A stretch of DNA of 64,000 nucleotides from an uncultured Bacteroidales bacterium (GTDB taxonomy: Bacteria > Bacteroidota > Bacteroidia > Bacteroidales > UBA932). Within the stretch, counting starts at the first letter, position 1; every line of letters begins with the position of its first letter. Positions 1 to 64,000 of the stretch are shown one piece after another. The DNA lies in contig CALUPB010000004.1 in the NCBI GenBank assembly GCA_944322585.1, forward strand, positions 62,001-126,000, in the 5' to 3' direction. The notes beneath the pieces are model-generated. The model saw nothing but the letters and a program-made list of their open reading frames with translations. It made no database searches and had not been told where the DNA came from. The translations under genes and the position numbers were made by a program.

Positions 1-625
1 CTATTCCATCCTTCTCATATACGAATGAAGCCTCGTAGGTTCCTGACACTTCACCTGCAGAAGCAGCCAGTCTGGATGCGGCCCTGAAATCCGTAAAATC
101 CACCATCGGAATATACATCAGGGAATAGACGGCAAAAACGGCCACCGATGCTGCAACTATCCCGAATGACACATATTTGCGCCGTTTCGGCCTTCCCAGA
201 CGGTTTATGGGTGTAAAAGCGACCGCAGAAAGGGCACACAAAACAAGATTCTTCACTAAAGACTGCATATGGGAAAGATGTACAGCCTCTCCGAAACACC
301 CGCAGTCCATATCCGGATTGAATATCACCAGAATTACCGTAAGAATGGTAAAACCGCAGATGAACACCAACGCTGTCACGGCTACGACCTTTCTCCATAA
401 GCCTGTCATAAGAAGCGCTCCGAGCAGAGTCTCGAATATGGACATTGCCTCTGCTGCAGGTTTCGCAGCCTGGAGCATGAAATCCGTTCCGAAAAACCTG
501 AAATATTCAGCCATGACCAGACCTGCCCCTACCGGGTCAAGCAGCTTCAGAAGCCCTGACACGAAAAAAACCGCTCCTATGATAAAGGCGCATAGCCTGC
601 GCAACCTGTTATAGTTTCTGCCCAT
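1..625 (-). CDS. DoxX/MauE-family membrane protein, C-terminus beyond window
   Basis: The frame is open from an ATG at 625 to the window edge, giving 208 residues with the C-terminus missing. At least four hydrophobic segments are visible, roughly residues 12-30, 60-80, 83-103 and 122-140. Between the third and fourth lies NPDMDCGCFGEAVHLS, whose CGCF pair is typical of the MauE/DoxX group of quinone- or thiol-linked membrane proteins. Bacteroidetes homologues often carry a soluble redox domain after the membrane part, which would lie outside this window. The gene starts 63 bases after tmk on the same strand and is probably co-transcribed with it. The substrate is unknown; the family call is good, the function is not settled. 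Confidence 0.75.
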   Translation of the reverse strand, partial: MGRNYNRLRRLCAFIIGAVFFVSGLLKLLDPVGAGLVMAEYFRFFGTDFMLQAAKPAAEAMSIFETLLGALLMTGLWRKVVAVTALVFICGFTILTVILVIFNPDMDCGCFGEAVHLSHMQSLVKNLVLCALSAVAFTPINRLGRPKRRKYVSFGIVAASVAVFAVYSLMYIPMVDFTDFRAASRLAASAGEVSGTYEASFVYEKDGI

Positions 626-688
626 TCGTTTCTGTTTTTCAATGATTTTGTCACGCCTGTCCGAACCGGAACACCTTATCGCCGATGC

Positions 689-1363
689 TCACAGGGACGA
701 AACAAGATCAAGCACTTTCCTGAAGATATCGTCCGGAGGAAGCATCCGCCCCGTGCCGTCGGAACAGTCTACCCGTACAAAATGCGGATCGAGCCCGCAT
801 TGCCGAAGATACATGTCCCTGACCGACTTCTGGAATGACATGTCGGCTTCATGGATATCCCGTGCCCCCTCAAGATATGTCCGGTCACCTCCCTGTCTTT
901 GTCCTGAGAGTTTCTGTTCCACGAAACCCAACGGAACATCCAGAAAAATATTCAGATCAGGCTTAGGAAGGTCAAAGACCTCATATTCAGTATGCAGTAT
1001 CCACTGACGGAGTTCTTCCCTTTCTTCCTCATTTCTGACCTTGGCGCACTGGTAAGCGACATTGGAATACACATATCTGTCAAGAAGCACCGTACCTCCC
1101 CGTTCTATCACCTGCCTCATCATCGGAGCGGCATAATGCCTGTCCTCTGCATAGAGAAGCGCCACAAGCTGCGGATGTACGGAGTCTATGCTTCCGAACC
1201 CTCCCCGCAGGAACTTGCCGATCAACTCTCCGTAGACGGCGGAATCATAACGCGGAAAATGAATGTATTCCAGCTCGCTGCTGACTTCCTCAAGATATTT
1301 TTCAAGTCTTTTGACCTGAGTGGACTTGCCTGATCCGTCCAGACCTTCTATAACAATAAGCAT
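689..1363 (-). CDS. tmk: Thymidylate kinase
   Basis: Phosphorylates dTMP to dTDP with ATP in the cytoplasm. At 224 residues it is normal for the family. The P-loop GLDGSGKS is at residues 7-14, the dTMP-binding DRY motif at 95-97, and an arginine-containing lid segment (SGQRQGGDRTYLEG) at about 152-165. The ATG at 1363 lies 20 bases after a leftward -7 box at 1384-1391. The DoxX-like gene follows downstream. With the dCMP deaminase, pyrE and udk elsewhere in the window it belongs to pyrimidine nucleotide supply. Confidence 0.96.
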   Translation of the reverse strand: MLIVIEGLDGSGKSTQVKRLEKYLEEVSSELEYIHFPRYDSAVYGELIGKFLRGGFGSIDSVHPQLVALLYAEDRHYAAPMMRQVIERGGTVLLDRYVYSNVAYQCAKVRNEEEREELRQWILHTEYEVFDLPKPDLNIFLDVPLGFVEQKLSGQRQGGDRTYLEGARDIHEADMSFQKSVRDMYLRQCGLDPHFVRVDCSDGTGRMLPPDDIFRKVLDLVSSL

Positions 1364-1383
1364 ATATCCGTAATCAAATCATG

Positions 1384-1391
1384 CAAAGATA
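1384..1391 (-). promoter_or_regulatory. Bacteroidetes -7 box for tmk
   Basis: The plus strand reads CAAAGATA, which is TATCTTTG on the minus strand and fits TAnnTTTG exactly. It lies 20 bases ahead of the tmk ATG. Confidence 0.6.
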
Positions 1392-1478
1392 ATGAAATAT
1401 TCATTACTTTTGGCCCGCTTTTGCACCGGTTTTCCGGCAGCAGATCCGGGAAGACAATACCGATAAAAGATAATTACT

Positions 1479-2513
1479 ATGGACAGCAGACAGATAGACA
1501 TAATGGGGATAATCAATGTCACCGATGATTCATACTATCCGGAGAGCAGATGTCTCGGAAATGACGGTACACCAGACATCTGGAAGATCCTGTCCAAAGC
1601 CGGAAGCATGCTGGAAGAAGGTGCTGCAATACTGGATATCGGAGCCTGCTCTACAAGACCCGGTTCCCTGCCGGTCAGAGAGGAAGAAGAATGGAGACGT
1701 CTCCGCCCTGCACTGGAAGCAATCTTTCGGCATTTCCCCGACGTTACGGTCTCCATAGACACATACCGGGCATCCGTAATAGACAACGCCGCCTCCCTTC
1801 TGGACTCATTGTACACGGCACGTCACAGACCGTCAGGAACAGGACAACATCAGGATATGCCTTCTGACGGGACATCGGCGGCACCGGGACATTGTCCCCG
1901 TACGGAGTCACAGAAGGAATACATCAGGAAAAGGCTGATAATAAACGACATTTCTGCCGGAAGGCTTGACCCTGGAATGCTGCCGCTTGCCGGCAGGCTC
2001 GGGCTCAGGTACATTGCCATGCATATGAAAGGCTCTCCGGCGGACATGCAGCAGATGTGTGACTACGGCAATGTCACGGAAGACGTAATAGATTATTTCA
2101 GGGAATTTGCCGTCAGGGCGGCCGAAGCCGGCATCACCGACTGGATACTCGACCCGGGCTTCGGTTTCGCGAAGACCGCGGAGCAGAACTGGCAGCTGAT
2201 GAAGGAGCTGGGACGCTTCTCCGAATCCGGGCTGTTCCGGATTTCAGCCGACAGTACCGATACGGATGAAACGGGCTGCAAAAGGGACATGTATCCGGAT
2301 GCGGCACATGACAAAGAATACCATCCGAGGATACTGGTAGGAATATCAAGGAAAAGCATGATATACCGGATGTTCGGCATCACCCCGCAAGAATCCCTGC
2401 CCCAGACGCAGGTTCTTCATCTTGCAGCCCTGGAACGGGGCGCCTCCATACTCCGGGTCCACGATGTAGCCGAAGCCGCACGCACTGTCGCCGCCTACAG
2501 GATGCTGTATTGA
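1479..2513 (+). CDS. folP: Dihydropteroate synthase with two loop insertions
   Basis: Condenses p-aminobenzoate with the pterin pyrophosphate in folate synthesis. Family landmarks are NVTDDSYY (13-20), STRPGS (58-63), SIDTYRA (92-98), INDISAGR (155-162), the HMKG segment (182-185), DPGFGF (225-230), GISRKSM (288-294) and LRVHDV near the C-terminus. At 344 residues it is about 60-70 longer than usual. The surplus sits in two poorly conserved, hydrophilic stretches at about 108-152 and 252-283, between core strands. The first loop has NVTDDS where most family members have NVTPDS. The ATG at 1479 follows tmk divergently. The loop insertions are unusual, but all core motifs remain. Confidence 0.93.
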   Translation: MDSRQIDIMGIINVTDDSYYPESRCLGNDGTPDIWKILSKAGSMLEEGAAILDIGACSTRPGSLPVREEEEWRRLRPALEAIFRHFPDVTVSIDTYRASVIDNAASLLDSLYTARHRPSGTGQHQDMPSDGTSAAPGHCPRTESQKEYIRKRLIINDISAGRLDPGMLPLAGRLGLRYIAMHMKGSPADMQQMCDYGNVTEDVIDYFREFAVRAAEAGITDWILDPGFGFAKTAEQNWQLMKELGRFSESGLFRISADSTDTDETGCKRDMYPDAAHDKEYHPRILVGISRKSMIYRMFGITPQESLPQTQVLHLAALERGASILRVHDVAEAARTVAAYRMLY

Positions 2514-2627
2514 CCCGACCGGAAATATGCCGGAAGAAAACCTGCCGCCGACTTTTTTACGGGTCATAGAAGCTGCTTGAATTTCTGTCAAAAATTTAAA
2601 CAACTTCATAAATCGGAAATTTATATG

Positions 2628-2635
2628 TAAGTTTG
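2628..2635 (+). promoter_or_regulatory. Bacteroidetes -7 box for purB
   Basis: TAAGTTTG fits TAnnTTTG and lies 25 bases before the purB ATG. Confidence 0.55.
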
Positions 2636-2660
2636 TGCCCGAAAACAAAAAACCGCTAAA

Positions 2661-4001
2661 ATGGAACTTTCACCACTGACAGCAGTCTCCCCGACAGACG
2701 GACGTTATGCAGGCAAGACAGAAAGCCTCAGGGAATATTTCAGCGAATTCGCCCTCATCAGATACAGGATCAGAGTCGAAATCGAATACTTCATAGCCTT
2801 GTGCAACATACCGCTCCCCCAGCTTGCCGGTTTCGACCACGGGAAATTCGAGACCCTTCGCGACATCTACAGGACTATAACACCTGAAGAAGCCGCCCGC
2901 GTGAAAGAAATAGAGAAGGTCACGAACCATGACGTGAAAGCCGTCGAATACTATATAAAGGAACATTTCAAGGCGCTGGGACTCGACAGGTGGAAAGAAT
3001 TCATCCATTTCGGACTGACATCGCAGGACATCAACAATACGTCCGTGCCGCTCTCCTTTAAGGAAGCCATGCATGATGTGTATCTTCCCGCCCTTCAGGA
3101 AATCACGGATAAGATACGGAATATGGCAGAGGAGTGGAAGGACATACCGATGCTTGCCAGGACACACGGACAGCCAGCTTCGCCGACAAGGGTCGGAAAG
3201 GAATTCAGTGTATTCCTCGTAAGGCTCGAAGAACAGATGCACCAGCTCTCCGCACTCGGATATCCTGCCAAATTCGGAGGGGCTACAGGAAACATGAACG
3301 CCCACAAGGTGGCATATCCGGACATTGACTGGCCGGGATTCGGAGACAGGTTCGTATCCTCATTAGGACTGAAAAGGTCGTTCCCGACCACCCAGATAGA
3401 GCATTACGACAACCTTGCCGCCCTGTTCGACTGTCTGCGGAGGATCAATACCATACTGATTGACATGTGCCGCGACATCTGGACATATATCTCCATGGAA
3501 TATTTCAGACAGAAAGTCAACCGCAACGAGGTAGGGTCGTCCGCCATGCCGCACAAGGTCAACCCTATAGATTTCGAGAATGCGGAAGGGAATCTCGGCA
3601 TTGCAGATGCCTTGCTGACACACCTGTCCATGAAACTTCCGATATCCCGTCTCCAGAGGGATCTCACCGACTCCACTGTCCTGAGAAACATAGGAATGCC
3701 CCTTGCCCACGGACTCATAGCCCTGGCCTCCCTTAAAAAAGGCCTCGGCAAGCTGATAATCAACGAAGAAGCCATACAGGCAGACCTCGACAGGAACTGG
3801 GCGGTAGTCGCAGAAGGGATACAGACCATTCTCAGGAGAGAAAACTATCCGGATCCGTACGAAACGCTCAAGGCCCTCACACGCACGGGGAAAGGCATCG
3901 ACCATGAGACAATATCGGAATTCATAGAAGGGCTCGATGTAAGCGAGTCTGTCAAGGCCGAACTCAGAGCAATCACGCCGATGACCTATACCGGCTTCTG
4001 A
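2661..4001 (+). CDS. purB: Adenylosuccinate lyase
   Basis: Cleaves SAICAR and adenylosuccinate in purine synthesis; cytoplasmic homotetramer in the fumarase/aspartase superfamily. The N-terminus reads SPTDGRYAGK, the second family motif appears as GLTSQDINNTS, and the superfamily signature GSSAMPHKVNPIDFEN is complete. At 446 residues the length is normal. It has its own promoter box at 2628-2635 and is followed by a strong hairpin at 4018-4048. It converges on the FtsB-like gene. guaA, the other purine gene here, is 48 kb away. Confidence 0.97.
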   Translation: MELSPLTAVSPTDGRYAGKTESLREYFSEFALIRYRIRVEIEYFIALCNIPLPQLAGFDHGKFETLRDIYRTITPEEAARVKEIEKVTNHDVKAVEYYIKEHFKALGLDRWKEFIHFGLTSQDINNTSVPLSFKEAMHDVYLPALQEITDKIRNMAEEWKDIPMLARTHGQPASPTRVGKEFSVFLVRLEEQMHQLSALGYPAKFGGATGNMNAHKVAYPDIDWPGFGDRFVSSLGLKRSFPTTQIEHYDNLAALFDCLRRINTILIDMCRDIWTYISMEYFRQKVNRNEVGSSAMPHKVNPIDFENAEGNLGIADALLTHLSMKLPISRLQRDLTDSTVLRNIGMPLAHGLIALASLKKGLGKLIINEEAIQADLDRNWAVVAEGIQTILRRENYPDPYETLKALTRTGKGIDHETISEFIEGLDVSESVKAELRAITPMTYTGF

Positions 4002-4017
4002 CGGTTCCTCTCTACGA

Positions 4018-4048
4018 TCCCTCCGGGAATTCCGGTCTGCCGGAGGGA
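4018..4048. terminator. Hairpin between convergent purB and ftsB-like genes
   Basis: TCCCTCCGG at 4018-4026 pairs perfectly with CCGGAGGGA at 4040-4048 across a 13-base loop. Neither side has a clear T-tract, so it may stop transcription from both directions only weakly or act with Rho. Confidence 0.5.
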
Positions 4049-4066
4049 TAAGTTCCGGATACCTGA

Positions 4067-4375
4067 TCAGTCTTCGTCTACGATATAGACATCATCCCCC
4101 GGTTCACAGAAATGGAAATTCTCCCTTGCGAACTTCTCAAGGGTATCCCTGTCGGAACGCAGCATTCTGATACGGCGGTCCATTTCCTCTATTTCCTTAG
4201 TGTACTGTTCGATCTGTTTCTCCTGCGCCGAGATTTCGAACCTCGCCCCTATCCAGTGGATTATGTTGTTCCCCGGACCGAAAGTGAGTACCAGTATCGC
4301 CACAGCCGTGACAACAGCAGCAAAAATAAAGAAACTGCGGTGCTCGCCTGTAAAAATCTGTCTTAATTTACCCAT
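4067..4375 (-). CDS. FtsB/DivIC-type septum formation protein
   Basis: Small bitopic division protein, 102 residues. One membrane segment lies at about residues 14-32, followed by a periplasmic coiled coil at about 48-90 rich in E, K, Q and R. The C-terminal LEKFARENFHFCEPGDDVY is typical of Bacteroidetes DivIC/FtsB proteins, which join FtsL and FtsQ at the septum. A leftward -7 box lies at 4434-4441. It is transcribed alone, between purB and a nucleotidyltransferase gene. Confidence 0.85.
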   Translation of the reverse strand: MGKLRQIFTGEHRSFFIFAAVVTAVAILVLTFGPGNNIIHWIGARFEISAQEKQIEQYTKEIEEMDRRIRMLRSDRDTLEKFARENFHFCEPGDDVYIVDED

Positions 4376-4433
4376 TCCGGAAGATTTTGGATGATACTGC
4401 AGTAATTTATTGGAATCCGTTTCGGTTTCTGTG

Positions 4434-4441
4434 CAAAAATA
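4434..4441 (-). promoter_or_regulatory. Bacteroidetes -7 box for the ftsB-like gene
   Basis: CAAAAATA on the plus strand is TATTTTTG on the minus strand. It lies 58 bases ahead of the ATG at 4375. Confidence 0.5.
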
Positions 4442-4508
4442 GTTATTTTTGAGAGATTTTTGTCCTTCGGATGAATATTTATCAATCTAATTATAAAAGG
4501 TATTTGAT

Positions 4509-5435
4509 ATGAAACCTACATTGCTTGTTCTTGCTGCCGGCATGGGCAGCCGTTACGGCGGTCTGAAACAGATGGACGGCCTCGGTCCTAACGGAGAAAC
4601 AATCATCGACTACTCGATCTATGATGCTGTCCAGGCAGGATTCGGAAAGGTCGTCTACATCGTGAGGGAATATTTCAAGGAAGAATTCGAAAAGACCGTA
4701 CGGCAGAAATACAGCCATGTGAAATGCGCCGACGGAGAACCTCTGGAATTCGAATTCACTGTCCAGGAACTCAACAAGATACCGGCAAAATTCACTCTCA
4801 ATCCCGAAAGGCAGAAACCATGGGGTACCGCACATGCGGTCCTGATGGCCAAGGACATTATCCATGAACCGTTTGCCGTAATCAACGGGGATGACTACTA
4901 TGGCAAGGAATCGTTCAAGATACTCGCCGACTGGCTGAGGGCACATGAAAACACTTCCGGACAGTATGCGATAGTCGGTTTCGAACTGGACAACACCCTT
5001 TCAGAATCAGGCGGAGTGTCACGCGGAATATGCACGGCAGATGCAGGAGGACGGCTTACCCATGTCGAGGAGCATCACAATATAGCCATGGCACAGGACG
5101 GCAAGGTCTACGGTGACAACAGCAAGGGAGACAAGGTCGAACTCGACGGCAAGGCTCTGTGCTCGATGAACATGTGGGGCTTCACTCCTGACTATTTCGC
5201 AAAGAGCGAGACCATATTCCACAGCTTCCTTGAGAAGAACATCGGCGAACTGAAAGCGGAATTCTACATTCCGTACGCAATCGACTGCATGATACGCGAG
5301 AAAAGCGCCGAAACGGAGCTGCTTTCGACTCCTTCCCGCTGGTTCGGAGTGACCTTCAAGGAGGACAGGCCCGGAGTCGTTGCCAAGTTCAAGGAATTCG
5401 CAGACAAGGGCATCTATCCGTCCCCTCTCTATTGA
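4509..5435 (+). CDS. Nucleotidyltransferase family protein (NTP transferase fold)
   Basis: Probable sugar-1-phosphate or phospholipid-head nucleotidyltransferase of 308 residues. The N-terminal LVLAAGMGSRYGGLKQM (residues 6-22) is the nucleotide-binding loop of the GT-A-like NTP transferase family, and VINGDDYYG near residue 120-130 supplies the metal-binding aspartates. WGTAHAVLMA is the usual base- and sugar-contact segment. Bacteroidetes members are usually annotated only as nucleotidyltransferase. A CPBP protease gene starts 31 bases downstream and may share the transcript. The substrate cannot be read from sequence. Confidence 0.82.
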   Translation: MKPTLLVLAAGMGSRYGGLKQMDGLGPNGETIIDYSIYDAVQAGFGKVVYIVREYFKEEFEKTVRQKYSHVKCADGEPLEFEFTVQELNKIPAKFTLNPERQKPWGTAHAVLMAKDIIHEPFAVINGDDYYGKESFKILADWLRAHENTSGQYAIVGFELDNTLSESGGVSRGICTADAGGRLTHVEEHHNIAMAQDGKVYGDNSKGDKVELDGKALCSMNMWGFTPDYFAKSETIFHSFLEKNIGELKAEFYIPYAIDCMIREKSAETELLSTPSRWFGVTFKEDRPGVVAKFKEFADKGIYPSPLY

Positions 5436-5466
5436 CAAATGCATATCGGGCCATAACACGACAATA

Positions 5467-6387
5467 ATGGCAAAAAGGAAAGTAAAGACATCTTTCGATC
5501 TGTTCTCTTCGTTCAGCTACTATGTACCTGGAGCAGGAGGCATCATGCTGCTTCTGATCATGCTGGTCATAGGGGCTGTCATAGGGAATGCCTCCCTGCT
5601 GGGTTTCATGGCATATTCAAAAGAAGCGGCAGACCTCTACGGCATACTGATATCCTATCCTCTGATGTTCATTCCCGCAATGCTTTTCGCAGCATACCAG
5701 AGCCGCAAGAATGAATTCTTCGAGGGAGGCATCATGATTGACAGCAACAATTTCGGTAATTTTTCCGGAGCGTCGATTGCGATAGCCGTGTCGGTAGCCA
5801 CACTTGCTGCGGCATTTGCCTTGGACTTCCTGAACGTCGTCATGCCGCCGATGCCGGAACATCTGGAAGAGCTGATGAAGTCGATGATGGAAGGACCGCT
5901 TTGGGTTACATTGCTCTCAGTATCCGTATTCGCGCCGCTGTTCGAGGAATGGCTGTGCAGAGGAATGATACTCAGGGGACTGCTTCAGAAGATGAAACCG
6001 ATATGGGCAATCGTCATATCCGCAGCGATATTCGCCCTCATCCATCTCAATCCGTGGCAGGCCATACCGGCATTCGTGTTCGGGATACTGTTCGGATATG
6101 TGTACTACAGGACGGGATCGCTGAAACTCACGATGCTGATGCATTTCGTGAACAATACTTTCTCAGCCGTAATCGGCAGGATCGACATGTTCAGGGATGC
6201 GGACAGTTTCATGGACGTATTCAATACAGGAACGTATGTGGCCCTGTGCATCCTGTGCACGGCCATGGTGGTATTGTTCTTTTTCAGGATACGCACCATA
6301 CGGATTCCGTTCGGACAGAGAAGCGGATGCACGCCTGTCAGATATGAAGACCAGGCGGATCTGACGGAAGACAGGGTCAATATGTAA
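5467..6387 (+). CDS. CPBP family intramembrane metalloprotease
   Basis: Integral membrane protease of the CAAX-protease/bacteriocin-processing (Abi) family. Starting at ATG 5467, inside a longer open frame, it has 306 residues and about seven hydrophobic segments. The three family motifs are in order: EEWLCRG (EExxxR type), FALIH (FxxxH) and HFVNN (HxxxN/D). The start was chosen because the preceding 29 codons overlap the end of the upstream gene and lack membrane character. The substrate is unknown; the type-II CAAX name does not imply prenyl processing in bacteria. Confidence 0.88.
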   Translation: MAKRKVKTSFDLFSSFSYYVPGAGGIMLLLIMLVIGAVIGNASLLGFMAYSKEAADLYGILISYPLMFIPAMLFAAYQSRKNEFFEGGIMIDSNNFGNFSGASIAIAVSVATLAAAFALDFLNVVMPPMPEHLEELMKSMMEGPLWVTLLSVSVFAPLFEEWLCRGMILRGLLQKMKPIWAIVISAAIFALIHLNPWQAIPAFVFGILFGYVYYRTGSLKLTMLMHFVNNTFSAVIGRIDMFRDADSFMDVFNTGTYVALCILCTAMVVLFFFRIRTIRIPFGQRSGCTPVRYEDQADLTEDRVNM

Positions 6388-6417
6388 GGCGTTCTGTCTC
6401 TATCGTCTAAGAGATAT

Positions 6418-7362
6418 TTATCCGGGCATGTCGGTTGCAAGACACTGGTGTGCCCGGATAAATTCTTCAGCTTCGTCAAGCGAGGAGATTTTACCTACAT
6501 CCATCAGGTCAAGATGCCCGGGCACATAGCCGTCAATCCTCTGCGAAGCGCACATGTCGATATAGAAATCGGTAATGGAGAATTTATATGGAGTCCCCTT
6601 TCCGGAGGCCTGTGGCATAGAGGCGACATTGGCTCCCGAAAAGGGAAGGGGCCCGGGTACGGGAAGGATCGCCGAATGCCACAGGCCTCCGGAAAGGGAT
6701 TCCGCATATTGTTCCAACAGGGGAAAAATCCTGTCGGAAATGAGATGGATGCCGGAAAAGGCATAGCCCGACACTGCCGGCATACCCGGGAGCAGAAGAT
6801 TATCATGCCGGGCATCTGCCCCGACAATGGCATTACCTCCTTCGACATAAGCTTTTCCGTCTCCGGCATACGGACTCCGTATCTCACCCGTAGAGACATT
6901 CGTCCAGCCTGCCATATGCATTCCATTGTCGAACAGAAGATAGCGGGATGTCTGTCTCCTGCTGACGAGCAGGGTCGCCAGGGCATCGGAAGCCGCCGAT
7001 GCGGCGAATGACTTCAGGTCGACATCCGAAAGGATATCCACGTTATGTACAAGGAAATGTCCCGCCCCCTCCAGCAGACTTTTAGCATGGAGTATTCCGC
7101 CCCCTGTATCCAGAAGCGTGTCTCTCTCATCCGAAAACCGTATCCTGATCCCGAAATCGTGTCTTGACCGGACATACTCCTCGATCATGTCCGCAAAATG
7201 ATGGACATTGATTACGATATCATCGAATCCGGCAGTCTTCAGCCTGTCTATGACAATCTCTATCAGAGGACGGCCCCCCACGGGAACAAGAGCCTTCGGA
7301 ATGGTGTCTGTCAACGGTTTCAGCCTTGTCCCGAGTCCGGCTGCAAATATCATCGCCTTCAT
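6418..7362 (-). CDS. MurU-like sugar-1-phosphate nucleotidyltransferase with an internal inverted repeat
   Basis: Likely converts MurNAc-1-phosphate (or a related sugar-1-phosphate) to UDP-MurNAc in peptidoglycan recycling. The N-terminal FAAGLGTRLKPLT (6-18) and PKALVPVGGRP (22-32) are the NTP-transferase signature; VHNVDILSD (105-113) carries the metal-binding Asp. It is third in the leftward set amgK / rapZ-like / this gene, which is the basis for MurU rather than another substrate. At 314 residues it is about 70 longer than Bacteroidetes relatives as I recall them. Extra loops lie at about 171-198 and 222-258, and the second is encoded by a perfect 23-bp inverted repeat (6596-6618 and 6676-6698). 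All catalytic motifs are intact. Confidence 0.82.
   Translation of the reverse strand: MKAMIFAAGLGTRLKPLTDTIPKALVPVGGRPLIEIVIDRLKTAGFDDIVINVHHFADMIEEYVRSRHDFGIRIRFSDERDTLLDTGGGILHAKSLLEGAGHFLVHNVDILSDVDLKSFAASAASDALATLLVSRRQTSRYLLFDNGMHMAGWTNVSTGEIRSPYAGDGKAYVEGGNAIVGADARHDNLLLPGMPAVSGYAFSGIHLISDRIFPLLEQYAESLSGGLWHSAILPVPGPLPFSGANVASMPQASGKGTPYKFSITDFYIDMCASQRIDGYVPGHLDLMDVGKISSLDEAEEFIRAHQCLATDMPG
6596..6698. repeat. Perfect 23-bp inverted repeat around a 57-bp spacer, within the murU-like gene
   Basis: The arm at 6596-6618 is the exact reverse complement of the arm at 6676-6698; pairing stops on both outer and inner sides. The 57-bp spacer is 19 codons long and in register with the reading frame. 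Both the present and the inverted spacer read without a stop in the gene's frame. The arms encode LSGGLWH (223-229) and MPQASGKG (249-256). Confidence 0.9.
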
Positions 7363-7407
7363 TGTCTGACAATTTTTGCTTGTATCCCACTTGCAATGGC
7401 GGAATGG

Positions 7408-7914
7408 TCAATCCCTCCTGCTGCCACACACTGCTCGAGTGTCAGTCGGAAATCCTTTCACTGAAGCTCCTGCATCACCGGACAGAATATTACATGTAAC
7501 GCCCTGCTCCCTGTGCGTCAGGACGATCCTGATATCCCGGCCGAATACGGAAGCAAGATGACGCGCCAAACTCTCCGCGCAATAGACGGAGCGGTGCTGT
7601 CCGCCGGTACATCCGAAACAGACGGAAAGATGCGTGAACCCGCGGTCCATGAAACGCCTGACATGAGGATCGACAAGACCGTACACGTTTTCGAGGAAGC
7701 GGAACACTCCCCCTTCCTGCTCAAGGAATTCGATGACCTCGGTGTCCATTCCCGTCATATCCCTGTATCTCTCATATTTCCCGGGATTTTCCAACGCCCG
7801 GCAGTCGAAGACATAACCGCCTCCGTTTCCGCTGCTGTCCCAGGGTATTCCTTTTCTGTATGAAAAACTGGTTATCTCTACCGTCAGTTTTCCGTCATCC
7901 ATATTATCATTCAT
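7408..7914 (-). CDS. RapZ C-terminal-domain protein
   Basis: Stand-alone version of the C-terminal domain of RapZ (168 residues). In enterobacteria RapZ binds GlcN6P and controls GlmS through small RNAs. The marks of that domain are FSYRKGIP (17-24), FDCR (36-39) and GCTGGQHRSV (101-110). The N-terminal Walker kinase domain of enteric RapZ is absent. In Bacteroides, as I recall, this domain is fused to the C-terminus of an AmgK-type kinase; here amgK is separate and a 127-bp repeat element lies between. The ATG at 7914 is followed by MNDNMDDGK before the conserved part. It probably links amino-sugar level to wall synthesis; the exact role in Bacteroidetes is unproven. Confidence 0.85.
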   Translation of the reverse strand: MNDNMDDGKLTVEITSFSYRKGIPWDSSGNGGGYVFDCRALENPGKYERYRDMTGMDTEVIEFLEQEGGVFRFLENVYGLVDPHVRRFMDRGFTHLSVCFGCTGGQHRSVYCAESLARHLASVFGRDIRIVLTHREQGVTCNILSGDAGASVKGFPTDTRAVCGSRRD

Positions 7915-7956
7915 TCCGTATCTGAAATTTTTCGAAAATTCCGTATATATTTTCCG

Positions 7957-8083
7957 AATGAGGTTGACCCAGAAGGAGGAATTTCAAGGCTTGCGAAAAT
8001 GAGAAAACCATAGTGTACTGTCGTACATGAGGATTTTCGAAGCAAGCGTAACGCAGAAATTACCCTTTTGAGTCGACCTCATT
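7957..8083. mobile_element. 127-bp MITE-like element with terminal inverted repeats
   Basis: The left end (from 7957, AATGAGGTTGACC) and the right end (to 8083, GGTCGACCTCATT) form an imperfect inverted repeat of about 28 bp. Inside it CTTGCGAAAAT and ATTTTCGAAGCAAG pair imperfectly, and GTAC-TGTC-GTAC forms a small central hairpin. No open frame of note is inside. The element supplies the last eight codons and the stop of amgK. No target duplication is evident and no second copy was found in the window. Confidence 0.7.
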
Positions 8084-9235
8084 TACCTGTCCCTCCGCTG
8101 CAAAGGAAAAGCGACTGTCATCTGCAATGGCCGCAAGCACCTCTGACAGATACGGATACGCCGACATAGACTCCCTTGGCAATTCCCTGACATTCGCCAC
8201 TGCATACGGAATGCTTTCGAGGAAATGCCGTTTCCGCTCGAAATATCCCCTCAAACCGTATGCCCCGAGCACCTGCAGGGTACGGAGCAGGACGAACAGT
8301 TTCAGTTCATCCCTGAAACCGGCCCCGTCCACCGGACAGTACCTGCGCAACGAGTCCAGATACACCGATATGAGTTCCTCTTTCAGTGCAGGAGGATAAC
8401 ACGCCTTTGCCTGCCATACGAAAGATGCCACATCATAATGCACCGGACCGCGACGGCCTCCCTGAAAGTCGATAAAATACGGCAGACCGCCGGACAGCAT
8501 CACGTTCCTCGCCTGGAAATCCCTGTACATAAAGCCTTTGCACCCGACAGAAAGCAAATCGTCCGCAAGAGCCTCGAAATCATCTTCCAGAAGCATTTCA
8601 TCGAAATGCATTCCGGTGACTTTCAGAAAACAGTATTTGAAATAATTCAGGTCGAACATTATGGAACGCCTGTCGAATTCCGGGACAGGGCAGACGGTTC
8701 CGAAGTCCAGACTCTCCGCCCCGAGCATCTGGATTTCCGGCAAAGCAGCCATAGCTCCGGCAAGAAGCCGTCTTTCGTCTGCGGAATATGCCTCCGTCAA
8801 TGTTGTCTCCCGCTCCATGCCCGGTCGTCCGGCATGGGACATGTCCTCCGTCCGCATGCCAGACTGCACCGGACATCGGACAGTTTTACCGACACCGCAA
8901 CCGGAACCTGCCATTGCAACGGAAGCACGTGCCCGGCCCTCAGCCACTGCATCGTACAGGCTGACCGTTCCGAGATCCTGCTGCAGATAACGGCTCCTGT
9001 CATCACTGACCGCATAGACTTCGGGCACCCGTATGCCTTTTGCAAGCAGATGTGCGCCTATCGACAGGAAAGCCTCATTTTCCTTCCTGTCCTCTCCTGC
9101 CACGCCGACAGCGGAATATCCGCCCCCCGAAAGACGCGAATAGCACCGGTTGCTCCCGGAACCGTTGATAAGAGTACATTCCGCCGCCTCAACGCCGAAA
9201 TGCGCAAGAAACATCGAAGCCAGAACTTTATCCAT
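8060..9235 (-). CDS. AmgK-like amino-sugar anomeric kinase (aminoglycoside phosphotransferase fold)
   Basis: Likely phosphorylates MurNAc/GlcNAc at the anomeric position in cell-wall recycling, making substrate for the MurU-like enzyme two genes downstream. The phosphotransferase loop YRDFQARN begins at residue 237 and the metal-binding DFQGGRRGP at 256. The opening NGSGSNRCYSRL is typical of this subfamily. An unconserved stretch at about 100-150 (in-frame insertion) is rich in G, R and M and carries a short DNA palindrome (8815-8821 with 8831-8837). The last residues, VNEVDSKG, come from the repeat element at 7957-8083, so the native C-terminus has been replaced. Its own -7 box is at 9303-9310. 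Confidence 0.85.
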   Translation of the reverse strand: MDKVLASMFLAHFGVEAAECTLINGSGSNRCYSRLSGGGYSAVGVAGEDRKENEAFLSIGAHLLAKGIRVPEVYAVSDDRSRYLQQDLGTVSLYDAVAEGRARASVAMAGSGCGVGKTVRCPVQSGMRTEDMSHAGRPGMERETTLTEAYSADERRLLAGAMAALPEIQMLGAESLDFGTVCPVPEFDRRSIMFDLNYFKYCFLKVTGMHFDEMLLEDDFEALADDLLSVGCKGFMYRDFQARNVMLSGGLPYFIDFQGGRRGPVHYDVASFVWQAKACYPPALKEELISVYLDSLRRYCPVDGAGFRDELKLFVLLRTLQVLGAYGLRGYFERKRHFLESIPYAVANVRELPRESMSAYPYLSEVLAAIADDSRFSFAAEGQVNEVDSKG

Positions 9236-9302
9236 GTATCGTATGACTGCAAGCCTTCAGCCCACTGATTTGCATCATGGTTTTCAGGCCGGAATCCGAG
9301 AG

Positions 9303-9310
9303 CAAATGTA
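9303..9310 (-). promoter_or_regulatory. Bacteroidetes -7 box for the amgK operon
   Basis: CAAATGTA on the plus strand is TACATTTG on the minus strand and fits TAnnTTTG. It lies 67 bases ahead of the amgK ATG. Confidence 0.5.
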
Positions 9311-9393
9311 CCGAATTATCCCGACTTATCCATACTGTCACGGCATAAACGTAAAATTCATGTCATTAAAATTCAAAACATGTTCTAAAGTTG

Positions 9394-9401
9394 TATATTT
9401 G
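9394..9401 (+). promoter_or_regulatory. Bacteroidetes -7 box for pncB
   Basis: TATATTTG fits TAnnTTTG and is 59 bases ahead of the pncB ATG chosen here. Confidence 0.55.
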
Positions 9402-9460
9402 CAGGACTTTTGGAGGAAGTGACGGACGGAACGCCTGCGACCTCCGGTAAATCAGGGAAT

Positions 9461-10942
9461 ATGAATACAGCTTACTGTTCGGACAAGTACCAGTACACGA
9501 TGGGAAAGTCTTTCTATGACTGCGGGAAAAAAGACTGCAGGGCAATCTTCAACATGTTCTACCGCAAGGCTCCGGAAAACAACAACTGGGCGGTAGTCAG
9601 CGGCACTGACGAAGTGATAGAGATGGTTGAAAATCTCGGGAATATGTCCCCGGAGTTCTTCGAGAAGTTCCTTCCCGGAGAAGAATACGGGGAATTCAGG
9701 AACTACCTCAGTTCCATGAAGTTCACCGGAAACATCTATGCGATGCGCGAAGGAGAGATCGTTTTTCCGTCCCAACCCATAATCACGGTCGAAGCTCCGA
9801 TGATAGAAGCCCAGGTCCTCGAGACTCCGATGCTCTGCATAATGAACCACCAGATGGCAGTCGCGACAAAGGCTTCGAGGGTATGCCGGGCGACTGACAG
9901 GCCGGTAAGCGAATTCGGCTCAAGACGCGCACACGGTCCTTGGGCGGCGACATACGGGGCTAAGGCAGCAATAATAGCAGGCTGTGCCAACACGTCCAAC
10001 ATCCTGACAGGAGTAATGTTCGGTTGCGGCTCCACCGGGACAATGGCACACAGTTATGTCACCTCGTTCGGATGTTCGGTCGAAGGGGAACATGAAGCTT
10101 TCAGCACATATATCAGGACGCACAGGGGAGAGCCGCTCATACTGCTTATCGATACATACGACACTCTCAGATGCGGCATCCTCAATGCAATGAGGGCATA
10201 CAGGGAAAACGGCATCGACGACAGCTACGGTGCAGGCTACGGGGTACGGCTCGACAGCGGAGACCTCGCCTACCTGTCTACCGAATGCAGGAAAATACTC
10301 GACGAAAACGGTTTCCGCGGATGTAGGATATTTGCCACCAACTCATTGGACGAATATATAATAGCCGATCTGGAAAGACAGGGAGCAAGAATCGATTCCT
10401 ACGGAGTGGGCGATGCCATCGCCACAAGCAAGACCAATCCGTGCTTCGGGAACGTCTACAAACTCGTACAGATAGACGACATGCCTGTGCTGAAGCGTTC
10501 CGAAGACAAGGCCAAACTGATAAATCCGGGGTTCCAGATCACGTACAGACTGATGAAGAACGACCCTGAGAAAGGGGAAGTCTTCAAGGCGGACGTAACC
10601 TGTCTCCGCGGGGACTCCCTTGCACGTAAAATCGAGGCCGGAGATACCTTCACTATCTGCGATGAATATGACAGATACAAGTTCAAGACCTTCGAGGCCG
10701 GCACATATACAGTATCGGTACTCCAGCATCAGGTGATGAAAGACGGCAGCAGATGCGTCCCGGTACACAGCATCGGCGAAAAAAAGGAATACTACAATAC
10801 GACGCTCCATCATTTCAGTCCGAGCGAACGCCGTCTGATCAACCCTCATTATTATAAGGTGGACATCTCCGATGACCTTTATAATATGAAGATGTCGATC
10901 ATCAACAGACTCACAGAAGAAATCAACCGTTTCACCATATGA
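9461..10942 (+). CDS. pncB: Nicotinate phosphoribosyltransferase
   Basis: Makes nicotinate mononucleotide from nicotinate and PRPP for NAD salvage. With the ATG at 9461 it has 493 residues. YCSDKYQYTMG at the N-terminus, EFGSRRAHG near residue 150, and the PRPP-side segments GVRLDSGDLAYLS and IFATNSLDEYII are all characteristic. The open frame extends upstream to a TTG at 9410, but those 17 codons are low-complexity and the ATG has a purine-rich AGGGAAT directly before it. The gene stands alone, divergent from amgK. Confidence 0.95.
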   Translation: MNTAYCSDKYQYTMGKSFYDCGKKDCRAIFNMFYRKAPENNNWAVVSGTDEVIEMVENLGNMSPEFFEKFLPGEEYGEFRNYLSSMKFTGNIYAMREGEIVFPSQPIITVEAPMIEAQVLETPMLCIMNHQMAVATKASRVCRATDRPVSEFGSRRAHGPWAATYGAKAAIIAGCANTSNILTGVMFGCGSTGTMAHSYVTSFGCSVEGEHEAFSTYIRTHRGEPLILLIDTYDTLRCGILNAMRAYRENGIDDSYGAGYGVRLDSGDLAYLSTECRKILDENGFRGCRIFATNSLDEYIIADLERQGARIDSYGVGDAIATSKTNPCFGNVYKLVQIDDMPVLKRSEDKAKLINPGFQITYRLMKNDPEKGEVFKADVTCLRGDSLARKIEAGDTFTICDEYDRYKFKTFEAGTYTVSVLQHQVMKDGSRCVPVHSIGEKKEYYNTTLHHFSPSERRLINPHYYKVDISDDLYNMKMSIINRLTEEINRFTI

Positions 10943-11165
10943 AAACCGTAACGGCACAGCAAATCCGGAGAAGATTTTCAGAAAGTCTTCCGGTTGGCCG
11001 GATTTCGGGAAGAGCCATAAAAGGATTTTCGGGAAAATTCAAAACTGCTTCTTAACAGCTTCAAGTATATTGCAATTCATTAAAATTTGCTAAATTAGCG
11101 GCAGGAAAAGCTTTTTCAGAGCATTTCCCGAAAGATCCTCGCTAATGATTTTATAGCAAACGACA

Positions 11166-14100
11166 ATGAATTGTAACAAATTGACACTTATAACCATATT
11201 TTCCCTTTTATTCCTGTCTGTTTTCAGCCTTTCCGCACAGGACATTGTCATAAGCGGAACTGTAGTCGACACTGAGGGCCAGCCTGTCATAGGCGCAGGA
11301 GTTTTCTGCAAGGGACAGGAAAGCATCGGAGTCACGACCGATGTCGACGGCTCATTCTCGCTAAAGGTACCGAAAGGGACTGTCGCCCTGAAGATTTCAT
11401 CTCTCGGGATGGAGGACGCGGAATACATGATACCCCGGAACGCTCCGGTAGGGGGGGTAAGGATAATTCTGAAATATGAGGAAAATATCCTTGAACAGGT
11501 AGTAGTCACCGGATATTCGCAGACTACTGTCAAACGTATAACAGGCTCTGTCGGAATAATCTCGTCCGACAAGTTCGAAGCCAAGCCTATATCTTCCGTC
11601 AGCGCCCTTATGCAGGGAGAGCTTGCCGGCGTCCAGGTAAGCGCCATATCGGGACAGCCCGGGACACAGTCGAGGATACGGATCAGAGGTACCAACAACC
11701 TTTCAGGCAGCAGCGATCCTCTGTGGGTCGTGGACGGGGTACCTCTTCAGGACGAATCGCCTGACCTTTCGTCCGAAGAACTCGCCACAGGAGGCTTCGA
11801 CAACATCTTCGTCAACGGAATAGGCAATATCAACCCCAACGACATCGAGAGTATCACAGTACTGAAGGATGCCGCAGCATCCGCCATATACGGTTCCCGC
11901 GCAGCCAACGGAGTCATAGTAGTGACCACCAAGAGGGGGCAGGCCGGAAGGATGAAGGTAAACTATTCCAACAATTTCACCTGGTCATTCCGTCCCCAGA
12001 GGGATCTCAGCCTCATGAACTCTGCAGAGAAACTGGCATGGGAACAGGAGCTCTGGGACGAATTCTCGGCAGCGAAATACGAAAAGTCGCTTACCGACAA
12101 CTCTGTAATCTTCCCTGTAATAGGCGTTGTAGGACAGATACGGGCCGGTGTAGGGGAATTCGCTTCCATGGCCGGAAATACGGCGGCGCAGAACGACTAT
12201 ATAGAATCCCTGAAGGGCATCGACACGGACTGGTACGATGTGCTTTTCCGCAATGCATTCTCCCACAACCACCACCTCAGCCTCAGCGGAGGTTCCGACA
12301 GATATACCTATTATGTATCGATGGGATACAACGATGACAACGGAATGCTCATCAACAACCGTTACCAGAGATACAACCTGACGGCCAACGTCACGATGAC
12401 TCCGGCCGATTTCATAAAGATAGACATAGGACTGGATACGGCAAGACAGAGTTCCCTGTCTCCGGACAGCAGCGTGGACGCCTTTACCTATGCCTATTTC
12501 GCCAACCCTTATGAAGCGGTGTACAATGCCGACGGCAGCTACGCAGCAGACAGGACCTATTTCTCCCTCGGCTACTACAACGGCCGCGGACAGGAGGAAG
12601 TGATGCCCGAAAACGGATTCAGCATACTCCGGGAGCTCAACAGCAACTATACCGATACCGTCAACTGGTCCAATTCCCTGCGAGGGTCGCTTGACATCAG
12701 GATCGTCCGTCCGCTGAAATTCATAGGACTGGCATCCTATACATTCTCCAGCAACACCACGGACAAGATCGTAGACAAGAATACCTACACCGCATTCAGG
12801 GACAGACTCGGGAATGACGACCACTCCCAGACCAACCTGTACGGCTCCATCTCCCAGAACAGGACCGGCCGTGACAGCTATGTGCTCCGCGGACATTTCG
12901 CCTACAGCGACACATTCAGGGAGCGGCACACTCTCTCCGTAATAGCCGGGGCAGAGATACGTGGAGCCAATTCCAATACGATATTTACCAAAAGATACAA
13001 CTACGACCCCGTGACCGGCACCACGTCCCTGCCCCCGATAAGCGGCCCGACAGACGAATGGCTGAGCGAAGTGGAAAGGCTGAACGGGGAATATTTCACA
13101 AAGACACGTTACGCCTCATTCTATGCATCCGCAGACTACTATCTCGGCAGCAGTCTGGTATTCAACGCATCTTTCCGTACTGACGGGAGCTCCAACTTCG
13201 GAAGCAACCGCCAGTTCAACCCGACATGGAGCGCAGGAGCCGCCTGGCATATGGCAGAGGAGAAATGGCTGCGCGACAACAATACCCTGTCCCACCTGAC
13301 ATTGCGTCTTGCATACGGATATACAGGCGACGTGAACACAAGCACCACCCACCAGCTCGTAATGCAATACATCCAGCAATCCTACAGGCACTACGGGGAC
13401 GAGACTTACATGCTCGGTACCATCCCGTCGGCCCCGAACCCGGATCTCGGTTGGGAAAGGACGCAGGACATGAAGATGGCGGTGGACTTCGGTCTGTGGG
13501 ACGACAGGCTCAGCATGAATACGGAAGCCTATTACAGATACAGTACCGATGTCGTGACTTCCTCGCAGGTAATGTCCACTTCAGGGTTCACGTCTGTCAA
13601 TTTCAACTCGGCCGACATCATGAACAGCGGTATCGAGACCACAATCAACGGCACGGTCATCCGCACAAAGGACTGGAAACTGAGTGCGTCTGTCAACTTC
13701 GCCTACAACTACAACAAGGTGACGGACTACCGCCCTGCCACATATCTCGGGGTGACCGCCAAGGACAGGTATGTGGAGGGGTATCCAATAGGTGCCATAC
13801 TGTCGGGGAAATACGACGGGATAGATCCGGAGAGCGGACTATACATGTTCGAGCTGAGGCCTGACGCGGAAATACGCACTGCGGCCGACCTCAACAAGGC
13901 CGACAACTACAGATACTATCTCGGGACGACCATAGCGCCATTCAGCGGAGGTTTCAACATCACCGCATCGTGGAAACTGCTGCGTCTGAGTGTCAGCGGT
14001 GTATATTCCTTGGGGTCAAAGGCATACGATACCATTGAATCCCCGGCATCATATACTGACGCAAGACATAACGGTGTATCCACCGAAACCGTCCAGTCGC

Positions 14101-14492
14101 AGTACAGCGACCTCTACTCCAATCACCTGAATGTGGGCAAGGACAGGACAGACAGGTGGACTTCCGACCGCACTACGGGTGTAAAATACCCGAGAATATA
14201 CGACTACTACGGGACACGGTACAACTTCGAATCGTGGAACCCCATGGACTGGAACATCATCAATGCCATCTACCTCAAGGACATATCATACCTGAGGATA
14301 AAATCCATAATCCTCACATGCAGCCTGCCGGACAGATGGGTGGCGAAAGCGAAAATGACCGATGTCAGTTTCAACCTGTCCCTGAACAACTTCATAACCA
14401 TCACGAAATACGACGGTATGGATCCGGAAGTCCCCGGAGCCACATATCCGACCACAAGGTCAGTATCTTTCGGTGTAAAACTCGGTTTCTGA
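11166..14492 (+). CDS. SusC/RagA-family TonB-dependent outer-membrane transporter
   Basis: Outer-membrane beta-barrel that works with the SusD-like lipoprotein one base downstream to import an oligomeric nutrient. The 1,108 residues start with a signal peptide ending near SLSAQ. Next comes the carboxypeptidase-regulatory-like domain with VDTEGQPVIGAGVFCKG, then EQVVVTGYSQTTVKRITG and the plug domain with PGTQSRIRIRGTNNL and DPLWVVDGVP. The barrel ends in the usual aromatic-ended strand SVSFGVKLGF. No STN domain or nearby sigma/anti-sigma pair is visible. Substrate unknown. Confidence 0.95.
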   Translation: MNCNKLTLITIFSLLFLSVFSLSAQDIVISGTVVDTEGQPVIGAGVFCKGQESIGVTTDVDGSFSLKVPKGTVALKISSLGMEDAEYMIPRNAPVGGVRIILKYEENILEQVVVTGYSQTTVKRITGSVGIISSDKFEAKPISSVSALMQGELAGVQVSAISGQPGTQSRIRIRGTNNLSGSSDPLWVVDGVPLQDESPDLSSEELATGGFDNIFVNGIGNINPNDIESITVLKDAAASAIYGSRAANGVIVVTTKRGQAGRMKVNYSNNFTWSFRPQRDLSLMNSAEKLAWEQELWDEFSAAKYEKSLTDNSVIFPVIGVVGQIRAGVGEFASMAGNTAAQNDYIESLKGIDTDWYDVLFRNAFSHNHHLSLSGGSDRYTYYVSMGYNDDNGMLINNRYQRYNLTANVTMTPADFIKIDIGLDTARQSSLSPDSSVDAFTYAYFANPYEAVYNADGSYAADRTYFSLGYYNGRGQEEVMPENGFSILRELNSNYTDTVNWSNSLRGSLDIRIVRPLKFIGLASYTFSSNTTDKIVDKNTYTAFRDRLGNDDHSQTNLYGSISQNRTGRDSYVLRGHFAYSDTFRERHTLSVIAGAEIRGANSNTIFTKRYNYDPVTGTTSLPPISGPTDEWLSEVERLNGEYFTKTRYASFYASADYYLGSSLVFNASFRTDGSSNFGSNRQFNPTWSAGAAWHMAEEKWLRDNNTLSHLTLRLAYGYTGDVNTSTTHQLVMQYIQQSYRHYGDETYMLGTIPSAPNPDLGWERTQDMKMAVDFGLWDDRLSMNTEAYYRYSTDVVTSSQVMSTSGFTSVNFNSADIMNSGIETTINGTVIRTKDWKLSASVNFAYNYNKVTDYRPATYLGVTAKDRYVEGYPIGAILSGKYDGIDPESGLYMFELRPDAEIRTAADLNKADNYRYYLGTTIAPFSGGFNITASWKLLRLSVSGVYSLGSKAYDTIESPASYTDARHNGVSTETVQSQYSDLYSNHLNVGKDRTDRWTSDRTTGVKYPRIYDYYGTRYNFESWNPMDWNIINAIYLKDISYLRIKSIILTCSLPDRWVAKAKMTDVSFNLSLNNFITITKYDGMDPEVPGATYPTTRSVSFGVKLGF

Positions 14493-14493
14493 C

Positions 14494-15876
14494 ATGAAGA
14501 ACATACGATACATAATGGTTTCCGTCTCTGTTCTCTGCATGGTTTCGTGCAGGGAATATCTTGACGTGCAGCCGCAGGGAGAAGTCATCCCGACCACGGA
14601 TGAGGAATTCGCCGCAATCATGGACAACAGGATTTTCGACATCGAAGGCGGAGGAGACGAATTCGTCATAGGCAACATGGAGGCAATCGCCAAATTCGAA
14701 GGCTATGCCGACAATCTCGACGCCAACATACGCGTCGGCAACATAGTGGCATACAGCGGAGACAACATCAATATCCGCCAGAGTGAATGGAGGAGCATTT
14801 TCCAGATCGTGAGGGACTGCAACATAGTGATTGAAAATCTGGAAGACCGGACATCCGACGTGGCCAAAGGCACGCTGGCTGCGGCCTATGCAATGAAAGG
14901 CATATGCTACTACAACCTGCTGCGGAGCTGGTGCGACCCGTGGGAGGCAGGACAGGAAAGCAGACAGCTCGGGCTGCCGCTTGTCGACAGGTTCGACATA
15001 AAGGACATGCCTGTCAGGGCGACTCTCGCGGCTTCGGCCGACTACACGGAAAGGATGCTGGACATGGCTCTCGCGCAGGGCAACACCGATCCGAAATATT
15101 TCTTCACGGAATATGTCATCAAGTCCTATCTTGCCAAACTGCATTTCTGGTGCGAAGACTGGGAGTCCACCATAGAGACGTGCAACGACATAATCGGAGG
15201 ATGCGGACTCACCCTCACCCCGATCGCCGGATATGAGGAGATGATCCAGTCTGCAAACGATCCCAAGGGAGAGGTTATCGTCCGCTCCCATATCAACAAC
15301 GCCAGCGAACTGGACTGGTATTTTTCCTACATGAAGGGATATATAGCAAGCCGTCCGGCGAGCGCTTCTCTGATAGAGCTTTTCGGGGACGAGCCGGAAA
15401 AGGATGTCAGGTACAGGATATCGTTCGACAGCAAAAGGTTCAACACCAAGACTCCGGAATGCAAGGTAAGGCTCTCCGAAATCGTACTGATGCTTGCCGA
15501 GGCATATTGTCACACCGGAGACACGGAGAATGCCCTGCTCTGGCTCAACGAACTCAGGCGCAACAGGATCGAAGGAGTCACGGATCTGACGGAAGCGACC
15601 CTGCCCCCTGTACGACAGGACAACAGGATAACGGAAGATGCCGAAGGCAAGCCGCTCACTCCCCTGCTCCAGGCCATACTGGACGAAAGGCAGAAGGAAC
15701 TTTACATCGAAGGGGACAGGTGGTTCGAACTCAAGCGCAACGGCAGACCGGAATGGTGGATCATCAACAACGGTCTGAAATACACCACAAGGAAATACAT
15801 GTACACCGCCCCTGTCTACAAGGGGGATGTGGACATCAACCCGGACTTCATACAGAACCCGGGATACGAAAGCTGA
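14494..15876 (+). CDS. SusD/RagB-family substrate-binding lipoprotein
   Basis: Surface lipoprotein that caps the SusC-like barrel. The signal peptide ends in a lipobox at MVSC (lipid Cys19), followed directly by the family start REYLDVQPQGEVIPT. The central TPR-like region contains YAMKGICYYNLLRSWCDPW, and the C-terminal signature ILDERQKELYIEGDRWFEL is clear. At 460 residues it is of normal size. The ATG is one base after the susC stop, so the pair is translationally linked. A 68-residue lipoprotein gene follows 139 bases on. Confidence 0.93.
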   Translation: MKNIRYIMVSVSVLCMVSCREYLDVQPQGEVIPTTDEEFAAIMDNRIFDIEGGGDEFVIGNMEAIAKFEGYADNLDANIRVGNIVAYSGDNINIRQSEWRSIFQIVRDCNIVIENLEDRTSDVAKGTLAAAYAMKGICYYNLLRSWCDPWEAGQESRQLGLPLVDRFDIKDMPVRATLAASADYTERMLDMALAQGNTDPKYFFTEYVIKSYLAKLHFWCEDWESTIETCNDIIGGCGLTLTPIAGYEEMIQSANDPKGEVIVRSHINNASELDWYFSYMKGYIASRPASASLIELFGDEPEKDVRYRISFDSKRFNTKTPECKVRLSEIVLMLAEAYCHTGDTENALLWLNELRRNRIEGVTDLTEATLPPVRQDNRITEDAEGKPLTPLLQAILDERQKELYIEGDRWFELKRNGRPEWWIINNGLKYTTRKYMYTAPVYKGDVDINPDFIQNPGYES

Positions 15877-16015
15877 ATATGACGGACTCCGGCACGGTAA
15901 AAGACAAAGGCCACGGGCGGCCACGCCGTCCGGCCATTCCACCCTGCCGATTTCCTTGGGTACAATCAAGCATTGGAGACAACACAGGACTGACATTACA
16001 CAAAACTGTTTTATA

Positions 16016-16222
16016 ATGGTAAAGACAACAATCATACGGATCACACTGGCTCTCGGTATTGCAGTCATCCTGCTCTGCGGCTGCTCCTACAACGAGCTGC
16101 CGCCAAAGACGGACGACGCCACTACCGACTACATCCTCCCGTCAGGTACAATCCCGACGGCAGAAGAAAGCGCCGCCGTACAGGCCCTCAGAGACGAATA
16201 CAACAATGCAGTCGGCAACTGA
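16016..16222 (+). CDS. Small lipoprotein of the SusC/SusD locus
   Basis: A 68-residue predicted lipoprotein. The hydrophobic signal ends in a lipobox LCGC (lipid Cys23) and is followed by a short acidic tail, SYNELPPKTDDATTDY, with no recognisable domain. The longer open frame upstream (from 15827) overlaps the susD end and looks non-coding; the ATG at 16016 gives a clean signal peptide. It lies between susD and the Calx-beta-like lipoprotein gene, 31 bases before the latter, so it is likely expressed with them. No function is recognised. Confidence 0.72.
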   Translation: MVKTTIIRITLALGIAVILLCGCSYNELPPKTDDATTDYILPSGTIPTAEESAAVQALRDEYNNAVGN

Positions 16223-16253
16223 ATTCAATTCCAACACTTAAAACAATAAAGTC

Positions 16254-17531
16254 ATGAAACGGATTTTAACACTCATCGCACTCGCTGCCGCAGTAACCGT
16301 TACGGCATCGTGCGACAAGGAAGGAGGCAAGGAAACTCCGACCGTAGAATTTGCAAGAGTATTCTATCAGCTTTACTCAGAATCGTCTGTCGATATCTCT
16401 GTCCGCCTGAGCCAGGCGGCAGAACAGGATGTCGTAATACCTCTTGAGTTCACATGCTCTACCGCAGTGATTGGAGAAAACTATACTGTGAGCGGGGTGG
16501 AAGTTACAGTCAAGGCAGGAGAAACCTCAGGCTCCATTACTATTACAGACGTTGATACAGAATACCTCAACGAAATTACTGTCAGCATATTGGAAGTCCC
16601 GGCCGGTTTCATACGCGGTTCCCGCATGACTACGATAGTGACTACGTATTACATAGAGGACAAGATTTACTCTTTTGATTTTGATAGCGCAGATCTGCTC
16701 GACAGATACATAGCCAAGCTGAGCGTTGAAGGGACAGTGTCAGGCTCGGAATTCGTGTTTGCAGAAGAGACAGTCATCCCTGTCACGATATCGGGTGACG
16801 GAGCATCGCTCTGCAGCATAGAAGGAGAAGGGGCGGTATTTGAAGCCGGAAGCAACACCGGCACGGTAACGCTCATAATCAACGATGCATCTTACGCTGG
16901 AAATGCACCTGTCAATATCAGTCTGAATACAGATGACGAGGATGATTTCATTGAAGGAGACATTCCGGCTATGACAATCACGGTCAAGGGTGTCCTTTCT
17001 CCGGCTACGCTGCTCGGGACATGGGAATTCGATGAGGTTCTTGACCTTGAAGAACTTGAATTATGGTTTATGGAATTGGGAGATGACACTGAACTTCTTC
17101 CTACACATAATGACGGTTTCACCATCACTTTCGGTGGAAGCGACGGAAATTACACCATAACGCCTAATGACCAGGGAGACTTTGCGAACTACTACCGCTC
17201 TGCCACAATTGCACACACTGCACCATTGAATCCTACAACGGGAAGTATAACTCTTGGAGAATATACAAGCGACGAAGCTCAAATGTATGTTTCGGAAGTT
17301 GATACCCCTCGCCAGCAGATAACATATTTCAAACTTTCGCAGGTAAACCGTGCGTTCAGTGCGGATACCGAAACTCTCGGTGAAGGTACAATAGCAATGA
17401 GACTGCGCAATGACGGCAAGCTGGAAATCTATATCAAGGACTGTGACCAGCCTCCGTTCGGCGAGATGTGGTGGGACGGCTTCGACCCGGACATGTTCAG
17501 TTTCGCATCGACATTCACCAAGGTAGAATAA
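16254..17531 (+). CDS. Surface lipoprotein with Calx-beta-like repeats
   Basis: 425-residue lipoprotein, fourth gene of the SusC/SusD locus. Lipid Cys20 ends the signal (TASC). The body looks like two beta-sandwich repeats, about 30-125 and 140-245. Each has the Calx-beta-like pattern of VTI/VPLEF strands followed by AGETSGSITITD or AGSNTGTVTLII. The C-terminal part, from about 255 (LLGTWEFDEVL), resembles lipocalin-like or DUF-type beta domains. It is very acidic. By position it is a candidate surface glycan- or protein-binding protein in the manner of SusE/F. A strong terminator follows at 17597-17632. Confidence 0.7.
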   Translation: MKRILTLIALAAAVTVTASCDKEGGKETPTVEFARVFYQLYSESSVDISVRLSQAAEQDVVIPLEFTCSTAVIGENYTVSGVEVTVKAGETSGSITITDVDTEYLNEITVSILEVPAGFIRGSRMTTIVTTYYIEDKIYSFDFDSADLLDRYIAKLSVEGTVSGSEFVFAEETVIPVTISGDGASLCSIEGEGAVFEAGSNTGTVTLIINDASYAGNAPVNISLNTDDEDDFIEGDIPAMTITVKGVLSPATLLGTWEFDEVLDLEELELWFMELGDDTELLPTHNDGFTITFGGSDGNYTITPNDQGDFANYYRSATIAHTAPLNPTTGSITLGEYTSDEAQMYVSEVDTPRQQITYFKLSQVNRAFSADTETLGEGTIAMRLRNDGKLEIYIKDCDQPPFGEMWWDGFDPDMFSFASTFTKVE

Positions 17532-17596
17532 ACGGTTCATCCAATACAGGATTTTCCGGATTCATATCCGGTTTAAGAAGCTGTTTTAATTTTTCG

Positions 17597-17632
17597 GCCC
17601 GGCAGGATTTCACGCTTGCCGGGCTTTCATAT
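17597..17632 (+). terminator. Intrinsic terminator after the SusC/SusD locus
   Basis: GCCCGGCA at 17597-17604 pairs with TGCCGGGC at 17617-17624, then a TTTCATATT tail. It closes the four-gene locus. Confidence 0.8.
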
Positions 17633-17699
17633 TCTTCGGCTGACAGAAATGCCTGCAATCTTTCGCCGCTCCATACTGCTCACGATACGCAGAAATGAC

Positions 17700-17707
17700 T
17701 ATCTTTG
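17700..17707 (+). promoter_or_regulatory. Bacteroidetes -7 box for the acyltransferase gene
   Basis: TATCTTTG, an exact TAnnTTTG match 23 bases ahead of the ATG at 17731. Confidence 0.6.
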
Positions 17708-17730
17708 CGCCATACTGACGACACCGACCG

Positions 17731-18924
17731 ATGACTGAGACCAAAAAGATGACAGCATCCGGGGCTGAAAGCACAGTGGCATCCGGAACCGAAGGGAACC
17801 GGATAGTATGGCTTGACGTGGTACGCCTTGTGGCCATGTTCACGGTGGTCTGCTGCCACTGCGCCGACCCGTTCAATTTCTATGCAGGAGACTCCACCTC
17901 CGACCTTGCATCGATAAAGTTCTGGGGTGCGGCATGGGGTTCCATACTGAGACCGTGCGTCCCGCTTTTCGTGATGATAACCGGAGCCCTGCTGCTTCCT
18001 GTCAGGGAAGATGCATGGCCGTTCTACCGGAAACGCATCAGCAGGGTATTCTGGCCGTTCCTGATATGGTCAGTGATATATTGCCTGTTTCCCTGGATAA
18101 GCGGACTGTTCGGTGCCGGCAGGGATTTCATCCTGACATTCTTCCCATACGGAGGAGAAGACGTGACAAGTCAGTCATTGTCCACCTCTCTCGGATATAT
18201 TGCAGACATACCGGTCAATTTCTCTGTCACTGATGTCCATATGTGGTACATCTATCTGCTCATAGGGCTTTACCTGTTCATGCCGATATTCTCCGCCTGG
18301 GTGGAGAAGGCTTCCGAAAAGGCCAAGCTGTGGTTTCTGGCAGCATGGGGCGTGACACTTTTCATCCCGTATATCAGGGAATTCGTGTCTCCTTATATCT
18401 GGGGGGAATGTTCATGGAACGAATTCGGCATGCTGTACTATTTCGCTGGCTTCAACGGCTACCTGCTGCTCGGACATTATCTCCGCAACCACAGTGTTTC
18501 CCTCGGCAAGACTCTGGCTTGGGGCATCCCCGCTTTCATCATCGGATTCGCCGTCACATTCGCAGGTTTCCGGCATATGACTTCCCTGCCGGGATTCACC
18601 CCGGAACAGCTGGAACTGTTCATATACTACTGTTCACCCAATGTCGTGATGATGACGGTACCGGTATTCATGACATGCAGGCACATAAATGTCAGGTCCG
18701 GACTCATCCGGAAAATGCTGGCCAACCTGACGGCATGCGGGTTCGGAGTATACATGATCCATTATTTCTTTACCGGACCGGGTGTCGCCCTGATGAGGGC
18801 GATCAGCGTGCCGATATGTATCCAGATACCGGCTGCAGCGGTGATTGCCTTCGCCGTTTCTTGGCTTCTGGTCATCGGAATACGCAAGCTGACAGGCAGG
18901 ACGGCAAGATACTGGGTCGGATAA
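17731..18924 (+). CDS. Acyltransferase family 3 membrane protein
   Basis: Multi-pass inner-membrane acyltransferase of 397 residues, of the group that O-acetylates or O-succinylates surface polysaccharides. After a polar N-terminus, RIVWLDVVRLVAMFTVVCCHC (about residues 25-45) gives the family-defining first membrane helix with the RLxA...HC pattern. About ten hydrophobic helices follow, including FLIWSVIYCLF and GFGVYMIHYFF. It is a single-gene unit between the terminator at 17597-17632 and the porin promoter. The acceptor molecule is unknown. Confidence 0.85.
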   Translation: MTETKKMTASGAESTVASGTEGNRIVWLDVVRLVAMFTVVCCHCADPFNFYAGDSTSDLASIKFWGAAWGSILRPCVPLFVMITGALLLPVREDAWPFYRKRISRVFWPFLIWSVIYCLFPWISGLFGAGRDFILTFFPYGGEDVTSQSLSTSLGYIADIPVNFSVTDVHMWYIYLLIGLYLFMPIFSAWVEKASEKAKLWFLAAWGVTLFIPYIREFVSPYIWGECSWNEFGMLYYFAGFNGYLLLGHYLRNHSVSLGKTLAWGIPAFIIGFAVTFAGFRHMTSLPGFTPEQLELFIYYCSPNVVMMTVPVFMTCRHINVRSGLIRKMLANLTACGFGVYMIHYFFTGPGVALMRAISVPICIQIPAAAVIAFAVSWLLVIGIRKLTGRTARYWVG

Positions 18925-18961
18925 CGGCAGCCTGAAGAAGGCCATTCCGGAAGCCTTTTAA

Positions 18962-18993
18962 TTTTTGTCGTCATGAATTTTATTGTATATTTG
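18962..18993 (+). promoter_or_regulatory. Full Bacteroidetes promoter for the porin gene
   Basis: A TTTTTG at 18962-18967 and TATATTTG at 18986-18993 stand 18 bases apart, matching the -33/-7 layout. The porin ATG is only nine bases after the -7 box, so the 5' leader must be very short. Confidence 0.6.
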
Positions 18994-19001
18994 CAGGTTC
19001 T

Positions 19002-21689
19002 ATGAAGAGCCTGGCAGGTAAAATACTGGTCCCCTCCATAATTGTAGGGCTTGCTGCCATCCAGTCTTTCGGGATTGATGCCGGCAGGGCTTTGCATTTA
19101 TATCAGACACCGGATTCACTGATATCCGTTACAGCGGATACCATTTCGGCAAATGCGGACACTACTATTGCCCGGCAGGACAGCGTTACAGTTGCAGACA
19201 CCACAATCGCTCCGAGGGACACTATCGTAGTACCCGATTCCCTTAAGGATACGGATCCGTTGAAATTCAAATATTTCATTGCACTCAGGGACTCCGTCAC
19301 ACGCGTACAGACCAGAGACTCCCTAATGGCGGCAAAGGACACGGTGGAGCTGATGAAATTCGACTCCCTCTATACCAAGGATTCCGCTGAAGTAGCCCAG
19401 GCTAAATTCAATGCATGGTACAGTTCCCTGAGCAGGAGGGAACGACGCAAATACGACTATGAGCAGCAGCTTCCGATAAAGATGGCCGAAGCCCTGGCCA
19501 AATTGGAGAGGGCCGACAGCATCAGGGCGGCAAAAGACAGCATAATAGCCGAGAAACCGAGAATCCTCGAAACATATGCCGTCCCCGACTCGATGCAGTA
19601 CAGGAGAATGATAACCTGGACACACGACAGGTATTTCAACGATGTGCGGCTCTTCGATTACGACACCACATACAACTACCATTTCAACGACCAGCCGCCG
19701 TTCAAGGAAGACCTGAACGCGACATATCTCGGTGTGGCAGGCTCCGCGGCCCAGCTGTACAACTATTTCAAACGGGAAGAAGCCGAAGACGCGATATTCT
19801 ATACCCCGTACCAAATCTACAACTACACTCCGGAGAACCTTCCGATGTACAATACAAAGACCCCGTACACGGAACTGGCCTACTGGGGAACCCTGTTCGC
19901 CCAGGATGAGAAGGAGGAGTCCAACATCAAGATACTCACCACCCAGAATATACTTCCGGAATGGAATGTCACCCTCGAATACCACCGCTACGGAGGGAAG
20001 GGAATGCTCCAGAACGAGGACACGGACAACAGGACATTCGTGGCTTCCACCAATTACATGGGCAAGAGGTATCTGATGCATGCCGGCTACATCTACAACA
20101 AGGTGTCGAGGACGGAAAACGGCGGTATAACCGACAATTTCTGGATAAGGGACACCACCGTGGATGCCAAGGAAATAGCCGTCAATCTCACCGGAGCTTC
20201 AAGCAAGATCAAGAAAAACACGATCTTCCTCGACCAGTCATACAGGATACCTTTCAGTTTCATATACGACATAGGGAAAGGCAAAAGGAAGGAACGCCGT
20301 GCGGAGGAAGCCAGAAGGGACAGCATCATGGCTTCCGGTGACAGTATCGCCATCGCCGCCCTTATGGCAGAAGATGCAGCCAAGGCCGAAACCGAAGCGT
20401 CTGCGGCAGACAGCCTCGACAGGGACATAACATCAGCCTTCATCGGGCACAGTTCCGAATATACCGTCTACACCAGGAACTACATGGACGACCTCACGGA
20501 CGAGACGGGAAGAGGTTTCTACAACAATAATTTCTTCATCAACCCTACGAGCAGTGCGGACTCCATGCGTGTGATGAGGCTGGAAAACAGGGTATTTCTG
20601 CGTCTTCAGCCATGGAAAGCCGACGGAATAGTGTCGAAACTCGATGTCGGGATCGGGGACAAGCTCCTCAACTATTATGACTACAGTCCGACCAACTTCC
20701 TGAGCACCAAAAGGAATACCGTCCTCAACTCGCTATATCTCTATGCCGGAGCACAGGGACAGTACAAGAAATATCTCCAGTGGGATGCCACCGGAAAATA
20801 TACTTTTCTCGGACACGAACTCAACGATTTCGGGATAAATGCGAACGTCACTTTCAGCGCATACCCGTTCAGGAGAGACAGGAACAGTCCATTGCTGCTC
20901 AACGCCCATTTCGAGACTAACCTGAGGGAACCGGACCATTATGAGCAGAGACTGTACACCAACCATTTCCGTTGGGAGAACAATTTCAGCAAGATATCCA
21001 CGACGAAAATCGAAGGCAGGCTGTCCGTTCCAAGATGGAAACTCGATGCCATGTTCGGATATGCACTGTTGGGCAACAACATATATTACGGCACTGACGG
21101 TGCGATACGGCAGAACACTACTCCGATGAGCGTAATGACGGCATATCTCAGGAAGGATTTCAGACTATGGAAATTCCACCTCGACCACAGGGCCCTGTTC
21201 CAGTTGTCATCCAATCCGGATGTGCTTCCGCTTCCGACATTTGCCCTCAATCTCAGGTATTATCTGCAGTTCGATGTGGTCAGGGACGTGATGCAGATGC
21301 AAATCGGGGCAGACGGACGTTTCACTACCGAATGGTATGCACCCGCCTATAACCCGGCTGTGGGGGTATTCCACAACCAGAATCAGGAAAAGTACGGCAA
21401 CTGCCCCGACATAGATGTCTTTGTCAATATCCAGTGGAAACGCGCATGCATTTTCATAAAGGTGGAGAACATCGGAATGGGATGGCCTAATGACAGGGCC
21501 GACTACTTCTCCGCCCATCATTATATCAACACCCAGAGAGCCATAAAGATGGGTATCTTCTGGCCGTTCTACATCCAGCCTGGCAGGAATGCCAAAGTCG
21601 GAGGAGGCGGTACGGCAGGCGGCAATGCAGGAACTGCAGGCGGTCAGGCCGGATTTCCGGGGAATGCAGGACAGACTATGATGCGTTAA
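19002..21689 (+). CDS. Putative outer-membrane porin (Porin_10-like)
   Basis: 895-residue secreted protein matching the large putative-porin family of Bacteroidetes. It has a signal peptide (about 1-27), then a Thr/Ser/Asp-rich spacer (about 30-90) with repeated ADTT and RD units. A region rich in charged helices follows, and then many alternating aromatic strands from about 230 on, such as LPEWNVTLEYHRYGGKGML. It ends in a glycine-rich tail (GGGGTAGGNAGTAGG) instead of a terminal aromatic residue. The lytic transglycosylase gene starts two bases after the stop, suggesting coupled translation. Transported solute unknown. Confidence 0.75.
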   Translation: MKSLAGKILVPSIIVGLAAIQSFGIDAGRALHLYQTPDSLISVTADTISANADTTIARQDSVTVADTTIAPRDTIVVPDSLKDTDPLKFKYFIALRDSVTRVQTRDSLMAAKDTVELMKFDSLYTKDSAEVAQAKFNAWYSSLSRRERRKYDYEQQLPIKMAEALAKLERADSIRAAKDSIIAEKPRILETYAVPDSMQYRRMITWTHDRYFNDVRLFDYDTTYNYHFNDQPPFKEDLNATYLGVAGSAAQLYNYFKREEAEDAIFYTPYQIYNYTPENLPMYNTKTPYTELAYWGTLFAQDEKEESNIKILTTQNILPEWNVTLEYHRYGGKGMLQNEDTDNRTFVASTNYMGKRYLMHAGYIYNKVSRTENGGITDNFWIRDTTVDAKEIAVNLTGASSKIKKNTIFLDQSYRIPFSFIYDIGKGKRKERRAEEARRDSIMASGDSIAIAALMAEDAAKAETEASAADSLDRDITSAFIGHSSEYTVYTRNYMDDLTDETGRGFYNNNFFINPTSSADSMRVMRLENRVFLRLQPWKADGIVSKLDVGIGDKLLNYYDYSPTNFLSTKRNTVLNSLYLYAGAQGQYKKYLQWDATGKYTFLGHELNDFGINANVTFSAYPFRRDRNSPLLLNAHFETNLREPDHYEQRLYTNHFRWENNFSKISTTKIEGRLSVPRWKLDAMFGYALLGNNIYYGTDGAIRQNTTPMSVMTAYLRKDFRLWKFHLDHRALFQLSSNPDVLPLPTFALNLRYYLQFDVVRDVMQMQIGADGRFTTEWYAPAYNPAVGVFHNQNQEKYGNCPDIDVFVNIQWKRACIFIKVENIGMGWPNDRADYFSAHHYINTQRAIKMGIFWPFYIQPGRNAKVGGGGTAGGNAGTAGGQAGFPGNAGQTMMR

Positions 21690-21690
21690 G

Positions 21691-22758
21691 ATGAACAGCA
21701 CCGTACAATCCTTTCTCAGGACAGGACTGGCCATAGCCCTGCTTTTTGTCATTCCGTCCGGAGAAAGGGAACTGCTGTTGGAACATGCCGTTACGGCATA
21801 TGCCTTTGCAGACGGAGATATCAGGTGCGTCATCGACACGGGAGACGACATGTACTCCGGTACCGGGCTGAAAACGGGGTTCAACTACGAACTGCTCAGG
21901 GAATATGCCGGAGAGACAGGACACCGGATAAGCATCTCTGCCGCAAGGTCCGGATACAATTACACGGATTCCCTCGGCAACGGCTCGATAGACATTCTTG
22001 TGCGGCTGTCAGCCGACACGCCCGACAGCCCTGTCATCCTGAAGTCCCGCAATACAGACCGTTACTGCGCCTGGTTCCTCAGGGCAGACAGGAATGCGGA
22101 AATGAAAGACATCAACCTATGGCTCAGTTCATTCATCGGCACAGAGGGATATTCCGAACTCCGAAGCAGATTCTACAGCCCGTACGATCCTTTCAAAAGG
22201 CTTGAAAGGGGCAGTGTCTCAAGACGGATCAGTCCCTACGACTCCCTGATAAAGAAGCATGCCAGGACCGTCGGCTGGGACTGGAGGCTTCTTGCAGCCG
22301 TCATATACCAGGAATCCAGATATTCCATCAATACGACATCTTCAAGAGGGGCTACAGGTCTGATGCAGGTTCTCCCGAGTACGGCCGGATATTACGGCAT
22401 CACGGATCTGATGGATCCGGAACAGAACCTCATCGCCGGGACGAAACATCTGGCGAGGATACAGAAACGCTTTTCATCGGAAGATTTTTCGGATGAAGAG
22501 AGAATAAATTTCACCCTTGCCGCATACAATGCCGGAGAAAGGCGGATAGAGGATTGCCGTCTCTACGCCTCCACCCGGGAACTCGACAGCACTAAATGGG
22601 AAGAGATAGTCAGGATTATTCCCGACATGAGAAAGTATTCGTTCGAATACAACGACACTGTCCGGTCAGGACGCTTCCGGGGGACGGAGACTATAAACTA
22701 CGTGTCGAAAATCATGGATATCTACGATGCGTTCTGCGAAATATGTCCGGAAGCATGA
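21691..22758 (+). CDS. MltF-like membrane-bound lytic transglycosylase
   Basis: 355-residue exported peptidoglycan lyase. The N-terminal half (about 40-165) resembles the solute-binding-like domain of MltF but is reduced. The C-terminal SLT domain has the catalytic glutamate at E208 in YQESRYS, then GATGLMQVLPSTA (220-232) and NFTLAAYNAGERR. The N-terminus is hydrophobic but has no lipobox. It follows the porin gene with a single base between stop and start, so it may make room in the wall for the large barrel protein. It converges on the permease gene. Confidence 0.88.
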   Translation: MNSTVQSFLRTGLAIALLFVIPSGERELLLEHAVTAYAFADGDIRCVIDTGDDMYSGTGLKTGFNYELLREYAGETGHRISISAARSGYNYTDSLGNGSIDILVRLSADTPDSPVILKSRNTDRYCAWFLRADRNAEMKDINLWLSSFIGTEGYSELRSRFYSPYDPFKRLERGSVSRRISPYDSLIKKHARTVGWDWRLLAAVIYQESRYSINTTSSRGATGLMQVLPSTAGYYGITDLMDPEQNLIAGTKHLARIQKRFSSEDFSDEERINFTLAAYNAGERRIEDCRLYASTRELDSTKWEEIVRIIPDMRKYSFEYNDTVRSGRFRGTETINYVSKIMDIYDAFCEICPEA

Positions 22759-22804
22759 CCGGGCGGATATCTGTCAATCCTGACGGCACACCTCAAAATC
22801 CGGG

Positions 22805-23977
22805 TCATTTCACTGCCACGCTGCGGGCCGGATCGACCTTAGCTATGAACAGGGACGGTATCAGCAACAGAAGCATTATCACGGCATAAGCCGCAAGATC
22901 AGCAAGAAGAACCATCCCTACATCGATATGTACCGGCACATACGGGACGAAATAATTCGACGGATCAAGTGACAATGGATGCCATATTCCCTGAACGGCA
23001 CAGAAGACAAAGGCAAGCAGATTGCCGGCACACATACCTTTCAGCACTATTGAAGAGGAACTTGCAAGAAATATACGGGCAATCGCCCTGTCCGTCATGC
23101 CGAGGGACTTGAGAAGCCCTATCGTGGATATGTTCTCGAACAGCATTATCAGAAGTCCTGATATCATGTTGAAACCAGCAACTACAGTCATGAGCACGAG
23201 AATGAACAGGACATTGAAATCGATAAGATTGAGCCAGTCGAACAGCTGCGGATACCTTGACACTGCCGATGTACAGACTACCGTACTCTCTTCTTCACCG
23301 GCATAGGAAAATGTGATGAATCCGGCATGGGATGCAATGGTCTCCATGTCACGGACATTCCTGCGGCTGTCATCAAGAATTACCTCAAAAGCGGATATGC
23401 TTTCCGAATCCCAGCCGTTGATTCTCTGCATATCGGACAGTCCTGCATAGACGACCATCCTGTCATCCGCATCCGCAAGTGCATCATGCACTTCAGCCAC
23501 CCTGAATTTCCTTGCCCTTATACGTTCACCTATGAAATATGTAAGCATCTCATCCCCGGGTCCGAGAGAAAGCATCGACGCAAGCCTGCGGGGGACAGAG
23601 ACCTCGAGAGGGGCAAGGGAATCGGCCCCGTGCCTCTCTACGCCTTTGAAAACCACTCCGTGAATATTGTCTCCATGCTTTACTATGCCGGCCCTGTATA
23701 CGACCGGGTCGACGGAACGGACTCCGTCAAGAGCTTCCATATGGACAAGCCAGGAGGGATGACGCTCTATCGGCGATGTCCCTCCTATGAAATTCATGTC
23801 TACCGGCGTTATCTGGATATCCCCCGACACTTCGGCAAGGCCGTCCCGTATCGCATGCCTGAATCCTGAAGATACCGAGACGGCGATTATCATGACAAGG
23901 AAACTGACAGCAATGCATATCATCGCCATCCTGCCCTTGATCCTGAGCCTCGAAGCTATGAAAAGGGATACATCCAT
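22805..23977 (-). CDS. LolC/E-type ABC transporter permease (FtsX/MacB fold)
   Basis: 390-residue inner-membrane permease. One helix lies at about 18-38, then a periplasmic domain of about 200 residues. Three helices then follow in the C-terminal half (about 245-275, 295-320 and 345-370), the usual FtsX-like layout. The N-terminus SLFIASRLRIKGRM matches Bacteroidetes LolC/LolE-like proteins, which extract lipoproteins from the inner membrane. No ATPase gene is adjacent. It starts 24 bases after the M13 peptidase gene on the same strand. Confidence 0.83.
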   Translation of the reverse strand: MDVSLFIASRLRIKGRMAMICIAVSFLVMIIAVSVSSGFRHAIRDGLAEVSGDIQITPVDMNFIGGTSPIERHPSWLVHMEALDGVRSVDPVVYRAGIVKHGDNIHGVVFKGVERHGADSLAPLEVSVPRRLASMLSLGPGDEMLTYFIGERIRARKFRVAEVHDALADADDRMVVYAGLSDMQRINGWDSESISAFEVILDDSRRNVRDMETIASHAGFITFSYAGEEESTVVCTSAVSRYPQLFDWLNLIDFNVLFILVLMTVVAGFNMISGLLIMLFENISTIGLLKSLGMTDRAIARIFLASSSSIVLKGMCAGNLLAFVFCAVQGIWHPLSLDPSNYFVPYVPVHIDVGMVLLADLAAYAVIMLLLLIPSLFIAKVDPARSVAVK

Positions 23978-24001
23978 ATCATTTCATCATGTATGCCTGC
24001 C

Positions 24002-26014
24002 TTACCAGATCACGACTCTTTCATCCTCCGGACGGAACATCCTGTCACCTTCCTTTATCCCGAAGGCATCGAAGAATGTCCGGAGATTGCGGACTGTCAC
24101 ATTCACCCTGTTGTTGCCGAGAGAATGGACATCAAGTTTCGTCAGCCTCGCAATTTCCTCGTCGGTGATATTCTGTGCCCACAATGTCGCATATGCCAGA
24201 TAGAATCTCTGCTCTGCCGTGAAACCGTCCACAGGAGCCGGCTCCTTTCCTCCGAAGGAATCCTTCATGGCCGTATATGCAATGCGCAGGCCTCCCTGAT
24301 CGGCTATATTCTCTCCGAGACAGAGAGCACCGTTCGCATGTACTCCCGGCAGCACCTCCACTTCATTGAACTGCTCCACAAGAATGTCTGTCCTTTCCTT
24401 GAATGCAGCGGCATCCTCTTCCGTCCACCAGTCGGACATGTTCCCGTCCTTGTCGAAATGCCTTCCCTGGTCGTCGAATCCATGGGTCATCTCATGACTG
24501 ATGACGACGCCTATGGCACCGTAATTGACGGCATCGTCAGCATCCGGATTGTAGAACGGCGGCTGGAGTATCGCAGCCGGGAAACATATCTCGTTGGTCG
24601 TCGGATTATAGTACGCATTTACCGTCTGAGGACTCATGAACCATTCCCCCATGTCCACCTGCTTCCCGAGTTTCGACAGATTGTCCTCAGTATACCAGTT
24701 CATTGCCTTGACGATATTCTGATAGTAAGGCAGCGCCGGGTCTATCTCCATCGTACCGTAGTCTTTCCATTTGTCAGGATATCCTATCTTTACCGTAAAG
24801 TTGGAAAGTTTTTCCTGAGCCTTAGCCTTGGTCTGCTCCGACATCCAGTCGAGTCCGGAGATATGCTTGCTCAGGGCTGCCTGGATATTCGCCACCATCA
24901 CCGACATCCTCTCCTTGTCCTCCGGAGAAAAATACCTGTCGACATACATCTTGCCTACAGCTTCGGACAATATACTGTTGGGAACGGCCATCGCCCTCTT
25001 CCAGCGCGGCTTCGGCTCCTGCACGCCTGCCATCTGTTTCTGGAAGAAATCGAACGAAGCCATATAGAAATCATCGCTCAGAGAGCTGCACGCACCGGTT
25101 ACCACCTGCGCCAGAAGATAGTTGCGAAGTTTCTCCACCGGGGCGCTGCCAAGATATTTCCCGACTGCATCGAAGTAGGACGGTTCGCCTACTATCACCT
25201 TATCCTGCGGGCTGACTCCCATTGCCTGGAGATATTCTCCGAAACGGATACCAGGATATGTCTCATCTATCTGCCGGGATGACATCGGGTTGTACACCTT
25301 CTGCACGTCACGCTGTTCCACCTTGCTCCACGAAGCCTTGGCTATGACATCCTCCACTTCAAGGGCATCGTCGGCTACCTTCTCTGCATCCGGCACATGA
25401 GCCAGCGACAGCACCTTCCCGAGGAACTGACGGTATCCCTCCTTCAGCTCCGCATTGGCCGGGTCGAGATAATAGTCCCTGTCCCCCATGCCGAGCCCGC
25501 TCTGATCCATGTACAGGACGTTGACATCGCTGTCCATAGCATCTGATGACACATAGATCCCGAAAAACGGATTGTCGCCGTTCCTGTGTATCATGGCCAC
25601 GGCCTCTATCAGCGAAGACCTGTCGTCAACCGCCATCACCTTATCGAGGTATGGCTTCAGAGGGGCAGCACCGTCAAGGTTGAGCCTGGTGGAATCCATT
25701 CCCATCCTGTAAAGGTCCGCAATTTTCTGGTCGGAACTCCCCTCTGCAAACCTGGTGTCGAGCATGCTCACAAAAAGGTCATTGAGCCGTTTCTGGTTAT
25801 TGTCGTTCAGCATATCGAAAGACCCGTACCGGGAATATTCCGGCTTGAGCGGGTTCTTCTGCTGCCACCCCCCGGTCGCATACCGGTAGAAATCCTCAGC
25901 AGGACTTACTGTAGTATCGAAATTCGTGATGTCTATTGCAGGCACCTTCTCCCCGCGGCCGCCGCATGAAGCGGCCGCCATCATTGTCAGGAACATAAAT
26001 AAAGACTTTTTCAT
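24002..26014 (-). CDS. M13-family zinc metallopeptidase lipoprotein
   Basis: Neprilysin/PepO-type endopeptidase of 670 residues, exported as a lipoprotein (lipid Cys17 in AAASC). The zinc site is HEMTH at 507-511 with the distal glutamate in ENIAD (E568). NAYYNPTTNEICFPAAILQPPFY upstream is the substrate-binding signature, and the C-terminus ends in VVIW as in other M13 members. A leftward -7 box is at 26037-26044. The permease gene follows and probably shares the transcript. Confidence 0.93.
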   Translation of the reverse strand: MKKSLFMFLTMMAAASCGGRGEKVPAIDITNFDTTVSPAEDFYRYATGGWQQKNPLKPEYSRYGSFDMLNDNNQKRLNDLFVSMLDTRFAEGSSDQKIADLYRMGMDSTRLNLDGAAPLKPYLDKVMAVDDRSSLIEAVAMIHRNGDNPFFGIYVSSDAMDSDVNVLYMDQSGLGMGDRDYYLDPANAELKEGYRQFLGKVLSLAHVPDAEKVADDALEVEDVIAKASWSKVEQRDVQKVYNPMSSRQIDETYPGIRFGEYLQAMGVSPQDKVIVGEPSYFDAVGKYLGSAPVEKLRNYLLAQVVTGACSSLSDDFYMASFDFFQKQMAGVQEPKPRWKRAMAVPNSILSEAVGKMYVDRYFSPEDKERMSVMVANIQAALSKHISGLDWMSEQTKAKAQEKLSNFTVKIGYPDKWKDYGTMEIDPALPYYQNIVKAMNWYTEDNLSKLGKQVDMGEWFMSPQTVNAYYNPTTNEICFPAAILQPPFYNPDADDAVNYGAIGVVISHEMTHGFDDQGRHFDKDGNMSDWWTEEDAAAFKERTDILVEQFNEVEVLPGVHANGALCLGENIADQGGLRIAYTAMKDSFGGKEPAPVDGFTAEQRFYLAYATLWAQNITDEEIARLTKLDVHSLGNNRVNVTVRNLRTFFDAFGIKEGDRMFRPEDERVVIW

Positions 26015-26036
26015 CGCATTAATTCTGAAAACCCCG

Positions 26037-26044
26037 CAAATTTA
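26037..26044 (-). promoter_or_regulatory. Bacteroidetes -7 box for the M13 peptidase gene
   Basis: CAAATTTA on the plus strand is TAAATTTG on the minus strand. It lies 22 bases ahead of the ATG at 26014. Confidence 0.55.
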
Positions 26045-26145
26045 GAAACAGTTTTGATTTTTATCAATACAGGGATATCCTGCCTGCGCAAAAAACGGAC
26101 GGAAAGGAAGTCCGTCTGAAAAAATTTCCCCATATTTGTCCGGCA

Positions 26146-26820
26146 ATGCCGGAAACGATGAAAAATATACTCATACGATACTGTATCGCGACAGCCGGGC
26201 TGGCCCTGGTCGCCACAGGCGTCGCCCTGTCGATCATATCCGATCTCGGGACATCTCCCATATCATGCCCGCCATACGTGCTTGCCCTCAACGGCGGTCT
26301 CACGGTCGGCCAATACACGGCCATGATGCACCTCCTGTTCATCCTCGTGCAGGCAGCGCTGCTCAGGAAGAATTTCAGGATACGGAATCTCATGCAGATA
26401 GCCGCGGCTGTGGTATTCGGTGCCCTGACAGACCTTGCCATAATGGCCACATCCCCGTGGCTGACTGCAGAAACGTATACGGGCAGGCTGGCGCTGATGG
26501 TGCTTTCCGTAATCCTGACCTCCGCCGGCATAAGCATAGAAGTCAGGGCGAGGGCATGGATGCTGGCGGGAGAAATGACTGTAGCCGCCATCGCAGAAAC
26601 AGGGAAGATGAAATTCAGGAATGTCAAGATAGCTTTCGACATATCCCTTGTCATCATAGCCGCAGCAATGTCCATGCTTATGTCAGGACATCTCCTCGGA
26701 GACGGGCAGCAGACCGTCATCAGGGAAGGCACACTCGTGTCGGCCCTTTTCACAGGCTATCTGATGCGCTTCCTGGACCCTCTGACGGACAGGCTTCTCA
26801 GACGCATTATCCCAGACTGA
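26146..26820 (+). CDS. YczE/DUF6198-like integral membrane protein
   Basis: 224 residues with about five to six membrane helices. The stretch GVALSIISDLGTSPISCPP (residues 25-43) is the hallmark of the YczE/YitT-like membrane family. A second conserved segment is GALTDLAIMA in the middle. Function is unknown; relatives are often annotated as DUF6198. It is divergent from the M13 peptidase and convergent with the BASS-family gene. ATG 26158 is an alternative start four codons in. Confidence 0.72.
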   Translation: MPETMKNILIRYCIATAGLALVATGVALSIISDLGTSPISCPPYVLALNGGLTVGQYTAMMHLLFILVQAALLRKNFRIRNLMQIAAAVVFGALTDLAIMATSPWLTAETYTGRLALMVLSVILTSAGISIEVRARAWMLAGEMTVAAIAETGKMKFRNVKIAFDISLVIIAAAMSMLMSGHLLGDGQQTVIREGTLVSALFTGYLMRFLDPLTDRLLRRIIPD

Positions 26821-26842
26821 ACGGCAGAGGCCATGAGGAAGT

Positions 26843-27799
26843 TCAGGCTCCTGACTTGCGGTGACGGTAAAGCTGCCAGCTGTTGAAGGCGTTATGCCAT
26901 ATGCTGTAGAAACCGCCTGCGACTGAAGTGACTGGAGTCATGAAAGTATAGCCCATCCATATGGCGAAGACTGTATTCTTCTGGCCAAGAGCCTGTCCCG
27001 CCGTGACAGATGCACCGTAACGCCTTCCGACAGCCCTCCCGAGCCAGAACTGGATAATGCAGCAGGCAAGCGACACCGCAGCTATGCCCGCCTGGTATCC
27101 GGCAGGAACCGTACTGTGGACTATCGACCTTGTCGTCATCAAGATTGCCAGCATAAGGTTCACAGCCCATATATAGAACGGCAGTTCCCTGTATCTGATG
27201 ATTTTTCTGTGGAACTTCGGCATCGTAAAGCGGACGATCCATGCAAGGATGCACGGGCATATGAGCAGGGGGAACACCTTTGCCATTATCAGGCTGAACG
27301 ACATGAGGAATGTCATATCCTCCGATGGATGCACGAAGGGCACGACAACGGGCACGGTAATGGCCACCGCAAGATTTATCAGGATCAAATAGGTGGTTAT
27401 TCCCGGCATGTCACCCCCGAGTTTTCCCGTAACGACTGCAGCGGCAGTGGCGGTCGGGCATATGAACATCAGCATCGCACTCTCGAGCAGGACTTTCCAG
27501 TGGTCCCCGGGAAGCAGGATTTCCATAAGTGCCAGGCCGGTGAATGAGCCTGTCTGGAATATGAGAAGCCACAGATGCCATTTTCTGGGCCTCATGTCTT
27601 TCGGGGAAATATTGCAGAAGGAAAAGAAAAGCAGCAGGAACAGCAGTGTCGGCTGCAGGACGGACACTGCATGATACAGCACGGGGCCGGCCGGAGCGAA
27701 AGCCGGAATATTGATATATACAAGGTATGCAGCCGCACCGCATACCATGGCTATCACCAGGACCCAGTCCTTTATAAATGATATGATCCCATTCATCAT
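26843..27799 (-). CDS. Bile acid:sodium symporter (BASS)-family transporter
   Basis: Inner-membrane secondary transporter of 318 residues with nine to ten helices. The late motif TAGQALGQKNTVFAIWMGYT contains the GQKN crossover typical of the family, and MFICPTATAAAVVTGKLGG the earlier one. The track start at 27802 is a TTG; ATG at 27799 or 27796 is more likely. Last gene of the leftward pyrE operon. Substrate cannot be assigned; in Bacteroidetes these are usually not bile-acid carriers by proof. Confidence 0.8.
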   Translation of the reverse strand: MMNGIISFIKDWVLVIAMVCGAAAYLVYINIPAFAPAGPVLYHAVSVLQPTLLFLLLFFSFCNISPKDMRPRKWHLWLLIFQTGSFTGLALMEILLPGDHWKVLLESAMLMFICPTATAAAVVTGKLGGDMPGITTYLILINLAVAITVPVVVPFVHPSEDMTFLMSFSLIMAKVFPLLICPCILAWIVRFTMPKFHRKIIRYRELPFYIWAVNLMLAILMTTRSIVHSTVPAGYQAGIAAVSLACCIIQFWLGRAVGRRYGASVTAGQALGQKNTVFAIWMGYTFMTPVTSVAGGFYSIWHNAFNSWQLYRHRKSGA

Positions 27800-27834
27800 C
27801 AAGATATCTATACAGCTGTATGCTTGCAGGACCG

Positions 27835-28785
27835 CTATTTCTTTTTTGTCAGAAGCTCAAGCCTTGTCCTGGCTGCAGTCCTTTCCGTCTCATCGTCAGT
27901 GGCGGCCATCAGGACAGGCAGATATCTGATTTCGGCCTTCACATCGTCCAGTCTTCTGCATATAAGGACGCAATTCTTGGCTGCCGTATAGTCTTCCGGA
28001 TTGATTTTCAACACTTTTCTGTAATATTTCAATGCCGTCTTCGTATTGTTTTCCACTACAAAATAATACGAGCCGACATTGGACAGAAAGACAGTGGACG
28101 ACGGTACATAGTCCAGCATCTTTTCCGAAAGCATCTTGAATGCCACGTAAGAAGCCTGCGAGCCTATATTATAGAATGTATAGCAGTATTCCTGGATGGC
28201 GCCTTCGAAAAAGGCATCGTCCGCCTTCTGACCGTCGAACCGCCATTCTGCATCCCTGTCAGCATAATAGCTGTCCACCAGACTGCCGAGGTATACAAGA
28301 GCCATGTCGGGACTTTCCTTTTCATATGACACGAGGGCCGCCGCTTTCATGAAACTTATGTCAAGATCCCTCGGATACAATTCTGATGCCCTGTCGATAT
28401 TCTTCAAGGCCATTGCAAAGAGGGAATCGTCATAGAATGTCTCCTCAAAATAATTGATATCCGCCCCGGTGGAATCCTTAAGGCTGAACAGAGGCGCATT
28501 ACCGAGATATTTCCTGCCGGGCTTCGCCACTACCGAAGTCTTCTGTCCTTTGGTAATGTAATAGCTGTACCTCGCCAGAAGCATTTTCCTGTTGTCCGGA
28601 TCCACCTTGGACCAGTTGTCCAGAAGGGTCTCGATTCCCACACCTGCTGTCCCGAGCCTGGACACAAGCATATCGTATTTGTCAGAAAACTCTGCCGAAG
28701 CCGTGGAATCCACCTGCGACGTCTGCGCCGGCACTGCGACAGACATACATACCGTCATTAATGTAAAAACAATTTTCCTTACCAT
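27835..28785 (-). CDS. Secreted TPR-like protein
   Basis: 316 residues with a signal peptide ending at PAQT (about residue 21). The body is alpha-helical with at least two TPR-like units, ALKNIDRASELYPRDLDISF (about 125-145) and ALKYYRKVLKINPEDYTAA (about 252-270). No enzyme motif is visible. It lies between the rRNA methyltransferase gene and the BASS transporter, 69 bases after the former. Likely a periplasmic scaffold or assembly factor; function not recognised. Confidence 0.72.
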   Translation of the reverse strand: MVRKIVFTLMTVCMSVAVPAQTSQVDSTASAEFSDKYDMLVSRLGTAGVGIETLLDNWSKVDPDNRKMLLARYSYYITKGQKTSVVAKPGRKYLGNAPLFSLKDSTGADINYFEETFYDDSLFAMALKNIDRASELYPRDLDISFMKAAALVSYEKESPDMALVYLGSLVDSYYADRDAEWRFDGQKADDAFFEGAIQEYCYTFYNIGSQASYVAFKMLSEKMLDYVPSSTVFLSNVGSYYFVVENNTKTALKYYRKVLKINPEDYTAAKNCVLICRRLDDVKAEIRYLPVLMAATDDETERTAARTRLELLTKKK

Positions 28786-28854
28786 ACTCTGTCATTCCAG
28801 TCATCAGGATTGTCGCCTCCCCTTATTGCGGAAAGGACTCCATGATGGACAAGT

Positions 28855-30252
28855 TTAAACATCTATTCTTATTCTGCGGCTCTGTGGATACAGGTTGTTG
28901 CACCTCGGACCGAGATTCTTCACAAAGCCGAGGGGCAGTCCCCCGTAACAGACCTTCAGATAACCTTTCGGAGCATCATCAATACATATCGCATCCCGGT
29001 GCAGATACGCCAGAGCCTTCTCCCTGTCAAGATCCACCCGCGGGAAAGCATCCTCTTCAAGGACAATGCTCAGGGCAAGATCAGCCGACGGCACCAGATT
29101 CCCTCCTTTCATCTCTCCCACCGCACATCCCGTCTGCACCGTCCTTACTGCCGAAGAAACGCAGTCCGTACATTCGGAGACTGCTGCCGGTACGGCTATC
29201 ACAAGCCCTCCCCTGCTGCGGAACGAGACCTCCGTTCTGAAATATCCTTCAAGCCCTTTCATATTCACCGCCGACCGGGCTCTATGGAGCCTCACACCGT
29301 GTCCTGAAAACCTGTCCGGCACCTGATGCCCTCCTTTTCTGACAGCCGCACAATACTGTCCCTCCCCGGGGACACGGCCCGGAAGCAGAAGGAAACCGAA
29401 GCGCGTACGCAAAATTTCATCAGGACCCCCATCCCGTACGGAGACTTCCCCGGCACCGAGGGCTTCGCATATCCACTGCACATTACCGTCGTTCTCATAC
29501 CTGTTGAAAGTGCATGTGGAATATATCATTATTCCATCCGCACGGAGCGACGGCCATACATCCGCGACTATCCTGCGCTGTCTTGCCTGACACAGGGACA
29601 CATTGTCTTCCGACCACTGCTCCGCCGCTGAAGCATCCTTTCTGAACATCCCCTCTCCCGAACACGGGACATCCGCGACGATTATGTCGAAATAACCTTC
29701 AAGGGCGGCGAAAGCCGCAGGATCGGCATTTGTCACCATGACATTCGGATCGCCCCATACGGATACATTGTCCGCAAGGATACCGACCCTCCCGCGCATC
29801 ACTTCATTGGACACAAGGATGAAATTCTCCCCGAACCTTTCCCTGAGCGACGCCGCGATATCTGTCGTCTTGCCCCCGGGTGCCGCACACAGATCAAGCA
29901 CTCTGACAGGCCTTCCCGCAATCCCGCAGCCGATTTCATCAAGGCATTTGCGGAATACTTCCCCTACATACATGGCGGAAGAATCCTGTACGTAATATGC
30001 CCCCGCATGAAAATACGGATCAAGCGTAAATACGGGACGCTCCTCAAGCATGAAGGCATACCCGTTCCACGGTACGCGGGCATATCCGGGATTTCCCGTC
30101 CCTTCACCGGGCCACCCCGGAACCATATACGGGATTTTCGAAGGGTTGTACCTAAGCGATACCGACGGTTCCCTGCCCAACGCATGGAGAAACCCGGCCG
30201 CAACCTCCGTTCCCACGGCATCTTCAAGGTATTTTACGAAACCGCTATCCAT
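28855..30252 (-). CDS. RsmF-like rRNA cytosine-C5 methyltransferase
   Basis: SAM-dependent RNA m5C methyltransferase of the NOL1/NOP2/Sun family, 465 residues. SAM-binding motif I reads VLDLCAAPGGKTTD (about 117-130). The two catalytic cysteines lie in DVPCSGEGMFRKD and YSTCTFNRYEN. The C-terminal RNA-binding region is longer than in RsmB and fits RsmF/YebU, with an unconserved cysteine-containing insert (SECTDCVSSAVRTVQ). Its ATG overlaps the stop of the SRPBCC gene by eight bases. Target site in the rRNA is inferred from homology only. Confidence 0.88.
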   Translation of the reverse strand: MDSGFVKYLEDAVGTEVAAGFLHALGREPSVSLRYNPSKIPYMVPGWPGEGTGNPGYARVPWNGYAFMLEERPVFTLDPYFHAGAYYVQDSSAMYVGEVFRKCLDEIGCGIAGRPVRVLDLCAAPGGKTTDIAASLRERFGENFILVSNEVMRGRVGILADNVSVWGDPNVMVTNADPAAFAALEGYFDIIVADVPCSGEGMFRKDASAAEQWSEDNVSLCQARQRRIVADVWPSLRADGIMIYSTCTFNRYENDGNVQWICEALGAGEVSVRDGGPDEILRTRFGFLLLPGRVPGEGQYCAAVRKGGHQVPDRFSGHGVRLHRARSAVNMKGLEGYFRTEVSFRSRGGLVIAVPAAVSECTDCVSSAVRTVQTGCAVGEMKGGNLVPSADLALSIVLEEDAFPRVDLDREKALAYLHRDAICIDDAPKGYLKVCYGGLPLGFVKNLGPRCNNLYPQSRRIRIDV

Positions 30253-30655
30253 TGGCAGCGAGCCCGTCCACCATCTTGTCCAATGCTTCCTGTATCTTCG
30301 AAGAAAGCATCATCTTCATCATGAAATTCAGTTCCGCAAACACCTTCACGGAGAAATCCGTCTTGTCCGGCTCCCCTGCCACCGCGTCGAAATGCATGGA
30401 CACGGAGAATTTGAACGGAGCGCCGTCATCGGCGAAGTCTATCCTGGAATACGGGACCCTCTCCGAAACCCTTATCCCTACATTGAATCCCTGCACCACG
30501 GCATGGACGGAATCATAGTCGGCCTGCAGACCGAACTCATTCTTCTTGTCCTCGGGAACCATCTGCGCGAAATTGCGCATGTCGGTGAAAGCCATATAAA
30601 GCATATACGGCGCCCTGGACACGACAGCATGCTTGCTGCTGATCTCCGTCTTCAT
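30245..30655 (-). CDS. SRPBCC-family protein
   Basis: 136-residue protein of the START/polyketide-cyclase-like helix-grip fold. The opening EISSKHAVVSRAPYMLYMAFTD and the C-terminal long helix with MMLSSKIQEALDKMVDGLA are typical. Homologues sit next to pyrE in many Bacteroidetes, as here (three bases after its stop). Probably binds a hydrophobic ligand or lipid; function unknown. Confidence 0.8.
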   Translation of the reverse strand: MKTEISSKHAVVSRAPYMLYMAFTDMRNFAQMVPEDKKNEFGLQADYDSVHAVVQGFNVGIRVSERVPYSRIDFADDGAPFKFSVSMHFDAVAGEPDKTDFSVKVFAELNFMMKMMLSSKIQEALDKMVDGLAANG

Positions 30656-30658
30656 CGC

Positions 30659-31297
30659 TCAGTCCTCCTGTCCCCACGTAGACGGGGAAAATCTCCATTC
30701 CTTGAGAAGTCCCAGATCCGACTCCTTTATATATCCCGTCTCGGAGGCGACCTCTATAAGGGCGTCATAGTTGGTAAGCGTGTTGAGCTCTATATTCGCA
30801 TTCTCGAAAGCCCTCCGGGACTGATTGAAATTGTACGAAAAGATGGCCACCATGCCCTCCACGTCCGCTCCGGCCTTCTCAAGGGCGGAAACTGCGGCAA
30901 GACTGCTGCTTCCGGTGGATATCAGATCCTCGACGACCACGACCTTGTTCCCTTCGTTCAGTATGCCTTCGATCTGGGATCCGGTACCGTGGTCCTTGGG
31001 CTTCGGACGGACATATATGAAAGGTTTCTTCAGAAAATGCGCTATGAGCACACCGTGTGCTATGGCACCGGTAGCCACGCCGGCTATGACTTCCACATCG
31101 GGATACCTGCCGATGATATTGTCCGCCATCCAGCGGCACACCTGCTCGCGCAGCTCCGGATATGAAAGAATCCTCCTGTTGTCACAATAGATAGGGGAAC
31201 GCCACCCTGATGCCCATGTGAAAGGTTTGTCCGGACTCAGCATTACCGCCTTGATGTCCAGCAGCGACTTCGCCACCGATCTTTCTATTGATTCCAT
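30659..31297 (-). CDS. pyrE: Orotate phosphoribosyltransferase
   Basis: Converts orotate and PRPP to OMP in pyrimidine synthesis. 212 residues. The PRPP-binding motif appears as VVVVEDLISTGSSSL (about 123-137), with flexible-loop residues in YVRPKPKDHGTGSQIEG just before. First gene of a leftward operon with the SRPBCC, RsmF-like, TPR and BASS genes. Its -7 box is one arm of the palindrome at 31332-31361. Confidence 0.97.
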   Translation of the reverse strand: MESIERSVAKSLLDIKAVMLSPDKPFTWASGWRSPIYCDNRRILSYPELREQVCRWMADNIIGRYPDVEVIAGVATGAIAHGVLIAHFLKKPFIYVRPKPKDHGTGSQIEGILNEGNKVVVVEDLISTGSSSLAAVSALEKAGADVEGMVAIFSYNFNQSRRAFENANIELNTLTNYDALIEVASETGYIKESDLGLLKEWRFSPSTWGQED

Positions 31298-31331
31298 AAA
31301 ATTCGTTGATTAAATATTCGTGTGTTCTGTT

Positions 31332-31361
31332 TATCTTTGCAACCGCAATTCTGCAAAGATA
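31332..31361. promoter_or_regulatory. Face-to-face -7 boxes forming a 10-bp perfect inverted repeat (pyrE / Nudix)
   Basis: TATCTTTGCA at 31332-31341 and its exact reverse complement TGCAAAGATA at 31352-31361 are ten bases apart. Each contains a perfect TAnnTTTG box, one for the rightward Nudix gene and one for leftward pyrE. The predicted start sites lie inside the shared spacer, so the two promoters should exclude each other or share one regulator. Confidence 0.6.
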
Positions 31362-31384
31362 CAAAATTAACATGTAATATTAAA

Positions 31385-31996
31385 ATGTACAGGATATACC
31401 TCGAAAGAAGATGCATCATAATATGTCCTCCGTATGATCAGGCCCTTGCCGACCCCAATGCAGTCCAGTTCTGTCCCGGGGAAAGGATAGACATGCATAC
31501 CCTCACCGGCATGTTCGAAGCTTCGGGCTCCCTCGGCCGCATATACATCCCTTCGGACGACACTGAAGCCGTATACAGGAAAATATGCTCCGAATTCAGG
31601 GAGGTGAATGCAGGCGGCGGACTGGTGTCCAACAGGAGGGGGGATTTCCTCCTTATCAGGAGAAACGGACTGTGGGATCTGCCCAAAGGGCATCAGGAAG
31701 CAGGGGAAGACATCCGTACTACGGCATTCAGGGAAGTGCAGGAAGAAACCGGGATAGCCAATCTGGAAATACGGGACCTGATATGCGTTACGGACCACTG
31801 CTACAGAAGGGACGGCATCTGGCATCTCAAGCATACCTGGTGGTTCGACATGATGAACACCGACCCTGTCAATCTGACACCGCAGAAGGAAGAGGACATA
31901 TCCAAGGCTGCATGGGTGGCGAAATCCAGTCTTCCTTCATTTCTTTCGGACACATATCCCTCAATCACAGAAGTTTTCAGACAGGCAAAAATATAA
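31385..31996 (+). CDS. Nudix hydrolase with N-terminal extension
   Basis: 203 residues from the ATG at 31385. The Nudix box covers residues 102-124, starting GHQEAGEDI and with the metal-binding REVQEE at 116-121. The first 75 residues form an unassigned N-terminal domain that is common in Bacteroidetes Nudix proteins next to pyrE. LKHTWWFDMM and SKAAWVAKSSL are later conserved segments. The 21 codons upstream of 31385 are in frame but overlap the promoter palindrome. The nucleotide substrate is unknown. Confidence 0.87.
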   Translation: MYRIYLERRCIIICPPYDQALADPNAVQFCPGERIDMHTLTGMFEASGSLGRIYIPSDDTEAVYRKICSEFREVNAGGGLVSNRRGDFLLIRRNGLWDLPKGHQEAGEDIRTTAFREVQEETGIANLEIRDLICVTDHCYRRDGIWHLKHTWWFDMMNTDPVNLTPQKEEDISKAAWVAKSSLPSFLSDTYPSITEVFRQAKI

Positions 31997-32078
31997 TTTA
32001 CACGAAAATGCTTTACAGGATGAAACAAAACCGCAAAAATTTCGTATAATGAAATGTACTGTCTAAACCAGAAACAGA

Positions 32079-33128
32079 ATGAAACTTTCACAGTTCAATT
32101 TCGCGTTGACCAAGGCCCGGATAGCGTCGGAGCCGCCGAGATGGAGGGACGAATGCAGGCTTATGGTCCTTCACAAGGATACAGGAGAGATAGAGCACAA
32201 GGTATTCAAGAATATCATAGACTATTTCGGCAAGGGCGACACATTTGTACTCAATGACACGAAAGTCTTTCCCGCAAGGCTGTACGGAAAGAAGGAAAAG
32301 ACGGGAGCGGACATAGAGGTGTTCCTTCTCAGGGAGCTGAACAGGGAGCAGAGGCTATGGGATGTCATCGTGGATCCGGCCAGGAAGATAAGGATAGGCA
32401 ACAAACTTTATTTCGGAGAGGACGAAAGCCTTGTAGCCGAAGTCATAGACAACACCACTTCACGGGGACGGACATTGAGGTTCCTGTACGACGGAAGCTA
32501 TGAGGACTTCAAGGAGACTCTTTTCAGTCTCGGCGAGCCTCCTGTCCCGAAATGGGTCAAGGAAAAGGTCACGGAACAGGACATGGAGGACTACCAGACC
32601 ATATTCGCCGTCCACGAGGGAGCAGTCGCAGCTCCGGCAGCCGGCCTGCATTTCAGCAGGGAACTTTTCAACAGAATGATCCTGAAGGATATCAACAAGG
32701 CTTTCATAACGCTTCATATGGGCATCGGCCATTTCAGGTCTGTGGATGTAGAGGATCTTTCCAAGCACAAGATGGACTCGGAGAGGCTTATCATCACACA
32801 GGAGACGGCAGATCTGATAAACGGCACCAAAAGGGCAGGACACAAGGTGCTTGCTGTCGGAGTGACCGTCATGAGGGGGCTTGAGGCATACTATACCACC
32901 AACGACGAGGTCATTGCATTCGACGGATGGACCAACAAGTTCATCTTCCCTCCGTACAGGTTTGCCATACCGGACGCGATAGTATCCAACTTCCATCTTC
33001 CATGCTCCACCATGCTGATGTCGGTGGCCGCTTTCGGAGGATACGAGAATGTCATGAAGGCCTATGATGCCGCCATCAAGGAAGGATACAGTTTCGGACC
33101 GTACGGAGATGCCATGCTGATAATATAA
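32079..33128 (+). CDS. queA: S-adenosylmethionine:tRNA ribosyltransferase-isomerase
   Basis: Transfers and isomerises the ribosyl of SAM onto preQ1-modified tRNA, making epoxyqueuosine. 349 residues, full length. [19 protein letters not shown] (about 53-71), [12 protein letters not shown] (about 186-197), [11 protein letters not shown] and the C-terminal FIFPPYRF...[18 protein letters not shown] are the family motifs. No preQ1 riboswitch-like structure was seen in the 82-base leader. It is followed by a strong hairpin at 33206-33248. Confidence 0.96.
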
Positions 33129-33205
33129 AAGGACTCATCAATCCGGACGTTTCTGTAAAAAACACATACTCGAAAAAGCAAAATCGCGGCGAAAAGACAA
33201 AAAAT

Positions 33206-33248
33206 GTAAAAACCGGGCTTCCATCATGCATGAAAGCTCGGTTTTTAC
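33206..33248. terminator. Long hairpin terminator between queA and dprA
   Basis: GTAAAAACCGGGCTTCCAT pairs with ATGAAAGCTCGGTTTTTAC with only one G-T pair and one mismatch. The A/T-rich stem base gives a T5 run after the hairpin on both strands, so it can stop transcription in either direction. Confidence 0.75.
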
Positions 33249-33260
33249 GCATATTGCATT

Positions 33261-33268
33261 TATTTTTG
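33261..33268 (+). promoter_or_regulatory. Bacteroidetes -7 box for dprA, almost touching the start codon
   Basis: TATTTTTG fits TAnnTTTG. The dprA ATG at 33273 is only four bases further, which implies a leaderless or nearly leaderless transcript. Confidence 0.5.
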
Positions 33269-33272
33269 CCGC

Positions 33273-34436
33273 ATGTACGACGAGAGAACATGCAGATACG
33301 CCCTTAACCGGATATTCGGGTTCCGCCCTGCCGCCGCCCATGCCCTCATAGGCCATTTCGGCAGTGCCGCCGGCGTATTCAGTGCTGACAGGCACAGTCT
33401 GCCTCCGGGTATGGCAGACTTGTTCACCGGGAACGGAGGCATTTCGGACAGGTCATACGAAGAGGCCCATGCCGGACTTCAGTCAGTGGAGCAGTCGGGG
33501 ACAAGGTTCGTCTGCGACAACGAGCCCGGATACCCCGGCCTGCTCAGAGAATGTGCAGACAGGCCGGTGGGGATTTTCGTCAGAAGCCGTTCCCCCGTCA
33601 CGGACATTTTTCCGGAGGACAGGATATTTGTGGCAGTCGTAGGCACAAGGGACATTTCCCTGTACGGGCAGGAATGGTGCAGAAGGCTTGTAGGGGCAAT
33701 CGCGGATTCCGGAGAAGCCGTGACTGTCGTAAGCGGTCTGGCCATCGGGACGGACATAACCGCGCACAGGACCGCCCTTGAAAAAGGCATCCCGACCGTC
33801 GCTGTCATGCCGACAGGACCGGATGCCGTCTATCCTTACAGACACAGGAAAGATGCCGCCGATATAGAATCCTCCCCAGGGAGCGCCCTTGTCACCGACT
33901 ATCCTCCAGGGACGGCTCCCCTTCCGATAAATTTCATGAGGAGGAACAGGATAATAGCAGGCCTTTCAAAGGCCACTGTCCTGATAGAATCAAGGATACG
34001 CGGAGGAGGGATGATGACTGCAAGGCTTGCATTCTCCTACAACAGGGATGTGCTCGCCCTTCCCGGCAGGATCGACGACGAGAGATCCGCCGGCTGCAAT
34101 CTGCTGCTCAGGGAAAGGATTGCCGACCCCGTCATATCATGCGCCTCGCTGACCGACAGCCTTGGACTGCACCGTTCCGCCCCGCAGGAAAGGAAAAGTA
34201 CCGACGACCGTAAGGAAATCGGGAAAAGGTATGCCTCAAGGCTCTGCGGAGAAGATCTGGACAGGATTTCGGAAATACTGCTCAGGATACGGGGAAACAG
34301 GGGGACCGACATAGAAAGCATAGCGGAGACATGCGGCATGAGTTACAGAAAGGCTCTGGAACTCACCATGTTGCTGGAAGCCGACGGGATGATATCTGTA
34401 GACTTGATGCAAAGATGCACAATCAAAATAAAATAA
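33273..34436 (+). CDS. dprA: DNA-processing protein DprA
   Basis: Binds incoming single-stranded DNA and loads RecA during transformation; present in many non-competent bacteria. 387 residues. An N-terminal SAM-like HhH region (about 5-60) is followed by the Rossmann DprA core with VAVVGTRDISLYG, VVSGLAIGTDITAHRTAL and the dinucleotide-site run FMRRNRIIAGLSKATVLIE. GGGMMTARLA and LALPGRI follow, and a winged-helix domain is at about 325-385. Transcribed with tatD and ansA to its right, though tatD also has its own -7 box. Confidence 0.95.
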   Translation: MYDERTCRYALNRIFGFRPAAAHALIGHFGSAAGVFSADRHSLPPGMADLFTGNGGISDRSYEEAHAGLQSVEQSGTRFVCDNEPGYPGLLRECADRPVGIFVRSRSPVTDIFPEDRIFVAVVGTRDISLYGQEWCRRLVGAIADSGEAVTVVSGLAIGTDITAHRTALEKGIPTVAVMPTGPDAVYPYRHRKDAADIESSPGSALVTDYPPGTAPLPINFMRRNRIIAGLSKATVLIESRIRGGGMMTARLAFSYNRDVLALPGRIDDERSAGCNLLLRERIADPVISCASLTDSLGLHRSAPQERKSTDDRKEIGKRYASRLCGEDLDRISEILLRIRGNRGTDIESIAETCGMSYRKALELTMLLEADGMISVDLMQRCTIKIK

Positions 34437-34440
34437 TGCG

Positions 34441-34448
34441 TAAATTTG
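34441..34448 (+). promoter_or_regulatory. Bacteroidetes -7 box for tatD
   Basis: TAAATTTG lies four bases after the dprA stop and 21 bases before the tatD ATG. Confidence 0.5.
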
Positions 34449-34469
34449 CACCTGCTTTACCGGAAAGAC

Positions 34470-35243
34470 ATGCAGTTTGCAGACACCCATACACACCTTT
34501 ACATGTCCGACTACGGAGACGGATGCGGAGACGCTGTCAGAAGGGCGGTCGGCGCAGGCGTTACCCGTCTGATACTTCCTGACGTCAGCAGTACTTCAAG
34601 GGACGACATGTTCAGACTTGCCTCGGAATTCGAAGGTACGGCATACCCGTGCATAGGACTTCATCCTACAGAACTTTCGGGAGACTGGAGACATGAGGCG
34701 GACGAACTTATGAAATACAGGGACAGGCCCGGAATCGTAGCGGTAGGAGAGACTGGAATGGACTGCCACTGGAACAGGGACAATGTTGCGGTACAGGAAG
34801 AGGTGTTCAGGATGCAACTCGACCTTGCACTTGAGCTCGGGCTTCCGGTCATAGTACACAACAGAGACGCCACCGAGCTGACCCTCAGGATACTCGGAGA
34901 CTACAAAGGACGCGGTCTTCGGGGCGTATTCCATGCATTCGGAGGAAGCATAGAGACTTTCAGGCAGATAGAAAGACTCGGCGACTGGTATGTCGGCATC
35001 GGAGGCGTCATCACTTTCAGAAAGGCTTCCATCGCCGAGACGGTCAGGGAAATTCCTCTGGAAAGGATACTGACCGAGACAGATGCCCCGTGGCTGACAC
35101 CCGTACCGTTCAGGGGAACCAGAAACGAAAGCAGCTACATCCCCTACATTGTAGAGAAGATTGCCGTGCAGAAGGGAGAGGACATGGAAAAAGTCGCTGA
35201 GACAGCTTGGAAAAACGCCCACGAACTTTTCAGGATATCATGA
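34470..35243 (+). CDS. tatD: TatD-family metal-dependent hydrolase
   Basis: TIM-barrel deoxyribonuclease-type hydrolase, 257 residues from ATG 34470; the TTG at 34446 would overlap the promoter. The metal ligands are in ADTHTHLY (4-11), the glutamate in VGETGMDCHW, the histidines in PVIVHNRDA and GVFHAFGG, and the aspartate in ETDAPWLTP. DprA-TatD adjacency fits a role in DNA turnover, but physiological substrates are not established. The stop overlaps the ansA start as ATGA. Confidence 0.92.
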   Translation: MQFADTHTHLYMSDYGDGCGDAVRRAVGAGVTRLILPDVSSTSRDDMFRLASEFEGTAYPCIGLHPTELSGDWRHEADELMKYRDRPGIVAVGETGMDCHWNRDNVAVQEEVFRMQLDLALELGLPVIVHNRDATELTLRILGDYKGRGLRGVFHAFGGSIETFRQIERLGDWYVGIGGVITFRKASIAETVREIPLERILTETDAPWLTPVPFRGTRNESSYIPYIVEKIAVQKGEDMEKVAETAWKNAHELFRIS

Positions 35244-36298
35244 AAATGCAGAAAACCAGACAGGGAGCGAAGGCATCCATCCTGCTCATCTATACGGGAG
35301 GTACCATAGGCATGGTGCAGGATCCTGTCGACATGACTCTGAAGCCGTTCGACTTCAAGCAGATCCTTGACGCCGTCCCGGAACTCGGGAAATTCACGTA
35401 CAGGATCGATTCATACACTTTCGATCCGATCATAGACTCCTCCGATGTCGAACCGTCCCTGTGGCAGAGACTTGCATACCTGATTTCTGCCAGATACGGG
35501 GATTATGACGGCTTTGTCGTCCTTCACGGCACCGACACCATGGCATATTCCGCCTCCGCTCTCAGTTTCATGTTCGGCAATCTCACGAAACCCGTCATAT
35601 TCACCGGCAGCCAGCTTCCGATAGGCGCCCCGCGGACTGACGGAAGGGAAAACATAATCTCGTCCGTGGAAATAGCCGCAGCAAAAGACACTGACGGACA
35701 TGCTGAAGTCCCCGAAGTATGCATCTGTTTCGACAACATGCTGATGAGAGGCAACCGTGCCACCAAGATCAACTCGGACAATTTCCGGGCATTCAGATCC
35801 GAAAACCTTCCTCCACTCGCTGAAGCCGGGATAAATATAAGGTACAACAGGGCTCTGATCCGCAAGCCTGAAGACTGGAGCGCCCCGGTGGAAGTGAATA
35901 CGGATCTCGACACACGGGTCTCCATACTGAAGATACACCCCGGAATTACTCCGCAGGTCGTGAGGAACATTCTCTGCGGCGATCAGACAAGGGCAGTAAT
36001 CATCGAGACCTACGGTTCGGGAAACGCCCCGGGCAAGGAGTGGTTCCTGAACCTTGTGAAAGAAGCATCGCTGTCAGGGAAAATCCTGCTCAACGTGACC
36101 CAGTGCATAGGAGGCAGTGTCAACATGGACATCTATGCCAACGGGAAAGCCCTCAAGGAAGCCGGCGTGCTCAACGGATACGACAGCACGACCGAAAGCG
36201 CACTTGCAAAACTTTTCTGTCTCATGGGACAGAGCGATGACAACGCCTGGGTCAGGGCCCGCATGGAGGAAAATTTGCGGGGCGAAATCACAAAATAA
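35240..36298 (+). CDS. ansA: Type I (cytoplasmic) L-asparaginase
   Basis: Hydrolyses asparagine to aspartate. 352 residues from the ATG at 35240, which overlaps the tatD stop in ATGA. The first catalytic threonine is in YTGGTIG (18-24). The second is in VLHGTDTMAYSASAL, followed by GSQLPIGAPRTDGRENI. ILLNVTQCIGGSVNMDIY near residue 280 marks the C-terminal domain. It has no signal peptide, which supports the low-affinity cytoplasmic type. Confidence 0.95.
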   Translation: MKMQKTRQGAKASILLIYTGGTIGMVQDPVDMTLKPFDFKQILDAVPELGKFTYRIDSYTFDPIIDSSDVEPSLWQRLAYLISARYGDYDGFVVLHGTDTMAYSASALSFMFGNLTKPVIFTGSQLPIGAPRTDGRENIISSVEIAAAKDTDGHAEVPEVCICFDNMLMRGNRATKINSDNFRAFRSENLPPLAEAGINIRYNRALIRKPEDWSAPVEVNTDLDTRVSILKIHPGITPQVVRNILCGDQTRAVIIETYGSGNAPGKEWFLNLVKEASLSGKILLNVTQCIGGSVNMDIYANGKALKEAGVLNGYDSTTESALAKLFCLMGQSDDNAWVRARMEENLRGEITK

Positions 36299-36418
36299 TA
36301 TTGTCATATGAAAATTATTTGCTAAATTGCACCGGATTTGGATACAGTGAGAAATCACTTGTCGGATGTAATGATTGGAAAACATTTAATATTCATTAAT
36401 TAACACTCAAAAACAATT

Positions 36419-37213
36419 ATGAAAAAATTTTTCATGTTTTTGGCAGTAATCGGCTTCACAGCCCTTTCTGCACAATTTGCAGCAGCTCAGGAACCAGAGG
36501 CTGTTGAAGACACAACTGCAACTGAAGCAGTAGAGCCTGCAGCAGATGTAAATCCTCTGCTTGCCGGTTCAGGAGAGGAAGTTCCTTTCCACCAGGCTCT
36601 CAAGACCAAGTTCATCGAAGGAGGTCCGGGCTTCATGGCACTGATTATCCTCTGCCTTATCCTCGGACTTGCAGTCGCTATCGAGAGAATTCTTTATCTT
36701 TCTCTCTCCAAGACCAACACCAAGAAGCTCCTCGCTGCTGTGGAAGCTGCCCTCAAGGAAGGTGGAGTCGAGGCTGCAAAGGAAGTATGCCGCAATACCC
36801 GCGGTCCTGTAGCAAGCATTTTCTATCAGGGACTTCTCAGGTATGACCAGGGCATCGATGTTGTCGAGAAGACAGTCGTTTCCTACGGTTCCGTGAACAT
36901 GAGCCTCATGGAGAACGGACTTTCCTGGATTGCGCTTTTCATCGCCCTCGCCCCTTCTCTCGGCTTCCTCGGAACAGTGGTCGGTATGATCCAGGCATTC
37001 GATGCCATCCAGGCTGCCGGCGACATCTCGCCTAACATTGTGGCAGGAGGTATGAAGGTCGCATTGATCACTACCGTGGGCGGTCTTATCGTTGCGATGA
37101 TCCTTCAGGTCTTCTACAACTACATCCTTTCGAAGATCGACGATCTTACCATCGACATGGAAGACTCTTCAATCTCACTGGTGGATCTCCTGGTAAAATA
37201 CGAGAATAAATAG
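36419..37213 (+). CDS. exbB: MotA/TolQ/ExbB proton channel protein
   Basis: Energises TonB-dependent transport with the ExbD proteins downstream. 264 residues. A signal-like first helix (about 1-24) and an acidic linker rich in E, A and T precede three core helices at about 75-97, 160-185 and 205-230. APSLGFLGTVVGMIQAF is the conserved ExbB/TolQ signature. First gene of a four-gene unit (ExbB, unknown membrane protein, ExbD, ExbD). Natural client: SusC-type transporters such as the one at 11.2 kb. Confidence 0.9.
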   Translation: MKKFFMFLAVIGFTALSAQFAAAQEPEAVEDTTATEAVEPAADVNPLLAGSGEEVPFHQALKTKFIEGGPGFMALIILCLILGLAVAIERILYLSLSKTNTKKLLAAVEAALKEGGVEAAKEVCRNTRGPVASIFYQGLLRYDQGIDVVEKTVVSYGSVNMSLMENGLSWIALFIALAPSLGFLGTVVGMIQAFDAIQAAGDISPNIVAGGMKVALITTVGGLIVAMILQVFYNYILSKIDDLTIDMEDSSISLVDLLVKYENK

Positions 37214-37221
37214 CCATTACA

Positions 37222-37656
37222 ATGTACGTTAAAATTGTCAAATATATTTCATGGGCACTGTTGATCATCGGTGCTGTCATCGGAGTGATCGGATTCATCA
37301 TCGGATTCGGCACCAATGACGCCGTTGCAGTCGACATGCTGCTCTATTGCGGATATGCCATGGCGGCCGTTGCAGTCGCTGCGATTGTAGTTCTGGGCAT
37401 CTATGCCAGCGCAATCGTGGATCCGAAGAAGCTCCTGAAGTCAGCGGGCATCCTCGTTGCAGCCCTTGCCATCATAGTCGTGGCATATCTGGTCGCTCCA
37501 GGAGCCGATCCTGTGGGATACAATGGTCTTCCGCAGAGCAAGACGGTTCTCAAACTGACTGATACAATACTGATCCTCACCTATGTATTCTGCGGTGCGA
37601 CAATACTGTCTGTCATCGTAGGCGCCATAGTAAGCGGAGCACGTAATAAAAAATAA
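37222..37656 (+). CDS. Small membrane protein between exbB and exbD
   Basis: 144 residues, about 70% hydrophobic, with four likely helices (about 8-28, 38-62, 73-92 and 115-138). No known domain recognised. It sits eight bases after exbB and nine before the first exbD, an arrangement I recall as conserved in Bacteroidetes, so it may be a lineage-specific subunit of the Ton motor. No charged intramembrane residue stands out as a proton carrier. Confidence 0.75.
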   Translation: MYVKIVKYISWALLIIGAVIGVIGFIIGFGTNDAVAVDMLLYCGYAMAAVAVAAIVVLGIYASAIVDPKKLLKSAGILVAALAIIVVAYLVAPGADPVGYNGLPQSKTVLKLTDTILILTYVFCGATILSVIVGAIVSGARNKK

Positions 37657-37665
37657 ACTTCAATT

Positions 37666-38241
37666 ATGGGCAAAAAGACACCTGAAATCAATTCAAGCTC
37701 GACGGCAGATATAGCGTTCCTGCTGCTGTGCTACTTCCTGATGACATCCACCATGGGTGAGGATTCAGGACTGCAGCGCCGCCTGCCGCCTATGCCTAAC
37801 GAGAACCAGCAGGTAGAGAACCAGAAGATCAACAGGAGAAACATCATCGTCGTGAAGATCAACTCCCAGGACCGTCTTCTTGCTGGTAGCGAAGCAATTG
37901 ATGTCAGCCTATTGAAGGACAGGATTAAAGAATTCCTTACAAACCCTACGGACGATCCGAACCTTCCGGAAAAGGAAGTCAAGGATATAGAAGGCTTCGG
38001 GGCATACCCGGTATCCAAGGGAGTGATATCGCTCCAGAACGACCGAGGCACAAGCTACAGGGCATATATAGCCGTACAGAATGAACTCGTGAGGGCCATC
38101 AACGAACTCCGTGATGACTTCAGTGTCCGTTATTACGGCAAGAAATACGCCCAGTTGACCGAAGACCAGCAGAAGATCGCAAGGGACGCTGTGCCTCAGA
38201 ACATTTCCGAGGCAGAGCCTAAGGATGTCAGCAATAAATAA
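37666..38241 (+). CDS. exbD: ExbD/TolR-family protein, first copy
   Basis: 191 residues. One membrane helix near the N-terminus, with the family aspartate in SSSTADIAFLLLCYFLMTS (about 11-29); the D in ADIAF matches the proton-carrying Asp of ExbD. A periplasmic domain of about 150 residues follows, longer than in the second copy, with NRRNIIVVKINSQDRLL. Together with ExbB and the second ExbD it forms the Ton complex. Confidence 0.88.
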   Translation: MGKKTPEINSSSTADIAFLLLCYFLMTSTMGEDSGLQRRLPPMPNENQQVENQKINRRNIIVVKINSQDRLLAGSEAIDVSLLKDRIKEFLTNPTDDPNLPEKEVKDIEGFGAYPVSKGVISLQNDRGTSYRAYIAVQNELVRAINELRDDFSVRYYGKKYAQLTEDQQKIARDAVPQNISEAEPKDVSNK

Positions 38242-38255
38242 AGGAGGAAAGAGAT

Positions 38256-38726
38256 ATGTCAATGTTCAAAAAGGGCGAAAAGAAAGAAGTCCCGGCAATG
38301 TCGACTGGTTCGACCTCCGATATCGTGTTCATGTTCCTGTTCTTCTTCATGGTCTGCTCACAGCTGCGTTCTACGGAGAACAAGGTACAGGTCAACCCTC
38401 CTGAGGCTACTGAAGTAGTAAAGCTCGAGAGAAAGGATCTTACCTCGTACATCAACATCGGTCCTCCGGTAAAGCATCTCCAGGCTCAATACGGTACGGA
38501 TGCCCGTATCCAGCTCAACGATTCTTTCAAGACCGTAGATGAAATCCGTGACTTCATCGCAGCAGAGCGCGATGCCATGAGCGAGTCCGACAGACAGTTC
38601 ATGACCGTTGCAATCAAGGCTGACGAGAACGTAAGGATGGGTATCATCACTGACGTCAAGCAGGAGCTCCGCAGATGTTCTGCACTCAAGATCATGTACA
38701 CTGCACGTAAACCTGCAGCTTACTGA
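38256..38726 (+). CDS. exbD: ExbD/TolR-family protein, second copy
   Basis: 156 residues. The helix STSDIVFMFLFFFMVCSQL (about 19-37) has the aspartate in SDIVF that fits the ExbD proton carrier. The periplasmic part ends in RCSALKIMYTARK. It is preceded by AAAGGAGGAAAG, an unusually good Shine-Dalgarno for this lineage, 14 bases after the first exbD. Two paralogous ExbD genes in tandem are the rule in Bacteroidetes. A terminator follows at 38745-38785. Confidence 0.88.
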   Translation: MSMFKKGEKKEVPAMSTGSTSDIVFMFLFFFMVCSQLRSTENKVQVNPPEATEVVKLERKDLTSYINIGPPVKHLQAQYGTDARIQLNDSFKTVDEIRDFIAAERDAMSESDRQFMTVAIKADENVRMGIITDVKQELRRCSALKIMYTARKPAAY

Positions 38727-38744
38727 TCATATGTATGACTGATT

Positions 38745-38785
38745 AGGGGGTTGTCCGGCAAACGGGTCGAGGCAACCCCTTTTTA
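38745..38785 (+). terminator. Intrinsic terminator after the exbB/exbD unit
   Basis: AGGGGGTTG at 38745-38753 pairs with CAACCCCT at 38773-38780, then TTTTTA. Confidence 0.8.
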
Positions 38786-38836
38786 TTGAAAACACAGATG
38801 CTGTTTCCGACACAGGACAGCGCAAACCGTAAGTCG

Positions 38837-40057
38837 ATGGATAAAACGAAAAAAATACTGCTCTATGCAGCCGCTGCAATAGTAATACTTGCAGCAGCAG
38901 GTCTGATCTTCAAGCATCAGTCCGGCCAGGTAGAAAAAGACACTCCTGCAAAATACATATTCGTAATGATAGGGGACGGAATGGGAGCGACCCAGGTGGC
39001 CGCAGTGGAATCATACCTGTCATATCAGGCAGGGAAACTCGGAGGGGAACAGCTTACATTCACAAAATTTCCCGTGCTGGGGCTGTGCACGACATTTTCC
39101 GCAGACAGGAATATCACTGACTCTTCCGCCTCCGGAACGGCTATAGCCACCGGAAGCAAGACCGATAACGGGAAACTCGGAGTGGACCCTGAAGGAAATG
39201 AACTCAAAAGCATGGCCTATACTTTCAAGGAGCAGGGATACAGGATCGGCATCATGTCGTCCGTTCCGGCCAACCATGCAACACCCGCATCATTCTACGG
39301 ACATGACATGGACAGGGGCGACTACTACAATATCAGCCTTCAGATTCCTGAGTCGGGCTTCGATTTCATCGCCGGAAGCGGTCTGCTGCAGTTCAACGAG
39401 AAAAACAATGATCAGGAACCCATCGACAAGGTTCTGGAAAGCAAAGGATATGATGTATGCTTCGGCCTCGACGAGCTTGCCGCAAGTACTGACGAAGCCG
39501 GCGTCGTAGTAGTCCAGCCGAGCCAGAAGAACGCTGAAGCACTGAACTATGAAATAGACCGCGATACAGAATTCAAAGAGGACAGGCTCGGGGAAGTCCT
39601 TGCAGCGGCAATAGACTATCTCGGCGATGAGAAACCGTTCTTCATCATGTGCGAAGGCGGCGAAATAGACTGGGCAGCCCATGACAACAACATGATGACC
39701 ATGACTGACGCCATCCTAAGGTTCGACGAGGCAGTGAAGGTAGCCTACGACTTTTATCTTGAGCATAAGGACGAGACACTGATAATAGTCACCGCCGACC
39801 ACGAAACAGGAGGCATTACCATCGGTTCAGGACACAGTTCGATGATTGACTGGGCCGGTATCGAAAAGGCATACGAAGAAGCGGGAGAGACATCAAGCGC
39901 GGAGAACAGGGCAATCAGCACCGAGCACAACATAGGATGGGCATCCTACGGACATACGGGAGGCCCGGTTCCGATCTATGCCATAGGAAAGGGTGCCGGG
40001 AAGTTCTGCGGAAGGATGGACAATACGGACATCTACGCCAAAGTCGTATGCGAATAA
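38837..40057 (+). CDS. Alkaline phosphatase
   Basis: Exported phosphomonoesterase, 406 residues from ATG 38837. That start gives a clean signal anchor (about 6-25); 17 codons of open frame upstream begin with TTG and overlap the terminator. FVMIGDGMG (42-50) has the first metal aspartate. TDSSASGTA (94-102) holds the nucleophile, S96. TADHETGG and HTGGPVPIYAIGKGA give the remaining metal ligands. No lipobox. Regulation by phosphate is likely from the family, but no Pho-box-like repeat is seen. Confidence 0.92.
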   Translation: MDKTKKILLYAAAAIVILAAAGLIFKHQSGQVEKDTPAKYIFVMIGDGMGATQVAAVESYLSYQAGKLGGEQLTFTKFPVLGLCTTFSADRNITDSSASGTAIATGSKTDNGKLGVDPEGNELKSMAYTFKEQGYRIGIMSSVPANHATPASFYGHDMDRGDYYNISLQIPESGFDFIAGSGLLQFNEKNNDQEPIDKVLESKGYDVCFGLDELAASTDEAGVVVVQPSQKNAEALNYEIDRDTEFKEDRLGEVLAAAIDYLGDEKPFFIMCEGGEIDWAAHDNNMMTMTDAILRFDEAVKVAYDFYLEHKDETLIIVTADHETGGITIGSGHSSMIDWAGIEKAYEEAGETSSAENRAISTEHNIGWASYGHTGGPVPIYAIGKGAGKFCGRMDNTDIYAKVVCE

Positions 40058-40080
40058 TTTGAATTAACGTTTATTTGGAA

Positions 40081-41475
40081 ATGGAAGGTTTAACAAGGAG
40101 AAAGGTAAAGGAACTTCTGAAACTTGCACCGGGTCAGAAAGTCCTCGCAAAAGGTTGGGTAAGGACAAAACGGGGCAACAAGAACGTTGCATTCATAGCC
40201 TTGAATGACGGATCCACCATCAATAATATCCAGATTGTGGCAGATGTCGCCAAATTCGAGGAAGAGCTTCTCAAACGGATAACGACCGGAGCCTGCATTG
40301 CCGTGACAGGCGATCTTGTGGAATCGATGGGCAGCGGACAGGCGGTGGAAATCCAGGCCGATGCCATCCGCATCTACGGTGAAGCTGATCCGAACACATA
40401 CCCTCTCCAGAAAAAGGGCCACACGCTGGAGTTCCTGCGCACCATAGCCCACCTGCGGCCGAGGACAAACACATTCGGTGCCGTCCTCAGAATCAGGCAC
40501 GCAATGGCTTTTGCCATACACAAATATTTCAATGACAAAGGGTTCGTATATCTTCACACTCCTATAATAACTGCCTCTGACTGCGAGGGAGCGGGAGACA
40601 TGTTCCAGGTGACGACCCTTGACATGAATAACCTTCCACGGACTGAAAACGGAGACATTGACTATTCCCAGGATTTCTTCGGACGTCATACGAGCCTGAC
40701 TGTGAGCGGACAGCTCGAAGGAGAGCTCGGAGCAATGGCTTTAGGGGAAATATACACTTTCGGTCCGACATTCCGGGCTGAGAATTCAAATACGCCGCGG
40801 CATCTTGCCGAATTCTGGATGATTGAACCTGAAATGGCATTCTATGAAATCGGGGACAACATGGATCTCGCCGAAGATTTCATAAAGTATCTCGTGCGCT
40901 ACGCCCTTGACAACTGTACGGACGACCTGAAGTTCCTTAACGACATGTTCGACAAGGAACTTATCGGAAGGCTCGAAAGCGTGGTCAATACGGAATTCGT
41001 CCGCCTGACATACACAGAAGGTATCCGGATACTCGAGGCTTCAGGGGAGAAATTCGAATTCCCGGTAAGCTGGGGTGTCGACCTTCAGAGCGAACATGAG
41101 AGATATCTTGTCGAGCGTCATTTCAGGAAGCCGGTCATCATGACCGACTACCCGAAAGACATCAAGGCTTTCTACATGAAGCAGAACGATGACGGCAAGA
41201 CCGTCCGGGGAATGGACGTCCTCTTCCCTAAGATAGGGGAAATTATCGGAGGATCGGAAAGAGAGGCATCCCTTGAAAAGCTCGAGGCCAGAATCGATGA
41301 ACTCGGAATGAGCCATGAGACGCTCGAATGGTATCTCGACACAAGAAGATTCGGGGCCGCTCCGCACAGCGGTTTCGGGCTCGGGTTCGAAAGGCTTCTG
41401 CTGTTCGTGACCGGGATGGGCAACATCAGGGACGTGATACCTTTCCCGCGTACACCAAAGAGTGCGGAATTCTAA
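40081..41475 (+). CDS. asnS: Asparaginyl-tRNA synthetase
   Basis: Class IIb synthetase of 464 residues, from ATG 40081 (a TTG two codons upstream is less likely). The OB-fold anticodon-binding domain is at about 15-120. Then come motif 1 region [15 protein letters not shown], motif 2 [22 protein letters not shown] and motif 3 [15 protein letters not shown], and the C-terminus [21 protein letters not shown] rather than the AspRS pattern and full length support AsnRS. The udk gene follows 13 bases on. Confidence 0.96.
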
Positions 41476-41488
41476 CCCGGACTGCATC

Positions 41489-42106
41489 ATGCTTACGATA
41501 GGAATAGCCGGAGGATCAGGCTCCGGAAAAACGACAGTAGTCAAGGCGATTACGGAACGGCTTGAAGAAAAGGTCGTCGTTATCCCTCAGGACTCGTACT
41601 ACAAGGATTCCAGCCACCTGAGCGAGGAGGAAAAGAGATACATGAATTTCGACCACCCCGACTCGATCGATTTCGAACTCCTCAACAGACATCTTGCAAT
41701 GCTGCGGAGGGGTGAGAGTATTGAGCAGCCGGTCTATTCCTATATCACATGTTCAAGGTCAAGGACCGAAACCGTTACCGTCAATCCTGCTGACGTCATT
41801 ATCATTGAAGGGATACTCATCTTCACATGCGAAAAGCTGAGAGACCAGATGGATATAAAGATATTCGTCGATGCCGATGACGATGACAGGCTCATGAGAG
41901 TGATGGCAAGGGACATTCTTGAAAGAGGGAAGACAGTCGAGACTGTAATCGAAAGATACACAAAGACCGTAAAACCCATGTACCTGCAGTTCATCGAACC
42001 GAGCAAGAGATATGCGGATGTCATCATTCCTCAGGGAGGACATAACAGGGTAGCCATTGACGTACTTACTGCAACCATAGAAAAAGCCTTAGCATCAGGC
42101 AAGTGA
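41489..42106 (+). CDS. udk: Uridine kinase
   Basis: Phosphorylates uridine and cytidine in pyrimidine salvage. 205 residues from ATG 41489. P-loop GIAGGSGSGKTT (4-15), QDSYYKDSS (about 34-42), NFDHPDSIDFELL, and IIIEGILIF with the Walker-B-like segment. DRLMRVMARDILERGKTVE is the lid. Follows asnS closely; its stop overlaps the GTG start of the TonB-like gene. Confidence 0.93.
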   Translation: MLTIGIAGGSGSGKTTVVKAITERLEEKVVVIPQDSYYKDSSHLSEEEKRYMNFDHPDSIDFELLNRHLAMLRRGESIEQPVYSYITCSRSRTETVTVNPADVIIIEGILIFTCEKLRDQMDIKIFVDADDDDRLMRVMARDILERGKTVETVIERYTKTVKPMYLQFIEPSKRYADVIIPQGGHNRVAIDVLTATIEKALASGK

Positions 42107-42882
42107 AGCGGATACTGAAGACATTCACAATAAAGTTCCGGAAAAGGCTTACGACAGCCGACAGAGCAGGACTGTATATCACCGTGATTTTCCATCTCAC
42201 GGTGATAATTGTCTTGCTTGCTTCCAGACTTGCAACCATGGCCGTACAAGACAATGCTTTCCTGATGGATTTCTCCCGGCAGGAGGAACAGGAACGCATG
42301 GAGCAGGAACAGAAATTCAAGGAAGAAATCAGCAGAAGACTGGATGAACTCATCGGCATCCCGTCCTCCCCTGCCTCGGGGGAAGAAATCCGCAATATAG
42401 CGGTCGACGCTTCGTCCGGACTGAAAGACGACAGGGGCACAGATACCGAAGATCTGTACCGGGACGCTGAACGTCTGCAGAGGGAACTCTCAGGCAACCG
42501 CTCCGCAATAGAGGAAGATGCAAGGTCCGAAACCGTTGATTTAGGAAGCCCTGACAACTCCGACAGGGACGACAAGGGCAAGGAATACAAAGGTCCGTCC
42601 GTCGTATCGTATTCACTGGACGGGCGCAAGGCCAGCCATCTTTCGATTCCTGCCTACAGGTGCATGGAGGCAGGCGATGTCACGGTCATAATAACCGTAA
42701 ATCCGCAAGGATATGTCATGGACGCAAAGATTCTCGATGACGTATCATCTTCTGACAGGTGTCTCAGGGATTTTGCCGTACGTGCAGCCCGGCTTTCACG
42801 GTTTTCCGCCCTTCCGCAGAGCAAGGTAAGGGAACTCCCCCGACAGCGCGGTGAAATCGTCTACAGATTCATCGCCCAATAA
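42103..42882 (+). CDS. TonB-like energy-transducing or envelope protein
   Basis: 259 residues, starting with GTG that overlaps the udk stop (GTGA). One membrane helix lies at about residues 24-45 (GLYITVIFHLTVIIVLLAS), followed by a long charged coiled-coil/linker (about 55-165) rich in E, R, D and S. The C-terminal 85 residues, from SVVSYSLDGRKASHLSIPAY, have the TonB-C/TolA-like pattern GDVTVIITVNPQGYVMDAKIL. It could be a TonB for the ExbB/ExbD proteins 4 kb upstream, but the usual proline-rich linker is missing. Confidence 0.68.
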   Translation: MKRILKTFTIKFRKRLTTADRAGLYITVIFHLTVIIVLLASRLATMAVQDNAFLMDFSRQEEQERMEQEQKFKEEISRRLDELIGIPSSPASGEEIRNIAVDASSGLKDDRGTDTEDLYRDAERLQRELSGNRSAIEEDARSETVDLGSPDNSDRDDKGKEYKGPSVVSYSLDGRKASHLSIPAYRCMEAGDVTVIITVNPQGYVMDAKILDDVSSSDRCLRDFAVRAARLSRFSALPQSKVRELPRQRGEIVYRFIAQ

Positions 42883-42891
42883 AGCACTGTC

Positions 42892-44472
42892 TTATCTGAC
42901 AGAACTGGGATTATCCACTGCAGTGCGGATGGTGTCATCGATTTCAATGTAGAAGCGGTAGAACGCTTCGTCATCCAGTTTCGAATATCTTCCGACCAGA
43001 GCATTCAGCTGCGGCATCAGATACGGCTCTGTCTTTTCCCATTCCCCCGTCTTGGGTACTATCCCGTCCTCCGCAGCATATTCGAGGAATCTGCGCCCGA
43101 GATCAAGCCCGGAAAGGTATTCTTTCAGTTCGTCGAAATCATCTATCTCCGACAGTCTGTCCCTGTATCTGTCAAACATGGCCGACGCGAACCTCATCTG
43201 CTCCGCCTTTTTGTTGCACTGCACATAGAAGCCGGTCGCCAGAGTAGTGTCTATCGGGACAAAGATGTCAGGAACGATACCGCCGCCGCCATATACCTTT
43301 CTGCCGGAAACAGTATGGTATTCCACGCTTCTGTCGATACGTATACTGTCGGCGTCTGTCATCTCGCCATGGGAATATCTCTCTATAATGTCATAGTCGT
43401 AATCTGACGTATACGGTTTCTGGATACAGCGTCCGGACGGAGTATAGAACCGGGACACTGTCAGACGTATGCCTGACCCGTCAGTGAAATTGACAGGTTC
43501 CTGCACAAGACCTTTGCCGAAAGAGCGCCTTCCTACGATGACTCCCCTGTCATTATCCTGTATCGCTCCTGCAAAGATTTCACTTGATGATGCCGAAGCC
43601 TCGCTGATAAGCACAGACAGCCCTATATCCTGCAGGGAACCTTTTCCGTCCGCCTTGAACTCTTCCCTGCTGCGGTGAAGGCCCTCCATGTACACTATCA
43701 TATCCCCTTTCCTGAGGAACTCGTTGCTGAGAAGAAGAGCCTGGTCAAGATATCCTCCGCTGTTGTCCCTGATATCGAAGACAAGACGTTTCATGCCTTC
43801 CGAAAGAAGTTTTTCAGATGCCTTGTGAAATTCGGTATAGGTAGTTCTGGAAAATTTGGACAGACGGATATATCCGGTGGTGTCATTGAGCATAAAGGCG
43901 GCATCCACACTGTTGAGAGGTATCCGGTCCCTGACTATCTCGAAAGGGATGTCCGTACCGTCCCTCGAAACGGTAATATTGACCTTTGAGCCGGACGGGC
44001 CTTTCATGAGCATGACCATACTGTCCTGAGGCATCTTCACACCGGCTATGACCCTGTCATCGACTTTCAGGATTCTGTCCCCCTGAAGGAGCCCTGCCTT
44101 TTCAGACGGGCCTCCGGATATGACACTTAGGACAATGGCTGTATCATTAGGGACATTGAACTGTATGCCTATCCCCTCGAAATTCCCGGCAAGCTCCGTC
44201 TCGGACTCCTTCAGTTCCACGGGCGGGAGATATACGGAATGCGGATCGAGTTCATGCAATGCCGCCTCGACGGCGGCATCCGTCATGGCCTCCACATCGA
44301 TTGTATCGACATAATTCTCTTCTATCTGCTGCAGAATCAGATTCAGCTTTCTCCACCGGGAATAATCCCCGTCAAACTTTCTGTCATCAGTCGCACTGAA
44401 ATACACAAGCGCGGCACATATTCCTATCACGACACCGAGAAGAGCCGCTATCAATGCATTACCCTTATTCAT
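42892..44472 (-). CDS. S41-family carboxy-terminal processing protease
   Basis: Periplasmic serine protease of the CtpA/Prc type, 526 residues from ATG 44472 (a TTG six codons upstream overlaps the deaminase gene). N-terminal signal anchor at about 5-25. PDZ domain at about 85-165 with GSKVNITVSRDG. The catalytic Ser-Lys pair is in ISEASASSSEIFAGAIQD and RSFGKGLVQ. FYTPSGRCIQKPY follows, typical of the family. One base separates it from the deaminase stop. Last gene of the leftward ridA operon. Confidence 0.92.
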   Translation of the reverse strand: MNKGNALIAALLGVVIGICAALVYFSATDDRKFDGDYSRWRKLNLILQQIEENYVDTIDVEAMTDAAVEAALHELDPHSVYLPPVELKESETELAGNFEGIGIQFNVPNDTAIVLSVISGGPSEKAGLLQGDRILKVDDRVIAGVKMPQDSMVMLMKGPSGSKVNITVSRDGTDIPFEIVRDRIPLNSVDAAFMLNDTTGYIRLSKFSRTTYTEFHKASEKLLSEGMKRLVFDIRDNSGGYLDQALLLSNEFLRKGDMIVYMEGLHRSREEFKADGKGSLQDIGLSVLISEASASSSEIFAGAIQDNDRGVIVGRRSFGKGLVQEPVNFTDGSGIRLTVSRFYTPSGRCIQKPYTSDYDYDIIERYSHGEMTDADSIRIDRSVEYHTVSGRKVYGGGGIVPDIFVPIDTTLATGFYVQCNKKAEQMRFASAMFDRYRDRLSEIDDFDELKEYLSGLDLGRRFLEYAAEDGIVPKTGEWEKTEPYLMPQLNALVGRYSKLDDEAFYRFYIEIDDTIRTAVDNPSSVR

Positions 44473-44473
44473 T

Positions 44474-44878
44474 TCAATCAATCTTTTCAACTGCTATTCC
44501 CGCCCTTTCGAGCAAGTCTATCCCATCGGTAAGACGGTATTCATCCCGATATACCACCCTTCTGATACCAGCCTGGATTATCAGCTTCGCGCATTCGATA
44601 CAAGGGGCAGCAGTCACATAGAGAGTGGCACCTGCGCTGCTGTTGCCGGACTTGGCCACCTTGGTGATGGCATTGGCCTCTGCATGCAGCACATACGGCT
44701 TGGTTATGCCGTTTTCATCCTCACACACATTTTCAAAGCCGGACGGAGTACCGTTGTACCCGTCGGAAATTATCATCCTGTCCTTCACAATCAGTGCTCC
44801 GACCTGACGTCTCCTGCAGTATGAGTTCCTGGCCCATATTGCCGCCATCTCAATATAACTGCTGTCGAATTTTTCCAT
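44474..44878 (-). CDS. dCMP deaminase (ComEB-like)
   Basis: Zinc deaminase converting dCMP to dUMP for dTMP synthesis. 134 residues. HAEAN has the zinc histidine H65 and catalytic E67; APCIEC gives zinc ligands C93 and C96. NSYCRRRQVGALIVKD and DGYNGTPSGFENVCED are subfamily marks. Starts four bases after the acyl-CoA synthetase stop. Function fits with tmk. Confidence 0.92.
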   Translation of the reverse strand: MEKFDSSYIEMAAIWARNSYCRRRQVGALIVKDRMIISDGYNGTPSGFENVCEDENGITKPYVLHAEANAITKVAKSGNSSAGATLYVTAAPCIECAKLIIQAGIRRVVYRDEYRLTDGIDLLERAGIAVEKID

Positions 44879-44882
44879 TGTC

Positions 44883-46541
44883 TCAACTTCTCTGATACAG
44901 ATATCTCTTTATACTCCTTTTAGGAGTCCTTTCGAAATCTTCCGGCAGTACCTCTATCTTCTTGATACGGGCATAATTAGGAAGTTCCTTATTGAGAGCG
45001 GGGAGAGAATCGTTAAGGAATTTTTCCAGTTCTTCCCCTGAAAGTCCGTCCAGTTCACCCTGATGAAAATCCGGATAAATCAGGGCCGTAAGTCCGCCGT
45101 TGTCCTCAATGACGAGAGAATCCACGACATACTGCATGTTGTTGACCACACACTCTATCTCTTCCGGATAGATGTTCTGTCCTGAAGGCCCAAGTATCAT
45201 GCACTTCGAACGTCCCCTGAGGAACAGGCTGCCGTCCTTGTCCATGACTCCCATATCTCCGGTGCGGAACCATCCGTCCTCCGTAAAGGAAGCCTCCGTA
45301 GCCTCATCGTTCTTGAAATAACCGAGAAAGACATTCATTCCCCTGACAAGTACTTCTCCCGGCACATTCTCCGGATCTTCGGAATCTATCCTGATTTCCA
45401 TGTTCGGAGCGGCCTTCCCGCAGGAGAAAAGCTTCTCCTCCTTCCAGTCGTCATAGGATATGATAGGAGCGCATTCCGTCATTCCGTAGCCGACAGTGAA
45501 CGGGAATCCTATCTTTTTCATGAATGCCTCCACTTCCTTGTTGAAAGCGGCACCGCCTATTATCACCTCATAGAACTTTCCTCCGAACGCATTCACCAGC
45601 TCTTCCCTTATCTTTTTCTGGATGATATTGCTGATCACCGGCAACTTCATCGCAAAACGGATACCTTCCTTCTCAAGGAGAGGCTTCAGCTTGTTCCTGT
45701 ATACTTTCTCAATGATGAGAGGTACGGCTATCACTATGTCCGGACGGATCTCGGCAAGTGCCTGCATGATGATCTTCGGACTCGGCACACGGGTCAGGAA
45801 ATGCACGTGCAGACCTACGGTAAGCTCGTACAGTACCTCGAACATCATACCGTACATATGTGCAGACGGAAGCATAGCCACGACATTGGAATTGCAGTTG
45901 AGCATCGGCAGCACCTTATATGCGAACATGATGTTGGAATACAGCGCCCTGTACGGGATCATCACCCCTTTCGAAAAACCGGAAGTACCGGACGTATAGT
46001 TGATGAGGGCAAGTTCGTCTGCGCTGTCCTCATAATAGTCTATGTCCTCAGGACCGAAATTCTTAGGATATTTCCTGCCGAAGAGTTCGTTGAGATGTTC
46101 CCTTACTTCAACTATTTCCTTGTTTCTCGCAAAGAGGAGGGCGAAATTGTTGATCTGCACGACTGCCTGGAGGGCGGGCATTTCAGTCTCCGTAAGACCT
46201 TCCCAGACGACATCGTCCACGAAAAGTATCTTCGCCTCCGAATGATTGACAAGATGATGTATATTGCCGGCCTTGAATTCATGCAGGATAGGCACAGGTA
46301 CAGCCCCGTATGTAAGGGCCGAAAGGAAAGACACTCCCCAGTTGGCCTGATTGCGGGAACATATGGCGACCTTGTCTCCCCTGACCAATCCGCAATGCTC
46401 GTACATGATGTGCATCTTGGCTATTCTTCTGGCCATGTCGCGGTAATGCAGGGTCACCCCCTGATAGTTCGACAGAGCCGGTCTGTCCCAATTTTCCCTG
46501 AAACTTTTCTCGTAAAGTTTGTTTACTGACTTGAATTCCAT
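44883..46541 (-). CDS. AMP-binding long-chain acyl-CoA synthetase-like enzyme
   Basis: Adenylate-forming enzyme of 552 residues. LINYTSGTSGFSKGVMIPYRAL (about 182-203) is the AMP-binding P-loop, GYGMTECAP (about 355-363) the adenine motif, and GWFRTGDMGVMDKDGSLFLRGR (about 425-446) the hinge motif. The last part (TPKRSIKRYLY) has the expected C-terminal lysine. Probably activates fatty acids to acyl-CoA or acyl-AMP; the acyl length is not readable. Third gene of the ridA operon. Confidence 0.88.
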   Translation of the reverse strand: MEFKSVNKLYEKSFRENWDRPALSNYQGVTLHYRDMARRIAKMHIMYEHCGLVRGDKVAICSRNQANWGVSFLSALTYGAVPVPILHEFKAGNIHHLVNHSEAKILFVDDVVWEGLTETEMPALQAVVQINNFALLFARNKEIVEVREHLNELFGRKYPKNFGPEDIDYYEDSADELALINYTSGTSGFSKGVMIPYRALYSNIMFAYKVLPMLNCNSNVVAMLPSAHMYGMMFEVLYELTVGLHVHFLTRVPSPKIIMQALAEIRPDIVIAVPLIIEKVYRNKLKPLLEKEGIRFAMKLPVISNIIQKKIREELVNAFGGKFYEVIIGGAAFNKEVEAFMKKIGFPFTVGYGMTECAPIISYDDWKEEKLFSCGKAAPNMEIRIDSEDPENVPGEVLVRGMNVFLGYFKNDEATEASFTEDGWFRTGDMGVMDKDGSLFLRGRSKCMILGPSGQNIYPEEIECVVNNMQYVVDSLVIEDNGGLTALIYPDFHQGELDGLSGEELEKFLNDSLPALNKELPNYARIKKIEVLPEDFERTPKRSIKRYLYQRS

Positions 46542-46565
46542 AAATGATAGTTTAAGTTAAAAATC

Positions 46566-48842
46566 TTATTGTTTCTTCAATTCGACTGTAACAGTCCTGC
46601 CGTCATATCCGGTGACTCTGACGCCCCCGCTGACAGGCAATACCTTGCTGTCCGGCCTTATCATCCTGTCCCCTTCCCCGGTCTGTACAGGCTCTCCTCC
46701 ATAGAACGGGAATATGAGAGTCCTGATAGAAGTCCGCACTACCCACCATGTACTGCCGTCCACCTTGACCGGTTCCGGAAGTCCCTTTATAGTCTCACTG
46801 GCAGTGATGCCTTTCCAGGCTGCCGGCTTCTTTCCCTTCAGATTGTACATCTCTATCGTATTGTCGGTATGCAGTACCATGACGTTATATGTACGGCGCC
46901 CGTTGAAATCATACACGTCGGGACCGAGCCTTATCGCCTTTCCGAGTTCAAGAGGGAACGGTCTCACCCACCGGCCGAGCCTGTCGATAAGATACAGTTT
47001 CGAACCGGAAGCGAATATAATCTGAAGACGCCCGTTGGCAAAATAATCTATCGTAGAAGCCCTTCCGCATATAGGGGAAGAGAATTCCGCCGCCCACATT
47101 CCCTTGCCGTTTTCGTCGTTAAGGCACAGATACATATTATCCTGCTGATAGAACGAATTGATCTTTCCCGTCCCTGAATTCCTGACCTTGAAAGGGCCTT
47201 TCGGAACCGTGATGACCGTATCACGCTCGAATGACGGCGCCTTGCTTATCACTTCCTCGATACAGCCGACGGTCAATGAGACTTTATCCTTCCCTTTGGA
47301 AGACGTTATGCTGAACAGGACAGGAACATAGGACACATCCCCGAAAGAGACGGAAAGCCTGCCGGCATACGCCGGACGGAAGATTTCCTCAAGGCTCCGG
47401 GAATCCGCGGTCATGGAATAATATCCGAGGAAATGCTGTGTCTGAGCCCGGTAATCCGCAGACATTCCCGCACTTTCTATATACGACGCAAGCGTATTGT
47501 CAAGGGCGCGGCCGCTTGAATATTCCTGTAATGCGGCATCGCTCCCAACGATTACCCAGCCTTCCATACAGATAAACCTGCTCTCGTCAGGGAGTGAAAA
47601 CAGAGAACCGAACAGGGATGATGCGAATCCCGAATAGATGAAATCACCCGCAGCCGCATTGTTTCCTCCATCCCCTGCCGACGTGCCCGTATTGAAGACG
47701 GCCATGCCGCTCCTGCCCGGTCTGAACAGAAGTACGCTTTCGAGGCTATTCCCCACATAGAATGATGCCCTTGACACCTCCTTGATATCCAGCCGCCGTG
47801 CCCATTCGGCAGGAGATATCCCGGCCCGCTTCCGAAGCTCTTCATGACCGGCATCATATTTTATCCTGCCTATCCTTGTGTCAGCATATGCCGCATATGC
47901 CGCTATATATTCATCCACATTTCCAACCGGTACGGAAAAGGCGGATACGGTATACGAAGGAAGGACTGAAAAGACTTCCGATGCCGCACCGGACGAAGAA
48001 CGGAATACATTCATGAACCTGTCCGGTCCGTCCCCGCTTACGCAACTTCCCGAAAGCACAATGCGTTCAGGAGAAATCACATCAAATGAAAACGCCGTCC
48101 ACTCCGACACGCGCCGCAGGAAATCGGAATATCTCCTGTAATCAAGGGTAAAGAAATGTTCCAGTATCCTGCCGGAGCCGGAATTGGAAATGACCGCCTC
48201 GCCGATACCTCCGCGCACTGAGGCGAGAGCCTCATGGAACCCGTCCTTGTCCAGGACAGAGACGCCTCTTGAAATATGTCTGAGAGAAGAGCCCGGCAAT
48301 ACGTCAGTAGACGAAACGGAGACAATCTTCCTTTTTGCAAGATAGGAATCCGGCTGTGCCCCGTCCGAACAGTCCGTCACGGCACAGTAGAGGCCTGCTT
48401 CTTCCGCAATCTTTTCAATGACAGCTATTTCCTCCGTCATGTCCGCTCCTGCCCGACAGGCATCCACTACAAGAAGAGGCTCGATACCTCCGACATAATG
48501 AAAGGAAAGGACCGCACCGGAAGATCTCAGTCCGCCGAGGGAAGCCGACCTTACCGAAAGGCTGTCGAGGAAAGCGGAAAACCTGCCTTCAGGAACAAGT
48601 CTTGAAAGCGACATTCTGCCGGAAACGGATTCCGCGAGAGTCTCAAGCCTGTCAAAATGCAGTACGGCAAGCGCATCCGAAGGGACAGCCTGAAAAATCC
48701 CGTATTCCGGATCACCGGCAGACACTCCGTGACGGGAGGTACGGCTCCCCGTGCCCGAATACAGGAAAAATACCGCCACTGCCACGCCCACAACGAGAAC
48801 AAGCAGTACCGCAATACATATCAGGATGGATTTTCTGTTCAT
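46566..48842 (-). CDS. Large envelope protein of unknown function
   Basis: 758 residues; not recognised as a characterised family. One N-terminal membrane helix (about 5-27) anchors a large exported region. The first part (about 45-300) has alternating short strands, beginning FQAVPSDALAVLHFDRLETL, reminiscent of DUF3352-type secreted proteins. The C-terminal third (about 555-755) has repeated strand patterns such as GRASTIDYFANGRLQIIFASGSKLYLIDRLG, consistent with a beta-propeller or PQQ-like repeats. It starts nine bases after ridA and ends 24 before the acyl-CoA synthetase, firmly inside that operon. Confidence 0.75.
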   Translation of the reverse strand: MNRKSILICIAVLLVLVVGVAVAVFFLYSGTGSRTSRHGVSAGDPEYGIFQAVPSDALAVLHFDRLETLAESVSGRMSLSRLVPEGRFSAFLDSLSVRSASLGGLRSSGAVLSFHYVGGIEPLLVVDACRAGADMTEEIAVIEKIAEEAGLYCAVTDCSDGAQPDSYLAKRKIVSVSSTDVLPGSSLRHISRGVSVLDKDGFHEALASVRGGIGEAVISNSGSGRILEHFFTLDYRRYSDFLRRVSEWTAFSFDVISPERIVLSGSCVSGDGPDRFMNVFRSSSGAASEVFSVLPSYTVSAFSVPVGNVDEYIAAYAAYADTRIGRIKYDAGHEELRKRAGISPAEWARRLDIKEVSRASFYVGNSLESVLLFRPGRSGMAVFNTGTSAGDGGNNAAAGDFIYSGFASSLFGSLFSLPDESRFICMEGWVIVGSDAALQEYSSGRALDNTLASYIESAGMSADYRAQTQHFLGYYSMTADSRSLEEIFRPAYAGRLSVSFGDVSYVPVLFSITSSKGKDKVSLTVGCIEEVISKAPSFERDTVITVPKGPFKVRNSGTGKINSFYQQDNMYLCLNDENGKGMWAAEFSSPICGRASTIDYFANGRLQIIFASGSKLYLIDRLGRWVRPFPLELGKAIRLGPDVYDFNGRRTYNVMVLHTDNTIEMYNLKGKKPAAWKGITASETIKGLPEPVKVDGSTWWVVRTSIRTLIFPFYGGEPVQTGEGDRMIRPDSKVLPVSGGVRVTGYDGRTVTVELKKQ

Positions 48843-48851
48843 CAGACAGTC

Positions 48852-49226
48852 CTACTTGACAGCGACAGCCTCTATCTCGACCTTGACTCCCATTGGAAGG
48901 GCTGCTACCTGATAGCATGCTCTCGCCGGCTTGTCCTTGCCAAAGAATTCGGCATACACTTCATTCATCGCCTTGAAATCGGCTATATCATCAAGCAGGA
49001 CCGTAGTCTTCACTACATTGTCATATGTCATGCCTGCCGCCGCGAGAATGGCTCCTACATTTTTCAGGGACTGTCTTGTCTGCTCCTCTATGGACGACGG
49101 TACGGAGCCGTCCTCCGGAACGACAGGTATCTGTCCCGATACATACAGCGTCCCTCCGACCCCGACTGCCTGAGAATATGGACCGACAGCCTTGGGCGCC
49201 TTTTCCGTAGCGATTATATTTTTCAT
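48852..49226 (-). CDS. ridA: RidA family reactive-intermediate deaminase
   Basis: Hydrolyses reactive enamine/imine intermediates from PLP enzymes. 124 residues from ATG 49226; a TTG two codons earlier is less likely. IATEKAPKAVGPYSQAV at the N-terminus, VSGQIP, and the ligand arginine and glutamate in PARACYQVAALPMGVKVEIEAVAV are all present. -7 box at 49253-49260. First gene of the leftward five-gene operon. Confidence 0.94.
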   Translation of the reverse strand: MKNIIATEKAPKAVGPYSQAVGVGGTLYVSGQIPVVPEDGSVPSSIEEQTRQSLKNVGAILAAAGMTYDNVVKTTVLLDDIADFKAMNEVYAEFFGKDKPARACYQVAALPMGVKVEIEAVAVK

Positions 49227-49252
49227 TATCAAAAAGTATTAATACATTGAGG

Positions 49253-49260
49253 CAAAGATA
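49253..49260 (-). promoter_or_regulatory. Bacteroidetes -7 box for the ridA operon
   Basis: CAAAGATA on the plus strand is TATCTTTG on the minus strand, 26 bases ahead of the ridA ATG. Confidence 0.6.
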
Positions 49261-49382
49261 CGCAAAATATTGCAGAACTTCAGTAAGAAACTGTCTTGAA
49301 TTTTCCCGGAAATTCCGTACGGATTTTCCGGAATCCCGGCGGATTCGAAAAGATGTCCGGAAAAGGCAGCATAAACAAAAGA

Positions 49383-49410
49383 ACCCGGTATCGTCACCGG
49401 GTCATAAAAC
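49383..49410 (-). terminator. Terminator after tRNA-Arg
   Basis: ACCCGGT (49383-49389) and ACCGGGT (49396-49402) form a 7-bp stem. On the minus strand it is followed by TCTTTTGTTT, so it ends the leftward yceD-rpmF-tRNA transcript. The span includes a few bases on the tRNA side. Confidence 0.7.
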
Positions 49411-49416
49411 AATCTG

Positions 49417-49488
49417 TAGTCCCGAGCAGAATCGAACTGCTATCTAAAGTTTAGGAAACTTCCATTCTATCCGTTGAACTACGGGACC
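49417..49488 (-). tRNA. tRNA-Arg (anticodon CCU)
   Basis: The minus strand folds into a cloverleaf of 72 bases: acceptor GGTCCCG with CGGGACT (one G-U pair), D-arm GTTCAACGGATAGAAT, anticodon stem GAAGT/ACTTT with loop TTCCTAA, and T-arm AGCAG-TTCGATT-CTGCT. CCA is not encoded. It starts 18 bases after the rpmF stop with no promoter box between, so it is probably cut from the yceD-rpmF transcript. Confidence 0.93.
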
Positions 49489-49506
49489 ATTTCAGGAGAA
49501 GATGTC

Positions 49507-49689
49507 CTACTGGGCCTTCTTCTCGATAATCTGACGGCCTCTGTAATATCCGCACTCAGGACAAACCCTGTGGTACATCACAGTCGCACCGCAATTTGAA
49601 CATGTAGCAAGGGTAGGGACAACTGCAACATCGTGCGTCCTTCTCTTGTCACGTCTCTGTTTTGAGACTTTTCGTTTCGGATGTGCCAT
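49507..49689 (-). CDS. rpmF: 50S ribosomal protein L32
   Basis: 60 residues, starting MAHPKRKVSKQRRDKRRTH. Zinc-ribbon cysteines at C30, C33, C43 and C46. It follows yceD by 11 bases, the usual bacterial pairing, and precedes tRNA-Arg. Confidence 0.97.
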   Translation of the reverse strand: MAHPKRKVSKQRRDKRRTHDVAVVPTLATCSNCGATVMYHRVCPECGYYRGRQIIEKKAQ

Positions 49690-49700
49690 TTTCTATAATT

Positions 49701-50228
49701 TTAATTCATTTTATCAAACATTCCCTTAAGTACAGCAAACGGACTTTCTCCTGTCTTGTCCTCTTCCGTCCGGACAGGCTCTCCTCCCCCTATCAGATCC
49801 GCCACCGAACTGTCGCACTCCCTGTCTGCATGAACCCTGTGCATCGGCAGGGACAGACATGCATAGTCATATATTATCTGCGCCATATCAAGAAAGGCTT
49901 CATCCTCTCCGAGAATGATTTCCTCCCTTTCATCATCGGTATCAGCGACTTCACTGCCCTCATGCCTTACATTCAGAGAGATATGAGGTTCAATACCGAT
50001 GACAAGGTCAGACAGACACCTGTCGCATGATACCGTCACAGTGCCTTCCGCACGGCAGTCGATCCTGACGCAACCTTCCGACTTCTCGGCCTCTGCTCTG
50101 ACAATGAAATCGGCATCAAGCACTTCCGTATTGCCGAACTCTTCAAAGAACTCTTTTCCGACACTCCAGCAGAACTCCGTCTTTCCGGGTGCCAATCCAT
50201 TTACGGGTATCAAATACTTGCTTTCCAT
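49701..50228 (-). CDS. yceD: YceD/DUF177 family protein
   Basis: 175 residues from ATG 50228. The open frame runs 18 codons further up, but those include the -7 box at 50253-50260, so they are not translated. VTVSCDRCLSDL is the DUF177 CxxC segment and EDEAFLDMAQIIYDYACLSLPMHRVH the second conserved block. Required for 23S rRNA accumulation in plants and some bacteria; in bacteria paired with rpmF, as here. Confidence 0.88.
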   Translation of the reverse strand: MESKYLIPVNGLAPGKTEFCWSVGKEFFEEFGNTEVLDADFIVRAEAEKSEGCVRIDCRAEGTVTVSCDRCLSDLVIGIEPHISLNVRHEGSEVADTDDEREEIILGEDEAFLDMAQIIYDYACLSLPMHRVHADRECDSSVADLIGGGEPVRTEEDKTGESPFAVLKGMFDKMN

Positions 50229-50252
50229 AACCGATAAACAGATTTGAGCGTG

Positions 50253-50260
50253 CAAAGATA
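50253..50260 (-). promoter_or_regulatory. Bacteroidetes -7 box for yceD-rpmF-tRNA-Arg
   Basis: CAAAGATA on the plus strand is TATCTTTG on the minus strand. It lies 24 bases ahead of the yceD ATG. Confidence 0.6.
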
Positions 50261-50284
50261 GGAATTTATTTTGACAAAACAACC

Positions 50285-52084
50285 CTATTCTCCACTTTTT
50301 CTTTTTCTTTCAATCTCGTTGAGTATTATCTTGCGTAATCTCATGGATTTCGGAGTGACTTCGACGAGCTCATCCTCCTGAATATATTCCAGTGCCTCCT
50401 CCAGAGAGAAACGTATCGGAGGCGGCAGCATCACCTTGTCATCGCTGCCGGAAGCCCTCATGTTGGTCAGCTTCTTGGTCTTGCAGATGTTGATGTTCAG
50501 ATCCCTTTCCCTTGTATGCTCCCCTACGACCTGCCCTGCATAGATCTCATCTCCCGGATCCACGAAAAAGCGGCCCCTGTCCTGAAGCTTGTCCATCGAA
50601 TAGGCGACTGCGACCCCGGTCTCAAGGGACACGAGAGAACCGTTCGTCCTGCGCTCTATCTCCCCTTTGTACGGTTCATAGTCCTTGAAGCGGTGGGCAA
50701 TTACCGCCTCGCCCTGCGTTGCGGTCAGCAGATTGCTGCGAAGCCCCATCAGCCCCCTTGCCGGGATGTCGAATTCGAGATGGGTCCTGTCTCCCCTGTT
50801 CTCCATATGTATCAGCGCAGCCTTGCGCCTCGTGGATATCTCTATCGCCTTGCCGACGAATTCTTCCGGAACATCAATGGTAAGGTTCTCGATAGGTTCG
50901 CATCTCTGTCCGTTGATGGTCTTGTCAAGCACCTTGGGCTGGCCTACCTGGAGTTCGAAACCTTCGCGTCTCATGGTCTCGATAAGGACGGAAAGATGCA
51001 GGACTCCCCTTCCATATACTATAAAGGAATCCGCATTCGGTCCCGGCTTCACTCTGAGTGCGAGATTTTTCTCGAGCTCCTTTTCAAGCCTTTCCTTCAG
51101 ATGCCGTGAAGTGACGAACTTGCCTTCCCTTCCGAAAAACGGAGAATCATTGATGCAGAACAGCATACTCATCGTCGGTTCGTCCACCGAAATAGGAGGG
51201 AGCGGTTCCGGATTTTCGAAATCGGCTATCGTATCCCCTATCTCGAAACCTTCAAGACCCACCACGGCACAGATGTCACCGCAGACTACCGTGTCAACCT
51301 TGGTCTTGCCGAGCCCGTCGAACACCATCAGGTCCTTGATTTTCTGCTTTTCCATAATGTCATACCGCTTGCACAGGCTTATGTTCATTCCTGCCTTCAG
51401 CTCGCCCCGTGTTATCCTGCCTATGGCTATACGGCCCACATACGGGGAATATTCGAGTGATGATATAAGCATCTGAGGAGTACCGGGATTATGCTCCGGA
51501 GACGGGATCACTTCAAGTATGGTATCGAGAAGCGGGGTAATGTCCGTAGTCGGCTTTCTCCAGTCCGTTGACATCCATCCCTGCTTTGCACTTCCGTACA
51601 CAGTCCGGAAATCGAGCTGGTCATCAGTAGCATTCAGGGAAAACATAAGATCGAACACCTCTTCCTGCACTTCCTCGGGGCGGCAGTTAGGCTTGTCCAC
51701 CTTGTTTATCACCACTATGGGCTTCTTGCCCATCTCGATTGCCTTCTGCAGCACAAATCTGGTCTGCGGCATGCAGCCTTCAAAGGCATCCACGAGCAGC
51801 AGCACGCCGTCAGCCATATTGAGCACCCTTTCCACCTCTCCTCCGAAATCACTATGCCCCGGAGTGTCAATTATATTGATCTTTATACCCTTATATGTCA
51901 CCGACACATTCTTGGCGAGAATGGTTATCCCTCTCTCACGTTCGAGGTCATTGTTGTCGAGGATCAGTTCTCCGAGCTTTTCAGCCTCCCTGGCCTGACG
52001 GGTCTGATATATCATCCTGTCCACGAGAGTCGTCTTTCCGTGATCGACGTGGGCGATAATGGCAATGTTCCTGATATCCTGCAT
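50285..52084 (-). CDS. typA: Ribosome-associated GTPase TypA/BipA
   Basis: 599 residues. GTPase motifs: AHVDHGKTTLVD (G1, about 11-22), RGITILAKN (G2 region), DTPGHSDFGGEV (G3), NKVDKPNC (G4). The BipA-specific C-terminal domain contains PARGLMGLRSNLLTATQGEA. Cytoplasmic translation factor important at low temperature and under stress. -7 box at 52210-52217. Divergent from guaA. Confidence 0.97.
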   Translation of the reverse strand: MQDIRNIAIIAHVDHGKTTLVDRMIYQTRQAREAEKLGELILDNNDLERERGITILAKNVSVTYKGIKINIIDTPGHSDFGGEVERVLNMADGVLLLVDAFEGCMPQTRFVLQKAIEMGKKPIVVINKVDKPNCRPEEVQEEVFDLMFSLNATDDQLDFRTVYGSAKQGWMSTDWRKPTTDITPLLDTILEVIPSPEHNPGTPQMLISSLEYSPYVGRIAIGRITRGELKAGMNISLCKRYDIMEKQKIKDLMVFDGLGKTKVDTVVCGDICAVVGLEGFEIGDTIADFENPEPLPPISVDEPTMSMLFCINDSPFFGREGKFVTSRHLKERLEKELEKNLALRVKPGPNADSFIVYGRGVLHLSVLIETMRREGFELQVGQPKVLDKTINGQRCEPIENLTIDVPEEFVGKAIEISTRRKAALIHMENRGDRTHLEFDIPARGLMGLRSNLLTATQGEAVIAHRFKDYEPYKGEIERRTNGSLVSLETGVAVAYSMDKLQDRGRFFVDPGDEIYAGQVVGEHTRERDLNINICKTKKLTNMRASGSDDKVMLPPPIRFSLEEALEYIQEDELVEVTPKSMRLRKIILNEIERKRKSGE

Positions 52085-52209
52085 ACTGCTAATTTAAGTT
52101 TACAATCACGCTGTGCTCCGGCAAGCCGGAACATGTCCGGCCCCGGCTTCCGGCCTGCGGTATAATTTATACGTGAAGCCATTGGGCCGCTTCCGGAAAT
52201 ATGAGGGTG

Positions 52210-52217
52210 CAAAATTA
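52210..52217 (-). promoter_or_regulatory. Bacteroidetes -7 box for typA
   Basis: CAAAATTA on the plus strand is TAATTTTG on the minus strand, 125 bases ahead of the typA ATG, so the leader would be long. Confidence 0.4.
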
Positions 52218-52280
52218 ACAACTTCCGGACAACTTCCCAAGAAAATGGAGTTTTTGTCATGTTTTCTTAAAACTGTTTCG

Positions 52281-52288
52281 TACTTTTG
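52281..52288 (+). promoter_or_regulatory. Bacteroidetes -7 box for guaA
   Basis: TACTTTTG fits TAnnTTTG, 29 bases ahead of the guaA ATG. Confidence 0.55.
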
Positions 52289-52317
52289 CAGCCGTAAATT
52301 TTGTATGAATTCCAGCC

Positions 52318-53937
52318 ATGACGGAAAAAATCCTGATCATCGATTTCGGCTCCCAGGTCACCCAGCTGATAGGCAGGAGGCTCAGGGAACTCAATGTCTA
52401 TTGTGAAATCCATCCTTTCAACAAGATGCCGCAGATTGACGGGGCGGTGAAAGGCATCATTCTGAGCGGAAGCCCGTGCTCGGTAAGGGACAGCGAAGCC
52501 CCACAGATTGACCTGGATGGCATCAAGGGCAGGCTTCCTGTCCTCGGCATCTGCTATGGGGCACAATATATCGCCCAAAAATACGGAGGAGAAGTGGCGG
52601 CGTCCGACTCAAGGGAATACGGGAGGGCAATCCTCTCCGTCAAGGGCAGTTCACCCCTGTTCGAGGGGATGCCGGAAAAGTCCCAGGTGTGGATGTCCCA
52701 CGGGGACACGATTGTCAGGCTGCCGGAAGGCGGTGAGGTGATAGCCTCCACGGAAGATGTCGTCAACGCGGCATACCATATACGGGGAGAGGAGACGTAT
52801 GCCGTACAGTTCCACCCGGAAGTGTTCCATACGGCTGAAGGCAGCAGGATCCTGGGAAACTTCGTCCTTAAAATATGCGGATGTTCCGGAAACTGGACGC
52901 CAGCGTCCTTCATCGATACGACCGTGGCAGAACTTAAGGCCACTATCGGTACGGACAAAGTCATCCTCGGACTGAGCGGAGGAGTCGACTCAACCGTAGC
53001 GGCAGTCCTGCTTAACAGGGCGATAGGGCACCAGCTCACATGTATCTTCGTCAACAACGGACTGCTGCGCAAGAACGAGTTCGAGGATGTGCTTGCCTCA
53101 TACAAGGACATGGGGCTTAACGTGACCGGAGCCGATGCCTCCGCCGAATTCATCTCGGCCCTTGCCGGGGTAACTGATCCGGAAACCAAGAGAAAAATAA
53201 TCGGGCGCCTGTTCGTGGAGACGTTCGACAGCTATGCCATGAAGATTGAAAACGCCCGCTGGCTGGCACAGGGGACGATATATCCGGATGTCATAGAATC
53301 CGCATCCGTCAACGGCACCGCCGCAAAAATAAAGTCCCACCACAATGTCGGAGGGCTTCCTGAAAAAATGAATCTCAAGATCATAGAGCCACTTAAACTG
53401 CTTTTCAAGGATGAGGTCCGCCGGGTCGGGCGCGCACTCGGCATAAGGGACGAACTGATAGGCAGGCATCCTTTCCCGGGGCCGTCCCTCGGCATAAGGA
53501 TACTCGGGGAGGTTACCGAAGAAAAGCTGTCGATCCTGCGCGAGGCCGACGACATCTTCATCAGGGGGCTCAAGGCGTACCGGCTTGAAGGCAACAGGAC
53601 TGCCATTGAGGCTCTCGCCGGCCCCGGTTCGGAATTCGTCCGCTCAGCATCGGACCCGTCCATGAAAGCGGTCAGCCTGTATGATGCCATATGGCAGGCC
53701 GGTGCGATCCTGCTCCCTGTCCGCAGTGTGGGAGTCATGGGAGACGAGAGGACATACGAAAATACGATAGCGCTCAGGGCGGTAATATCGACTGACGGAA
53801 TGACAGCGGACTGGGTGCATCTTCCGTATGACTTCCTTGCAAAGACCAGCAACGAAATAATAAACCGCGTACGCGGAGTCAACAGGGTTGTCTACGACGT
53901 CTCCTCAAAACCGCCTGCAACCATAGAGTGGGAATAG
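52318..53937 (+). CDS. guaA: GMP synthase (glutamine-hydrolysing)
   Basis: Converts XMP to GMP. 539 residues, two domains. The glutaminase has the catalytic cysteine in LGICYGAQY (about 80-88) and the histidine/glutamate in [10 protein letters not shown] (about 163-172). The ATP pyrophosphatase P-loop is [16 protein letters not shown] (about 218-233). [15 protein letters not shown] and the C-terminal PPATIEWE match the dimerisation domain. Own promoter box; followed by the carbonic-anhydrase-like gene 106 bases on. Confidence 0.97.
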
Positions 53938-54043
53938 CGGACCTGTGAGGTAAGGCGGACTGCTATTGCGGGGCTGGAAAAGGTTCTCAAGCAGTACAGC
54001 CGCCCCAAAATATAAGTATTATCGTGAACTTGCTGAACTTGAA

Positions 54044-54562
54044 ATGATAATAAGGGAACTGAACGGAAAGACTCCGGTTATCGGAGAAGGGACCTTTGTC
54101 GCTGAAAATGCGGCCCTTATCGGAGATGTAACGACAGGCCGCGACTGCAGCATCTGGTACGGGGCCGTCCTGCGCGGAGATGTAGGTCCCATAAGGCTCG
54201 GGAACAACGTAAACATCCAGGACTGCGCCGTACTCCACGCCACCACCGGGGTCTCCGAGGTCATCATCGGAGACAATGTGTCCGTAGGGCATAATGCCGT
54301 CGTGCACGGGGCCAGAATAGGTAACGATGTGCTGATAGGAATGGGAGCGACCGTAATGGACAATGCGGTAATCCCCGACGGGACCATAGTCGCGGCAGGG
54401 GCCGTGGTATTGGAAAGGACCGTCCTCGAACCCGGCATCTGGGCCGGAGTGCCGGCAAAGAAGGTCAAGGATACCTCGAAACGTATCACGTCAATGGCCC
54501 ATGACAATGCCTTGCACTATACAGAATACAAGAAATGGTATATGGGCGACAGTGAAATATGA
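54044..54562 (+). CDS. Gamma-class carbonic anhydrase-like hexapeptide-repeat protein
   Basis: 172 residues from ATG 54044; 26 in-frame codons upstream have no coding character. Left-handed beta-helix with hexapeptide repeats such as IGDVTTG, IGDNVSVG and IGMGATVM. The three zinc histidines are H65, H83 and H88 (VLHATTG and VGHNAVVHGA). Belongs to the YrdA/CaiE group; carbonic anhydrase activity is variable in it. The stop overlaps the tadA start as ATGA. Confidence 0.88.
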   Translation: MIIRELNGKTPVIGEGTFVAENAALIGDVTTGRDCSIWYGAVLRGDVGPIRLGNNVNIQDCAVLHATTGVSEVIIGDNVSVGHNAVVHGARIGNDVLIGMGATVMDNAVIPDGTIVAAGAVVLERTVLEPGIWAGVPAKKVKDTSKRITSMAHDNALHYTEYKKWYMGDSEI

Positions 54563-55005
54563 TATCTGCAGAAGTCGACGAGAGATTCATGCACGAAGCG
54601 CTGAAGGAGGCCGGATATGCAGCCGACGGGGATGAAGTCCCGGTCGGCGCGGTAATCGTATGCCGCGGCAGGATAATCGGACGCGGACACAATATGACGG
54701 AAACCCTGCACGACCCGACAGCCCACGCGGAAATGATAGCGATAACGGCTGCAACAGAGGCAATGGGAGGCAAATACCTCAACGACTGCACACTATATGT
54801 GACTGTGGAACCGTGCCCGATGTGCGCCGGAGCCCTCGCCTGGTCGCAGATCGGACGTGTGGTCTATGGGGCGCTCGACCCCAAGCGCGGATTTTCCCTG
54901 TATTCGCCTTCCCTGATGCACCCCAAGACGGAAATCACGGCAGGCGTCCTGGCAGAAGAGTGCGGGGAAATCGTTTCGGAATTTTTCCGTAACAAAAGGA
55001 AATAA
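54559..55005 (+). CDS. tadA: tRNA-specific adenosine deaminase
   Basis: Makes inosine 34 in tRNA-Arg(ACG). 148 residues. HAE at 56-58 holds the zinc His and catalytic Glu; PCPMC at 85-89 has the two zinc cysteines. VPVGAVIV and GRGHNMTETLHDPTAHAEM are family marks. Starts inside the last codon of the upstream gene. Confidence 0.95.
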   Translation: MISAEVDERFMHEALKEAGYAADGDEVPVGAVIVCRGRIIGRGHNMTETLHDPTAHAEMIAITAATEAMGGKYLNDCTLYVTVEPCPMCAGALAWSQIGRVVYGALDPKRGFSLYSPSLMHPKTEITAGVLAEECGEIVSEFFRNKRK

Positions 55006-55041
55006 ATCCGTTCATATGAATAAATCCATAGACCCGGTATA

Positions 55042-55479
55042 ATGTTAGGACTTGAAAACCTCGGACTTCTCGGCCTGTTTCTCGGGACTTTTCTTGCAGC
55101 CACCGTTTTCCCGTTCAGTTCCGATGTCCTGTACCTTGCCATCCTTGCAGCTACGGGCGACCCTGTGGGCTGTCTCATCGTCGGAACGCTCGGCAACTGG
55201 CTCGGTAGCGTACTCACCTACTGGATCGGATGGATCGGGAAATGGGAATGGATCGAAAAATGGTTCAAGGTCAGGCCCGAGACCCTTCAGAAACAGAAAT
55301 CCTATATAGACCGGTACGGAGTATGGCTTGCCCTGATATGCTGGGTGCCGTTCGTCGGGGATGTAATAGCAATCGCCCTCGGGTTCTACAGGACAAGACC
55401 CGTATGGACAATGGTACTCCTTCTTGTCGGGAAATTCGCCCGCTTTCTCGTCTGGAACCTTGTAGCCGGCCTTTTCTGA
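55042..55479 (+). CDS. YqaA-family (DedA-like) membrane protein
   Basis: 145 residues, three to four helices. ATVFPFSSDVLYLAILAATG (about 20-39) and the gating-type segment WVPFVGDVIAIALGFYR (about 101-117) are typical of YqaA, a short SNARE-associated/DedA-like group thought to act as lipid scramblases or transporters. It starts 36 bases after tadA and is the last gene before tRNA-Gln. Confidence 0.87.
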   Translation: MLGLENLGLLGLFLGTFLAATVFPFSSDVLYLAILAATGDPVGCLIVGTLGNWLGSVLTYWIGWIGKWEWIEKWFKVRPETLQKQKSYIDRYGVWLALICWVPFVGDVIAIALGFYRTRPVWTMVLLLVGKFARFLVWNLVAGLF

Positions 55480-55523
55480 AATCTCTTTCCCACATGTCTC
55501 TTTGCAAAGAAATAAAATAATAG

Positions 55524-55531
55524 TAACTTTG
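55524..55531 (+). promoter_or_regulatory. Bacteroidetes -7 box for tRNA-Gln
   Basis: TAACTTTG fits TAnnTTTG, ten bases before the tRNA 5' end. Confidence 0.6.
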
Positions 55532-55541
55532 CACCCGGAAT

Positions 55542-55612
55542 TGAGATATGGTGTAATGGTAGCACTACAGATTTTGGTTCTGTCTGTCCAAGTTCGAATC
55601 TTGGTATCTCAA
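55542..55612 (+). tRNA. tRNA-Gln (anticodon UUG)
   Basis: 71 bases. Acceptor TGAGATA pairs with TATCTCA, D-arm GGTGTAATGGTAGCAC, anticodon stem ACAGA/TCTGT around loop TTTTGGT, and T-arm CCAAG-TTCGAAT-CTTGG. CCA is not encoded. The first accessory genes of the window start just downstream, so this tRNA may be an integration site, although no duplicate of its 3' end was found. Confidence 0.94.
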
Positions 55613-55882
55613 CAATCTGTATTGATTTATACCTATTTGCCAAAAAGAGGGACTTAACAAAGGACATATTCTCTGCAAGCAGTCCTTCAGGCAAGACAAT
55701 GCACCGCGTCCCCCGTGCATCCTGCATTCCGGGATCCCTCCGATACTCCTTTGGGGCCAATGCATCATCTATACTTTGTCCAATGGCGCAGATTGAACGG
55801 CTTCCGTTCGATCGGTGGCGGATACATGGCAAAGTCTATGGACAAAAGTTGCAAAATAATTAAACTTCATTAATTTTGCAGA
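55613..55882. other. Non-coding stretch between tRNA-Gln and the toxin gene
   Basis: 270 bases with no supportable gene. It contains only the -7 box at 55871-55878. Leftward open frames here are antisense to tRNA-Gln or have no coding character. An in-frame stop at 55871 shows that the toxin frame does not extend into it. Confidence 0.6.
55871..55878 (+). promoter_or_regulatory. -7 box immediately before the toxin start codon
   Basis: TAATTTTG, with the ATG at 55883 only four bases downstream. Either a leaderless transcript or a chance match in a rearranged 5' end. Confidence 0.35.
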
Positions 55883-56101
55883 ATGAAAAAGTACATACAA
55901 AACGGCCTTTATGAATTGAGGATGGAATACAACGGGAACATTTACCGCGTATTCTTCATATTTGACGAAGACAAAATCGTGGTGCTTTTCAATGGTTTTC
56001 AAAAGAAGACACAGAAAACACCGGCAAAGGAAATAGAAAAGGCATTGAAAATAATGGAGGAATATTATGAATACAAACGACAATCAGATAAACGATTATA
56101 G
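55883..56101 (+). CDS. HigB/RelE-family toxin, N-terminally shortened
   Basis: 72 residues. IQNGLYELRMEYNGNIYRVF and VVLFNGFQKKTQKTPAKEIE are the middle and C-terminal part of the Gp49-like HigB toxins. Full-length members have roughly 40-50 more residues before the position of KKYIQNGLYEL; here an in-frame TAA lies four codons upstream of the ATG, so that part is gone. mRNA-interferase activity is therefore doubtful. It overlaps the antitoxin gene by 35 bases, so its remaining role may be to couple translation of the antitoxin. Confidence 0.8.
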   Translation: MKKYIQNGLYELRMEYNGNIYRVFFIFDEDKIVVLFNGFQKKTQKTPAKEIEKALKIMEEYYEYKRQSDKRL

Positions 56102-56372
56102 TGCCGTTCTTGATGCCAAATACGGGAAAGAAGGTACGAAAGAGCGTCAGAAATTCAACGAGGAAGCATATGCGTTCTACACAAGCCAAATAATCCTTGA
56201 CGCAAGAAAGGAATCCAAAGTGACGCAGCAGGAACTCGCAGAAAGGATGCACGTCAGCAAATCCTATATTTCACGCATAGAAAAAGGTGTCATCAATCCG
56301 AGTGTTGCCACATTCTACCGCATCATGAATGCCCTCGGAATGAGGGTTGAGGTTGTCCGGCCTATAGCATGA
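56067..56372 (+). CDS. HigA-type antitoxin with HTH domain
   Basis: 101 residues. An N-terminal part of about 45 residues (likely toxin-binding) precedes a Cro/CI-type helix-turn-helix, VTQQELAERMHVSKSYISRI (about 52-71), followed by EKGVINPSVATFYRIMNALG. Starts within the toxin gene and ends 11 bases into the convergent retropepsin remnant. Expected to bind the toxin and repress the operon. Confidence 0.87.
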   Translation: MNTNDNQINDYSAVLDAKYGKEGTKERQKFNEEAYAFYTSQIILDARKESKVTQQELAERMHVSKSYISRIEKGVINPSVATFYRIMNALGMRVEVVRPIA

Positions 56373-56766
56373 TGACGAGCCTTGAATTGATGTTGTCGAT
56401 TGTGACAGTCCCGAAACGCTCCAGAACACTCTGCCCGAGAAGCAAAGGCGCACGCTGGTTATGGGCCACAGAAGCCTCGACCGATGAAATTGACACTGTA
56501 CTTGCACCCGTATCAAGAATAAATTTCAGAGGAAGACCATTGATATCGCACGGCACCTCATAGACTCCGCTATACAGTTTGTCCATCCGTATCTCCGACA
56601 CCGTTGTCCGGCTCGTATCTGTTACCGCCACAGGGACATCATATACCGGCATTTCCATACATTCCGTAATGCCTGACACAGCCTTATCAGTATACCCAAG
56701 CTCATTGTAGCAGCCGCTTCTGTAATAATATATGGCAGCGTCGGTACCATATTCCTTTTCATATCC
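56362..56766 (-). pseudogene. Remnant of a TPR + retropepsin-like aspartic protease gene
   Basis: The frame is open from 56766, just after two stops, to 56362. It has no plausible ATG at its 5' end. The first codons read AAIYYYRSGCYNELGYTDKA, a TPR-like unit. Then comes VPCDINGLPLKFILDTGAST with the catalytic DTGA. Immediately after follows VEASVAHNQRAPLLLGQSVL, which in full-length relatives comes roughly 60 residues later, so an internal in-frame deletion is likely. The aspartic protease would need the lost strands; the protein is probably inactive. Only the 105 codons from a GTG at 56679 could be translated today. Confidence 0.65.
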
Positions 56767-56928
56767 TCATTACAAAACTTTTCGTAATACCATCGGTTTT
56801 ACCTGTTAATAACGGCTATCTCACAAAAGTAAACAGGATTACAGGTTATATCGGACACAGGTGAAAGAGATTAAAAAATTGAGAAATAAAGACTGTTCCA
56901 AGCATCTATAACCGTTGAAACATCAAAA

Positions 56929-56997
56929 AGCCGAATCAAGTAATATATTTTAGCCGAATCAGGGAAAATTTTTTAGCCAAATCAGGGAATTTGAAAT
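56929..56997 (+). repeat. Three tandem 23-bp repeats upstream of the HD gene
   Basis: The core AGCCGAATCA starts at 56929 and 56952, and AGCCAAATCA at 56975, giving an exact 23-bp period. Copies two and three share AGCCxAATCAGGGAA. The last copy ends 8 bases before the -7 box at 57005-57012, a position suited to a regulator binding on successive helical turns. Confidence 0.75.
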
Positions 56998-57004
56998 ATT
57001 GAGC

Positions 57005-57012
57005 TACCTTTG
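57005..57012 (+). promoter_or_regulatory. Bacteroidetes -7 box for the HD gene
   Basis: TACCTTTG fits TAnnTTTG, eight bases before the ATG at 57021. Confidence 0.55.
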
Positions 57013-57020
57013 CAAGAGAT

Positions 57021-57695
57021 ATGGAAAGGATAAAAGAAATCAGACAAGAGATTGAAGACTACATTTATGATGTGATAGTGCCGCTGTATGCGGCATTCGA
57101 CCCGGCACACAGGGAAGACCACGCAACGGACGTGATTGACAATTCAATGCAACTGTACAGGAAGGCTCCGGAAGGGATCAGAACCGGCATTGACCCGGAA
57201 ATTCTCGCAACGGCAGCCGCCTGCCACGACCTCGGACGGAAATACGGAAAGAAGGACCATCACATCAATTCTGGGATAATCATCCGCAATGACAGCACTC
57301 TAGGGAAATGGTTCGACCCTGCACAGATTGAACTCATCGCGCAGGCCGCCGAAGACCACAGGGCATCGAGGAAGGCAGAGCCGCGGAGCATATACGGAAA
57401 GATTGTGGCCGAAGCCGACAGGCTGATCGACACCGATACCGTCATACGCCGGACCATACTCTACGGAATGTCGCAGTATCCGGAACTGGCGCCGACAGAG
57501 CAGATTGACCGTACCCTGAAACATCTCTACGAAAAATACGGCGACGGCGGCTATCTCCGGCTATGGATTCCTTGGAGCGACAATGCATTGAGACTTCTTG
57601 AACTCCGTTCCCTCCTTGCCGACCACAATGCCGCAAGGGAGGAAGTTGTGCGGATTTTCCGGGACATAACAAAAAACGGCATATCCGGTGACTGA
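57021..57695 (+). CDS. HD-domain phosphohydrolase
   Basis: 224 residues. HREDHATDVIDNS (about 30-42) has the first metal histidine, AACHDLGRKYG (67-77) the HD pair H69/D70, and AAEDHRASRKAEP the distal histidine region. Overall it looks like a small uncharacterised HD hydrolase acting on a nucleotide. It stands alone behind the 23-bp repeats and converges on creD. Substrate unknown. Confidence 0.82.
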   Translation: MERIKEIRQEIEDYIYDVIVPLYAAFDPAHREDHATDVIDNSMQLYRKAPEGIRTGIDPEILATAAACHDLGRKYGKKDHHINSGIIIRNDSTLGKWFDPAQIELIAQAAEDHRASRKAEPRSIYGKIVAEADRLIDTDTVIRRTILYGMSQYPELAPTEQIDRTLKHLYEKYGDGGYLRLWIPWSDNALRLLELRSLLADHNAAREEVVRIFRDITKNGISGD

Positions 57696-57786
57696 CCGTA
57701 TGCCGTTCTGTAATGACACGCCGGAAATTATCAAAGAAAACTGACCAGGACTCTCCTGTGAGGCGGAAATTCCGGATCCCGTCCTG

Positions 57787-59034
57787 CTATTTATCGTTCC
57801 CTTCCGGAAGCCCGGGCTTGTTGAGATTCCTTGTGAAATACATTATCACGCAGAGTATCAGGAAGAGGGCGAGGGAGCCGACCAAAAGGCTGCCGGTCTC
57901 GAGGTTGAGCAGCAGATATATGAACGCGTATATGACTGCCACCGCAAGAGTGAACATCCAGGCGATCCGGGATCTGAGTATGGCGACGAAATATGCTCCG
58001 AGAGATCCTACGGTCAGTACCGAAGCCAGAACATACGCCAACGCGAACGCCATGTATTCCGAGAAGGACAGCAGCAGGAGATAGAACAGGCACAGAGAGA
58101 AGCCGGTCACAATATACTGGACGATATTGACCGATTTCCCTGAAACGGCCTCCACCAGGAAAATGCCGGTAAACACGAGACAGATGATAAGGAAGAAATA
58201 CTTGATGGCCCGGGAAGTCTGCTGGTACTGGGAGACCGGTACCACGAAATCCACCCCGAATATGGAATCGAAACGTTCCGAATCGCTCAGATTCATCTGG
58301 TCGATTTTCCATTCGGCCGTAAACCCTTTGTCAGTCACAGTCCTGTCATCCGGCAGATATGCTCCGCTGAATCCCGGAGAAGGATAATCCGACTCAAGGT
58401 GCACGGCGAACCTGCCCATATTCGGGACGAACCGGAGGCTTTCCATACCCTTGAACTTCAGGCTGAACATATAGTTGAGCGGAACGCCTTCCGCAATCTT
58501 CCATGCCGGGATATCCGCCATGAGTCCGTCTTCAGCCGGTGTGAAGGGGTATTCCTTTCCGTCGATTGTCAGGACAGGTCTCTCCTCGATTCCCTTCAGT
58601 CCTGCCAGCCGCAGATATACACGGCATTTTCCTGTCCTGCGGACAAGCGAGACGGCCATGTCATCCGGCACGAACGAACCTGCCAGGGTCAGTTCAGAGC
58701 GGTACACCGGAATTTCATAGATTGATCTTTTGCGCATCTCCACGGCCACATTGCCGGCAACCGCCACACTGTACGAATCAAGAGTATAATAATCTGGCCC
58801 TGCATAGTCCTGTGACTTTTTCTCCGGATTTGGCATCCTGATTTCCGGTGCATACACGATCTGGCTGCATCCCCATGATCGCTCAATCTCCTTTTTCACC
58901 TTGTCCGACATGTTCTCCCTCTCTTCCACGACACCGTTTACCATCATGACGGGTATCAGCATACATACGGCAGTCACTACGACCACCACCCCTTTCAGGA
59001 AAAGTTTCCTTGAATTCGAATTTTTCGTTTCCAT
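57787..59034 (-). CDS. creD: CreD-family inner-membrane protein
   Basis: 415 residues. A first helix at about 12-30 and a long periplasmic region (about 35-290) are followed by five to six packed helices up to about 395. VQYIVTGFSLCLFYLLLLSF and SEYMAFALAYVLAS are the signature of CreD, a membrane protein linked to envelope stress and beta-lactam response in Proteobacteria. No CreBC pair is nearby; the LytTR regulator gene is divergent and about 250 bases away. Confidence 0.9.
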   Translation of the reverse strand: METKNSNSRKLFLKGVVVVVTAVCMLIPVMMVNGVVEERENMSDKVKKEIERSWGCSQIVYAPEIRMPNPEKKSQDYAGPDYYTLDSYSVAVAGNVAVEMRKRSIYEIPVYRSELTLAGSFVPDDMAVSLVRRTGKCRVYLRLAGLKGIEERPVLTIDGKEYPFTPAEDGLMADIPAWKIAEGVPLNYMFSLKFKGMESLRFVPNMGRFAVHLESDYPSPGFSGAYLPDDRTVTDKGFTAEWKIDQMNLSDSERFDSIFGVDFVVPVSQYQQTSRAIKYFFLIICLVFTGIFLVEAVSGKSVNIVQYIVTGFSLCLFYLLLLSFSEYMAFALAYVLASVLTVGSLGAYFVAILRSRIAWMFTLAVAVIYAFIYLLLNLETGSLLVGSLALFLILCVIMYFTRNLNKPGLPEGNDK

Positions 59035-59210
59035 ATCAATAGATTTTACGGTTTCCTATGATCCGGTACCGGACTACCATCATCCACCGGTTTTCACCGA
59101 TGCAAATATGCAATCTATTTCACTGGAACACATAATATTGAAAGCTCCGTTTTACGAAATGCCCGCCCCCCGTTACGGAATGTCCCCGTATGCTGACGAA
59201 ATTTTCCAGG

Positions 59211-59218
59211 TACGTTTG
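59211..59218 (+). promoter_or_regulatory. Bacteroidetes -7 box for the LytTR gene
   Basis: TACGTTTG fits TAnnTTTG, 66 bases ahead of the chosen start. Confidence 0.5.
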
Positions 59219-59284
59219 CGCCGCGGCCGGCTTTTGCGTATCTTTACCCCCGGAATGACAAACGGAATGCAAGACCGACTGACA

Positions 59285-59662
59285 ATGAAAGAACTCATAT
59301 TGCCCAACAGCGGCACGGAACTGCTGAAAGTCCGCCCGTCCGACATCGTATACGTCGAGGCGGAGGGGAACTATTGCTGTATGTACCTCACCGGAGGATT
59401 CAAGCAGCAGCTGTGGTTCAACCGGCAGAAATTCATTGCTATCATAAACGAGCAGATGAAAGCCGAGAGACCGACATTCGTGGTAGTGGGACGCAGTTTC
59501 ATCATCAACATTGCATACATCTACCTCATCAATCCGGTCCAGGGCGACCTGATACTTTTCGATGCGGCAAACCCGTCCCGGATAAAGCTGCACGCGTCAC
59601 AGGAGGCCCTGAACAGGCTGAAAAAGGAAATCGGCGCGATGTCGGGAGTTACGGTACAATGA
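59285..59662 (+). CDS. LytTR-domain transcriptional regulator without receiver domain
   Basis: 125 residues from ATG 59285; ATGs at 59255 and 59267 are alternatives, and the much longer upstream frame runs through the creD promoter region. ELLKVRPSDIVYVEAEGNYC is the first half of the LytTR domain and FVVVGRSFIINIAYIYLINP the second. No phosphoacceptor domain is attached, a common state in Bacteroidetes. The next gene, on the same strand, encodes a membrane-anchored protein that may be its target or partner. Confidence 0.85.
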   Translation: MKELILPNSGTELLKVRPSDIVYVEAEGNYCCMYLTGGFKQQLWFNRQKFIAIINEQMKAERPTFVVVGRSFIINIAYIYLINPVQGDLILFDAANPSRIKLHASQEALNRLKKEIGAMSGVTVQ

Positions 59663-59815
59663 CGGTCGTCCTTTCGGTATCGGGCAGCCAGGCAAGACTG
59701 ACAAGAGGCATAAACTGAAATACGGCAGAATATCGAAGCTGCATGACGGACAGAAGACGGGACGGTAGAGGACAGCGATGCCACAGGATACATAGACAAA
59801 TCAAAACAGCCGGAC

Positions 59816-60913
59816 ATGAAAAAAACAGACACATACGACGATGAAGTGACCATAATCGGAGGTTCCGAATGGCAACCCGACACAGACACTGACCGTTCGG
59901 GAGACTATGCTGAAGGCCTCGGAAATGGAAGCTATGACACCGGGAAAGACGTCCAGGGAAGCAGAACACCGGGCAATGAGGAGCGGAACGGAAAAACCAG
60001 GGATGATGAGGAATATACCGCTGATGGCGGGGAACAAACGGTAAAATGGAAACTCGCGGCCATCATCTCCGCATCCGCCTGCGTCCTGCTTGCAGCATTC
60101 CTTGTCGGCAAACATCTGTATTTCAAGTCCCAGTTCCCGAAATCCCGGCCGGACAAAGAAATCATAGAAGCCCTTGCCGTCCACACCGATAACCGGGGAG
60201 CCGCCATAGATATCCCCGAAGATACAGTCCGGGAACTTTCCGGGAATACGGTACCGGACCGGACCGGCAATCAGGGTATACAGCAGGCAGGAAAGCCGGG
60301 TGTAGAATTCTCACAGACCATATCAATGGGAGTTGTCCTCAGGAAATATGCCCTGAACGGGCTGAAAGCGCATTTCGCCGACACTGTGCCGGACTGTTCG
60401 GATTCTTCGGTATTCCTTGTCACCCGCAGTGCCGACTACAGGATAAAGAATGACAGAAGGGCCATTATAGGCGACTTCATCCAGAACGGGGAAATTCTTT
60501 CAAAGAGCAACTGGAGAGCCGGATTTATGGCTGTCGCAGACGGGAATGCGCAGATAGGAATATCCAGAAGCAGCAAAGTCAGGAGATACGTACTGGAGCA
60601 GGATGGTTCTTTCTTCAGACAACTTGCCATAGTCTCTGCAGGGACAAGGTGCGACAGGCAGTTCATACTGAAAGGAAAGGTCACACGCTGCGCTTATGCA
60701 AGGGATGAGAACGGAATGCTGTACTTCATAGAGACAGCCAATCCGGAAACACTATACGGGTTCGCCGACGCCCTTATCGAAGACGGGTTCATAGATGCCG
60801 TCTATGTCACTGGAGGAGCACAGCCGGACCTGTTCTACAGGGAAGCGGACGGCACTGCCCATGGCCGCTACACCGACGACAAACCGCACAAACTCGTCGT
60901 CTGGACAAGATAA
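59816..60913 (+). CDS. Membrane-anchored phosphodiester-glycosidase-like protein
   Basis: 365 residues. The cytoplasmic N-terminus (about 1-75) is acidic and low-complexity, rich in D, G and E. One helix lies at about 79-99 (KLAAIISASACVLLAAFLVG). The extracytoplasmic part has AIIGDFIQNGEIL, NWRAGFMAVADGNAQIGIS, SFFRQLAIVS and GFADALIEDGFIDAVYVTGG, a pattern like the NAGPA/DUF2233 phosphodiester glycosidases. The normal LDGGGS end is here VTGGAQ, so activity is uncertain. Placed behind the LytTR gene, it could also act as a membrane sensor. Confidence 0.6.
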   Translation: MKKTDTYDDEVTIIGGSEWQPDTDTDRSGDYAEGLGNGSYDTGKDVQGSRTPGNEERNGKTRDDEEYTADGGEQTVKWKLAAIISASACVLLAAFLVGKHLYFKSQFPKSRPDKEIIEALAVHTDNRGAAIDIPEDTVRELSGNTVPDRTGNQGIQQAGKPGVEFSQTISMGVVLRKYALNGLKAHFADTVPDCSDSSVFLVTRSADYRIKNDRRAIIGDFIQNGEILSKSNWRAGFMAVADGNAQIGISRSSKVRRYVLEQDGSFFRQLAIVSAGTRCDRQFILKGKVTRCAYARDENGMLYFIETANPETLYGFADALIEDGFIDAVYVTGGAQPDLFYREADGTAHGRYTDDKPHKLVVWTR

Positions 60914-60991
60914 ACCACGCGCAAATGTGACCGTACAAATTGCATCCGGCCTCCTGACAGGCGATGAGGGCGCTTCCGGGACATAAGCCTC

Positions 60992-62017
60992 CTACTGTCT
61001 GTCCACCGGGAAAACGATACCCGTCTGATGCCGGATTTCATCAATGATTTCCATGACTGACAGAGAATTCCGATGGCTGTTGATAAAGGATTCCCTTCTT
61101 CCCGAAAGGATCAGGTCGATGAATTCCGCTACCTCGTAATAATATTCATCCCTGCCGGCCGGTCTGGAGAGAGTCTCTATGGTTGTCTGTTCTCCCCTTC
61201 CGCCGGTGACATTCCGTCTGCGCGGAATGAACGAGACATTTCCAATAAGGTTGATACGGTCAATCACGATTGTACCGTCTTCTCCCTGTATCTCGGACGG
61301 AAGATACGAATCCGCAATCTTCGAATAAAGGACAGCCGCCTCCATACCGTCGCCATACCTGAACAGTGCGCTTCCCTGCCCGTCGGTTCCGGAGGAAAGC
61401 AGGGTGCCTGATGCCGAAATCCGGTCCGGCATCCCGAAAAGGACTACCATAGGGTAAATGGTATAGACTCCGATGTCCATTATGGCACCGTTGGAATATT
61501 CAAGCCTGAATGCATTCACCGCCTCGCCCGCCTTGAAGCGGTCGTATCTGGAGGAATACTGGCAATAGGAAGAAAAATACCTGCGCACCTTTCCTGCCTT
61601 TCCGATATTGTCCATTACGGACTTGAAATTCGGCGTAAGGGTCGGCTTCATCGCCTCCATTAAAGTGACATTGTACCTTTCGGATGCAGCCAGCATTTCC
61701 CTCGCCTCTGCGGCAGTCGAGGCCAACGGCTTCTCGCAGAGCACGTGTTTGCCGCAGCTCATGCACAGTATGCTCTGACTCGCGTGCAGGAAGTTGGGAG
61801 TAGCAATATACACGGCATCTATGAAAGGACTGGCCGCCATTTCTTCAAGGGAAGTGAACCGGTGCGGGATATCATGCTTACGGGCGAACTCTTCAGCCCT
61901 CTCCTCCGACCGTGAGCATACGGCCACAAGTTCGAACCGGCTGTCCTGCAAGGCTCCGGCTATCACCCAATCAGTTATGAAATTGGTCCCTACGACCCCG
62001 AAACGTATCCTGTCCAT
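60992..62017 (-). CDS. Gfo/Idh/MocA-family oxidoreductase
   Basis: 341 residues. The N-terminal Rossmann fold starts RFGVVGTNFITDWVIAGAL (4-22). AVYIATPNFLHASQ and KHVLCEKPLAS give the NAD(P) contact and the catalytic lysine of the EKP motif. The C-terminal alpha/beta domain includes NGAIMDIGVYTIYPMV. Such enzymes reduce or oxidise sugars or trans-dihydrodiols; substrate not assigned. -7 box at 62064-62071. Confidence 0.9.
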   Translation of the reverse strand: MDRIRFGVVGTNFITDWVIAGALQDSRFELVAVCSRSEERAEEFARKHDIPHRFTSLEEMAASPFIDAVYIATPNFLHASQSILCMSCGKHVLCEKPLASTAAEAREMLAASERYNVTLMEAMKPTLTPNFKSVMDNIGKAGKVRRYFSSYCQYSSRYDRFKAGEAVNAFRLEYSNGAIMDIGVYTIYPMVVLFGMPDRISASGTLLSSGTDGQGSALFRYGDGMEAAVLYSKIADSYLPSEIQGEDGTIVIDRINLIGNVSFIPRRRNVTGGRGEQTTIETLSRPAGRDEYYYEVAEFIDLILSGRRESFINSHRNSLSVMEIIDEIRHQTGIVFPVDRQ

Positions 62018-62063
62018 TCCTGCATACTGTTTTCGACCAAATCCAGGTCAATCTTCCTGTGCG

Positions 62064-62071
62064 CAAATATA
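62064..62071 (-). promoter_or_regulatory. Bacteroidetes -7 box for the Gfo/Idh gene
   Basis: CAAATATA on the plus strand is TATATTTG on the minus strand, 46 bases ahead of the ATG at 62017 and 17 bases from the hepT stop. Confidence 0.55.
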
Positions 62072-62088
62072 ATCTTGTATCAGAGCAT

Positions 62089-62493
62089 CTACAGACTGCC
62101 GAAAAAAATATCATGTCTTCCGGCTTCCACATCATTGATAATGGTCTCAATAACCGGGAGCAATTCAGGTATATTCACTTTTGCTGTGTTGAAGACTTTT
62201 TCAGGATCAGTCGCAGAATACTCATGGGATATTATGTTCCTCATCCCGATAATGGCCCTCCATGGTATTTGAGGATAGTAAACTGAAAAGAAAACTTTAT
62301 CTGTCAAATCGTCTATTTTCTTGACTGTCTCTCCAATAGTCTGGAGACACATACAGGTAGAATTATAAAGCACCATTCCAGTTGTCGTAACAAGCAGTTC
62401 ATCCACATCTTTGACTTCTGAGGTGGTCTCTATTATAAACTCTGTCTGATGCATGATGAAACCAAGCATCTCCAACAACACATCTTCAGACAT
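62089..62493 (-). CDS. hepT: HepT-type HEPN toxin
   Basis: 134 residues from ATG 62493, which lies eight bases inside the mntA end. The catalytic HEPN motif RNIISHEY (85-92) is the canonical RX4HXY of HepT RNases. In Shewanella this tyrosine is AMPylated by MntA to neutralise the toxin. A longer frame to 62547 would overlap mntA by 62 bases and is less likely. AT-rich relative to the core genome. Forms a type VII toxin-antitoxin pair with mntA. Confidence 0.88.
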   Translation of the reverse strand: MSEDVLLEMLGFIMHQTEFIIETTSEVKDVDELLVTTTGMVLYNSTCMCLQTIGETVKKIDDLTDKVFFSVYYPQIPWRAIIGMRNIISHEYSATDPEKVFNTAKVNIPELLPVIETIINDVEAGRHDIFFGSL

Positions 62494-62776
62494 ATACTGC
62501 ATCTCTTTCCATGTTTTTCTTGAAGACTGGCCTGAATATGGCACCAAGCGAGACCAAATCGACTTTGCTCTTGAAAATGCTCTCCAATTCCTCCTGAATA
62601 CCTGCCATATTGAAGAAATCAGGATGCCTCAACTTAATGCAAACATCAATGTCACTGCCGGGCAACTGTTCCCCTCTGGCACAACTCCCGAACAGTCCAA
62701 GAGCCTCAATGCCATAGACATCAGCCTTTTCAGCCTTGTACTCCCTCAGTTTCTCCAATATTTCCTCCGTTTGCAT
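62486..62776 (-). CDS. mntA: MntA-type nucleotidyltransferase antitoxin
   Basis: 96 residues. Minimal nucleotidyltransferase with LFGSCARGEQLPGSDIDV; G30-S31 and D42/D44 give the GSx10DxD active site. In the type VII model it adds AMP units to HepT Y92. Order here is antitoxin then toxin, overlapping by eight bases. The 91-bp repeat copy R1 (62856-62946) begins 80 bases upstream. Confidence 0.88.
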   Translation of the reverse strand: MQTEEILEKLREYKAEKADVYGIEALGLFGSCARGEQLPGSDIDVCIKLRHPDFFNMAGIQEELESIFKSKVDLVSLGAIFRPVFKKNMERDAVYV

Positions 62777-62855
62777 ACCTCAAAGCATTTATGTCGCTAA
62801 TATAACTATTTTTACTCAAACTCCCTATCTCCTGCTGTGCTTCAAAAAGAAAAAG

Positions 62856-62946
62856 ATGTATTCACTTCACCTTGAATAAATTCTTAAAAGTGAATACATC
62901 TGGTTTATACAATTTTGTTCAGCATGAGAGAAAATATCCTAACATA
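62856..62946 (+). repeat. Imperfect direct repeat R1 with internal inverted repeat
   Basis: 91 bp lying between the two HEPN/MNT modules, 80 bp upstream of mntA. It shares with R2 (63700-63796) the segments TTGAATAAATTC, AAAAGTGAATA, TTCAGCA and AAAATATCCTAACATA in the same order. GTATTCACTT at 62858-62867 and AAGTGAATAC at 62888-62897 form a perfect 10-bp inverted repeat. Confidence 0.8.
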
Positions 62947-62960
62947 ATGGATAAATAAAG

Positions 62961-63257
62961 TTACACCAATATCCCCGTCTTCAAAATATCAGCATAAAGG
63001 GGGCTATCATCATCCTCTGTCAGCAAGACAGGCTCTATGAGATTGCTTATTTTGCGCTTCAATTTCCACAAGAGTGGGGTGTCTTCAAAATAGTTGTCAC
63101 TAAGTTTATCTACCACCACAGCTATGTCAATGTCACTTTCTTCCGTATAGTTGCCTTTGCTGTATGACCCATAGAGGTAAAGAGCCTTGACAGGCATCTT
63201 CTCCAGAAGCACTTTCTTGTATTCCTGTGCCAGTTTTATAGCCTGTTCTTTATCCAT
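62961..63257 (-). CDS. MNT-domain nucleotidyltransferase of the second HEPN/MNT module
   Basis: 98 residues. LYGSYSKGNYTEESDIDIAV has G30-S31 and D42/D44, the same positions as in mntA although the rest is diverged. The C-terminal half (LKRKISNLIEPVLLTEDDD) is typical of stand-alone MNT proteins. It overlaps the HEPN gene by 22 bases and ends 15 bases before R1. Probably the antitoxin. Confidence 0.85.
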   Translation of the reverse strand: MDKEQAIKLAQEYKKVLLEKMPVKALYLYGSYSKGNYTEESDIDIAVVVDKLSDNYFEDTPLLWKLKRKISNLIEPVLLTEDDDSPLYADILKTGILV

Positions 63258-63625
63258 AATCTTAATTTATCTGTTTGTTTTATCAACTCTCTGCACCTAT
63301 CTTCTGTCAAAGTATTCATCAGCCGCTCCTTATAGGAGGGATATCTTGCTTCAATATTCAAAGGCTCAAGTGCATCTATGAAATCTGTCTGTTCCTCTGA
63401 CATTTCCTTGTCCAGCCCACTTTTCTCTGCAAGCCTTGACAAACTGTGTATCTTCAATGCAGGCTCTTCCAAAACACTGCTCCAATAGGCTTTTAATATC
63501 TTTTCAATGACCTGATGACACATAAAGCCCACATAAAGGAATCTCTTGGTTTCAAACATAGCCTGAGCAGTCTCAAAGTCATAGTCTGCCAATTCAACCC
63601 AATATTTTACCTTATCCTGCTGCAT
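63236..63625 (-). CDS. HEPN-domain protein of the second HEPN/MNT module
   Basis: 129 residues, mostly helical. FLYVGFMCHQVIEKILKAYW (about 29-48) and LKIHSLSRLAEKSGL (about 57-71) followed by LNIEARYPSY are characteristic of the stand-alone HEPN proteins found with MNT partners. The RX4HXY motif of HepT is not present, so this belongs to a different HEPN subgroup. Gene order is HEPN then MNT, opposite to the neighbouring module. -7 box at 63643-63650; R2 begins 75 bases upstream of the ATG. Confidence 0.85.
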   Translation of the reverse strand: MQQDKVKYWVELADYDFETAQAMFETKRFLYVGFMCHQVIEKILKAYWSSVLEEPALKIHSLSRLAEKSGLDKEMSEEQTDFIDALEPLNIEARYPSYKERLMNTLTEDRCRELIKQTDKLRLWIKNRL

Positions 63626-63642
63626 ATCAAATACACTTTCAG

Positions 63643-63650
63643 CAAATATA
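63643..63650 (-). promoter_or_regulatory. Bacteroidetes -7 box for the HEPN-MNT module
   Basis: CAAATATA on the plus strand is TATATTTG on the minus strand, 17 bases ahead of the HEPN ATG. Confidence 0.5.
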
Positions 63651-63699
63651 ACCTTTTCTTTCCAATCTACAATTTATCTGCTTAGTTGCATAGGTAAAA

Positions 63700-63796
63700 A
63701 TGCATTCACATCTCTTTGAATAAATTCAAAAGTGAATATATCCGATTTCTCAAATCATTATATCTTATTCAGCAGGAATGAAAATATCCTAACATA
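63700..63796 (+). repeat. Imperfect direct repeat R2
   Basis: 97 bp, aligned over its length with R1 (62856-62946) with a few gaps. The inverted repeat is shorter here: ATTCAC at 63704-63709 and GTGAAT at 63732-63737. It is the upstream flank of the HEPN-MNT module. Confidence 0.8.
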
Positions 63797-64000
63797 CAAA
63801 ATATCGCTGGAATAATCGAAAAAAATCAGCAGATTAACGCAATAGAAACTGAGATTTAAGTAGTTAGGAGAAAATCGCAGAAGTTGGGTAGAGGACTGAA
63901 AACTGTTTCAAAGCGGATTGGAGAAAGAGAACGGTTTCCTATTCGTTACCCGCCAGAAGTGCAGATTTAACAGTCGCCGCTTCGTTTGCGCCGTTCTGCG
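63797..64000. other. Gene-free window end
   Basis: With the promoter region and R2 the gene-free stretch runs from 63626 to 64000 (375 bases). After R2 no open frame, RNA gene or clear terminator is visible. A copy of the recurrent motif GAAAACTGTTTC occurs near 63898-63909. Confidence 0.5.

Follow-up and report, generated by a model that had tools for sequence, protein, structure and literature searches.

The DNA analyzed here, called the window below, is a 64,000-nucleotide stretch of one contig from an uncultured Bacteroidales bacterium, whose genome (G000) is a 2.87-Mb draft in 33 contigs. On the minus strand of the window, the gene for an AmgK-like kinase is followed by that for a RapZ C-terminal domain protein and by that for a MurU-type nucleotidyltransferase; a large hairpin element lies at the junction of the first two. 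The features are as follows:

8060-9235, minus strand: AmgK-like kinase gene, 391 aa, PF01636 (APH phosphotransferase)
8060-8083, minus strand: final seven kinase codons (NEVDSKG) and TAA, supplied by the element
7960-8080, plus strand: hairpin element, 121 bp, GAGG...CCTC, given on the strand that folds better, which is also that of the covariance model
7957-8083, plus strand: the same element in the 127-bp bounds of an earlier note on this DNA, with AAT/ATT added as three extra paired bases on each side
7960-7976, plus strand: left outer arm P1, pairing with 8064-8080 (fold, covarying helix)
8064-8080, plus strand: right outer arm P1, pairing with 7960-7976 (fold, covarying helix)
8013-8028, plus strand: apical hairpin GUGUAC-UGUC-GUACAU (fold), flanked by the most conserved internal loop
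7915-7956, minus strand: 42 nt from the element to the ATG, 14 codons open in the RapZ frame, probably a remnant of an interdomain linker
7408-7914, minus strand: RapZ C-terminal domain gene, 168 aa, PF22740
6418-7362, minus strand: MurU-type nucleotidyltransferase gene (murU), PF00483

The gene names given in the earlier note were borne out at the level of domains, with PF22740 in the frame at 7408-7914 and PF01636 in that at 8060-9235; the name AmgK is one that we assume for the kinase from the adjoining nucleotidyltransferase (PF00483) and from its presumed function in cell-wall recycling. The RapZ domain was 54-71% identical to that of relatives over most of its length in the main matches of 72 of 74 genomes, the lowest identities being 54-55% and the partial match of one genome lying above this range. 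Since this similarity has been kept, the separate RapZ-domain piece is probably still in use.

The sequence and coordinates of the element were as the earlier note had described them, and its paired ends of about 28 bp are complementary at 20 of 28 positions in an ungapped comparison, a value found at this place alone among all 63,873 segments of 127 bp in the 64 kb. The runner-up was the segment 13978-14104, with 18 or 19 of 28 positions. The unit common to the copies is 7960-8080 and not 7957-8083: the AAT (7957-7959) and ATT (8081-8083) lengthen the palindrome at this locus and are absent as a family feature from other copies. The 121-bp element is an imperfect palindrome that folds into one long rod (-46.5 kcal/mol on the plus strand, -38.8 on the minus strand), and it was matched with 133 bits (at 7954-8086, with 6-nt flanks) by R2, a second covariance model built from 60 copies, exclusively from Bacteroidales, and trained without ERIC.

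The element supplies the TAA of the kinase gene, as had been proposed, together with seven codons, not eight, in the 127-bp bounds. When 127 bp are excised, the frame is open across the 14 codons into the ATG at 7914; this argument from the frame is weak by itself, as the earlier note had cautioned, because 121 and 124 bp are also 1 modulo 3. That a frameshift could join the two products into a fusion was considered as well and is unlikely: each of the two frames, that of the kinase and that of RapZ, reaches a stop within the element, so that a single frameshift would not yield the fusion.

We then asked how the two domains are arranged in relatives. The RapZ domain was detected in 75 of 101 genomes of the genus, the own genome included, and in 70 of the other 74 the frame that contains it is 462 aa or longer (judged by frame length); the remaining four frames are shorter and each touches a contig end. 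In 15 of the 74 rows one stop was read through, and the nine of these loci that were fetched all translate as a fusion. Translation of the fetched loci showed kinase and RapZ C-terminal domain in one stop-free frame in 29 of 29 cases (one cut by the contig), and the kinase frames of the 35 other element-carrying genomes of the genus, seven of which also belong to the 74-genome set, measure 426-533 aa. Thus, where the element is missing at this site, relatives have kinase and RapZ domain in a single unbroken frame, which favors the earlier note's proposal; a split without the element was not found among the 74 genomes of the genus with a RapZ domain. At the level of the order, the frame reaches 466 aa or more in 63 of the 68 other genomes (in three via read-through stops); in four of the rest it measures 138-165 aa, and in the last it runs into the end of its contig. 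As the relatives are fused, the fusion is ancestral, and the split, at whose very position the element lies, is derived in the lineage of the window. The linker between the domains varies in length and sequence among the relatives. The closest kinase relative found is 66% identical (G393), and no empty site of the same insertion is known in a close relative.

Elsewhere in the order, in different families, the two domains have become separated independently, by a single stop in G640 (L301) and G028 (L377), by a frame change in G662 (L378) and with a longer spacer in G684 (L376). Searched with R2, these four split loci gave no element match, and therefore the gene can split without the element.

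Further copies of the element were present in the own genome, where BLAST gave 31 matches at 29 places, the closest being 92% identical across 121 bp; 19 copies were aligned. The copies are dispersed in the genome, which rules out a local or tandem repeat. Within the genus, the element occurs in 36 of 400 genomes including the own one (35 of 399 others), six of which have 15 to 35 matches apiece, and it was absent from a separate draw of 24 other genomes of the genus under the same search, so its distribution is patchy. A first covariance model, built from 72 copies, found it in 51 of 249 genomes of the family (own genome included), in 13 of 25 genera, and a genome from another family of the same order gave a match of 95 bits (L009). 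With the fused state in relatives and these further copies, both outcomes that the earlier note had set as checks speak for its reading. In the phylum, R2 matched 40 of 395 genomes including the own one, in 7 of 171 genera; these matches fall mostly in one family of another class, and many are weak. A GNA/GA loop beside the apical stem was present in all 14 correctly excised loci of the 16 distant loci on which this count drew (L341 and L345 were left out). With a locus-to-genome table entered by hand, 26 of 50 copies were found to have their nearest core in the genome in which they themselves lie, where shuffling gave 7.5. Mean core identity was nevertheless 0.824 within genomes and higher, 0.863, between genomes, partly because the copies of other genomes had been chosen as best BLAST hits. 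Longer variants (179-180 nt), in which one side of the rod has gained an additional hairpin, were seen in G449 (L260, L261), and three consecutive element matches, i.e., tandem copies, in G585 (L263, 756-1133).

The structure of the element is conserved, and its arms vary. Across 60 copies and the 46 pairs of the rod, 93.5% of cells are paired compared to 78.5% after shuffling, in an alignment that was fitted to the structure, which favors the pairing score; double-change cells numbered 345 against 78, and 38 of the 46 pairs have changes on both sides, figures that count sequences and not independent events. When the partners were shifted against each other by one to three columns, pairing fell to 36-55%. 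The earlier, unfitted alignment of 72 copies pointed the same way, with 90.5 vs. 86.2% of cells paired and 151 vs. 47 double changes. In the apical hairpin, both partners of a pair are changed in 27 of 60 copies, with pairing kept in all, and double changes were also seen in the inner helices. The outer arm of L164 (G399) is perfectly paired and yet quite unlike that of the other copies of its genome. The internal loops are what stays constant in sequence: C-AAG-GC with GC-AGA-G, GNA with GA beside the apical stem, and AACGC. Of the 23 copies folded, 20 have their better fold on the plus strand. Pairing as a one-strand RNA only is nevertheless not favored, as G-U cells (72) are barely above A-C cells (57) when two fixed G-U pairs are excluded; the counts agree better with a structure that is maintained in DNA or on both strands.

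The earlier note had called the element MITE-like, with an imperfect terminal inverted repeat of about 28 bp. The palindromic ends and the many copies agree with this description; fixed terminal repeats, a target duplication and a transposase partner did not emerge. Terminal inverted repeats of constant sequence were not found among the copies, whose arms vary and still pair. Abutting direct repeats of at least 2 bp flank three of 71 copies, compared to a shuffled mean of about 6.4, so that target-site duplications are not in excess at these borders, also with slack allowed. No transposase with matching ends was found, no neighbor gene was shared among the neighborhoods of the copies (two larger clusters consisted mostly of frames overlapping the element itself), and no larger autonomous element with the same ends was seen in 20 stretches from G000, G084 and G399. 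The last of these results is a weak point, because draft assemblies often miss insertion sequences, and five of the 20 stretches (L151, L152, L154, L160, L162) lack a second arm and may be chance matches. The element copies tried gave no Rfam match above the gathering score, and an integron attC site appears unlikely in view of the boxes that such sites carry.

As regards the genomic setting, a sample of 72 copies was dispersed and mostly located between mechanically called frames, with convergent neighbors in 25 cases, same-strand neighbors in 28 and divergent neighbors in 10 (p about 0.017 for convergent against divergent), and with the remaining nine copies inside such a frame or at the end of a contig. 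Left flanks are A-rich and right flanks T-rich. We compared by eye the sites of 16 copies of G084, a genome of the same genus, with three relatives, in 20 stretches at 11 sites. Five stretches carry a short form of the element (four of these were confirmed with R2), nine have another hairpin at the same place, two are without a visible hairpin and four do not align; beside the site, L329 and L330 contain an additional full element. Seven of the nine replacement hairpins were folded (-11 to -33 kcal/mol), and one belongs to the family of a second large hairpin of the window (6596-6698). Elements and ordinary gene-end hairpins thus seem to replace one another. The short forms lack the center, and the missing part is bounded by direct repeats (TCAAG or CGAAG, for example), as hairpin slippage would give. 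Such forms were noted in G000 (L052, L054, L146-L149) and in G084 (L306, L308, L310, L311, L165), some of them about 45-75 bp long.

The second large hairpin is unrelated to the element and lies inside the murU frame, which remains open across it. Its arms are a perfect 23 bp (6596-6618 and 6676-6698), and the fold of 6590-6705 reaches -78.9 kcal/mol. It corresponds to 27-40 residues that are absent in the relatives shown (39 of 56 aligned). A hairpin with the same core but different arms is present in L338 (G045) and in L176; no Rfam match was obtained for the hairpin of the window. Rickettsia palindromic elements likewise leave the frame of their host gene open.

At this locus, then, an element from a family of conserved structure, dispersed in genomes of gut Bacteroidales, coincides with the split of a gene that is fused in relatives. 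We consider it likely that an ERIC-type hairpin of 121 bp inserted into one ancestral gene, in the unconserved linker that joined its kinase domain to its RapZ C-terminal domain, and made two genes of it. Upon such an entry, the minus-strand end of the element would have provided NEVDSKG and the TAA and so terminated the kinase; the leftover linker would have become a leader, with the ATG at 7914 serving as the start of the RapZ C-terminal domain gene, and both halves would have stayed in use. The element itself was probably moved in trans, by a factor that would read the folded hairpin and its loops and not fixed ends; we know of no enzyme that moves ERIC-type repeats. The earlier note's proposal of a split by insertion holds as to a derived split with the element exactly there; insertion as its cause is likely and not proven, given the element-free fission seen elsewhere in the order. 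The order of events could be the reverse, a stop or a frame change in the linker having split the gene and the hairpin having entered the new spacer later, perhaps to be kept as an intercistronic hairpin. The four relatives in the order that are split without an element match favor this sequence of events, as does the location of most of the 72 sampled copies between genes, with few in a called frame. We nevertheless hold it to be unlikely, as the stop codon of the kinase is itself inside the element and no element-free split was found in the genus, where the frame has the size of a fusion in 70 of 74 genomes and touches a contig end in the remaining four.

The nature of the element allows further readings. 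It might not be mobile by itself and might be a gene-end hairpin, either a two-way terminator or a structure of the mRNA 3′ end, which was spread by copying, selected for its structure and here caught in a gene. The excess of convergent over divergent neighbors, the A-rich left and T-rich right flanks and the relatives with another hairpin at the G084 sites (nine of 20 stretches by eye) are all in keeping with this, and we regard it as doubtful, since the nearest neighbors in the same genome and the 15-35 matches in six genomes require a copying process anyway, and a plain terminator needs no conserved loops. An origin as a classical MITE, that is, a deletion derivative of an insertion sequence on whose terminal inverted repeats of about 28 bp a DDE transposase would act, would account for the palindromic ends, the length of about 120 bp, the many copies and the patchy distribution. 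We think it improbable in view of the flanking direct repeats, which are not in excess, of arms that were replaced wholesale and still pair, as in L164, of two-sided changes that extend to the inner helices, and of the lack of a larger same-ended element in the 20 stretches from three genomes, the last being limited by the draft assemblies. Mobilization as a REP/BIME-like element by a Y1 (RAYT-type) transposase appears very improbable. A hairpin with conserved mismatches and no target duplication would suit it, the own genome has three weak Y1 matches, and a Y1 match adjoins two copies, at about 250 bp (L282) and about 1.1 kb (L288). The presence of a Y1 transposase, however, does not track the element: a match was found in 10 of 18 element-positive genomes and in 14 of 20 chosen element-negative ones, and the eight positive genomes without a match include G068, which is 98% complete and has no Y1 candidate.

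The locus is a clear example of a repeat that lies just where a two-domain gene has newly come apart, and so bears on how genes undergo fission. The relatives with different stems and the same loops show which parts are recognized, and the covariance model can be used to hunt for the mobilizing partner and for further members.

Among known repeats, the small size, palindromic form, dispersal and lack of coding capacity of the element recall the Correia/NEMIS MITEs, from which it differs in that no excess border duplication, fixed terminal sequence or related insertion sequence was found for it. The Xanthomonas sRNA sX9 (RF02228) scored 31-37 bits, below its gathering score of 44, at the core of six of 15 distant loci; it lies on the strand opposite to the covariance model and had no match on the Bacteroidales copies tried.

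A closer likeness is to ERIC (enterobacterial repetitive intergenic consensus, 127 bp), described in PMC2267715 as one long stem-loop; ERIC copies lie mainly between genes, in regions that are transcribed. The element shares with it the length, the tens of dispersed copies, the long stem-loop and the mostly intergenic location, and differs in a sequence conserved in fragments only, in other outer arms and in a host from the Bacteroidota. R2 matched an E. coli ERIC (cusF-cusC intergenic region) across the whole model with 26.7 bits, against 4.9 on the other strand, a moderate match at one ERIC locus under a rough calibration with rough E-values. As controls, other hairpins in 15 kb of E. coli reached at most 10.2 bits with strands much alike, and the second large hairpin of the window gave no match at E up to 1. 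The element is, as we see it, too unlike the ERIC consensus sequence for plain alignment, and the covariance model alone joins the two; we therefore call it ERIC-type and not ERIC.

The core of a distant copy (L362) matched E. coli chromosomes over about 58 nt in 5375 of 5426 genomes, mostly at 80-90% identity, and also Klebsiella, Salmonella, Yersinia, Aeromonas and Comamonas records. The E. coli repeat, which is intergenic, is presumably BoxC, a name that we assign from size and kind and not from sequence. R2 gave 42.3 bits for the Comamonas copy, 30.4 for one E. coli copy and 24.7 for the K-12 copy (center only), which lies between glrK and qseG (L371, 4578-4612). This K-12 copy adjoins the glmY-glrK-qseG-glrR cluster, and a link to the RapZ theme is probably coincidence; according to an abstract, the cluster is tied to amino-sugar control via GlmY. 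BoxC of E. coli is listed with 56 bp and 32 copies in the excerpts of PMC2267715, whereas the repeat matched here, when queried with its K-12 copy, has 4 places per genome at the median. BRE, in the excerpts of PMC3110155, occurs in Bordetella, where it measures 75-91 bp, and in other Betaproteobacteria, mostly between genes, with some copies within coding sequence and also in tandem. The Comamonas copy is of BRE size, and our guess, from this description and not from sequence, is that it is a BRE.

Titles and abstract openings in the literature named neither the Bacteroidales element nor a common family of ERIC, BoxC and BRE. From the R2 scores on ERIC and its relatives compared to the control hairpins, we place the element with ERIC; the two are probably hairpins of one kind, as probably are BoxC and BRE, and common descent would be one reading of this likeness. 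As we read it, the element is apparently a Bacteroidota branch of an ERIC-type hairpin superfamily. We tentatively suggest, as a possibility short of an even chance, that ERIC, the BoxC-like repeats, the BRE-like copy of Comamonas and the Bacteroidota elements form one ancient superfamily of selfish hairpins, marked by architecture instead of sequence, each being a rod of helices with conserved purine-rich internal loops that would be moved in trans by a protein reading the folded loops, the outer stem doubling as a gene-end hairpin, so that genomes might swap terminators for elements and a rare landing in a gene would draw a new gene boundary.
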